64,000 bases of DNA, from assembly GCF_024713975.1 (NCBI RefSeq), contig NC_091100.1, positions 24,069,501-24,133,500 of the forward strand. Direction: 5' to 3'. This DNA is from Paralichthys olivaceus (lineage: Eukaryota > Chordata > Actinopteri > Pleuronectiformes > Paralichthyidae). The notes under the pieces were generated by a model. It had not been told where the DNA came from. It saw only the letters and a list, made by a program, of their open reading frames with translations, and searched no databases. Below, in pieces: positions 1 through 64,000 of this stretch. How positions within the stretch are numbered: the first letter of the stretch is position 1; each line of letters opens with the position of its first letter. Made by a program: the position numbers and the translations under genes.

Positions 1-131
1 TGTCCTGTTTTCACAAAGCACAGCCTTAATCAGGAAATTCAGTGTTGGTCAGATAAGTTCAGGAAACAACATCAAGAAAAGAACTTTGTTGTTCTCCACA
101 CAAAAAAACATGTATCTCTGACTTTTCCCAG

Positions 132-3100
132 GCCCTTGATGTAACACCGCCTCCTCCCAGCCAAAGAGTTACTTCACCAGCCAGGGAGGAGACCTGCAAC
201 ATGGGTTTCCAGCGCTTTCTTAGTATTCTCAACAAAGGAGTGGACATCAACTTGCTCAGCAGGATTGTCAATGAAGATGGGGAGAATCTTGATTTGGGTG
301 AGGAGCTCCTCAACATTGAGCCCTCTGCTGTGGAGGACAAGTCAGAAATGGGTGAGAGCCAGGGATCACACAGCAGTGCCTCCCTGCCGAGATGCAGTGG
401 GACTGACGGTGGAGGAAGGGAGACCAGCTTGCCCAGTAGAGAGAAATCCCTCAATGACCGTCCCTCTCTGTGTGGTGATGAAGAGAAAAACATGAATGAA
501 AAAGGAGATGACTCTTTATGCTTCAGCAGAGAATCACATTCTCCCCCTGCAGTAAAAAAGAAGAAGAAGAAAGAGGAAGAACCCCCAAAGGTGGATGAGC
601 AGCATGAGCAGCTGCAGAACATTCTTAAAACTCTTGGGTTGAGCCTGGAAGTGGAGGAGATGAGCAAACTGGCAGACCGGACTCAGGAGAGACTATATGG
701 AAAGAAGCCTGAAGGCAGAGTTGATGCTGGCAGCCGAGTGGAGCAGGAGAGTCGACAGAGAGGCTCCGACAGACAGTGCAGGAGCTCATCGTCTTCATCG
801 TCATCGTCTTCAAGGTCGACCTCGAGGAACTATATCCCAAGCATCTCTCGCCAATGTCCCTCTCACACCTGGTACACGAAACAAAAGCAAGAGTCTGAAT
901 GCAGTAACTCAGGAGATGGCAACCAGGACAGCGAGGAAGCTCAGAGGGCCAGGGACATAGACGACGACAGAGGAGAAACCTCCTCTTATCTTTATCAGTA
1001 TTTACAAGAACAAGCTTATTGCAATGCCCATCCCGCTGCTCTGTCTGAATTTTCAGATTACAGTTTGTCCCAGTGCTCCGGGTACACTGACTATGACGGT
1101 GCTACCACTAATTCTTACTCCACATACACGCAGGGTGTAGCTCCTCCTCCCCTTGATGTCAGAGGGTATCCCCACCCACCGGTCACAGACCATGACTTTC
1201 CTGGCTCGGTAGTAGCACCAAACATTGTTTACCCTCGTCGTAAACGGTCAAAGAGGAAATCATCTGTTAACTTGCTTGTGAATCCGGACTTGTCTACAAG
1301 TGAAGGCCAGGCTGGATCAGCTGGCCAACGCTGCCTGCAGGTCATCAGAACCAAGTCAACCCCTCAGCACTTCATAAAGCAACTTGTGTCAGAGCGAAAG
1401 ATGAATACAGATCACAAAGGGAACCGTCAAACATGGATTCGACCAGTTCCAGAAGCACCAATTGTTAAAAAAAACCATTCAAAAGCTTATCACAAAAGAA
1501 TGGCAATTCTTTTTAATAAAAAACCAGCAATGCGCAAAAAAAAACACTTAGAAGAAGGAGATTTAAAAACCGAGCAGCCAAAGGACGACAAAAGACCTCC
1601 GCCAGAAGACAAAAGACCACCACGACAGGAGGACCAAAGACCGTCTCCAGAGGAGGAAATAAAGGTGAACCTGAGGAAGAAGGTGAGTTGAGGATCGGTC
1701 TTAAAAACTTCCTCATCCATCTCCTGTAGGAGGTGTAGTTTTGTGATTCATTAGCAGACAAATTTCATTTCAGTCTAAAGTCGTGGAAAGTTAAATCACG
1801 CAAGGAAACAATTTCTTTTTCATTTTTTTTACATTTTATGATCAAATATTGCAACTACTTGATCTGTTACATCTTTCAAATAACTAAATCAATCATACAC
1901 GAATATGTGACGGTGGGATTTGAGGTGTCCCAGATATAGAAAATAAGCAGCTATTATTCATTACTGAAACAGATCCAGAAGATGGAAGGAAATATGAAAA
2001 TGATATTTTGATGCAGTGCCATAACATAAATGAGACTAGCTAGCTGCATGGCTCTGGGTGATGATGTCAGCCTATTGGCCCACCAGCTCCAGTCTGAAAA
2101 AATCTTTTGTGCAGACATTCACGGTGCCCTGAGGATTAACCCTGTCATCAATCATGTAATATGTACAAAGTATTTGTAGAAGAATGTAGACAGTGTAAAA
2201 GTATTGCATACATGAAATTGAACTTGCATGAATAGACAATGAAACGACTCTCTTCAGGTTTTTCTTTTCCTGTTTTTGTAGCTTGAAGCATTTAACCAGA
2301 AGGTGAAGCGACAAGTCCCACAGCCAGCCAACTCCCGAACCACTCACAATGAGTAAGTACATGTCAATGTTAAATGTGTGTCTGGAATCGGTGTGGTGAA
2401 TAAAATAATTCACTTGATGAGCCTTAGTTGGCCTTATTTGAATATTTTTGTTTATTACAGCATGCATCTGTATACAGAGAAGATTCCTGGTCCATCATGC
2501 ATGCAAACAGGTTAACCAATCAAGTGCAATGGAAATGCCTAAGCATTAAACCAAATGGCAGGGAACAGATATAAATCAAGGTCACTAGAAGTCATGTCAG
2601 GATTGCAGAATTGAGACTGTCTCAAGGTTCATCTTATCACAACACCAGCGATGGTAACTCCCGAAACAAAACACAAAACCTCCTGATCTAGTATTGCTGG
2701 GAGGCCTTCACTCACCTCTGTGAGACGTGGTCAGGTATAATATTCATCAAGCACAATATTAAAGGTCGCAAAACAGTGTTTTTGTATTTAAGTGTGTGAT
2801 GACTTTTAAAGGTTCAGTGTGTAGGATTTAGGTGAAAGGATTTTTTGCCAGAAATTGAATAAAAAATAATTCTAGTGATGTTTTCACTGGTGAGTTTCAT
2901 CTAAACTGTATGAGTAGTTGTTTTCTTAACCATAGAATGAGCTCTTTATATTTACATGGAGGGGGGTCCTCTCTGTGGAGGCCGCCATGTTTTTTGCTGT
3001 TACTACTGTATTAAGCTGCAACATGAAGCTTCACCTCTAGATGTCACTAAATTCTACACACTGAACCTTTAATGGAAACCTTTGCAAACTACTAACTGTC

Positions 3101-3186
3101 ATCTGGCCTCATGTTACTTATGAAATTGTTTCTTCTTTTTTTCTGTAGATCTCTGGATTATCAAGACCTTATATGAATGTGCCTAG
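132..3186 (+). CDS. ZNF318-like protein, 3' portion (5' exons outside window)
   Basis: Probable exons 132-1682, 2282-2352, 2461-2510 and 3149-3186, all phase-consistent, giving 569 visible residues and a TAG stop. The frame is open upstream of the ATG at 201 and a good acceptor (cttttcccag) precedes base 132, so this is probably an internal exon. ZNF318 family signs are a short helix near the start (MGFQRFLSILNKGVD) and, about 165 residues in, the segment ILKTLGLSLEVEEMSKLADR followed by TQERLYGKKPEGR, which resembles the ZNF318 segment before its zinc fingers. A poly-Ser run, basic patches (KRSKRK) and a Pro/Glu/Lys-rich tail follow. ZNF318 is a nuclear zinc-finger regulator; here no C2H2 finger appears before the stop, so the gene looks shortened or has a different 3' end. 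The last two exons are the weakest: skipping the final junction gives a stop at 2513. Confidence 0.62.
2806..3072. repeat. MITE-like inverted-repeat element, copy 1
   Basis: A 267-base element opens with TTAAAGGTTCAGTGTGTAGG and closes with the inverted form (TCTACACACTGAACCTTTAA). It lies in the last intron of the ZNF318-like gene. Related copies lie at 6371, 22617, 39004 and 57117, with a fragment near 60805. No coding capacity is visible, as expected of a non-autonomous DNA transposon. Confidence 0.8.
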
Positions 3187-6112
3187 GTTGGACCTCATGT
3201 TGAACACTCATTTACACATACTTTTTGTGTCATGGGACTTTTATGGATTTGTCATATTTCCACATTTCTGCTGAATCCTTCTCAAACAAGTGAATGACTT
3301 CTTCAAAGGAAGGTTTTTATGAAATATATGGTGGATTTTCTCATTTCAGCCCTGCATTTCTATATATATATTATGAATTTGTTATTCTGTTTCATTCTGC
3401 ATTTTCTTCTCTTGATACTGTATAAAATGTATAAAGAAAAATCTATTCTTCTCATATTTCTCTGCCTTAAAGGAATAGTTCTCCCAAAAATGAAAATGCA
3501 CTCATCATCTACTCACTATTTCGATTGAGGGGGGGGTGGTGAAGTGTTTGAGACCACAAAACAGTATTTTCAGTTTTAGGGGTAAACACTGTTGCAATCG
3601 AATCTAATACAGTCAAAGTAACTGGGGACCGATTCTTCAAACGTAAAGAAACTATCCTCCACTGGAGCTGTGTTCACGTGTGAATCACAGCGGACATTTA
3701 GATGAAAACATTGTATGAATGAAGCCGTTTCGAGTCGAAGATGAATGTTGGCTTACGGACACTTAGATGACATCATAGGAGCAGTATGGAGGCATGCTAT
3801 GTTCTTTTTTCTGTTGTTTTTTTACGTTTGAAGAATCACATTCACTTCAGTTGTTTTCGATTTGGCTGCAACATGTTTTGTGGACTTCACCCACCCCTTC
3901 ATCGACATAGTGGTGAGTAGATAATGACTGAATGTTCATTTTTGTATTAACTATCCCTTTAACTCCATGTTTTTTGTAATCATGCATTCACTCACTAATG
4001 GCGGTTCACACACACAGTGTCTAATCATGACAATGTGAAAGCTGCTGAAAGCACAAATGATTTTTTTTTACAATAGACATGATTTTTTTGTGTGGACAAA
4101 AGAATCATTTTTTACTGTACATGTTTTATTAGAGGATCCTGGTGATTTTGTGACTCTACTTTTGATCCAGCGCCACCAACAGGTCTGAATTCATACGTCT
4201 TTGAGACTTAATTTCTAAAGAGAAATTAAAATGCTATAAATACTGAGATGCTAAACATTAAACCTGGTCCCAACTATTTGGACGGTCTGGCTCCAAAGCT
4301 GTTGAATACACTCTCGGCCTGTGGGGAGATGTGTTTGTACAGCCTGGCAGAAGATGTCTGATACTGTGGTATGGATGGTTAAGAGGTTTTGGCTTCGGTG
4401 GCTAAGGCAGTTCACACAGTTTGCACATTTTCACATATACAGTATCATACAGAGCAATATTTGTGTTCATTCAGAATTGTGTTTTGAAACAGCTGGTGAT
4501 TTTATGTCCAATATTCCCCCTCCTTTAGCTCTGTGTTTTGTCTACCTACTCAGTGCTAATTTAGCATTGAGCTTCAATAGAGTTTGGCAGACAAAAGACA
4601 GGTGAGCCTGACAAAATAAAGCTCACTGGTGCTTGGTGAGGTGTTTTACAATAAAGAGCTAAAACTGAAAAAGCTTAATTGTTGTTGAATGATCAGTGCA
4701 CAGTATTTAAATCACCATTAATAAAACCTTTGAAGACACAAAATCATTAATACATAATTTATGTAATGCTTCGTAGTTCTAAATATTAAATTATATTTTG
4801 AGTCTCAGTCAAATTATGGATTTGAAACACAGTGTTACTTTCTAACATGAAGGTCTAAATGCTGTTGCTGTGTCTGCAGGAGTACGTGTTTCATCCTCAG
4901 TGGTAATTGTTTTCTGAAGTTTTCTGGAAGCTGGTGAAAGAAGAACTCAGACAGCAGCTGATGTCTTATGCAGAATAATTTAATGTAGAATTGAAGCATC
5001 AAGGAGACCAGAAGGTGAAACAATATACAAATGCTAACAGAGTAACATGAGACATCGTCCCCCTCAAGTCTGAAGATGTCTCCTACAGCATCCCAGTATA
5101 TCTCTCTCTACTTACATCACCCATTCTAACAGCACATTAATGAAAGGCTAGAATTGCTGTCACTCTCTATGTTACGTGTTGGTGTTCACATCCTATTGGA
5201 TAGTTAAATCTAAATATTCATAACTAAACCACACTGTGTTCTTATTTCTTATCACTGGTGTTATTTAGAAGAGTTGAAGTTGGTGCCTCTCTGTCTGGCT
5301 CATCTGAGTTAGATATGAAAGTCCCTGAGTGTAGACACTACAATGTACTGTTGGTTGGTCCTTAATCTATAAGCTGACCTTGGTACTGCTCAGAGAGAGA
5401 AGGGAGTATCTGTGGAACTAGCCAGGCACTCTTCTCTTAATGGTGTACAGATATGATGTAATATACACTATATATACATAATATATAGTGGCATATACAG
5501 TAATGTGTGAGGATATTCAAAAGTGAATCAACAGTTACTATGTCCCCATCTACAATAGTGTTTCATACAATGACTGATCATAATAGTTTTATATAATAGT
5601 TTTTAAGTTCACTGGTTAATGCAGAATACTGATCTCAGAACTGTTGCACAGTGTTGTATTATAATAAACCAGGAAATGAAAGGATAACTTTCACAAGTGT
5701 GTTAATAACATTTATTCATACAGTGGATTATCCTCAGTGTGACATGGTAACACTGAAAACGTTGCACAGTAGTTTAACATTAAATGAAGTTCACACCTCA
5801 GGCCTTTCTCCCTGTGGAAAAAGCTCAAGCTGTATAGATGCTAATACCAGTCTGCATACATGCAAAAACAAATACATCCAGATTTGTCTCGCACCTTGTG
5901 AGCTTTGTGAACATTTGAGCTTTCAAACAATAATACCCAAAAAACAACAGCCTTGAACAAAACCAGAACCAAGACCTTCTGAATAAATTACTCAAGCAGT
6001 CACACAGCAGTCTTTGCACAGCTATAACTCAGAGTACCATCATCAGACATCATCGAGGAGTTGCTGCTGTTTTTCTATAAACAGGAGAGTGGGTATGATG
6101 TGTTAATCTCAT
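3187..6112. other. Intergenic stretch between the ZNF318-like gene and pla2g12b
   Basis: No convincing coding exon. The left part may be 3' UTR of the ZNF318-like gene; AATAAA signals occur at 4615-4620 and 4650-4655. A second inverted-repeat element fills 3471-3961. The right part below 6113 is probably 3' UTR of pla2g12b on the minus strand, with a minus-strand AATAAA at 5711-5716. The short ORFs here show no recognisable protein. Confidence 0.5.
3471..3961. repeat. Second MITE-like family (TTAAAGGAATAGTT ends), about 490 bases
   Basis: Begins with TTAAAGGAATAGTTCTCCCA and ends with the inverted form AACTATCCCTTTAA. Internal segments (gtttcgagtcgaa, then gagcagtatggaggca) recur at 59431-59660, showing dispersal. 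No ORF. Non-autonomous DNA transposon is the likely class. Confidence 0.65.
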
Positions 6113-8358
6113 TTAAAGTTCATCTTTATCCTCTCCTTGACAGTAGCACGCTGCTCGCTGGCTGTTCATGTAGGGTCTGCAGCCCAGAGTCCACACTGTG
6201 TTGAAGAAGGAGTCTGCCACCGTCTCACATGCTGAGGACAAGAAGGGACAGAGAGACACAGACATGTCAGTCAGAACATGGAGCATTGTTATGTCAGATT
6301 TACTCTGCTTGCAGTTGAGTTCGTACACCACAGGATTTAAGCACTTGAGTAGATGAATTAGTTTGAAATCAAAGGTCCAGTGTGTAGGAATTAGGGGAAC
6401 ACAAAGAATTAAAGTATATTCTTTTTGTAGGTGTTCAATCACCTGAAAAAAATGATTGGGTTTCATTTATTAGCTGGTCCTCTTCCATGGAGTCTGCCAT
6501 GTTTCTAAAATAGCCCAGAATGGACAAACCAAGCATTGATTTACGAGAAGAACTTTCATGTTAAACAATCTGCAACTTCACCACTAGAAGGCACTAAATC
6601 CTACACACGGAACCTTTAATACTTTTTAATTTTAATTTCATTAAATTTGAATATCTGGAGATGCTGATGAACTGGAGAGGCTCTGTAAACTTGCACTCAT
6701 CAACGAAAGTTTGAAATGTTACTGACCTTCAACCTTTGAAACAAAGCCGAGGCTCTTCTTGAGGTCGGAGCAGATGCTGTGGAGGCACCAGCGGAACTTG
6801 GAGTCACAGCGGTACTTGTTGGAGCCGCAGGTGTCGTAGCACATATCCAGCTGGTTGCAACACTTGGTCATGGCAGGGATGCCCATATCCATCTGGCACG
6901 CAACAGAGGTGATTCAGTGTGTGTGTGTGGGTTTTAGTTTTTAGAGACTGTAGACATTGATCATAATAGTTAGTCAGGAACATAAACTCTCTCAGGATCC
7001 ATTATTTCACCAGCAAACAGTTGCCTTCACAGTACACTTATTCACAACAGACCTAGTTTCCATAATTCCATCATTCCTCCTCAACTTTGGTAAAGATGCA
7101 GTTTGGCTGATAAAAATCTTGTTCCATTAGCTCAGAGATGTTACTATGGAAGTAATTTCACCTTGTTTTTTAAAAAGTCCAAAATACATTTCAGCCACCT
7201 TCCCTACTCCACTCCAGTCGTTTTTCTTTTTCTTTGGAAGACAGATTCACATAAACACTTTATGTAGTTCCTATAAGAATTTGATGCAGTCAGAGGAAAC
7301 ATACCCCTTCTGGAACAGGAAGTCCAAAGAAGTAGGAGCTGCATCCATCAGGCTCTGGCATCTGGTATCCAGGACGAGGAACGGGAGGTTTACCTGAGAG
7401 CAGATCAGATGTAAGTCGTGTTTCACAACACGCACAGTGCACATGGGCTGGATTCTGTTTGACAACCAAAGAAATATCTGACACATTCCACATGAAACCT
7501 CTCCTATCACGCTGGGGTCACAGTCCATTTCGAGGCCCAATCCCAGTTGATAACAAAGATGATAAGTGGATGAATTTACAATATCAGCCTATAAATCCTA
7601 TTCATCTTTAAGTGTTTGAGTTCGGTGTAATATGTTGCACCATCCATTAAATCCTATATACTCTTATTGATCATATTAGATAATCCAATGAACAGCAAGA
7701 GAGGTGCATTTACACTCGTTGAAGTAATTCATATTTTTTTCATTGTAATAACGTGGCTAATAGAAACATTATTTTCTGGTCAAAAATGTTTGGTTTAAAG
7801 TGTCTTTAATTTAAAACCACTTTAAAAAATCGAATTTAAATGAGAACTTGCTTTCATTTTACATTTGAATCTCCTTACATTTATAAAACCCTTATGTTGA
7901 CAGATGAAGGTCACTGTCTAACGTGTGGTCAGATGAAGATCGTCACACGTCAGTTAAAAGATTGAAATAAGCTGATTTTCTTTTTTTGCCAATGTCAATT
8001 TAAACCAAAAAGAGAAAACATATGTTGTGTTGGGTTGGTGTATCTCATTCTGCACCATGCCACTTATTTGTTGAACAGACTTACCATATCTACAGTTGTA
8101 TTGGCACACTCCGTCACGTCCGCCCATGAACTCCAGCATAGAGTCAAAGTAGCCGCCGACGGCCTCAAAGCCTCCTCTGACCGTGTTCATTGCCCACTCA
8201 TCGCTCTCGTCCTCTGCCTGCTTGCCATCGGAGGCCTGGTCTGATGGTGGCGGTGGAGGCGGTGCTGCTGCAGAGTCGTCAGCCTCCTGACTGACAGCAC
8301 TGTGGAGGAAGAGGCCCAACAGGAGCAGCAGGGGAGTGAGAAGGGCCCAGCGGGTCAT
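6113..8358 (-). CDS. pla2g12b: Group XIIB secretory phospholipase A2-like protein (catalytically inactive)
   Basis: Exons in coding order: 8085-8358, 7305-7393, 6727-6892, 6113-6231; junction phases agree and total 648 nt, 215 residues. The first ~23 residues are a hydrophobic signal peptide ([20 protein letters not shown]), followed by a Pro/acidic linker, then the Cys-rich group XII core ([62 protein letters not shown]). Leu136 sits where active PLA2s carry the catalytic His (CCNQHD), the hallmark of PLA2G12B as against PLA2G12A. In vertebrates the protein acts in the secretory pathway of liver and gut in loading triglyceride-rich lipoproteins. The C-terminus is GEDKDEL, a literal ER-retrieval signal. 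The family is usually ~195 residues; the extra length is the N-terminal linker. Divergent neighbour: the zc3h8-like gene. Confidence 0.95.
6371..6619. repeat. MITE-like inverted-repeat element, copy 2
   Basis: Same family as 2806-3072: opens aaaggtccagtgtgtagg and closes cctacacacggaacctttaa. It lies in the last intron of pla2g12b. It is shorter internally than copy 5. Confidence 0.7.
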
Positions 8359-8506
8359 TCTGAAGTTCAGACAGCTCAGTGTGAACACAGTGAAACTTCG
8401 GATACTGAGTGGGAAAACAGAAATACCCTCGCAGAGGCAACGCTGCAACTGTCTGTGAGGACTGAACTTTGAGCCACACACAGGGACAGCCTCATATGTG
8501 GAGGAA

Positions 8507-8515
8507 CAAAGTCCA
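8507..8515 (+). promoter_or_regulatory. HNF4-type site upstream of pla2g12b
   Basis: CAAAGTCCA, the motif regarded as HNF4-specific, lies 149 bases upstream of the pla2g12b start codon. A weaker half (gaactttga) lies at 8463-8471. Mammalian PLA2G12B is reported as an HNF4-alpha target in liver, so the placement is functionally plausible; binding is inferred. Confidence 0.5.
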
Positions 8516-9479
8516 GCTTCTATCTCATCTTTTTCAACATGTCTTTTTATCAACTCGCTGATTGACAAAGAGTGTGCTTACTCATCATTCGGCCAAATAG
8601 ATTAAATTACACTTTAATCCCATTAATATGAAACCCTCTCACTTTAGCATCAAGTGAAAATGTGAGAGCATCCTCCCTGTGTCCTGTGAAGCTGCTCATT
8701 GATCATCTCTCTGTGGGATGAGACATTTACTGTGTGGACAGGAAGCTGGTTGCCATTTAAAGAAAACATTTTAAAGAACAGAGCAGAACTGTATGTTATT
8801 TCACTCAGCAAGTGTCTGTCAATAATAATTAAACACAAGAATAAGAAATAATACCTCTACCTCATGTTTTGGATTAATGCAGTAAATGTTCTGTATAAAT
8901 AAACCAGGTTTTTGAAGGAGATTTGATACTGAATACTTGTGTGTTGTGTATCTAAGCATTAAAAACAAGAAAGCAAACCAAAAAAATCGATTCTCAGAGA
9001 CCAGGTTGTGTGTACTGTGATTTTCCATTGATCAATTGGTTCGTTTGAGTCATTTTCATCTTCACCGCAGAACTATTTTGTAAATTTCAAATGTTTAAAA
9101 CTTGAGAAATAATTATAACCACACACACAGGCACAACCAAGCAGACAGGTTTCCTATTTAGATTTTATTTTATTTTTTCAGGAAAAAAAACACATTTTCC
9201 TAAGAATGCTTAATTCAAGAACATGCAAGGTTGAAATTGGGGAATCAAAGAATAATACAAAGAAAATAACGACTTCACACAAAGGCTTGGCTGTATGGGA
9301 CTGGTTTATATATTTGGTTTATCTCAGGGAGGAGACAAACAGAAACACTCGTCCTTTTGTGAAGAGCACAACACACAACCACTGAACTGTAAGTGACAAC
9401 TACAGCCACAGGGGGGCAGTCATGCAACACGATGGAGGCTGACTGCTTTAAATGCTCGAAGAAGAAGAAGACCGAGCTG

Positions 9480-9487
9480 TGACGTCA
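9480..9487. promoter_or_regulatory. Full palindromic CRE in the zc3h8-like promoter
   Basis: TGACGTCA, 160 bases upstream of the start codon at 9647. This is the consensus site for CREB/ATF bZIP dimers. An identical site sits in the ppp1r12c promoter (41443-41450). Confidence 0.5.
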
Positions 9488-9646
9488 GTCCAAAACACGG
9501 AAAAAGAAGGAGGCGATGCGGTGATGTACGAAGCCATGTGAGAAACCACTGACTGCAGCTTTAGCTAAACTGTTGCGGCCAAGACAGAAGAGCTGAAGGA
9601 TTTCCCCCACCGAGCAACACATACATCACGAAGAGGACAAACAAAC

Positions 9647-17200
<7,554 letters not shown>

Positions 17201-20004
17201 CATTGGAGTTACTTTTGTTTTATCTCTCTAACAATCTTGAAAATCTCAATCTTTTATTCTTTTGGCACCAATGTTGAAACAGTGACAATGAATGTGGTTA
17301 TTCTCTGAATCAAAGTCCAAGATTGTGATCTCTATAACCATGTGTTTGAATTTTATTTGGTTGTTTTAGTGTGAAAATCAAACTTGTTCACTCGGTCAGA
17401 CATATGTTTGCCAAAAGTTTTGATTGAATCATATCAGTGTATCCAAACAATATTGCTGCTACGTTCGTATGTATTGCCAGTTTATTAGGTACATTTAGTT
17501 TTTGAAATACAAACGCCCTAATAATCTGGTAAGTGAGTATGTAATGCATTTGTTTACATTTTCTCTTTCTCTATGGTCAATCATGGAAACTCTGTTTATA
17601 AGGGGTGCACATATTTAAATGTGTGTATCCCTTATGTGCTAAATTTCAAACTCACAAGCTTGTATTGCATAATTTCTTCGAAACTATACGACTGAATTTT
17701 TTTATTCTACACTGGTATGCCATTTAAAAACTTTGTGAAAAATCTTATTTTTGTTCAGTGTAGATAAAATATTTGAATATAAGATACTAAAGACTTTATT
17801 AGTTCAATTATAGTTGAATAATCTGAGGTTAAAAAGTTACAGAAATATATCAGACAGGATACATGCATAAAATGAAAGTTTTATTTTTCTTGTTGGGTAT
17901 GTAAATTACATCTTGAACAATGATTATCATTCATCATTACACCACAAACTTTGTATGCTGTGCATATATGTAAGATATGTGTATGAAACATGCTTATTAA
18001 AATGATTTCTTAACAGGAATATGATGTCATAAGTCAATTTGTGAGATTGTGGAGAGAAAGGATGGGTTAATGAGGTCATGAGGTCAGCGTTCATGTAATG
18101 TATAGTTTTAAAGATTGTTTGTGCGCCTCCTGCAGGAGATAGGCTGCACTTACTGCATTATATATTTCCACAAGTATTTAGGTGTCATTTTTATGAGAGG
18201 TGGTTTCCGTTAAATTTCAAATTCAAATTGTGAGGTGAATAATTTTGTTTTTCCTTTCTTGAGCTACTGGAAAGTTGTCAGCTTAGATGTTGCTGCGATA
18301 CTCAATAATGCTGGTGTGCAATTATCTTATGCCTCCAAGACATAGTGTTGAACCACACTCGATTAAGTGTCAAGCAGTTTTAACTCCATTATGTTTACAC
18401 AGTGAAGTTATGTAATCAAAGGAGAAATAAGATAAATATTACATTGTTGGTGAAAACTGAAGGGTTTTCGCTTGTGAACCTTTTAGCCCAGGATTCAAAC
18501 TGGTTATACCTGAAATAAATTCTCCTCACAAAGATTTCTCAGCATGGAAAGTACAAACTTAGTATTACATTATATGATTTCATGCTTTTAAAGAATAGTA
18601 AGTGTTGCAGTGTGCGCACACTTGTTGGGAAAAGCTATTTCTGGACAGATCAATCTTATTTAAATTGTTGCTTGCTAGTCGGCAGTAGTTTGGTGTCTTT
18701 AAAAAAAATTGTACAACTCAACACAACATACAGTGACACATGTTAAACATCTGGTCTCACTTTTTATTTTTACTTTAATAGCATAACAATTTAACAATAT
18801 TAAGGCACGACACTGCACAAAGAATGATATAGAACCTGTGCTGAAGATCACAGACAGTTAAGGCTGTCTGATGGTAATGTTACAGTATTTTACAGTGTAA
18901 ATAAACATGAGTAGAGACCGCACCTCGGCCAGGCTGCTCACCCTCATCACCCTCATCAAATCTACAAACAGGGAGCATGTGACCAGGCCTCGTGTGGCTC
19001 TACCGGGAATTCAAACTTGCACATGGTATTACATGTAATAACGACGCTGTAAAAACTTTGAATAATTTGACAAAAAAATCTGTAAAAAAATGATTTCGGT
19101 TTCTTTTGCACAATTGTCATCATGCGACCTACTGCAGGTATGGGACATCAGTAATATGATAACAGGGCTGTCATATATGGAGGGGTGTCTGTCAGCAGTC
19201 TCATATCTGATGCTTCTGGTGTTCGATCAGTTTCCTGTCCAGCGTCACAGAGTTCCTCACGGTTGCTGCGAAGTTGGTTAACTTCTCTGTGGGGGATCTT
19301 GTCTGTAGGATGTTACTAAAGTCCCATATGTAGATGTCTCAGTGATGACTGAGCAAAGGTTTTTGTATAAAAAGATATAAGATAAGTTAATCAGTGAGCG
19401 AGAGTCGAAGCTGATGGTTATGTGTTGAGGATGTGCTTGGCCTGTCTGTGCCCTCTCCAGGTCATAGTGGCGAGGAGGTCGTGTGGCATGGACATGTCAA
19501 CATCCTCTTGCATCATATTCTCCATTTGTATTTACAAAATGTATTCTGTACACAGGACATCTACTGCATGTCAGTCTGTCCTGGAGGAGGGGTCCCTCCC
19601 CAGTTCCACTTCTTCAGGTTTCCTTCATTTGTTCTTTTTTTATTTATCAGGTTTGAGTCTCTAAGGACAGAAGGTGGGATTTGTTGCACATCTCTAAATA
19701 ACTTTTAGGCAAATTCGTGATATATGGACTGTATGGATAAATATTTGACTTTACTTGGATCATTTGATTTTGCCACATTCAGCAGAGCCAGGTGACCACC
19801 TCCCTTTGTGTCTAATCTATATGCAAAGCCAATCTCACCATCTTGTGACTCCAGCTTCATATTTGGAGTGGTATCTTCTTATCCTACTCTCAGCAAGGAA
19901 GCAAATAAGCCTATTTCCAAAAATGAAAAGCTGGATGTTGAGTGATTTTGTTACGTAATTATGATGCACATGCTGCATCCTTTTAGAATGTAAATGTGAT
20001 TTGT
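17201..20004. other. Convergent 3' ends: zc3h8-like and integrin UTRs
   Basis: No coding exon seen. The left part is AT-rich and probably 3' UTR of the zc3h8-like gene; an ATTAAA lies at 17996-18001 and an AATAAA at 18514-18519. The right part probably holds the integrin 3' UTR on the minus strand, with minus-strand AATAAA at 19639-19644 and 18763-18768. Confidence 0.5.
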
Positions 20005-20492
20005 TTACTCTGATCCTTCCTCTTTCTCAGCTGCCTCGATGCTGTCTTTGCCCTTATCATCAACCAGAATCATTTTTTCCTCTGATGGTTGTTCAGATTT
20101 GCCCTCAGTCTTTGATTGGCTGTCTCCTTCGGGGAGAAGGTCATACTCTTTGTGACTGTCAGCCTGAAGAGCAGCATCCTTCACCTCTTCTTCACAATAC
20201 GTCTTCCTCTTGAAGCAACCAAGCTTGTGTTGGAAGCAAGGGAAAAAAATCATTAGATCACATCATTTCAATCTGAATTCAGTAACTCACATTCAAGCAT
20301 CAGCTCTGAATATGAAGGTTTAAGGCTGTGACTTGTATTTCAGGAGTTGGGGACCACTTGGAATAAGAAATGACCTCTCACCTTACACATGATGATTGTG
20401 GTTATGATGAGTAACAACAATCCCAATCCAACTCCTGTTGAAATGATCAGCTCTTTATTGGGGGGAATTATGAACTCAACCCGAACCTCAAT
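20005..20492 (-). other. Integrin membrane helix and cytoplasmic tail exons
   Basis: Exon 20382-20492 encodes the helix ([18 protein letters not shown], about residues 1107-1124). Exon 20005-20223 encodes KLGCFKR followed by an acidic, Ser/Glu-rich tail. The conserved integrin alpha hinge GFFKR reads GCFKR here, with Cys1130 in place of the first Phe. Confidence 0.85.
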
Positions 20493-23400
20493 CTGTAGGC
20501 AGAAATGTTTTTTAAAGTGATTCCTGGGCCTAAAGTCTGTGAATCTGTGTAAAAAGACTGAATTTACCAATTTCTTGATTGGATCGTTGTCTTTCCAGGA
20601 ACCATCATGAGACCGCTTCTTTATGAATCCATTTTTCCTCTGTTGGTAATAAATATGATAAATTAGGCATCATGGAAAAGATTTAAATCAGCATCTTTAA
20701 CAGGACATGACTGTGGTCAAACATCAGCATACCTCTTGTTTACGAGAATCCAGCACGTATTGTTGCCCGTCATATTCAACCCCTATGATGCTTCGGAATT
20801 TCACCTCCCCGCTGTCTCCAGTATATCGTTTCAGAAAGTCAATATTCTGCAATGTAAGAATACATTAATCAAATATATATATTCACCACTTTCAATGATT
20901 TACTGTAAGTGGAGTGTATTCTGTCAGTGTGAGTTGTTGCTACATACTTTGGATCGTTCTTTGAGATCCTTAAAATGTACTTCTCCAGACAATGTGAACT
21001 CAGTGGTTGACTCCTTGTCCAGGATGAATGTGTCACATGCAATGATTGTGCAGTCACCTAGCGGGCAGTTCTGTAACACAGCAGTGGTTCATTTCAGATT
21101 TGTAGATTCTTGTTTGTTGAGAATATTTTGACACTGAATATGTTTCACTTACATTTGGTTTGAGGTCAGTGATGCTGCAGTGAGTTTTGTTCTTAAAAGA
21201 GAGAAAGTTATTGGGGGTATTAAGAGTTTGACATTTCATAGGCAGCAGCATTATCAGTAAGAAGTGTTGTGGTAGTTAACAAATTACCTGCTGGACAGAC
21301 ACTCGATGATCCTTCATTTCAAAGTCATGTGCCAGTTTCGTTGGGAAGGACAGAGACACGTTGACAGGAAAAGCCTTAAATCCTGGATTAGCAATCTGGA
21401 TGGTGAGAGACAGTTGGTCCATTTAAAAATAGCAGTCCAACATTTTGGGAAATGTGTATATTCACTTTCCTGTCAAGTCAGATGAGAAGATTGATGATAC
21501 TTGTATATAAATAGTACATTTACCTTATGTTGTAGACTGTAACGGCTGTCAGAAAAGTTTTATTTGTCAAGCTGCTCATTGATTTGAAGATAAATCTACT
21601 TCTCATCTCAAAAACTTAGACCGTTGGTTGTTGGGTTTGCACATTCACAGCACATACATGTGTCTGTCTGGCTGATCATTGGCTGATTTGAATATGTTAC
21701 TACTCTAGAGGTTTTTTTAAACAGTAAGTCAATTGTTGTATGTTAGATGTGTGGTATTGTTACCAGAAAAAAAGTAGGGGGGGGGGGGGGGGTCTTAACA
21801 GCTGCATGATGAATGTTTGTTGAGAAAATTGAAAGACACATTTCTTTGATAGTTTTTACCCTGTATGTAATCTCCATTTTTTGAGGTGCAGGCTCTTCTG
21901 GTGTGAAGTTCAGATATGTGATGCCTTCTTTCCTGAAAAGAGAACACAAAACAATTACAGTGTGCTGTAAAAATACATTTATCAAATTAATCGAATAAGC
22001 TCCCATTACAAAATGGGATTTATTTAGACAGCCATACTTACACTGTTATTGCCATTTTAATGTCAAACTGTACTGGGATGCTTCTGGTCAAGTTATTGTT
22101 CCTGGTGATGTTTGTGTTGTCACTGAGGAAGCAACAAAGCAATTCGTGAGAATACTGGTATTTAAGAATTCAGGCTAACTAATCCATAAAGTCTCTAAAA
22201 GTGGAATAGGAGCCAGAGCTTTCAGCTATCAAGCTCCTCTGCTGTGGAATCACCTCTGTGATTCAGTTAGGGAGGCAGACACCTTCTCTATATTTAAGAG
22301 TCGGCTTAGATATATAAAATACACCTACTCACGTATAGCACCATTACTGGCAAAACCTCTATCATTACAATTGTCATTGGGGCTCCCTTCTTCTCTGTTA
22401 AACATTTTCTCTCGTATAAATACTTTAAGCTTCGACACACCTCTCCATTTATGTTTGACACTATCTTTTCTCAGGAATATTGTTAATGTTGTTATTTGGA
22501 TGTGCTCTGTTACATGTGGCATCTATTGCACTTCTGTCCGTCCTATAAAGAATCCCTCATATACAGCTTTCTCCAGGGTCTCTAAATGATTTCCTCTGGT
22601 AATAGTTTTTTTTATTGAGGGTTCTACATGATGTGTAGAATTTAGTAACATCTGGTGTTGAAGTTGCATGTTGCAGCTGAACACCCCTCACCTCACCCTC
22701 TCCTTCCAAACATGAAAAAGAAACTGTGGTAGCCTTCAGTTGTCATAAAAACTCAAAAGGTGTTTAGTTTTTTCAGTCTGGACTAATGTAAAAAACATCT
22801 TTCACCTAGATCTTACACACTGAACCTTTAAGGACGGAGGATGTCACACCTTGTTGAGCTCTATGAGGCACATTGTGATTTGTGAATATGGGCTTTACAA
22901 ATAAATCAAATCAAATGAATAAAACGTGGAGTGTGTTGGATTACATTACAAGGCCTCTACCTTCTTCCGGTAACAGTCATCGAGATTGTGTCATTCCACT
23001 CGTACTCGGTCATGATGTAGAAAGAAGTTATAAACTTTGCCTTCACAGAAAAAAGAAAGAGGTCAACAACATTTTCAAAGGCCAAAGTCGTTTCATAATC
23101 TATACTATTTCACTTCCTGTCTGCTGTGAAGTGGGTGCAGTTTCACTCACAGAAGATCTGCTACGATACACAGGAAGGCTGACACCGCACACAGTTCTGT
23201 CATACACTCCTTCAAGGTCATGACAGCTGTACAGCGTTGGTCTCGATGCCTGTGTTAAAAAAACATGCAAAAAGCTGGATGAGCTTTACATATAAATACA
23301 ATGCTGTGATACTTGCACGACCCTTGACTGTAAATTAGAAGTCTAGTTGATTTAAGTTTGAACTTTCATTTATGTTTAAACAAAGACTGGGTTCAAACAG

Positions 23401-26400
23401 CCTTTGCTGGCAGTGCTGGGTTCTGTGGGTGAAACTTGTTCTCCCTGACAACCCACACATCCTGTGAGGGTTTCAAACTCCAGACAACCTCTGTTTTGTT
23501 TGTGCTCTGTGACAGTGCAACAGACCTGTTTGTTGTATTTCTGCATTTAGCAGTGGAGGTTTTGACAAATTCAAATTGATTTAAAGTTATTTTTTAATGT
23601 TATTCATAATCAGTATCATTCATTTGGGGCCAAATCTAATATAAATGATCATGTCAGTTCAAGTATCATTGTGAAGGTGAATAACTGGAAAAATTTGGAA
23701 TCAATCTATTGTCTATGTGTACGGCTTCTCAAACAGTTACAGTTTTTTAACCAAATAAATATTTATTTTGCTACCTTTGTTTGCATTGTCCATGTGTGGT
23801 AAAAGAATCAACCACACACAAAGACGCAAAAATTGCGACATCATCTTTGACTGTGTCAGTGTTGTCTATCTGATGTCTTTGTAAAGAGCCAGTCCAGTGC
23901 CTGTTCTAAACCTGTCTGTTCGGAATGGGCTGTTCTCTCTGCCTGTGTTTATGCTGTGGATGGAGCTTCTTCAGATTTCTTCCCGGTCATTAGTGAGTCC
24001 TCCTCCAACAGTTCTACAATATACTGTCGATATTTATTGTTTGTGTGCTGAACATGTCTATGGTCAGAGTGAAGTTAGAAAACTTTATCCTGATTGGTTT
24101 ATCTGCAATGAAGAGTTGATAGTTAATTTCTTCATAACTTGAGGGTACACTGAAGCTAAAAATAAATCTGATTGGCTACTGGGCTGTATGGCAGTACTAT
24201 GAAAGCCATGATGCTCGCTCAGAAGATCAGACATCATTACCTCTGTCTTTTTTAAACTGAACACCTACTGTCAGTCAGCAGAGTCAAAAGCTGTCCCATT
24301 TTAGAACATAGGACAAGATGGACAATATCCCTGATTAAGAATAAAGAAATGACATGTTTACATCACCTCTACAAGAGTCATCCTGGAGAAGGAGAGGCCT
24401 GGAGGATAGTACATTGTGAGGCTGGTGTTGTATGAGTCATCACCATGATTGGACAGTGTTATAGACACGTTGAAGTAGTTATCTTCTGCCACCAATAAGG
24501 TCGGGGTCCTGGGAGACACAGAGTATGTTCTTACTAGTCGCACGATGCCAACATTACAGTTGCTGCACTGTGTTTAGTCACATATAGTACGTACGTGAAG
24601 TTGAAATCCACCTCGAGTTCAGCAACACAGTGGTCATTGTTTGTACATTGCTTTTCAAAGGGAACCTGTAAAAAAGAGATTGCTGCTTATTTGAAAACAC
24701 CGAGCAAGAATCAATTGGTTGCCCTACATCTTTCAGTTCAGAGTCAAACCTGAACAGTTAAAAAAATGGTTTCTGCATTTATGTTTGTTTCATGTATCTA
24801 ATTGAGGAACTATAAAGTTTTGTTATTAATCCACAAAGATATGTTGATGTTTCTGCCTCCTCAGCAGAAGCTTGTGTGAAAGTTTAAGTCACTCATTTAT
24901 CTACATCATGATTTTTTCAAGAAATCCACATCACATTTTGCTTTTATCGATATCGATCAGCTTGGAACTTGTTTAAAGAAAGTCTGTAAGGATACAACAT
25001 CATAAGACGGCCTGCAGCCATCTGCAGTGCACATACCTCAACCATGGCCGTCCTTCTGCTGTCCACATTCAGGACGGCACCCGCACTCTCACTGTGGACT
25101 TGGGAAAAGTTCAATTTGATGTTGATGGGTGATAAAGTGTCTTTCACACATTTCTATGAGAAAGGAAGAAAAGTAATTTGCATATTGTTGAAGACATATT
25201 CACAAAGCAGAGATTTTTCATTTTAGAAATTGATTTCAGCATGAAAATAAAAAAAATATAGTCAAATGTACAAGTATTTTGACGGCTAGTGTTACTGGTA
25301 TGTGACTTGAGGGTCCAGTATTATCAGCTAAATGTATCATGACGTGACAGAAAAGGTGTCGCTGCATGGGGAGGTGGGTTGGTGAGTATTTGAGCTTGAA
25401 TAACAAAACAACAAATTTGGATGAGTGAGCAGGGACCCCTCACACATTACCCTTAGAATGATTTGGCACAGCCTACTTTTCATATTTCCACTGTTTTTGT
25501 AAATTACACAAAATACATTTCTCAGAAAGACGTTTGACGTGTATAAGAATATTTTCACACTGTTTACACAGAATACTCATATATCTTGATCATTTAAATG
25601 AGTGAATTTCTCCATACTGGCATGTAGACAGAGTGGTTGAAGCAAGTTTCAATAGCCCTCAGGTTGCAGGTAGAGGTATGATTCCTGGCTTTCTTGTTGT
25701 TTTCAAAGAAACCTCGGTAAGTTTGTCTCGTTGGATCCACATTAACTATGTATGAGATGTTCAGTCCTGAGCTCATCACATCTATAAAGACACACAGCAA
25801 GATTAAAATACCTCATTGATAGTGTGCACCATTAACAGCTCTTAATAAATCTGTTCATTGGCTCCGGTCCTTACCGTCGTGGCTCTGAGTAGTTTCTTCC
25901 ATTATAAAGCAGACTGTTAAGGTCACCATGGGTAAAGCTTCATCTATGTTGTCCACACAGTCAAACCTCTCAGTGCTTATTTCCTCAGGTAGAAAAGAGA
26001 GACGTGCCACGACGTTGAAGACAGGACTGGACCTGAAAGACATTAAAGATTAATATTGATTAAATTAATAAAAAAATGTAACATTTATTATTAGACTCTT
26101 ATATCTGAAGGACAATGGTAAACTAGTGCATAGAGTAGAATCATATTTTGGTAGGTCGTATAAGAGAAGGTTGATATTAGTGCCTTCAGTCCAACTGACC
26201 TTTATTTTGAAATCAGCTTAACATTTTCATGATATGTTGTGCCTTTGTTTATTAACAGATGTCATATTGTAATCTCTTTTATTTATAATATTCAATTCAT
26301 ATGTTCAAGGTTCAGGGGCTTGTAAAGCTCTGTGATGTAGAGCCTCGTTATGATCTTTCTGAATTTGTTAGCAATTGTCCATAGAAAGACAGGGTGTACA

Positions 26401-29400
26401 GCATGCACATCCCAAAAAACATCCCTTTTTATCTGATTCTGACTTAGCCATACTCTTAACGTACACAGTATCCATACCTCAAGACAACAGCCATGCCCTG
26501 TGATCCAATCACAATATCTGGGAGTCCTTCCTCTCCGAGGTCAATGCGCCCATCGATGGCCTGGCCAAAGAATCTCATCTCAGGACTAATTTCCTGTCCC
26601 ATGATTCTCTGTAATAACAGTTTAGAAAATTGAAAGTGGGCACAGTTTGCAAACAGATTCTAAGTTACTCATTAGAGAGGCGGTGGAAACACCGGATGGT
26701 AGATGCTGCTCGACAGATGGGGTAACATCCATAAAACCACAATACAGCCAAAGCCACAGCTACTGCTCACTACAAAAAACATCTGATAATCTGTTTTTAA
26801 AGTCACATGCATTGAAACTGATGGATCTGGTGGAATTTCAGTACAAAGAGTGAACAAACCAAGAAATAATCTACTACCTGGTATACGAGAAGTGTTTTTG
26901 GACAGAGAGGGGGGTTATGTTATAACTTGAGAGGGACATTTCATTTGAAACATTGTTATTCTGACACCAATCTCATAGAGCAAAAAGGAAGATTGCCAAA
27001 AACATAATTTATGAGAGGTACAGAAATCAAGAAGAGAAATGGAAAGCATGTTTGTTGCACGTAAGAACACTACAGCGATGAAGTGAACAAAATGGACCCT
27101 CTGGGAAGAGTGGACTTGTATTTGTAATCTTGTAGAACAGGGGTGGGACAGGAATGTATCTTCTTCCTACTCCTTTTTGGACAGAAAATGATCTATGTTA
27201 CTTTATGTTACTTAATATTTATGTTTGTTGATTCATTATTTTCTGATTTTTCCTGCAAATTAATTTTATTCTATCCTTTTCAAACCTTTGAAATGAACTA
27301 AAGTAAGATGCTCATGATGAGACACATAAGTTTTAGAAGTTATAGATGAAATAAATAAATCATGTCCTTCAGAAGATGTGAGTTTTTGTTTTATTCATAA
27401 GCCACTTCTGAAAATAAATACATATATGTCTAACTCTTACAGACTTTTGACAGACAGTGTGGAGACGACAGGAAATGAGGAAGATTCAACTAAAGTCCCC
27501 ATGGTGGATTCGACCAGGTGAAATTATGGTTTACCTTATTACTTTATTCACTGGGTTTCCTTGATGCACTACTGGTTGGTGTGTGGTTGATGAATCTTTC
27601 CACAGCATGTTAGTAAAAATATAATATGTCAAGTTTTCCTCGAGCTCACCTGGCTGAAAGTGCTGCGTATCCCATTGCGTCTGTCACCAAGGTAGATGTA
27701 CACAACCCCTCTGTTTTCATCCTCAAGGGGGGCTCCAACAGCAACGTCTCGGAGTCCATCTCCATTAATATCTGCAAGGCTGGAAATGGTGGAGCCAAAT
27801 CTGCCCATGGATGGTGCTGTCACATTTAGTACAGTTGCCAGTTGCATCTGTAGAAGTCAATTCATCATGAAAACAAGTGCATCAATTAAAAAAGTAAAGC
27901 AAGAAAGTAAAAAGCCTCACAGTAAACCGGAGGCTTTGTCGCTGCCCCCACCTTCTCAGACAGTGAGTAGACGTAGACCAGGCCTTCTCTCTTCTCCTGG
28001 GGCTGATAGAACAGCGGAGCTCCCACCAGAAGGAAGTCAGTGTCACCATCTGAGTCGATATCTACTGAGCTCAGCTCTGCACCAAAGTAGGAGCCAATCT
28101 GAAAATGTGCGGCATACAGAATGTCTTAACATGCACTCGCCAAAGCATTTTTTAAAAACCTGCATGTATTTGAGTAAACTAAGGATAATCATGTAATGTG
28201 CTTCCAAGAGCTCTGTCATTTCATTTTCTCACACATTTACTCACAACTTTGCTGCATCTGTAAATACAAAGTAATTGTGATTAACTGATCTCCCTGATTG
28301 CTTCAATAAAAAAACAGCTAGCAGGGCCCGGTCACCTGTTTAATGAAGCTTTCTGAGCAACTTCGCATAGTAAAAGCTGATGTCTCTTCATAGTTGATGT
28401 ATGAGGGTTCTAGTCTCCAAGGTGAAAGTAAACCCACACATTCTTGTTGTTCATTGAACAGCTAGTTTTATGGGAAATTACCCCAAAAGCAGATTTAGTA
28501 GATTTATCAGTTTTCTAACTTCACTCTGACCATAGACATGTTTATAAGCAAAATATGTAATTACGTTTTGATAAATCATATTATAAAATACCTTTTCAAG
28601 ACAGTATGCCTACCTGGGTACCATTTAGTGTTTGGGCTGCGGTCCAATCCCCACCATCACGTCTGAAAAGTACGACCTGTCCCGTGTGCTCAAATCTTGG
28701 TGCACCCGCAAAGTAAAAAGGAGCGTTGTCCTTCTTTCCAAGAGAAATAGAGTATCCTGCAACAGTGAAAACAGGAAATGTCACTCAAATCAAATGTTCA
28801 TTTTATAAGAAGCCCAGTGCTTTACAATACAACGCTATTTTAACTCTCAGTTCCATTGCCATTTACCTCCTGCCAAATAAACCTATTTTGATAAAGGGGC
28901 AGGTGATATGTTAATGATGTGTAAATGACTTTACCCATGTAGGAGTCCTTTTTCATGCGTGGATCTTCAATTTTTGTTTCTTTTCCTTCATGGAATTCTT
29001 GGAGAGAGCCCAACCAGTCCTTTGAGCCCACTGCACCCAGGATCAGTGTTTTCTGTCAACAGAAAAATGCAAGTCTTGTCAGAGCACAGAGTGGAGCTAC
29101 CAGTGGGTGCTGTGTCGACTGTCTGAACTGCTGCTGTCAAACTGGTTGGTCCACTGAGGCAGTGGAGAACCGTGTTTCATCCAGAAAAACGATGGAGGAT
29201 TGTAAACAGTGGTCCCTCAACGAGGCAGCTGCTTTGTATAGGAGGAAATTAACCACACTGTTTGTCTGCCCCTGTCAATGGAAACATTAGTGACTTCACT
29301 CACGTTATAGAAGGCAGCACTGAATCCACTCTGAGCCATTTCGTCCAACATGTCTGCTCCCCGAGCCACACTGGAGCCTGCATATGGAAACAAACTAGTT

Positions 29401-32400
29401 CACTAGTATTGGTGTCTGGCTATGGCTTTTGTTACATTGTTAGATAAAGAGGAAAGAAAATATCCAACATCACCTTCCATTTTAAAAATCCTTTTTTGAA
29501 ACGTCTCCAGTATTCCCGTCAGTCCGTTGTAGTCCTCAATTTTAAAGGCATATTTGTCCGTTGGTTGTGAAGCGATGGCTGTGAATTTTTCTAGCATGAC
29601 GTCTTTGACCTGAAATCAGAATGCAGTTTGATGTTAATTCAGAGGTGGTAAAGAGAAACCACACAGGCTGATGGTCTGTAGAACATTTCAGTTCTGCACT
29701 GAGAAGCGCAATTGTGCATCTCTGTAGGAGTGAACAGAGCAGTCCCATGAACTGAATGTGTCTGTGGGTGGATGTGCATATCCTGTGAACCGTTGAGCTA
29801 ACATCTTCTCTCTAATCTGACAGGTGCATTGATAATGTCTCCAGAAAGTGATGTGCAGAATTCTGACATGCAATGCATTCAATATTAATACAAATGGGAT
29901 AAACAGGGGACCAGCACTCTGTAGCAGTCAGTATGGGCAGTGTGCCCTCACCCTGTGAACCAATTTCAACACTCTAACCTCTAAGTAGAGGAAGATGTGG
30001 TAGGGTGTAAGTCCTCTGATAAACAACAGCACCAGATCATTTTGCTGAACTGAAACAAACAGTCATAGCAGTAACATTCACTGAATCACTTCCTCTTTAG
30101 GCGTTAGTCTTTAAAGTGACAGCACATTGTTGCTTTATATCAAGCTGAATTACAGAGCTTGTGGTTTAACAAGTTGTGAACTTGAGTCTGAAGATTAAGT
30201 GCTCAACAGAACTCTGAAATAGCTGACATACGTAACAGCAGTGAGGTAAATCATTCTAATTTAAGGTGAATATTGGTGATCTGGGACTTTAGGTAATGAG
30301 GGACACTTGAGTCTGGTTATTTCCTATGTAATATGTATTTATGGACCTGTCTGTTTAAACTGTTTGATCCAAAAAAGCACAGAAGAGCGTTTGACCTGCA
30401 GCCATTGGCTTCACAAAACACGTGGAGAAGACAGTGGGGGGATTGATGAATAGCCCCAATAGAAAGCAATAGCAAACTACTGAGGTAGACTACAAGTAGA
30501 CTGTTTGATATGCAATATGCCTACTTACATATACTAGCAATAAGTCATTGCTGTTCTCTTCATCTCTGTCAGACATTGTCTTACGTATAAACATTGCACC
30601 TTTTTATGTCCTCTGAGACCAATTGTGGTTGGTGAATATGGGCCACAGAAATAAAATGGATTGATTGCTCGAATTTTAATATATTGAAAAATTAATAGAA
30701 TAGAAGAATAGAAATATTCACAATTCTTTTAATAAAAGGGTTATATTGACCTTGATATGCATTTTTTTAATCCTAATACAAATGTCCCAGATTATCAAAT
30801 TCAGGCAGGATTTTCTTTTTTGGCACAAACAACACTAAAGGTCTCCTTTTTGAAATGGCCATGCTCCATTCTTTCTTCGTAATAAGTCGGAGAGGTCAAA
30901 ATAAAATGAATAAAAAATATTACTCGAATTGACCCTATATACAAACCACACACATGAACAGTAGCAAATCTAAATTCTGTTTCATTTTATGAAAAACATT
31001 GACTATAAAATGTTCATTCCACATAAACCAGGCAGGATAAATACAAATGTATCTTCACCCTGCACTGATTTAAAATCGACAGTATATTGTAGAACTATTT
31101 GAGGAGGACTCACTAATGACAAGGAATTCTGAAGTAGCTCAGCAGCATTAACACAGGACAAGAGAACAGAACATTCTATACAGGCTCTGAACTAGTAATA
31201 CAAATAGAATCGAGTAATAAAACATATAAGATCACAACTTACCCCAATGACAAAGCGAATGATCTGTTTCTTCTGATATTCTTCAATAATAAGATCTGCG
31301 TTTGTATCACTGGGATCGCCATCTGTGATTATCACCAAAACTTTAATTGCATCAGGAGAGGCACCTACATCTGGGTCTTCGAAGACATTTTTCCTGAAAC
31401 AAACAAATACCAATGTAGTTTTTCAAATGCTCAGAATAAACAAAACTCCAATCTATAAGTATGAATAAATCAACGATTCTAACTTTAATAACATGCTCAT
31501 GATGTTAATGTATCATTGGACCAGCTCTTTATCGAGCGTTGATATCCCTCAACAGTAATGTCAATAACATTTCTTGTACATCCCAACTAAGAGTCATTTT
31601 GAAACCTATAAGTTTAATGTCACTGAACTCACAACACAAATGCGAGGGCTCCATGTGTGTTGGTGAGCTGCCTCATGTGGGCTTCTTTCCGAAGTTTACC
31701 AAGAGCTCTTCCGTCTTGATAGTCGTTGAAGGTAAATACCGTCCTGAATGTTGAGGAGAACTGAACTGCTGAGAACTGGAAAAATACATAAAACAGACAA
31801 CACAATACAACAATTTAACATACTGCTATTTCTATATAATTCAACAAATAAAAGTCATGAACTCTTTCATGTTGCAGTGGAGCAGTGACCTTGATTGATG
31901 TGTTCTTAAGGCTCTTCATTATATCCACTATGAAATCTTTATTTTTGCTGAACTCAGCTGTGGTCATACTGCCTGATCCATCAAAAAGAAAGACAAGGTC
32001 CACTGTCTTTTTGGTGCATTCTGAAAAGAAATATACAGAATAACAAAAGTTTGTTTGGACAAAAACATGCAAGAAGAACAAGATGTGAGACTTTTCCAGT
32101 CTTTTATCATCTCTCACCTTCGAAAGCAGGAGTGAAAGAGGAGATTTTGTGAAGACGATCAGTCATCTTGTAACACACACTGTTTAGATAGGAGTTCTCA
32201 TTGCATTCATGGGCTACACTTGGGCTGCAAACCTAAGTCCAAACATGAGAGGTAAAGGAATTCAGATTCATCACATTGATTTGTTTTGGTTTTATCAAAG
32301 TATTGGCCTTTGTGATTTGCTTACAAAGAACTGGGAGCTTGTGGAGTCTGCAGCGATTGACAGGCCGAGGAGCTTCACTGGTAAAGTTCTATTTTTCACA

Positions 32401-34358
32401 GTAATGTCTGAAACAGTAGCATTTAATTAGTACAAGAATAATGCAAAGCATTTCAGCTACACCATCAAGTCTCTATTTTATGCTTTATGTATTGTTGAGA
32501 AGGAAACTTTATCTGTGTGTGGTTAATTGTGTAACATTGACTGTATTCAACATAGGTATTTATATACCTTCAGCATTGAAACACTGGGTGTTTTGGTTTT
32601 TGACCTGTCTGCATACTCCTCCAGATCCATTGAGCTTCAGCGGCGCCGTGACAATTACCCTGAGAATGAGGTGAGCAACCATTGAAGTAGTCAAAATGGC
32701 ACAAGCAACAACATTTCAGCTCAAAGGAAATGCTCTATATGTGAAGCAGGATGTGAGGTCATGCTTTTGTGATGAAGAGCAAGATCAGGATGCATCATTC
32801 AATCAGTTACATTTTTTCACACCTCTGCAGAAGATGTAAACCTCATTTATTTTCCACATCTACTTCATGAGTACTGATTATGACATTTTTAGCAACAGTT
32901 ATAATCAACTGAAACTCAAAGTTAAAAATGCACACGTACCCTTTGTCTGTGCCAGACATGAACTGAAGCACTTTGTAGCCAAAGAAATCTTTCTGTTCAC
33001 CAGCATAGACATCTGGATTTGTTGTATCAATGTTGAAAGCCAAAGAAAGAGGGGTGGCTGCAATAAAAATAAAAAAACTTGTTTATTTTCTCGCAAGTTT
33101 TAATCAGAACGGTGGCTAAATTAATTTGAAATGAAAAGGGATCATGAGAATTTCAGAAGAGACTATAATTACTGTTTCAGAGACAATATGAAGGTTTAAA
33201 AAAGTTATATTTGAACTTTGTCAAGCATCAACACTACACCTGTTAAGAATACATTGATCTACAATGGGTCAACAGTGTTTCTACACAATTCATTTTTCAG
33301 ATAATTAAAAAAAAAAGTAGTTAGAAAGTCAAATGAGGCTAAAGTGCATATGAGGCAAATGGTTTTCGTCCAACTTAATGCTCTTACGCATATTCATGAT
33401 TGATATAGTTTATATATTGTATGTATATAACATAGTGATGCTCTCTAATATTACAGTTTCAGTATTAAGAATATCATAGTGATGTGGCAGAAAAAGACAT
33501 TTTTATCTTCTACTTCTTCTTTCTTGTCCAAACTCGTTGCCTAAAATGACCCTCTACGCAACTTAAAAATTGACTGTTCATTTTCACTTTCAAACTGATC
33601 TTCAGCCAAATTGACACTGGCATCATTTTAGCTTTTTGATCATTTTTCACACATGCACCTCCTGTAGATTCACTGATTTGAAAAATTACGTTCACAGCAT
33701 GAAAAGCAAAAAAAACAACTTTCTTCTCCTCAAGGCTTCCAGTTGTTGACCTTGATGTGATATTACACCTTGATTGCACTGTTCACAAGCAGCACTGATT
33801 TGAAAGGATATGAATATTGCAAATGTTAAAAGTATATAAAATGCAAGGGGACAACAAATTGAAAATAAATAAAAAAATGTTTTGCTTGTCTATTTATGTT
33901 TGCTTGAAGCTGTACTAATCATCTTTATATTTTTTAGATCAAATGACTATGTAGAAATTGAGAGGTGTCATAAACAAACTCACAGAGAATTCACACCCTG
34001 CTGCTCTACTGTTGTGTTCTCTCTCACAGTTCTCATCAATGTCAATTTCAAGAACAGCAGCAGGCACCTATTTTGTAAAAGCTCTGAAAAGCCATTGCAC
34101 GCAAATATATCTGCTCAGCAACAAATATTCAAGTTGAAAGAGTCAATTTATTAGGTTTTGCAACTTATAAGCATTTTTGGTCATTTTTGTTCTAATCCTC
34201 AACACCTCAAATACACATGTATTTTCTCCCAAACTCACATAGAACATAAACCACCTCTATCTCGAGGAGAAATTCTGTCTGATAAATGTAGGAAATATTA
34301 TTTTCTTACCTAGCACCACCATGTAGGTGAGCAAGACAATATGACGCTGGTCTTGCAT
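20005..34358 (-). CDS. itgal: I-domain integrin alpha chain, leukocyte type (ITGAL-like)
   Basis: Exons in coding order: 34310-34358, 32940-33057, 32568-32659, 32325-32407, 32118-32232, 31890-32020, 31633-31775, 31243-31393, 29474-29609, 29304-29377, 28935-29052, 28614-28756, 27952-28098, 27650-27847, 26478-26608, 25875-26032, 25618-25781, 25037-25153, 24595-24665, 24367-24508, 23151-23249, 22961-23040, 22042-22122, 21860-21932, 21288-21395, 21153-21191, 20948-21070, 20733-20846, 20568-20639, 20382-20492, 20005-20223. All phases agree: 3600 nt, 1199 residues (human ITGAL about 1170). Order: short signal peptide ([17 protein letters not shown]), beta-propeller with an inserted I domain, FG-GAP Ca loops, thigh/calf beta domains, one membrane helix, 72-residue tail. 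As ITGAL it would pair with beta-2 and bind ICAM-type ligands on leukocytes. The long tail and the neighbouring qprt favour ITGAL; ITGAM/ITGAX-like naming remains possible. Confidence 0.93.
21777..21792. repeat. Poly-G run of 16
   Basis: A homopolymer G tract in an integrin intron, a likely spot for length errors in sequencing. It lies outside the exons. Confidence 0.9.
22180..22400. repeat. LINE-like 3' fragment in integrin intron
   Basis: The text taaagtctctaaaagtggaa, then gagctttcagctatcaagct and gaggcagacacc, matches a dispersed element I know from many teleost genomes (3' part of a non-LTR element). Family assignment is from memory and not verified. Confidence 0.45.
22617..22832. repeat. 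MITE-like inverted-repeat element, copy 3
   Basis: Same family as 2806-3072, left end diverged (gatgtgtagaatttag), right end intact (cttacacactgaaccttta). The interior (cctctccttccaaacatg) matches copy 5 and the fragment at 60805. Confidence 0.65.
26930..27400. repeat. Probable non-LTR retroelement 3' fragment
   Basis: The segment near 27135-27180 (ggggtgggacaggaatgtat, then cttcctactcctttttgg) followed by T-rich sequence resembles the 3' end of a teleost LINE. It sits in an integrin intron and has no long ORF. Confidence 0.35.
27650..28098 (-). other. Integrin FG-GAP calcium-binding loops
   Basis: Exon 27952-28098 encodes DIDSDGDTD (about residues 464-472) and exon 27650-27847 encodes DINGDGLRD (about residues 526-534), both DxDxDG-type loops of the propeller. 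The next exon (26478-26608) has only a degenerate loop (DLGEEGLPD). Confidence 0.88.
29474..32020 (-). other. Integrin I (von Willebrand A) domain exons
   Basis: Exons 31890-32020, 31633-31775, 31243-31393 and 29474-29609 encode residues about 153-339. The metal-ion site is complete: DGSGS (residues 166-170), the Thr in LTNTHGA, and the Asp in IITDGDPSD. The domain should therefore bind Mg2+ and ligand. Its insertion between propeller blades is typical of the beta-2 partners and collagen-receptor alphas. Confidence 0.93.
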
Positions 34359-35432
34359 CTTTCACCTCACTCTTCTCAAGCTTCTTGACATTTATGTGTG
34401 CAACACTTCCTGTGTGCTTTTCAAATAAGGGCGTTTCAGTACCAGGTGGTTGTGAAACTTGTCTCACAGCAATGCTCTCAGCAAAATGTATCTCTTCCCT
34501 CACACTTCCCCTTTACACTTGTGACTCTGAAATCCTTTATTTCTCACTCATTGTTACAGGAAAAAGATAAAGGAAACTGGTGGTTATTCATAGAGCCTCA
34601 TAACAGGAGGGATTTACATCTTACATCTATAAACAGGTCCAAAAAACAGGAAAGATGATGATGTTACAATTAGAACTTGTGAGAATCTTGCTGTGATAAG
34701 TAAATCACCACATGAATGCAGAGAAGTTGTACTGGTTAACTTCCAGTGGTGGAAGAAGTATTAAATAAATGCTTTGGTGGAATGTGACAAAATGTATTAC
34801 TGTAAGACAAGCTCTATACTTAGTAGAAATTTGAGAACCATTGAATTTGAATATTTTCTTTGCATACCACATTTTCATCTAATAAAGTTAAGAGGGAAAT
34901 GTTGTTTAGTGACAGTTACTGTATAGTTTAATGTGGTTGCCACAAGATAACAATACCATTGATTATTTTTTCTAGATCAGGGTTCATAAAGGGGCCACCA
35001 TTTTTGGTTTTTGTCACACATCATTCAATATATTTTGATAATTATTCATTGTTCAAGCAAATTGTGTTCTTCAAAAGAGCTTAGAAAATAAAAGCTCTTT
35101 TTAAAAAAAGACTCCTGTCAGGACTGTGCCAGTTAGATTTTGCCTGGGGCCAGTGCCCCCTGGTGCCATCTCTGGATCTGCCCCTGCAAAATACTAATAC
35201 CATGTTGTATTTTTCCCCGAGTAAAGAAAGTGAATTAGCAATACCACAGTATGAAAACGTTTTTTGGATTACCCAAAAATGAGTAAAAATTACGAAACTG
35301 TCTGCATGGCTTGACAAATCAGGAAACAGAATGCACATTCTTCTTAATCTTTGGCAACTTTAAACCACTGTGCAGCTGGAAAAATATATGAACACATTAA
35401 AAATGATCCTCTTTATTTATCAGAGCAAACTC
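34359..35432. other. Integrin promoter side and qprt 3' flank
   Basis: No coding exon. The left part must hold the integrin promoter; I do not see a clear TATA box or CpG island. Near 34976-35190 a fragment with ggggccagtgccccctggtg looks like a dispersed repeat. A minus-strand AATAAA for qprt lies at 35412-35417. Confidence 0.4.
35412..35417 (-). terminator. Polyadenylation signal of qprt
   Basis: AATAAA on the minus strand, 15 bases after the qprt stop codon (35433-35435). If used, the 3' UTR would be unusually short. Confidence 0.45.
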
Positions 35433-38400
35433 TTACAATGTCCTAGAGTGAGCACCAGGATTTTGAACCTTCAGAGAAAAGTCCACAACAGGACAGCCCT
35501 GTGTTATACAGCCCAGGGAAATGATGTCCACGTGTGAAGAGAAATACAAAGCTAAGTTTTCTGGAGTAATTCCTCCACTGGCTTCTGTCAGTAGAGCTGG
35601 GAACTCCATCTTCAGGGCTCGAGCTGCAACATGGAGCTCCTGTCGGTGAGATACAGGGTGGGGCAGGGTAGTGTTGTTTCATGTGGAGCAAAGTGACAGA
35701 GTGAGTGGAGACCGAGCAACGACAATGAAGACTGACTTTAGATTGTGTTGTTTTTACGTTCTCTACCTGAGCTTGAAAGTTGTCCAGCATAACAATGTCT
35801 GCTCCTGCTGCAGCTGCCTCCCTGCCCTCGTCTGCAGAGCGACACTCCACCTCGATCTTACTGCTGAAGCCACACACTGAGCGGGCAGCTCTCACCGCCT
35901 GCACAACAAACAGGGTGTTGTCTTCTTGTGATATGTTTTTCATCTCCATTGCTAACTTTAACCACTAATGAATAATTTTTTGATCCACTTTTGACCACAA
36001 AACATGAATTGCTTGTTTTTAAATATTGATTATTTGAATTTAACTTACATCTGAAGTATTTGAGGTTTTAAAATTGCTTGTGAATCAGTGTGAACAAACA
36101 ATGGCTTAAGATATGTAGAAGCAATACTTTCATCAGAATATATGGATCCTGAAACACAACTCCAAATTTTTGGTTTTGGTATTTTTTAAAAGTGGGGCTA
36201 TGAAACAAAACATATTTGCTTTGAAACTATAGGAAGACACATTTTCATATTAACTGGATCTTTGCTTCTGCTGTGCACCTCTGTGATACTTCCTGACGCC
36301 CAGACATGGTTGTCCTTCAGCATCACCATTCCACTCAGGTCCTGTCGGTGCATGGACACGCCGCCAACCAGCATGGCGTACTTCTCCACCAGACGGAAGC
36401 CCGGGGTGGTCTTGCGTGTGCCAGCGACCTCTCCATGCCATCCTCCTGCCGTTGCCATAGCCTGGAGCTGAGAACAGCGAGTGGCGATCCCAGAGGCCCG
36501 GGCCAGGCAGTTGAGAGCTGGCCTTTCCCCAAGTAGGAGGCACCTTGCCGGCCCTCTCACCACAGCAGTCAATGTGACAGCATCTGGGCCTGTGGTTAAA
36601 CAGAGGACACAGGAGGACTGAGATCTAATGGCGGAAAGCAAGATATCAAGTGAACATACTGACAGACTGACATAAACCTTCTTTTTTAATGAAATCTGTC
36701 ACGTTACAATGAGCAAGCAGGACGTGGGTTCTCTAAATCAGTATTTCTTAACTAAGCATACGTGTAACCATAAGGGGGGGTGCAGAGATAGACTGTGGCA
36801 TAGCAACCAATATGAAACAATCCTGTAAAATGATTTGTTAAAAATACAGCGTTGTCCACATATCTGTGTTCAGGAGTCAAATATTCATCTTTGATCTGAG
36901 AGAGAGGAAAACAATGTCTGTGACTGTGAAAAGCTCTGCTCAAAACCACACGTTTTCTCGATAAGCTGACCTAATTAACTGATCTACTTGTGTAAATACC
37001 TTTCATTGAAAGGGCTGGCTTCATAATTACTTTTCTGACCAGTTTATAATAAAAAAGAATTCAGAGGGAGAACAGACAAGCATTCAGACTATTTTTCAGT
37101 TGAGATATTGGTCTGTCATTTTAACATTATTTATTTTATGCATTACCTATTTTATCAGTCTCATTTTTAGGAGCATCAAATCTCAATTGTCTTTTCAATT
37201 TATTGGCTGGACAGGCTCCTGGGCTCCAATGATATCCTTGTGATGCACGTATGTGTTAATTATTCTAGTGTTAGCTCAGTGCAGACAACAAGTGGAAGTA
37301 ATACCAAAGCAATTTTTTTCTTATTGTGCATGGACAGGTCAACAACAACAAAGAAGTTTCCCCTCTAGAGATCTATCTAGCTGGGTTAGCTGGGCCACCT
37401 TCAAAGATCAGTGTACCTGAAGCCTGATCAGACCAAACAGTGTGCAGCTCCTTCACACTCCTCTGAAATGAAGCAGACAAACCCTCCGCCTGCAAGAGAC
37501 TCTGCTCCTCATCCCTCAGGCTGTGGCAAGAGTTATTTTCAGGTGTTTATTTGAGCTACTTATTTCTTGTAATGTACTGGGATCAGCTTTTTGGTTTGGA
37601 TGATTGAGTTTTAGTGTTGTAAGCCACGTCTTCCCTTGAATGCCAGCACACTCCCTGATTGACCAGGTATGTGAGACATACTGAATTTTGATATCACAAC
37701 ACAATGGTGGATCTAGGATTTTTCCAAAGCAGGGGCCATAAAAGGGGAAACATTTACACAGAGTGGCCAATTTAATTTCTGATTCAGTAAGGTGCACCTT
37801 TTAAAGCATATTTCTTTTTTGGCTTTTATTATGACAGGACAGACCTGTGGTGAAAGGGGGCAGAGAGAGCGGGGGATGACAGACACAGGCTGGAATCGAA
37901 CCCTGGCTCCTGCAGGTGTGTAGCCTCAGGATTCACATTTAATCAATTCCTTATTTACTTTAAGCTCTATAGCTTTGAGCAAAGACACACATCATTATAT
38001 TTACCTTGAAATATTTTCCTTGTTCAAGCACATTGCTTGGAAAAGCTTGGAAAATAATTTCTTAACACATATCATATTTATTGTTTGTATTCTAATATAT
38101 CGGTAGAAAAATACTTTATTCAAAAACAGCTTTTGACAGGATACAGCCTTCTACATGTTGGCCCTGTGATCGACTAGCAACACCCTGACACCTCATCCAG
38201 GGTGCACACTGCCTCTCGCCCAGTTTCTCTGGGGATTGGCTCCAGCATCCCTGTGACCCTTGATGGACAAGTAAAGGATCGATCAATATTACTTTAAAAC
38301 TAATTTTCTTTAACCTGTGACACCTGGTCTCTGCTTCCCTTTGTGTATAATGAGTAGAAACACTGTCAGAGCAGTTTAAATCCCTGATAAACTGGTCACA

Positions 38401-38679
38401 TATTGAAGAAAGTGTACTGTTCCTACCAATCTTGGCCCCTTCCCGATAAATCCAGTCCACAGTGCAGCCAACCTCAGTGAACACGGCTGTGAAGAAGGGA
38501 CTCCCCGCCAGAATGCTGTGTGGCATCTTACACAGCAGCCTGGCCTCCACCTCCTGTGACCCCACACACACCCCTGCAGGGTCAAAGTTGGGTGTATCCT
38601 CTGCCAGCCACTCTCGTGCCAGCTGGGCCAGAGTGTGAGGTGGGATCGAGTGAGCTGCCATGTGTTTGGGGAGAGACAT
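35433..38679 (-). CDS. qprt: Quinolinate phosphoribosyltransferase
   Basis: Exons 38427-38679, 36279-36589, 35767-35898 and 35433-35639 join in phase to 903 nt, 300 residues (human 297). The enzyme decarboxylates quinolinate and transfers the PRPP ribosyl group to give nicotinate mononucleotide, the step joining tryptophan breakdown to NAD synthesis; it is cytosolic. Type II PRTase landmarks are present: [10 protein letters not shown] (141-150), HRQDLSG (165-171), MLKDNH (174-179), [14 protein letters not shown] and [11 protein letters not shown]. All expected phosphate and quinolinate contacts look intact, so it should be active. The N-terminal helices ([19 protein letters not shown]) match the family. 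It is on the same strand as, and just upstream of, the integrin gene. Confidence 0.96.
37818..37930 (-). repeat. tRNA-derived SINE (minus orientation)
   Basis: On the minus strand the element carries GGTTCGATTCC (37892-37902), the RNA polymerase III B box, followed by a Gly-rich/purine body ending in an A-rich tail (ataataaaagcc). It sits in qprt intron 1. Confidence 0.6.
38157..38295. repeat. Dispersed SINE/LINE-type fragment
   Basis: The run gcctctcgcccagtttctct then ggggattggctccagcatcc matches a fragment common in fish genomes. It lies in qprt intron 1 and has no coding role. Confidence 0.5.
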
Positions 38680-39003
38680 TCTGAAACAGGAGTTTTATGG
38701 AGACAAATTTGTTTCTGGTTGACATGAAAGTTCAAACATATAAACTGATAACGACACCTCATAACCTTCAGAGGGCCTTCTTGTGACTGTCACTGAGAAT
38801 GCCAGGCCACGAGTGTGTAGATGTTTCATGATAGATTTGAATTATTCAAATCCAGAAGAGAATGATCACAAGGGCAAATAATACACTGTAACAGACTGCA
38901 CACTTGAGAGGCAGCTTCATTAGTATGATGATATGATTTTCATACTGTAGAGTACTTTCAGTTAATCACTTTAATTATACTTATTCATTAAGTGACAAAA
39001 TAG

Positions 39004-39210
39004 AGGTTCGGGGTGTATGATTTAGGTGAAAGGATCTATTGGAATAAATTGAATAAAAAATAATCCTAGTGTTGTTTTCACGTGTTTTATCTAAATTGTC
39101 CCAATTGTTGTTTGCTTTACCTGATAATGGACCCATTATATTTAAAAACTTTACATTTACTTTGGGAGCGGGTCTTCTCTACGGGGGCCACCATGTTTTT
39201 TTTTACAGTC
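39004..39210. repeat. MITE-like element, copy 4 (right end lost)
   Basis: The left half (aggttcggggtgtatgattt, then gaataaaaaataatcctagt) parallels copy 1, through to ggccaccatgttttttt; the matching right terminus is not visible. Confidence 0.55.
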
Positions 39211-40785
39211 CTCCAAAGTCGATAAAGAAAACCTTGAGTGAAGTGAGTGAATATAAATTTTTTTTTTTAACAGACGATTAGGACTCTGAGATTACAACCC
39301 AATTTAACAACTGTGGGAGATATTGGAGTGATGTGTTTGACAGCATTGTCCAACTAATCACATTTACAACTGAGGGAATAACCTCTGGAGAAAAGCTGTT
39401 AATCCCGCCACTGAAGCTGTTCTATATGATTCATGGTGGACCAGCACTTTACTAAGAAACCTAATGTTAGTTTGTCCCCTTGTTTGTCATGTTGTTCTAC
39501 ATATGCTGAAGAATCCACTGCTTCTACAACAATACTCTCAAATAGACATTATCACAACTGCATATTCTGCCATGGTTGGACAACTGGTCCAAGATTGGGC
39601 CAGCACTAATAAATACAAATGATTAGAGTTACTTACTTCCATCAGGGGCCTTCCTCTTTCTGTTGGTAACAGTGGAGTTGTAGCACTGTGCACACGGAGC
39701 CAGAGCAAAAATGTGATGTGGAATTTGCCCCCATGTCCATGTTGGAATGTTTACAAGCTGAGAGCTAACACAAGGCTTAAGATTGATTGTTGTGACCGAG
39801 GCTGATTGACATTAACTCACAGACTGAAACTGAAAAACTCGCTTGTCTCACAAACTAGTGATTTGGTGAAGTAAATACTGTATATAGTTTTTTATTCGTG
39901 GCATTGTGCATACAAAACTATACTCTTCCCTTTTTCTTTTCCTTTTTTTATTTGCTTCACACCAGTGAGTTTTCATTGTATGCCCTAAAGTAATGGTGGC
40001 TGTCATCGATTTTATCCCCACAGACTTCAGGCTTTTAAGCACCGGTGGTAACTTTATAGACTGTAGACAGTCAGGGGGAGACGAACTGGTAGAACTCACA
40101 TTGCAAGTATTTACCTTTGGGTGAAAAAAATCAAAAATGGCCCCTTTATAGAAAATGGTGTGGCTAACTGTGGTCTGTGGAGAAACTTGTATATACACAT
40201 CCTTTATATTGAAGGTTAAAATTTTACATCAGATTGTCAGATCCTTTAATATTCCAGGAGGAATCAGGCACCATTTATAAATGGTTTTTAATGTGTAACT
40301 TGTGACTTTATTAAAGATAAATAAATTGTTAAATACTTTGCAAATCACCTCTATTCATTAACAACAACAACAATATAATAATACCTTTTTGGGTTGACAG
40401 TAGGACAGCTTTGTTGGCTTTTAAGCTCTATAATCAATTAGGAAAGGTTTCCAACTGACCATTTGACCTGCAACTTTTTTGAAAAAAAAGCTAGAGAATC
40501 TAAACTGTAACAACTTATTATGGTTTACATTGCAGGTTTATTGCATTGTTATAAGAATTATTTGGTTATAAGTTACACTATTGGGCAGATAAACCTACAA
40601 CCCCTAATGAATGATTTATTAAAGCAAGGTTTGGTAAACCTGGAAAAGCTAGCAAGAGCACGCAACAATATACATTCCACACAGCCCACCACCTCCCATC
40701 AGTCTTTTCGTCAAAGCTACGCCCTGCAAACAGTGCTAGAAGCTGACTCATGGCTCGCTCATTTCTGGTGTCTCTGCTGTATGTG

Positions 40786-40890
40786 GTGCATGTCACTCTG
40801 GTGCATGTCACTCTGGTGCATGTCTCTCTGGTGCATGTCTCTCTGGTGCATACTTCTGATGCATGTCACTCTGGTGCATGTCTCTCTGGT
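40786..40890. repeat. 15-base tandem minisatellite
   Basis: About seven units of gtgcatgtcactctg / gtgcatgtctctctg in tandem, one of them diverged (gtgcatacttctgat). It lies in the qprt-ppp1r12c interval. Confidence 0.85.
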
Positions 40891-41400
40891 CTGGCAGTAA
40901 CCATGGACAGGGTGCATAGCAGGCAGGTCAGTTAGTGACAGACAGGTACACCAGCAATAAACCATTGTGTATTACAGTCCTGCGATGTCCACAGACATGG
41001 TCCTTTTTCCTTCTTTATCTTTTCAGGTGACTTTATTTATCTATGGCTATCAGGATGTGAAGAGGAATTCAACAAATAAGATAAAGCCTGTTAAAATAAG
41101 TGCAGACTATGAATGCCTATATAAATAGGGCTAATAATGACTCACCACCCATTCCCCCCAACATTGTGACACAAAAGTTTCTTCTAATTAATGGCTTACA
41201 GACAATGTAATTAGTCTCTGATAAGATCATCCTTACAATTTAGGCCGGTTACAGTTTGTAGAGAGGGTACTGTTACTGCTCCTATCCTCCTGTGTCTGAG
41301 TGTGATAGAAGTATGGGTTCTTCAGGGTCTTGGGTTTTCTGTCAACATGGTTGTGAGGAGCACAAAGACAGGAAGTGACCTGCTCTGTGCACCGTGACTT

Positions 41401-41623
41401 TTTCAGCATTTCCTGTCAGGCTCCGCTACACAACAACAGCGGTGACGTCACACGGCCTGCCCCTGCTCGACTTTGCGCGCTCCCGACGCCCACGAACGCG
41501 AGCAGAGGCTTCCTCCACATCCAGAGCAAGAACCAGGAAGTGAAAGTATACACATGGAGGGTGTGTCTTCCCCTGCCAGTCTATGTTTTATTTTTAAAAA
41601 CACAGTCCTCCTCGGATAAATAA
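41401..41623 (+). promoter_or_regulatory. CpG-rich ppp1r12c promoter with palindromic CRE
   Basis: The stretch just upstream of the start codon is unusually rich in CpG (gcgcgctcccgacgcccacg) compared with the AT-rich surroundings and continues into the CpG-rich first exon. TGACGTCA lies at 41443-41450, 174 bases before the ATG. This fits a broad housekeeping-type promoter. Confidence 0.55.
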
Positions 41624-44600
41624 ATGGGGGACTCAGCGAGAACCAAGCGGCGGGAGCAGCTGAAGCGCTGGGCCGGCTCCTGCACGGACAAAGCGTCGGC
41701 CGTGCCCCGGCGGAGGTGGCGGGGCGATGCCGAGGAAGGAGCAGGGGAGCCGGAGGCCGAGCTGAGCGACCCCCCGAGGGAGCAGCCGGATTCTGTGGTC
41801 TCGGAAGAAGTCAGCCCCCTCCTCAAACGACGGTGAGGAAACGACTCCTGTCAAACAGTCCCACAGCGAGGGCCACATAACAGCTAGCTTAGCTTAGCAT
41901 AGACATCTCCAGTTATGCTAAAGGAGGAATTTTGCGTGGGCTTGGACAAGAGGTGGACAAAATACCAGACACGCCACCCCCCCAGCTTCTGAATTACCAC
42001 TAAGTTACCTGTCTGATGAAGCTCGGAGTGTTTGTTGAAACGTCCAGTTGTCAGTGGTCGTTTCTCCTTCGGTGTTTCTCCTGTTAGCTAGCTAGCAAAG
42101 TGTCCTACAAAGGGTATTTGTCAGAGTCTAGTAGTATCCCTGTTTGACTTTGCTTATCGTGATCCATCGGAATGGTGTATATGATGAGAAGAGACCATCT
42201 CTTTTAAAGCTTTTAAAACTATGTGTCTCTGCTAATCTGTGTTTGGGTTAGTATCACTGTCTGGAAGTGTCTGTCACAGCTGCAGCTTCACCTGCCACAA
42301 GGGCTGCACCAATATGATGACTGATGACATTGGCTGCATTAGCACAGAGCTCACAAGTAGACCCTCACCATCACTGAATGCAACACACTTACAGATACAT
42401 TTGTGTTACAACTCCATTAAAAACAGTGGCTTTGACAATCACTAAGTTAAAGGCTTGCATTATTCTACATCAGTCTTCCCCATCTGCATGCCGAAGTGTC
42501 CTGGGGCAAGATACTGAACCCCAAAAGCGCTGCCCATAGATGCACTGTATGAATGTGTGAATGGGTCAATGGCAAAACTGTAATGTAAACTGCTTTGAGT
42601 GGTCATCAAGACTAGAAATGCTCTATATAAATATAGGCCATGTACCATTATTTAGGGTTGACTTCTTCAGTAGGAAGATGATGGGCACGGGGCTGAGAGC
42701 CACACACAAGGATGGAAATCAGAAAAAATCGAGAGACAAATTTTTTTGATTTTCACATGATATGTTTCAAATGGCAAAAGTATACAATGTTGTTCTCACT
42801 GTCAGCTACAGGACAATTGCTCTGTGTCGTGAGGTGTTCATGTTCTGTAAATTCCCAGTATGAAATTCAGTTGTGTTACAATGTATGGTTGTTACAACAG
42901 CTACCCAGTAACGGCATCTTGTTGCTTATATCCTGTCTTTAGGAAAAGTGTGAGGTTTGACAGGGCTGCAGAGTTCCTTGCTGCCTGCGCCAGCGGGGAC
43001 ACGGAGGAGGCTCAGGTGATGCTGGAGGACGCCAAAGACACCAAAGGGACAAACAGGGAAGAGGTGGTAGAAATTATCAATTGTTCTAACGCTGATGGAA
43101 TCACAGCTCTGCACCAGGTGAGGCAGCTTCTCCTCCCGGGGTTTCAGTGAAGTCATTGGCTGATGAATAAGAAACATTTACAGTTGCTTTCTTTTGGTTT
43201 CCTCTCCACAGGCCTGCATAGATGGCAGCATGGAGATAGTGACCTTCCTTCTGGAGCAAGGTGCCAATGTGAACCAGGTTGACAGTGAGGGATGGACGCC
43301 ACTGCATGTTGCCGCCTCCTGCGGCTACTCTGATATTGCAGAGTATGTAGTATAATATAGCGTCATCTAAGATGTGTATTACAATAGCCTTTGCCACTGT
43401 GGGGAGGTCAGAGTGCAGCGTGGGTGCCAGAGTATTTCTGCATTCAACAATACTAACATTGTTGGTGTTTGGCAGCTAAAGCACGAGTGGGCTGGCCTGG
43501 CACACAAATACGTGCAGCTTGAACGATTTAAGAATTGATTCACCTTTTCTTACAGTCTCTTTTCCTTGTGTGAATAATTCCTATTGGCTTTTCTTTGAAG
43601 ATGTAGTGTAACTGCACTGTAAACACATATAATGTGATAGAATTAGTTGTTCTCTATTTAGAGTTGTTTGTCCCTGTGCAGAGCTTCTATAGTTGAAACA
43701 AATTCTCACTCTGTCCATGTTTGTTTTGACAGTTTCCTTTTGCAGCAAGGAGCATCTCTCTCTGCCGTGAACTGTGACGGTGATGTTCCTCTCGACATTG
43801 CTTTGGATGAGACCACTGAGTCCCTTCTTCAGGATTACACTCTGAGACAAGGTGAGTGATGTTCCTTGACAACCATTCACCTTTTTTTTAAGGTTGTGTT
43901 ACATCTGGGGGTTAGTTTTGTGTGTTTTTCTCTCCAGCACATTGTCTGTTGCATTAACAGAATGTGTTTTTTCCGTATGTTTGTTGAGCTAAATCGAGAG
44001 ACCCTGATTGGCCTGTTCATAGTTGTATTTGCTGTGCTGGATAAGGTGTGAAAAAGTGGCCACCTTTGCACTTATGTCTCAGCATACAAGCAGAGTTTAT
44101 ATTATATTGATGTTCAGGAGATATTCGAAATAACGTCTTCATAAGAATTTGAACCGTTTCATGTGTTTGGGCCATTCTTGGTTATAGTGGGCTTCGATAT
44201 CTAGAGGACACAACCGTTTAAGGCAAATTTAAGCTTGGAACAAACTAGTTGGTGTAGCGTGTTGTCTGATGATGCTGGAAAGGTTTTAAAACTGTATCAC
44301 ATGGATACAGTAGAGCACGTTTTTGGACAACCTTTCCTGGAAGGTATTCATAGTGCTTTTGCTTAAAGTTGCAGTCGGTGTTGTAAAAGATGAAAAAGAC
44401 AGAATTTAAGAGAGAGGTTTTGAACTTGGATACAACTAAGATGAAGCATTATTATCTAAAATGGAATGCATATTAAGTGTGTGTCTCATATTGTGAGCAC
44501 AGATGCAACAAGGGATTGTTTGTATTGGACACGTTCTGTTTGTGGCAAGGTGTGGACTTGGAGGCAGCTAAGCGGCTGGAGGAAGAACAGATCATGAAAG

Positions 44601-47600
44601 ATGCCAGAACCTGGCTAACTGAGGGCCCACCTGCCGATGTGCGACATCTCAAGACTGGGGCCACCCCGCTGCATGTGGCTGCAGCCAAAGGCTACCTGGA
44701 GGCTCTCAAGTAAACACTTCTTTCTAGATTTTTCTTGTCTACAATTGAAAAATTTGAAAATGTGTCACTATACCAGGCACTGGCTGATTTATCCACAGTA
44801 TATTTTGGTTTGTATTGTCGTATACAGTTCTTTCTGGTCTCCTGTTGACACCTTGCTCTTGTGTGGTCCAGGATACTGTGTCAGTGTGGGCTGGATGTGT
44901 CAGCTATGGACTTTGACGGTTGGACACCCCTCCATGCAGCAGCACACTGGGGCCAGGACGAGGCCTGTCGCATTCTGGCTGAACAGCTGTGCAATATGGA
45001 AATCCGCAGCAATGCGGTAAAGGCCCAAACAATACTGAAAACCTGTCCTGATATATTATATGTATCTTCGATATTCTTCTTCTTCTTTTATATAAGTCAG
45101 GATAAAGGTATTCTTTAATTTACAGGAAGAACATTTATCATAACTGACAGAATTGTGCATACTACATGATAACTAATAAGGATGTAAATCTCAACAACAC
45201 ACTGGTTTTCCATTTCATGTGTTATGTTGACATGTTGCTTCCACTTAAAATGAATTGGACCTTGCAGGGTCAGACGCCATTTGATGTTGCTGATGAAAGT
45301 GTTGAGGAGCTGCTGGAGGAGTTACTACAGAAACAAGCCAATGTGAGAAAATGTTTATGATTACTGGTATCGTGTCAATTAACTTTGTGTAATTTAGAAG
45401 ACTGGTTGTCTTGATCTCACTCTGCTGTATATCCTCCTCTCTCAGTGGCGTAATGAACAGTCCATACTAGATAGGCAAAACCAGCAAGGCTCTGCCACTG
45501 CAAATGCACAAAACAGACGGCGGAGGTTAGTGTCTACCTGTTACCTATTCTAAATCATACACATTCTTCCCAATGAAAAATATTTCTATTGTTCCTTTCC
45601 TCCTTATTTTACGTAAATTAACAGATTTTGGACAGATGATAAAAAAAAAGCCATGTCTTCCTGTCCAAAATCTCATTGAGATCAATATCTGTCCTATTTA
45701 ATGCTTCCAGGAGCTCAGTGTGCAGGATGAGCAGTAAAGACAAGATGAACGTGCAGGACCAGTCTAAAGAGAGGGGTGTCTCTGGAGACCTGGAGCTTAA
45801 CGAGGAGAAAGAGAGCAGCCCTGGTAACAACAGCGGCTACCACAAGTTCTTCAACTTCTCTGTAAATAGCAAGAGAGAGATTGTGCTGATGACAAACTAT
45901 TCACTTCTCTTTCCTCAGAAAGTTCCACAGTGTCCAGTCCAGACACAGAAAGTGTGACCACATCTACAGTCAGCCCTGCTGATAAGGTAATACTCACTGA
46001 CCAGTGGAGAAGTTTGTGTATTTCTGTCATGATACACTGTTGACTGAATGTGACCTCGCACGCCAGCATTTCACCAGACCTGTAGAAAATAAATGTGTCA
46101 GGTGTGAAGGCTCTTTAGAACGGTAAGAGCATGTGAACAAAAAAGAAAATTCCATCATTAATTATGTTTCCTCACTAGGATTAATAAAGTTTTAACTGGT
46201 GACAGCTGATGACAGTGAAGCAAATCTTCTCTTCTCTTCTGTGGTTTAGACACCAGAGGAAAAGGATGATGAGGAGAAGGAGCAGGACAAGGCGAACCGT
46301 ACAGCAAGAGTTCAACCCACACCTCAGACGAGGGACGCTGCCGCTGAGAGTCCCAACACCCCCAACGCTGACAGGCGCAAGTACGAAGCAGGAACCTCAA
46401 AAAATATTCACAACCAGATTGTTTTTGTACAATTGTATCATGTTTATTTTCTCTGCAGATTTTCATACAGCTGCATGTTGCATAAAGGCAGTTAAAATTA
46501 CATAATGCTTGTAATATGTAATATATCATTTGTGGATGTTTGTGAGTTCAGGTTCCAGGCTCCAGTCAGAGACGAGGAGTCTGAATCTCAGAGGAAAGCT
46601 CGCTCTCGACTCATGCGTCAGTCTCGCCGCTCCACACAGGTATGGTTGACAGGTCAGGGGTATTGTTATGATTTTATTATGTTATGATTTTGTCAATACT
46701 TATGGATACTCCCTATTATTCCAGTACTTTATCCATACTCTTGTTGGTTCATCTTTATTGCTGTAGCAAAATTAAATAAAATTAGAACAGGATTAGAAAT
46801 TATTTCTCTTTTAATACTGGAGTGGCAGGCCACCTCCGCCAAGGCAACACAAAAACGCAAAACAGTCCTCTTATGTTTAAATTCACTAGATCAAGATCTT
46901 TGTTTGGATCTGCACAAAATTGCGGAAAACTCATAAAAAAACACGATCAGGGTTCATGAGTTATTCTTTGAGACATTAATGGAATGTCAAATGCAATGCT
47001 AAAGAAAGTAAAAAAAAAAAATCTGGATATGCACCAAAGTTTCGTAAGTTCTTTGTGAGTCATGACCCACCCCTACACACAGTTTTTCTGAAATCTGTTG
47101 AGTAGGTTTTGTGTAATACTGTTAAATCACAGAAAATCAAACGCAGACAAAAACATAACCTCATGGTGGAGGCAGTAACAACTACTATGACTGCAAGATT
47201 TACCTCAGCAAAGTCGTCATCTAACCTCCATAGTATCAAAGTGGGGGAAAAAGTGATCAGCCCATACTACTATAGATAAGGGCAGAGGTTAGGTATTTAG
47301 AGAGTTGCGCAAATGAGGGTTCTTTTCACAATTATAGAAAGACATGCAAGTGTGTGTGTGCGTGTTTGTGGTGGAGCTCAGCCTTGCCCTTGGGCCAAAC
47401 ATAGACTTGAAAGCACCGAGCTGATCTCACTCCCAGGTTCCTTCAAGCACCAATAAAAGTACCAAACATACAAAACAGTCAAAATCCAGAACCGCGTTTA
47501 GGCGATATCCCTACTGCATACAAAGGGGTGGGATCATTGAGTGTCTGCATCATCTTTCTGCATTGTACACTCACATACCTTTTGTATTTCATGTCCTTCA

Positions 47601-49274
47601 CACAGAGCTGCATGGGCTGTTTTTGTTGCCTTTTATTGACTGGTGCTCACTTGGCAGGTGTTAAACCTCTTGTGTGTAAATGCTGTTGGGTAAACACAGT
47701 ACTGTATAATGATTTGAGAGACAGACAGCACTATACCAAGTGACCAATTTACTGTGTGATGATGTGGTTAACCTGATTATTCCAGGACTGTAGAACCACT
47801 TTGCACATACCATGGTACAATTTCACTGCATCATTATCTTTTCATTCACGATGGAAAGGTTGTGGGTTTTTTTTTTTGACAAAAACTGCGATTGGCCTTT
47901 GAGTAGTTGTTTTTTTTTGCTCTGTGTGGACAGGGTGTGACTCTGACAGACCTGAAAGAAGCAGAGAAGACTGTGGCTAAAGCTGCAGATCCAGTGCCTC
48001 GTAACATCCAGCCTGTCAGCCCCATCGTCACCATCACTCCTGCTGAAAGAGGTGAGTGAGGTGGACAAGCTGCAACAGCAAATGGTGATGGTAACAAGGG
48101 GTTTTTAAAAGTCTCAACAATATTGTGTTGTTTGACTGACAAGATTAATTATTTTTGGGGCCATTTCTCCCACTCACTTCTGTTTACTGTAAGAATGATA
48201 CTGAAATAATGTACATTTTGGCGGGGTGCTTTTCAGAATTGCAGTTTAAAGGAAATGGATTTCCTCACATATTTTCTAAAAGCTCTAGCTGTGAAGAGCA
48301 TTAGGTGTGGTTGAGCTGTTAGGGCAGCTATCACACATATACTCTGACCTCTTACCACACCCCAGCCCTTATATTCAGATGGGAACTGAAACACTCCCTC
48401 GCATGTTCATGTTTAGATAAATCAAGCTGTGAGTGAGTTCAGTAAACATATCAGGTTTACCTCATCAGCTCATAAATAGAAGTAGAGCACTTTGTTCATG
48501 TGAGCTCATTTCTCTCAAGCCTCAACATGCACTGATCTGGAGCAAAGAGTGACACCAAAGATAAGACAGCCTCCTGGATCTTTTAAAGTTAAATTTAGAA
48601 ACTGATCACTCCCATGTATAAGTTACTCTAATCGATCCAGCCTCACAGAAACAAGCTCTGTCAAGCAGCTTTTGTGTGTTAGCTGTGTTTGTTAATGTTA
48701 TTGTTTCTTCACTTTTAGAGTTCCACATTGACCAAGATACAGTTAGTGAGATTTTTGACGCAACAAAAAGTCCCACAGACCTCAGGAGTGTTAGCTGTTG
48801 ATCTCCATGTTTTCCAGACACAGACCCAGTAAAGCAGGTGGAGACAGAAGGAGAGAAGCGTCTGGGAGTGAAGGACAGGAGAAGAGGGAGGAAGGAGAGG
48901 CGCTCCACTGGCATCGTCCAGCCGGGAGGAGAAGTAAGACACAACCTCACATCATCGCAAACATGGGCGTTCGCTGCCAAGCAAATTGTACTTTTGTTTT
49001 TGGTTTGACACCCAGGACTTCATTTTAGTGAACCAGTTAATTTTTTCTTCTGTTCTTGCAACAATACCTGTGAACTGAAAGTTGGTGAAAGGTCAGCAAA
49101 ACGACTTCCTCTTTCACAGGACCCTGTTCAATGAGCCCACTTCTAAATCTTTTTAAATAAGGCAACTTGAAAAGATGATGAGTTTTGTTTCTTGTAAAGT
49201 GTTAATCTGAAATGCACGGAGGCTATAACGAAACCTGATCATAAGCTGGTAAGCTCCACTGAGCTGCCTGAACT

Positions 49275-49309
<35 letters not shown>

Positions 49310-52300
49310 CTGCGCAGCCAAACTTTGTTCCAGAACTCACTGAACTTTATTGGACATCTATCAAACCCCACATTCTACAAAGATGCCAAAAATCTGGTGG
49401 AGTTTAAGGATGAGGAGAGATGATGCAAAAGTCATCTAGAATGTTTTTGTTTGGTGACATAGCCATTAAAAACAAATCAATCAAATCCTGATATTACTCA
49501 GTGTGAACATCCTTAACCTTTGATGAAATGCTGTAACAAGCTGATACAGTATATAGGATTCTGTTAGACAGTGTGGGATAAGATCATTTAACAAATTCAT
49601 TGAATCATTCTGTATATAAGGTGCTTCTCTGCCAATACTATTAAATGCTTTGCCAATAACCATAATTTAAAAAAAATCTATATATGACAGTCAATGGTTA
49701 ATGTTGATATTGTGACAAGCTGCCACAAATAAAGAAATGTTTGGGGAAATCACTAATCTACTCATTCCAGAAATCTTGATGTTGAGAAACGTTAATCTTA
49801 TTCTCTTAATACTTGGCACGTTCATTATAAAAGGCCAAAGGAAGTGCACTGTCAAATTTGTTGTGATGTGAACTCTAGATATGTTCAATATTAAATAGGG
49901 AATAAGCGCTCTGTAGCAGCTGTGGCTGGAACTCATCAACGTAAGTGGTGTTGTCGATCACGAGAACAGTGTGTTCACGACCAAGACAACTGATTCTCTG
50001 AGTCGAGCTTCACCCAACTTTAAAGGAAACAGGTGAACAGCCCTTTGTGCAGCAGCGCTTCTGTGGACTGAGTCCTGCAGCTGGTGTTTCTGCCGCAGTT
50101 CAATTGTTGCAGGTCTCTTTCACAGTTTCAGAAAGAAAGCTGCCATCAGCATTGCAACAGGCCAAGCTAGCAGCCTATTCCAAACAGACAACAAATACTG
50201 CACTTGTGTTAGTGCAATGAGAGTATATGTGAAGGGATGTGTAACTGAAAATGTGAACCTGTCTTTTTTTTTTTTAGAATGACGATGAGGATGCTCATCT
50301 GGATGATACAAACAATTTTACCACTTCCAAGTGAGTCTGGCTATCTTGAACTGCCCCAAACCTTTCTAACTATGCATTTGCATTTTCAACAAAAATGTTC
50401 TTTTATTTCCAGAAGGTTAATTTGATTGTATTGAAATGTATAAATCTGTGTTGACCTGTGCCTGAAACAACAGTGTTGGTGTTGATGATTCTGAGCTTTA
50501 CAAGTCTCTTGTGTGTCTCCGCAGTGAGAGTCCACTGGAAGACTTGTCCGCTGACTACAGAACGGTAGGTTCTGAGCCTCTCCTTAGAAAAGATCACACA
50601 TTCCTAATAATACACCTGAGGGCCTGAAAAGATCTAGAGAGAAGCGATCGGAAACCCCAAGGAGCCAAACTATTCCCACCTGCACACACAGAACTGTATG
50701 TAACAAAATGTTGTGCTCTAAATGTCTGTGTTGTGTGTTTTCTATCAGCTGTACTTTAAGGTACTGCAGGAGAACCTGGCTCTGAAGGACAAGCTGCAGG
50801 AGATGGATCTGCTGCTCAGCCAAAACAAAGTGGAGCTGGAGAGACTCCGACAGGTTCGGCAGGTTTGCTGCTTCCTCTGATCATAAAGTTTTAAAGAGCT
50901 GCATGTGTCTCTCAGTGTGCAAGAGTGTTGCTACATCCACGCTTCTACGTTTTGTAACGTTTCTGACGTTCACACTACTGCAGAGAATTAGAGCTGCTCA
51001 AACAGAAGTTTGGAAAAGCTGCTGGCCCCATTTTAGTTTGAAAACTCAGGGGCTGTGTTTGAGTCTGGACAGACAGAGAGTGTTTGGAAGTTTTCAGGGA
51101 GACGCTCCAAACTGCTTGCTGATTGGTTCTTTTTGGTGAAGACATAGCCTTTTCTAATTTGTCAGGCATCTATCACATGACCCTCTTCCTAAAGGACACG
51201 ACTGACATCTACTACTGCTACCAGTGTTGATGCAACAAGGAGAATGGATTACGAGTGTTGCTGGCCCTGTTGTCTTTGCCAACAGCTGTTGTGCAGCTAA
51301 ATTCTGTGTTTAACAATGATATAACAGCAGATAATGTGTTAGTATGGACAGGGATTAATAATGATTTAAGGCCAATATGCTTGTGTGGACAGTTTGAAAA
51401 CAGTTTTTAAAATAAAAACATAGTAGTACGGTCTGTATGTTTGTATGTGTTGTGTATTTGGTCCAGGTATTAGTATAGTGTTGTTGTAGGGAAATACAAA
51501 CTGTCACATTATGGGGACTCATCTTGCTTATGTGCACATAAAGCACTTGTGTTAGTGCAATGAGTAGGAAGGTACGTAGGTAGGTTAATGTTAGTAGTTT
51601 AAGAAACTAATGTAAGTCAATGTAATGTCCTCTGAACCGGAGACATGACTGCGTGTGCATGTGAGTGGGAACTGATGTTTATTTGATCAGCGATGAACAA
51701 TGACTGTAAATATTAAAGACAAGTAACAAAGCAGCTCCCAAAAAGGTGAGGCTAACATGTCCTGATTGCCCCCTGGTGGCTGACTGCAGTATAGGTCATC
51801 TTCCTCTATGTGGCCAGATGGACAAAAAGTATTTTTCATGTTCTGTCTCCCAAAGATGTTGATCTGTCATTCTAGGTAATGTTTTGAGTGTTAAACTTAA
51901 GTTTGGTATTGAACAGTCATTTGTCACCATAAATAGGGTGCTAGACGATAGAGATGATTAACAGCTGAGACTGACTCGTGATTGTTGGCAGGGATGTACC
52001 TGCAGGGCCTCCACTCCCCAAAACACCACTGCGCAGACTTTGTCTACAAACGATGCTCACAGCTTAAAATGGCGGCACACGCATGCAGTCATTCATCATA
52101 ACAACGACAGCATGTTGGACTGGATGTGTAGTTTTGAAATGAATTTATTAATTCTGTGTCCGTTGTAGTTGTCATAGACACTTGTGTGAAAGCAGTTAAT
52201 GAACATTGTTTCTCCCTGTGGCAGAGCCAAGAGAGCAGCACAGACAGACCGGCCCTGCTGGAGTTGGAGAGATTTGTGAGTCTCAGCTTTTATTTCACTG

Positions 52301-53650
52301 TGTCTGTTGGAATTAACCTCCTGTACCATCTGTTGCTTCTTGCTTTGGTAGTTCAGCCCGTCACACCTCCACTGGTGCCCTACAGATATTATGCAGTGAT
52401 GCAGAAATAATATTTCTAAATGGTAGAATGTTAGTTAACAACAGAAAGAAATGCCACCTCTCTTTACCTGGAGAAGCTTTTTACAGGGGGGGAAGTTAGT
52501 TTTTCTCTCGAGTTGTCACGTTTACCTGACTGTATAAGATGTGATGGAAATATATAACAACAGAAACCCAGGTATCAGAAACATTTGAGAAACTTGCACT
52601 TAGGTAACAGGAGGCAAAATGTTTGCTCACGATTTCACACTCTTGTGCTCACAGGAGAAGTTGGCCCTCCAGAGGAAAGCAGTGGAGCTGGAGGATGAGC
52701 TGAAGGTACTCACGTTCACTTCAATACACACCACAACTGTTCTGAATCAACGTGACTGTAATCATACGATGCTCTAATCCCAAATCCTTAAATTCCTCCT
52801 GAGTCCTACGTCATATCTGATGTGATACAAATTCAGATTGGGTCATTTAAAATGATCCTCAGTGAAAAAGGGGTTTTACATATGTTAGAGCTTCACTGTG
52901 CAGAATGATGGGTGTGCAGAATTTGACACTCAGAGGCTGTTTTCACATTCACCTGCTGAGGGGGAGATGTTTCTCTCCACTCGTCTTAAACTCCAGTTAA
53001 ATTTTTATAATCACAGTCGCCAGCCTGCCTCTGTTATTTGGCACTGAGCAACAGTCCCATTACCTCCTGTAGACTCACAAGTGTTATGTTGAAAAGTGCT
53101 CATGTTTAGTGGAACCTCGGGGGTGTTGCTCTGGAATTAGCTGAGCTGTGGTTTTAGCGTAAACCTGATATCATCTGGTGTCTCAGAGTTGTTTGAGCTT
53201 TTAGGGATCAATTGGATCAGAGAAATGTGTTTTCTTTTTAATATGTGGTCTCAATGCCTCCGTATCAAACTGGACCACTGACATCCTGAAATAGACTTGG
53301 GAGTGATCAGGATAATTTTACAGCTCCTTGATCAGAAGATTAAACTCTGCTTGTTCCTGACGGTTTCTCAGGATTGGATGAACCCACAATCATTCTCACT
53401 GCTCGACTCCATTTTATCTCATGCTGCAAAAACTGAAATGATTCCAGTATAGATCTGGTAAAACAGTCACAGAGCTGCCGCAGAAGAGAGCCACAAAGAA
53501 CGCTGTGTCACGATTACATTCCCAGGAGAGTAAAATCATCAATGTGTGATCGTGTTTCCGTAGGTTCTGGGGGACCTCAGAGCAGACAACCAGAGGCTCA
53601 AGGACGAGAACGCCGCCCTCATTCGAGTCATCAGCAAACTGTCAAGATGA
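41624..53650 (+). CDS. ppp1r12c: Protein phosphatase 1 regulatory subunit 12C (MYPT family)
   Basis: Exons 41624-41832, 42943-43117, 43212-43342, 43733-43851, 44550-44709, 44872-45016, 45268-45342, 45446-45525, 45711-45823, 45919-45986, 46250-46380, 46552-46639, 47934-48051, 48818-48933, 50278-50330, 50525-50564, 50749-50862, 52225-52275, 52655-52705, 53564-53650; all in phase, 707 residues (human 782). The subunit targets PP1 to myosin light chain. Seen in order: basic N-terminus (RREQLKRW), PP1-docking KSVRF (71-75), ankyrin repeats (ADGITALHQACIDG, EGWTPLHVAASCGY, TGATPLHVAAAKGY, DGWTPLHAAAHWGQ) to about residue 330, a Ser/acidic linker, the inhibitory ROCK-type site RRSTQGVTLTDL (Thr about 497), and a C-terminal coiled coil/leucine zipper ending ENAALIRVISKLSR. 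The SSVCRMSSKDK segment and first-exon type favour 12C over 12A/12B. Confidence 0.95.
42465..42660 (+). repeat. SINE-type dispersed repeat
   Basis: The text tgtcctggggcaagatactg, then gctttgagtggtcatcaaga and ctctatataaatataggcca, matches a SINE-like element frequent in percomorph fish. It lies in ppp1r12c intron 1. Confidence 0.6.
46832..47172. repeat. CTCCGCCAAGG inverted-end repeat, copy 2
   Basis: Starts acctccgccaagg and ends cctcatggtggagg. Interior phrases (ggatctgcacaaaattgcgg, then gaaatctgttgagtaggttt) are typical of this teleost family. It is in a ppp1r12c intron. Confidence 0.65.
49276..49307. repeat. (CA)n microsatellite
   Basis: About 16 CA units in a ppp1r12c intron. No gene function implied. 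Confidence 0.95.
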
Positions 53651-56600
53651 ACCTGGAAAAAAACCTACATGGAGATGAAAAGTATTACAGGATTTATTTG
53701 TTATCCAACTCAAAAGACACAAAACAAGGAAGAGAGAGACGCAGCATCAAACACCTGCAGAGCACATTTAACAGTAACTGGAAGAGCGTAGAGATTTCAG
53801 GGTTATTAGCTTGTGTTTGGGCCTTTATGATTTGGCAGATCTACTGTATAACAAGCTGAACTGCACCTCCTGTGGACTGACAGGGCGTCCCTGCTCACAT
53901 CCACTTTTATATTAAGTTTTTATTGTTGTATTTTTTAACTGGAATATTTTATGTGCTTTGCTTCTGCAACACTTTGTATAAAAATCTGTATTAAGAGACT
54001 TAAAGCCATGCACAGTGTGAGTTCATAGTCATGTTTTAGATAGATTAACAAATGCCAGTCATGAGTGAGGGGGTGGTTATTAGAAAAAAAAACAAAGAAA
54101 AAAAACAAAAAAAAGACAGTAATGTGCCAAAAACCCAGCCCTGGTTGTGCATGTCCTTTGGGGAGCGCTCTTTGTGGTCAGTGCTGTTTCTCAGGATGAG
54201 TGTTGGGTCGATGCTTCCTGCTCTAGGTGACCGCTGTAAACGTGGACCAAATCTGCATGCTCATTCCTCCCCCGCTCCTCTGAATGTATATTTAAGATGT
54301 ATATTTATGTACAGGGGCCATCTGTCCTGACAGTGATGTAGACGTGTTGTCGTGGTCTCTGTTGTACAAAGGGCGCAGAGTTTCGGGTGCTAACCAGTGG
54401 ACATCAGATGCAGCTCATGTACACGGGCATTCTCACAGAAACCGTCGGTTACAAACGTCACATCTTTCAAGAGGTTGTGGAGAACGCACGCTCTCTTCTT
54501 TGTACTGTAAGTCGGTAGATATTTCACTTTGCCATTTTGACTGGATGCTTCTGTAAAAGCAACAACCCCTAAGCTAAGTATTCGCCCCAGTGACGGACAG
54601 CTGTTATTTTCTAACAGACAGGCCAGATGGGTCAACGTTTGAATGTTTACTCCTGTTTTAAAGAAAATAACTCTTGCATGTCAAATTGTATTTTGATGCC
54701 GTGCCTTTCGATATGCATTTGTAAGTAATATTTCTATTTTGCTTTGGTAAACGTACACCGTTAAGTATAAAATACAGTTTGGGCAAAAACAGTTCAAGGC
54801 TCTGTTGTTTCTTTTAATTTGTGAAAAATGTCTTCCCAGTATTGACTGAAAATCAGTTTTCATCTTTACTCTCAAAGGTCAGTTTGGTCCCTCAAAAGTT
54901 AACACCAACTATAACTGTAAAGTGGTTGTTACATATGTGTTACAAATATGTGAATATATACAAACAGCTTGTCCAGGTAGGAACAGTTCTACAATCAGTA
55001 AAACATCACAACGTTAGAGGCCAAGTTGAGCAAAATTTTTATTGACTGAGAAGAGCAATCACAAATGATGACGGACTATACAACCCCACCAGCATGCCAG
55101 CGTTTTCATAGAAACTGTACAATGTGAAGGAATGTATGGAGCAGGAATACATCGTTATCATTATCAGAAGAAACTAAACAAAACTTTTACATCCATATGT
55201 TCTGGTACAGTACAAGTCGCTTTCAATCTAGTGTGACAGGTCACTTGTGTTTCTCTTGTAGTGTCACTGGACCCTTCGTGTCACTGAGGTCTTTTTGAGG
55301 GTCACTGGGTAAAAACACTGATGGCCTGGTCAGTTTTTTATTTCCTCCTCTGCCAGTTTCAGTCTGTGGGTGAGACCAGACACCGCAGAAGTCTCCGGCA
55401 GCAGCAGACGGTGCCTGGCTCAGCCTCCTTCTGTGGTTTCTCCGGTACTACGCCACACTTACTTCCTGACTGTGGGCTACGAGTTATGAAGCTATCTGAG
55501 GGGGAGCGCTGAAGGGGAATGATGTACATTAAGGCAAAGGGGAAACAAACAAAAAGAGAAAAGACTAAAATAGTAATGCTTGTCGCCGTTTTACTCCACG
55601 CGATCGAAGTCAGTGCTAAGGCCTCATGGCTAAACGGAATGAGAGGGCCAATGCTGATTTTCACAGGGTTTGGTTTAATTTCTCCAATTTTTAACATTCA
55701 GTCCTCTCCAATTAGGAGGTCAGTTTATTTGGGGGTGGGGGGGTGGGTGTGTGCAGCTGTATGTGAATGACCTGTAGAAACAGTCTCTTCTACAGCAGGG
55801 CTAACAGAGAAGATGGTAGCGAGAGTAAGCCCTTGATATTACAGATGACTGCTCGTGCACACGGGGCATGCTAAAGACAAGAAGTTGAAACATTAGTCGA
55901 TACATAAGGCAGCTTATTTCTATACCCTTACACCTTTGACTCCCTTGTTCACTTTGGTCCCACTCACTGTTTAAACAGAGCGAGTGGGTTGATACATTTA
56001 GGGCACGGAGGGAGATGCTGAAGAGCAGCTCTGAATGAATTGTTTTAACAAGGCAGGTTCTGGTAATTCTATCAAAAGACAGCGAGCAAAGTAGGCAAGC
56101 AAAGCCAGGGGAGGGGAGGGGAGGCGGGGTGGTGGTGCGGTGGATGTGGTGGGGCCCGCTATGAAAACAACAGCTGATTAACAGTGATGTGAATACAGTC
56201 ACTTCACACAACGATTGATACACTTATATAAAAAAAGGCAAACAAAAGTTGATTGTACAGTTGCTTTTCCACATGTACTTGATACTGAGAGAGGAAGACA
56301 CCATTCTGGAAAGGTGGAGGGGGGTAATCTCTTCAAGCAGCAAAAAGACTGGGAGGAGTGGGGGGTGAGAAAGTAACGTGCTACATGGCACAGCTCAGTG
56401 TGGGGGTGAAGGGGTGAGGAGAGGGGGTGAGTGAGGATGGCAGGGTTGTGAACGATGGTAAATCATGCGCAGGTGCAGGTGGGGAGATGCTGGACGGAGT
56501 GACGGGCGGGGAGGAGGTGGGGTAGGGGGGCTGCTGCTACTTCTGCTGCTGCTACTGATGCTGATGGAGAGGTGGGATGGAGAGGTGGGAGGGACACTGG

Positions 56601-56782
56601 GGTGTGCGAAGACAACGAGGCGGGAACTAAGGCATGAGATGAATGAAATGCACAACCAAGTAGAAACAAAGAAGGCAGAAATGGTGGACGCAGGGCAGGG
56701 GATGAGGGCAGCGGCTGAGGAACACATGGGGGCAGAGGGATTTTAGACTCCCTCGACCCCCCCACAGACACGAAGGCCTCTT
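53651..56782. other. Convergent 3' UTRs of ppp1r12c and arhgdia
   Basis: No coding exon. The left part is 3' UTR and flank of ppp1r12c; I do not find a consensus AATAAA there. The right part is probably the long arhgdia 3' UTR on the minus strand, ending near a minus-strand AATAAA at 55038-55043, which would give a UTR of about 1.7 kb. G-rich sequence (56490-56600) lies in that UTR. Confidence 0.5.
55038..55043 (-). terminator. Polyadenylation signal candidate of arhgdia
   Basis: AATAAA on the minus strand, the furthest clear signal before the ppp1r12c flank. Its use is inferred from position only. Confidence 0.35.
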
Positions 56783-57508
56783 TTAGTCTTTCCAGTCTTT
56801 CTTGATGTTGAGGTTCCACTCCCAGGACAGGTGGTCGTGCTTGTCATCGTCAGTGAACTTGGATTTGATGGCGTAGTTGCCGCGGGCCATCGTGCCTTTA
56901 GGAGCCTCCTCCACCGTGGTCAGGAAGTCGTATTCATTGGGACGAGGCCCGTAGCTGCCAACCATGTAGTCTGATTTATCAACTGGTAACAAACGGAAAA
57001 CAAAGTTAGGAGACTTTATTTGACTTCATCAAGAATCAGCAATAAGTATGAGGACTACCCCCTCAGCCACAGCCGCCCCAACCATCTCACCTGCTTCACC
57101 TTTACCATGTGTAGTGTTAAAGGTTCAGTGTGTAGAATTTAGTGACATCTAGAGGTGAAGTTGCACGTTGCAGCTGAATACTCCCTCCCATTCCCAACAT
57201 GAAAGATAACCTGTGGTGAAATTCAGTTAAAAAAACTCAAAAGGTTTTAGTTTGTCCAGTTTAGATGACCCCCCCCCCCCCTCCATGTAACTATAAAGCT
57301 TTTAAATATAGAGGGCCAATTCTATAGTTAAGAAAACAACAATTCATACAATTTAGATGAAACCCACCAGTGAAAACATCGCTAGGATTATTTCATATTC
57401 AAGTTCTGCCAAAAATCCTTCACCTAAATCTTACACACTGAACCTTTAAGGGATTAATGACTTAATAAATGTGATGGTCTGTTTTTGTGTGAAAAGCAAC
57501 AGAGACGA

Positions 57509-57555
<47 letters not shown>

Positions 57556-59818
57556 GGTCTTAAAACGATGACAATAATATTAATTGCAATAAATTCTGGG
57601 AAAATACATTGTACACATATTGTCCAATGGAATGTGTTATTGTGACATGACCGTAATATTTTGAATAATGCACCAAGTTAGAGGTTTCCTTGCACAGTTT
57701 ACAGCTTCAGTTCTCTAAAAATTTCTTTCACATCCAAAAACAATAAACAATGAAGCTAAATGTGCATTGCACTGTTTGCTCTCAGATCAGTGTCAGTGTC
57801 TTCATGGCATGGACTCCACATGACTGCATCACATCAGCAGATCTGTCAGCTCTGACCAGTGTGGCTTTTTTCTCATCAGCAGTGTTTGTCTGCAGAACAG
57901 CTGCTCACTGGATGTTTAGTGAACATCCCAGTTTCAGAAACACAGACCAGCCTGAAGTCACTGAGATCACATGTTAACTCATTCTGATGTTTGATGTGAA
58001 CATTAGCAGAGGCCTCTGACCTGCTGGATTGTATGTAAGCATTGCTGCCACATGATTGGCTGATTAGTTCATGGCATGAATAAGCAGATGCACAGATGTC
58101 CCTAATAAAGTGCTCAGTGTATACTATAATCTAAAGTGAACCTTGTTCCAAGTCTAGAATCTCACATCCACAATTGCTTCTAATATTCATTGCAATTTTT
58201 TAAATTATTTCTCTACTGAAACATATTGGTGAATTTATTGTAAATATTTTGTAATAATTGATGAGCAGAAAAAAGTCAGAGATACGGTTGGTTGCTTAGT
58301 TACAGAAAATACTATTAGCAATCATAGGTAAGAGCAAAAATGTGTTTTCCTGGGCTGAAGAGGAGGTGGAACTGTTACTGACAGTTCGCCAGATTTTTAC
58401 ATCTGAAATGGGGCCAGCAGCTTTTTTTAAAAGTTCTCCAGTTCAGGGGCTCGTGAACTGTGGAGTATTGTGGACACCACAATAAAACCCTGAAATGTAT
58501 TAGTGTGGATACCAAATACAAAATGTGAACAGACCTGTGGAGGACCCTGTTTGCAGTAGTACTGAGGACCATATTGAAACACATTAAGCATCTAAACTGA
58601 ATTGACACTTGCACTTGCTAACGGACCAGCCTGCAAACTGAACAAGGTAAATAAACCTTTGTTTGTTTGGGAGCTCATTTAACAAGATGATGTACAACGT
58701 GAAACACATAACATCGGAAGATACTGTTAGTTTTTGAAGACTCTTTGTGTTGTTAGCCAAGGAAAGAACTTATTTGATTGGCTATACTCAAAGGATATTT
58801 TTATATATATAGGCAGAGAACGCATTATGACATCAGCATGCAACCAAAAAATGGACTTTCCTTCTTTTTTCTTACATCAAAATGTAACATACATTAAATA
58901 TAACTGGATTTTAGGAAGGCTAATGAAAATGCATTTCCAAGTGGTCATCTGATACTCAATATTTAACTGGGCAGATAAATTCCAGTGGAGCAAACACAGG
59001 GAACATGTTAAGAAGAATAAGAAGTGTGAAAAAGTGTTCACTCACTCTTCATTCCTTTCCTGTATGTTTGCTGCACATACTTCAGACCCGAAACAATCTC
59101 CCTGTTCACCTGCAGAGACACACCCACACATTGTTAAAGACATATGGCAGAACGACAGATGTTCTGTATGTTTTGGTAATAACCAGAAGAATAGAAAGAC
59201 TTGAGCAAAATTAAATTAAAAAGGAAATGAATATCCTGATCCTGAACATAACTACATGGTAGGTTCTCTCTTTTCATGACTACTACTCGTCTACTGCTCC
59301 AGATAAATGCTTGTTGTGATCTTAGCTGGATTATATACATACGGTAATGAGTTTCTTATGATATATTTCTTATAAATGATATTTCTAATAGCATAAAGTA
59401 AAATAGAGTCAATCTATTTTACTGGTCTCAAAGGGATAGCCTAAAAATAAGCATAAAGTCCACCGTAAGTGGCTAAGATAGCGGACTTAGCTACATGATG
59501 GTGTGTCTGAGGGTCCATGAAGGCACCTCGTAGGAAGATATCAGTGAACATTTAGGCTTAAAACACGGTGTGAATGTTGTTTCGAGTCGAATATAATTGT
59601 CGGGGCTTGTGGACACTTGTATGACACCACACGAGCAGTATGGAGGCAGAATAGTTACAACATTTAAACAAGCTATTTGAGTGGATGGACTGTTCTATTC
59701 TATGGAACGTCATTGTTTCATTGTGCTGCAGCAGCTCTCACCTTAAAGCTGATCTTTATTTTATATTCGACTCCCTCCTTTAGGACAAAGGCCTGCTTCT
59801 TAAAGGATTCCAGGTCTC
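56783..59818 (-). CDS. arhgdia: Rho GDP-dissociation inhibitor 1, last three exons
   Basis: Coding order: 59742-59818 ([20 protein letters not shown], then IKISFK), 59046-59109 ([20 protein letters not shown]), 56783-56982 ([13 protein letters not shown] to [10 protein letters not shown] and TAA). Junction phases agree and about 113 residues are covered, nearly identical to the C-terminal immunoglobulin-like domain of RhoGDI alpha, which buries the geranylgeranyl tail of Rho, Rac and Cdc42 and keeps them soluble and GDP-bound. The end [13 protein letters not shown] is diagnostic of this family and the DYMVGSYGP region favours the alpha form. The incoming phase at 59818 needs an upstream exon; the N-terminal regulatory arm and first strands are not found up to 64000, so the 5' half lies beyond the window (or is missing). 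Confidence 0.93.
57117..57449. repeat. MITE-like inverted-repeat element, copy 5 (longest)
   Basis: TTAAAGGTTCAGTGTGTAGA at the left and CTTACACACTGAACCTTTAA at the right. It includes a C run (57269-57281). It is in the last arhgdia intron. Confidence 0.8.
57511..57553. repeat. (AC)n microsatellite
   Basis: About 21 AC units in the last arhgdia intron, just past the MITE-like copy. Confidence 0.95.
59431..59660. repeat. Relative of the 3471-3961 element
   Basis: Shares aaagggatag at the left end, gtttcgagtcgaa and gagcagtatggaggca with the element at 3471-3961. The right terminus is not clear. Confidence 0.5.
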
Positions 59819-59844
59819 CTGTTCCAAAACCACAGAGGAAAAAA

Positions 59845-60055
59845 ATTCAATTCAATTTTATTTGCATAGTGCATAATCACAATAAACATTATCTCTCGAT
59901 GCTTTATTTAGAAGGTTAAGACCTTAAAACTGAGAACAACAGTTCCTCAATGAGCAGCACTTTGGCGACTGTGGAGAGAAAAAACTCTCTCATTAACTGG
60001 TAGAAACCTCTGGCAGAACCAGACTCAGTGTGGGCGGCCATCTGCCTCCACCTCG
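59845..60055. repeat. Common teleost dispersed repeat
   Basis: Contains ttcaattcaattttatttgc and cctctggcagaaccagactc followed by agtgtgggcggccatctgcc, a text found dispersed in many fish genomes. It lies just upstream of the first visible arhgdia exon. Confidence 0.55.
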
Positions 60056-60804
60056 AAATTTTATTCATCATAGTAACAATGATGCTATTATTACGTAACA
60101 TTTGTTGGGTACTCCATAGAGTGAAACCACCTTATTGCCAACAGCCCCCTTAAATTCAATCAAGGTGCACTAAACTTCACAGACTCAGATATCAGCTCTC
60201 TAAAAGCAAAAGCTCTATCTCACAATGTTATATAAAGTCATTATAAATTCCTGGATCCGCCCACAACAAAATGGAATGGGTTTCTCTCCTGACCCATACC
60301 ACATCCTTCTACCTCGTTTAGTGGTAATGTGGCCAGCAGATTTTGCACAATCTTGCTTACGAACAAAAACATACCAACAGACAAAGACTGGGGTGAAAAC
60401 AATGTCGTGGCAAAGGTAATTATAGCAGATATACCTGCTCACCTGCACTAACAACCAGGATGAACACAAACATCTACTGCACGCACATACACAGGGGATG
60501 ACACACTTGAATGACAAGCACCCAGACCTGCACAAGGAGTTCAGAGAACGACAGGTAATAACTTATATACCCATGAAAAAAAGCCACATTCAGTGCTAAA
60601 AGTAGCTCTGGAAAAAATTTAAGCCTGTCTTTGTGGTATTTTATTTCATTTACTGATGCATAATGTTATAGTTCTAAGTTTTTCAATTAAAATACAGTCA
60701 ATAATGACATTTTTGGTGTTCTCTTTTTATTTCGAAAAGTACAGAAAAGTATCGAAATACATGTTGGTACTGGTACCAAAATGTTGGTACCATGACAACA
60801 CTTG

Positions 60805-60918
60805 TCCAGACTGGACAAACTAAACACCTTTTGAGTTTTTATGACAATTAAAGGCTGCCACAGTTTCTTTTTTATGTTTGGAAGGAGAGGGTGAGGCGAG
60901 GGGAGTTCAGCTGCAACA
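60805..60918. repeat. Fragment of the first MITE-like family, reverse orientation
   Basis: The reverse complement matches the interior of copies 3 and 5 (the caaacatgaaaaagaaactg and ctcaaaaggtgtttag region). Neither terminus is preserved. Confidence 0.5.
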
Positions 60919-61069
60919 TTTACATGTACAGTCTACAGTCTTTAGTCTAGTACAGTAACAGAGCAATGATGAGTTTTCGGGAGCTCTTCTACTTTTTCCA
61001 TGTTCAGTCTTTTGGCAGGTGGCAACGAACATCATGGTGCATCCACTGACTTGGTGCACTGTTCCACCT

Positions 61070-61075
61070 TTTATT
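61070..61075 (-). terminator. Polyadenylation signal right after the serine-rich ORF
   Basis: AATAAA on the minus strand begins one base after the TAA stop (61077-61079). If used, the 3' UTR is only some tens of bases long. Confidence 0.45.
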
Positions 61076-61076
61076 T

Positions 61077-63965
61077 TTATCTCTTGAAGATGGAAAAGAT
61101 GTTTGAAAAAAAGGAGGAAAGGAAGCCACGCTTTTTGCGAAGCCGTCTTTTCAAAGAGGAGACAATTGATTCCTCAAGTTCTGGCGCCCTTAAACGAAAG
61201 GCAAACAGCAAGTTCTGAGGTTTCCACTTCTTACGCAAGTCCTTGAAAATGGCTTTGTCAAGGTCTTTGATTATCTGTGGGTTTACAGTTAAGTCAATGT
61301 CTTTGACCTCCGCCCATATTCCCTCCAGCAGTTGATGACTTATGTTCATTATGTCGGCACCGATCCTAGTCATCCTGGCATTATCATAGATTTTTGTGAT
61401 GAGCTGGTCCACAAGAACACTGACATACATTTTATATCTTTCTGCTTCAAACATCTTTACATTCTCTGATGATACTGACTGATTCGATGAGTAGTTCCCC
61501 TCGCTGCTGACCAATGATGGTGTTGACTGATTCGATGAGTTCCTCCCCCTGCTGCTGACCAATGATGGTGTTGACTGATTCGATGAGTTCCTCCCCCTGC
61601 TCCTGACCAATGATGGTGTTGACTGATTCGAGGAGTTCCTCCCCCCGCTGCTGGCCCCTGATGGTCTTGACTGATTCAATGTGTTCTTCCCCCTGCTGCT
61701 GACCACTGATGATGTTGACTGATTCGATGAGTTCCTCCCCCCGCTGCTGGCCCTCGATGATGACTGACTCAATGTGCTGTTCTTCCTGTTGTTGACCACT
61801 GATGATGTTGACTGATTCGATGAGTTCCTCCCCCCGCTGCTGGCCCCTGATGACGACTGACTCAATGTGCTGTTCTTCCTGTTGTTGACCCCTGATGGTC
61901 TTGACTGATTCGATGTGTTCTTCTTCTTGCTGCTGACCACTGATGATGTTGACAGATTCTTTGTTTTCTCCTCATTGCTGGAGATCTCTGATGATGTTGA
62001 CTGCTTCGATCTTTTCTTCCCTCTGCTGTTGATCTCTGATGATATTGACTGCCTCGATGTGTCCTCCTCAATACTGCTGATCCCTGATGATGTTGACTGC
62101 TTCGATCTTTTCTTCCCTCTGCTGTTGATCTCTGATGATATTGACTGCCTCGGTGTCCCCTCCTCAATGCTGCTGATCTCTGATGATATTGACTGCCTCG
62201 ATCTTTTCTTCCCACTGCTGCTGATCTCTGATGATGTTGACTGCCTTGGTGTGTTCTCCTCAATGCTGCTGATCTCTGATGATATTGACTGCTTCGATCT
62301 TTTCTTCCCACTGCTGCTGATCTCTGATGATATTGACTGCTTCGATCTTTTCTTCCCACTGCTGCTGATCTCTGATGATATTGACTGCTTCGATCTTTTC
62401 TTCCCACTGCTGCTGATCTCTGATGATATTGACTGCCTTGGTGTGTTCTCCTCAATGCTGCTGATCTCTGATGATATTGACTGCCTTGGTGTGTTCTCCT
62501 CAATGCTGCTGATCTCGGATGATGTTTCCATTGAGTCAATGGCATTTAAAGCCTCTGTCACTCTGTCTGTGTGGCTGTTAACCTGGTTATTCAGCCACCA
62601 GCTTATCAAGGACAGGAAACAAAACACTCTGGTCTGTATGTCTGCATACATGCCCTTATGTGCCTTAGGGACAGCCACTGGACTTGAACTGAGTTCTGCA
62701 ATCTTTCCAGGTATGATGTGCACATAGATGAGATCAGAAAGCTGTTTTGTGAATGCAAGAACCTTTTCAGATGTGGGCTTTTTCAGTGTTTGGGAAGCAC
62801 AACCTTCATTTCCACCTCCCTGCTTCTCCTGCTTCAGAAGCACAGCATCAATACTAGCTATCAGTGAGATTATTGCCCGCTTGCTTTTGATTTCAGTCTC
62901 CGTCTTGAATTTCTTTGCGACCTGTGTCAGTATTTGGAGCGTCCCTGCTGATGCAAAAGTCTTTATGAAAAGCCTATTGATTGTCCGCATTCCTTTACGG
63001 ACTGAGGAGCTTGGCTCTTGAGATTCCCTCCCCTTTTTGCTTTCCTTAAGGATTGACTCAACAATTTCATCCAAAGCCTCATAAATCTCTTGAGAAATCG
63101 AAGCATTGAGCTTAAGACTGTCATTGAACTCATTAAAGAATGTTGTGATGTCAGTCAAACTATTGTTGATTGTTTCCTGGATAATCCTCTTTACACTTTC
63201 TACACTGCTGGTTGGTGAATCCTCTGAGGAAATTTCCGACTTGGAACTGATTTGCGACGAGTGGGAGCTTGAAGAGCTCCTAGCCTTCTGAACAGAATGG
63301 TCTGTAGTGTTCTGCTCTTCTGAGGAAATGGAATGACTTAGCCTGTGAGATTGACTCTTGAACAAGCGTTTGATCTGTTTGTCTGCCTTTAACGTCTTGC
63401 AGGCATAACAGATCATCTCCTGGAGTTTATTTGGGTTAATGGTGCGGGATGGTATCCCAGAGCTCACACAGGCTGAGCTTGTAGACAAGATGGAGTTGAC
63501 AGTCTCCGTCACCTCCTCTACAACAAGGTCTGTGAGTTGATCCAAACTCTTAGAACGTTTTGTGTTGCCTGGTGAAAAACCGTTATTGACAGTGTCGCCC
63601 AGAATGGACTGAACCCTTTCCTGAGACACAGGTACGTGGGTACTTTGCTTCGAAATGGCATTGGAAACGTTCATCATTAAGTTCAGCAGAAGATCTGCCA
63701 ACAGTATTGTTGTGGCTTCATCCGGTTTGCTTGACTTCAACAGCGTCCACTGCTCCGCGGTGATCTTCTTAAAAAAGGAATTGAAGTATGGGCGGACAGT
63801 CTCAGCATTTATGTCTGACTGGTTACCAGATTTGAGAGTCTGTGTCTGAGTTGTCTCCATTGCAACTGTTGTATCAATATGTGTGCGCAAAAAAATAGTT
63901 TTCTTTGAGCTGTTCACGCTTGCGTTTTCCAAAGTGTCTTGTGAAGAATCTTCTGTTTTTGCCAA
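61077..63965 (-). CDS. Uncharacterised serine-rich protein with tandem 15-16-residue units
   Basis: One open frame of 962 codons; the first codon is TTG, preceded by an in-frame TAA at 63978-63980. The first ATG is at 63858-63860 (good context, gttgcaATGg), giving 927 residues. A 5' exon joined at the acceptor before 63969 is also possible. I do not recognise the family. Parts: an N-terminal helical region (VRPYFNSFFKKITAEQW, ATTILLADLLLNLMMNV), a Ser-rich stretch, a second helical region (TFFNEFNDSLKLNASISQEI), about 22 tandem units (61466-62525), a C-terminal helical region (MYVSVLVDQLITKIYDNAR) and a basic/aromatic end (KRRLRKKRGFLSSFFSNIFS). No signal peptide is seen. It lies where the 5' part of arhgdia is expected, same strand, so it may be nested in an arhgdia intron. 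Strong ORF length argues it is real; function unknown. Confidence 0.7.
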   Translation of the reverse strand: MAKTEDSSQDTLENASVNSSKKTIFLRTHIDTTVAMETTQTQTLKSGNQSDINAETVRPYFNSFFKKITAEQWTLLKSSKPDEATTILLADLLLNLMMNVSNAISKQSTHVPVSQERVQSILGDTVNNGFSPGNTKRSKSLDQLTDLVVEEVTETVNSILSTSSACVSSGIPSRTINPNKLQEMICYACKTLKADKQIKRLFKSQSHRLSHSISSEEQNTTDHSVQKARSSSSSHSSQISSKSEISSEDSPTSSVESVKRIIQETINNSLTDITTFFNEFNDSLKLNASISQEIYEALDEIVESILKESKKGRESQEPSSSVRKGMRTINRLFIKTFASAGTLQILTQVAKKFKTETEIKSKRAIISLIASIDAVLLKQEKQGGGNEGCASQTLKKPTSEKVLAFTKQLSDLIYVHIIPGKIAELSSSPVAVPKAHKGMYADIQTRVFCFLSLISWWLNNQVNSHTDRVTEALNAIDSMETSSEISSIEENTPRQSISSEISSIEENTPRQSISSEISSSGKKRSKQSISSEISSSGKKRSKQSISSEISSSGKKRSKQSISSEISSIEENTPRQSTSSEISSSGKKRSRQSISSEISSIEEGTPRQSISSEINSRGKKRSKQSTSSGISSIEEDTSRQSISSEINSRGKKRSKQSTSSEISSNEEKTKNLSTSSVVSSKKKNTSNQSRPSGVNNRKNSTLSQSSSGASSGGRNSSNQSTSSVVNNRKNSTLSQSSSRASSGGRNSSNQSTSSVVSSRGKNTLNQSRPSGASSGGRNSSNQSTPSLVRSRGRNSSNQSTPSLVSSRGRNSSNQSTPSLVSSEGNYSSNQSVSSENVKMFEAERYKMYVSVLVDQLITKIYDNARMTRIGADIMNISHQLLEGIWAEVKDIDLTVNPQIIKDLDKAIFKDLRKKWKPQNLLFAFRLRAPELEESIVSSLKRRLRKKRGFLSSFFSNIFSIFKR
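61466..62525 (-). repeat. Coding minisatellite, about 22 units of 45-48 bases
   Basis: In-frame units of 15-16 residues built on S-S-E-I-S-S with a variable charged half: acidic (IEENTPRQ, IEEGTPRQ) or basic (SGKKRSKQ, RGKKRSKQ), interleaved in the first 12 or so; later units become S/N-rich (GGRNSSNQ, RGRNSSNQ). The regular period produces long spurious ORFs in other frames on both strands. Confidence 0.93.
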
Positions 63966-64000
63966 TTGGCTGGTTGCTTAAGACTGATTCTTCACTTCCT

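Follow-up and report, generated by a model that had tools for sequence, protein, structure and literature searches.

The window, a 64,000-nucleotide stretch of the Paralichthys olivaceus genome (C8:24069501-24133500), carries three coding exons of arhgdia (59742-59818, 59046-59109 and 56783-56982) and, upstream of them on the same minus strand, a long uninterrupted open reading frame (ORF) for a protein with a serine-rich repeat array (61077-63860). The translation of exon 56783-56982 matches RhoGDI 1 in the PDB (E 5.8e-35). A tblastn search did not reveal any arhgdia 5′ exons in 59819-64000. Two 5′ coding exons were located past the end of the window, at window-equivalent positions 69556-69645 and 71000-71167, and the five coding exons together match human residues 1-57 and 64-204. 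The first-pass annotation, made from the window alone, had predicted 5′ exons beyond 64000 and had let the nesting hang on there being none in 59819-61077; both points hold. The intron that hosts the ORF spans about 9.7 kb between arhgdia coding exons 2 and 3, with its upstream border at window-equivalent ~69556, its downstream border at coding exon 3 (59742-59818, minus strand), and GT/AG borders present. Because the missing 5′ exons sit past 64000, the sequence confirms the proposed nesting: the complete coding region lies within an intron of an intact arhgdia gene and has the orientation of its host.

Elsewhere in the window, a match to PLA2G12 (group XII phospholipase A2, E 1.2e-15) lies at 7957-8577 on the minus strand. 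Exons of QPRT (quinolinate phosphoribosyltransferase) occupy 35446-38694 on the same strand, with QRPTase_C matches at E 6.9e-23 and 3.7e-12, and QRPTase_N in two stretches, both under the cut-off of 27 bits. On the plus strand, 60-1688 and 13346-15142 are open stretches of 543 and 599 aa without a Pfam match at E 0.01. An Rfam search of 56000-64000 gave no match at the gathering score.

Reading frame at the home locus

The minus-strand frame runs from stop to stop over 61077-63977, a length of 966 codons. Immediately 5′ of it lies an in-frame TAA, in line with the upstream stop annotated earlier. The length of 962 codons given at that time was counted from a TTG; the open frame is real, but its stop-to-stop length is 966. 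Counted from the first ATG (63860, with G at −3 and +4), the frame has 927 codons. This ATG is common to the 10 full-length close copies described below, which also keep the downstream frame; the DNA 5′ of it is similar among them and out of frame. Because the frame 5′ of the ATG is not preserved between copies, translation most likely starts at ATG 63860, giving a predicted coding region of 927 codons plus stop (61077-63860). The gene may have additional non-coding exons 5′ of the ORF.

A chance ORF was ruled out. Markov simulations (60 + 60) of 64-kb sequences of like composition gave a longest stop-free run of 235 codons, and the probability that the non-repeat flanks alone are open by chance is ~2e-14 (485 codons) and ~5e-5 (129 codons). 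The length of the frame, beyond chance in simulations, and its retention among copies support the earlier claim of a real protein-coding frame with an uninterrupted coding region. The AATAAA reported right after the stop is present at 61070-61075; it is not a conserved signal, being missing from 3 of the 11 close copies checked at the 3′ end (L015, L016 and L017). The 48-bp array is also open in other frames, for 174-272 codons (61909-62727 on the plus strand; 61447-61971 and 61862-62545 on the minus strand), because the repeat length is a multiple of three.

Related loci in the genome

The 588 Mb assembly (25 contigs) was searched with the N-terminal part of the protein. All 30 candidates were scored, yielding 22 matched stretches, 21 of them besides the home locus. 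A further seven loci, all partial or broken, came from queries with L026 and L033; they lie on C11, C17 (2), C12, C7, C1 and C3. These counts are lower bounds, and amount to at least 28 related loci: 12 close, 9 divergent and 7 partial or broken.

The close copies are found on C8 (5), C15, C2 (2), C20 (2), C7 and C3, the C3 copy yielding two stretches. Ten of the 12 have an open frame of full length. In L020 the frame is open and the N-terminal start is gone; L021 contains a stop, and its frame is split. The divergent loci, at about 30% identity, are on C18 (2), C10 (2), C17, C11 (3) and C3. All nine matched stretches are stop-free and seven are full length; in one C11 copy the usual N-terminal start is missing, and L033 is a compact form (~360 aa, with most of the middle missing). 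In the tree, 11 close copies (L021 omitted) form one clade with support 98/100, and a long-branch warning applies to several of the deeper joins.

A homologous uninterrupted coding frame at many of the 28 or more loci defines an intronless multigene family, as regards the coding part, and rules out a single orphan gene. The first-pass reading of a young gene, taken as standing alone, was abandoned, the divergent branches being uninterrupted too; restriction to a lineage may still hold. The family is old, because uninterrupted relatives diverge to about 30% identity. The home ORF is very probably an intact member of a gene family whose copies are scattered through this fish genome and evolve by birth and death.

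Frame retention and selection

Gaps were compared in six close copies (15 pairs). The N-terminal part contained only 9-bp gaps and the C-terminal part only 3-bp gaps, the L014-L018 row of the latter comparison using a slightly longer stretch with a motif missing. Every one of the 15 pairs had gaps in the 3′ flank, 40 of 55 not being multiples of 3, and 14 of 15 had gaps in the 5′ flank (37 of 41 not multiples of 3). In a neutral simulation, the share of copies still free of stops fell from 34% at a one-lineage divergence of 2% to 6% at 5%, and none of 500 was stop-free at 15%; this serves as a guide only, as the simulation was substitution-only, with no indels, and the copies share ancestry and are not independent.

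The median dN/dS among the 10 full-length copies was 0.77, with a range of 0.48-1.47 (38 of 45 pairs with >40 differences). The gap comparisons suggest that the frame is preserved under pressure; the dN/dS values speak against strong constraint, and since some pairs approach or exceed 1, the case for constraint rests mainly on frame retention. Between units of the array, dN/dS is 3.6, which is no test of positive selection, as it mixes block replacement between acidic (IEENTPR) and basic (SGKKRSK) units. Between copies, array dN/dS is 0.35 to 2.11 among the rows listed.

Domain structure of the protein

The predicted protein consists of two conserved regions joined by a repeat array. The N-terminal region (62523-63860, 446 aa), delimited from genome matches, alignment and a single-sequence model, is predicted with low confidence to be all-helical (mean pLDDT 40). 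The C-terminal region (61080-61466, 129 aa), delimited from alignment and a structure model, contains a predicted amphipathic helix and a basic/aromatic tail, and its single-sequence model is likewise all-helical (mean pLDDT 44.6). We propose helical modules at both ends only tentatively, because the structure models are poor (pLDDT 40-45).

The serine-rich array between them (61467-62522) comprises 22 units, of which 20 have 16 residues and two have 15, and differs in length between copies: it contains 14.1-23.9 units in the 9 copies measured, a set that excludes L017, and only 98 aa in L016. By kinase consensus motifs, the home array holds 9 basic and 14 acidic sites. The divergent members L022-L026 are without the serine array, and in L027 and L028 a DPEQSPAD-type repeat occupies the linker site instead; these two are among three divergent copies lying within ~18 kb on C11. 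Because the array is absent or replaced in divergent members, the linker appears to be a recurrent site of repeat growth.

Searches for known relatives

No Pfam match of a family member reached the curated cut-off, where a cut-off was shown. The strongest, Fibrinogen_BP, fell in the arrays of L018 (E 1.6e-07, 30.5 bits) and L015 (E 3.1e-05, 22.9 bits), against a cut-off of 50 bits. Perilipin_2 in L023 (0.0052) and VPS28 in 4 of 11 members (best 0.0026) were also under the cut-off where shown. No relatives were found in viral and prokaryotic contig collections, PHROGs gave nothing better than E 0.03-0.07, and literature searches turned up no publication on this gene among the entries listed. 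Against the PDB, the family profile matched four radial spoke protein 3 (RSP3) chains (E 0.07-1) and CFAP70 (E 1); the remaining matches were mL80, on the serine run (E 0.063), and a designed protein (4.6).

Flanking DNA and repeats

Flanking repeats were compared across the 12 close loci. Close copies share upstream DNA over roughly 1 to 3 kb, and the unit ends vary from copy to copy. On the 3′ side, most share DNA to about 60503, L016 and L017 being rearranged there. At this side of the gene unit lies an interspersed repeat (60503-60802; 40 scored out of 2285 first-look candidates), overlapped by an exon fragment (60492-60548) that we take to be BED-finger-like; a Pfam search with the L018 copy of this fragment gave no match. 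A second dispersed repeat piece lies at 60830-60919, and has an inverted partner across the gene in L015, L019 and L020. A stretch at window-equivalent 67368-67602, considered as a second partial gene copy or an LTR-type direct repeat, proved to be another copy of the interspersed repeat.

In 3 of the 12 loci, an inverted pair of 102-114 bp, 84-88% alike, brackets the gene (L015, 2236-2349 and 8222-8335; L019, 2631-2732 and 7930-8031; L020, 2316-2428 and 5581-5693). The home copy (L009) alone has an insert at window-equivalent 64183-65819, which splits the upstream region and contains 219-bp inverted arms, 97% alike, and a transposase-like ORF, presumably Tc1-like. In L018, a 786-bp insert with a BED finger (PF02892) at 6452-7237 is bounded by an 8-bp overlap, as would be expected of a hAT target-site duplication.

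Discussion

The explanation that we prefer, and consider probable, is that the ORF is an intact member of a birth-and-death family, brought to the arhgdia intron in a duplicated DNA unit and encoding a fast-evolving protein, perhaps of scaffold type. The first-pass annotation had instead suggested a retrocopy or a young gene born in the intron. The coding region is indeed uninterrupted, intron-nested and serine-rich, and nearly 28% of zebrafish orphan genes have one exon according to the available text of one study (PMC3599513). This origin is nevertheless very improbable here, given that uninterrupted relatives of about 30% identity make the family old and that close copies have non-coding flanks in common on both sides. 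A poly-A trace was sought, and 59801-64000 contained no run of ≥8 A or T; no multi-exon parent was noticed among genome matches at E ≤ 1e-3. With the upstream DNA shared as well, the retrocopy reading was rejected. Since the non-coding DNA on either side is common to the close copies, we read the arhgdia-intron copy as having arrived by duplication at the DNA level. As an alternative, the gene might be cargo, carried inside or beside a DNA transposon with its frame kept since it is useful to the element. Several observations agree with this: the inverted pair around the gene in L015, L019 and L020, where flanking-repeat pieces recur on the far side; the presumed BED-finger-like fragment, which adjoins the gene in L011-L015, L018 and the home copy; the surroundings of the C20 pair, with a BED finger (PF02892) on one outer side and a hAT dimerisation domain (PF05699) on the other; and the dispersal of copies across C2, C3, C7, C8, C15 and C20. 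However, the flanks fetched for the other nine loci showed no such inverted pair, the shared unit ends differently from copy to copy, and the flanking-repeat pieces also turn up in L034 and L035, where the gene is lacking, as does the inverted-pair piece in L035. The adjoining fragment is only presumed to be BED-like, its L018 copy being blank in Pfam, and the 786-bp hAT piece of L018, with its 8-bp overlap, is a later insertion, since L015 does not have it. We therefore regard transposon cargo as unlikely, and segmental and tandem duplication among repeats is favoured because the unit ends differ and flanking DNA is shared.

Two other readings concern the protein itself. It could be a decaying, non-functional repeat that is open by accident, a notion in keeping with the high dN/dS and with the broken copies (L021 and fragments on C11, C12 and C17) that exist beside intact ones. 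With 10 of 12 close copies full length and open, all nine divergent matches stop-free, and in-frame indels only in the conserved coding parts next to indel-rich flanks, we give this almost no credence. Kinship to sperm-flagellum proteins, as an AKAP-like or axonemal scaffold, is doubtful. Beyond the RSP3 and CFAP70 matches of the family profile, the C-terminal helix fits the RII-binding pattern in 12 of 15 members; yet in 300 column-shuffled controls the 99th percentile is 12 and the maximum 13, the hhalign probability for RSP3 is 9% (E 0.0036, a single comparison), and no FSIP2, AKAP or RSP3 Pfam match is listed for family members. The similarity of the family profile falls short of membership in any of these three groups, which we treat as a weak lead.

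For the preferred reading, a birth-and-death family spread as duplicated DNA, we propose the following scheme. A DNA unit of several kb, comprising the gene, its upstream region and adjoining repeats, would have been duplicated into the arhgdia intron, where the nested gene probably has its own promoter. The product may be a cytosolic or nuclear scaffold, in which the two helical modules would contact partners via amphipathic helices, and the serine array would form a disordered, phosphorylatable spacer of alternating basic (KKRS-like) and acidic (SxxE-like) units. Spacer length could shift through slippage or unequal exchange. This scaffold mechanism is speculative, and we would put it forward as one possibility among others. 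Given the high dN/dS and the turnover of copies, the family may act in reproduction or in host-parasite or selfish conflict, and germline expression would be a first guess. In the available text of the zebrafish study, many new genes are reported to be expressed in the reproductive system (PMC3599513). A bolder and rather improbable extension is an unnamed fish protein family with a new fold, driven by conflict, in which the linker is a place of recurrent repeat birth and which spreads into introns as self-contained DNA units, perhaps via transposon ends.

If expressed, the genes would constitute a sizeable, fast-changing family without a named domain. Such a family is easily missed or mislabelled in annotation, its coding part being uninterrupted, repetitive and nested. 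With near-identical recent copies, old divergent copies and dead copies all within a single genome, it would lend itself well to tracing the evolution of repeat linkers and copy number.

Comparison with known systems shows partial likenesses. FSIP2 (Fibrous sheath-interacting protein 2), a long protein with amphipathic helices, resembles this family in that respect, and differs in that no FSIP2 Pfam match is listed for it. RSP3 and AKAP-type flagellar scaffolds share a weak match over a short helical stretch (E 0.07-1), but the profile-profile probability is 9%, without Pfam support. hAT transposons and BED-finger genes are alike in that their fragments adjoin some copies of the gene unit; unlike hAT transposons, the ORF has no transposase match, and an inverted pair brackets the gene in 3 of 12 loci, within the flanks fetched. 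The lineage-specific (orphan) genes of zebrafish, as described in the available text of PMC3599513, are similar in having a single coding exon, as far as seen here, and no known domain. Their mean length is 131 aa, in contrast to the 927 aa of this protein, whose family, unlike them, has deep branches.
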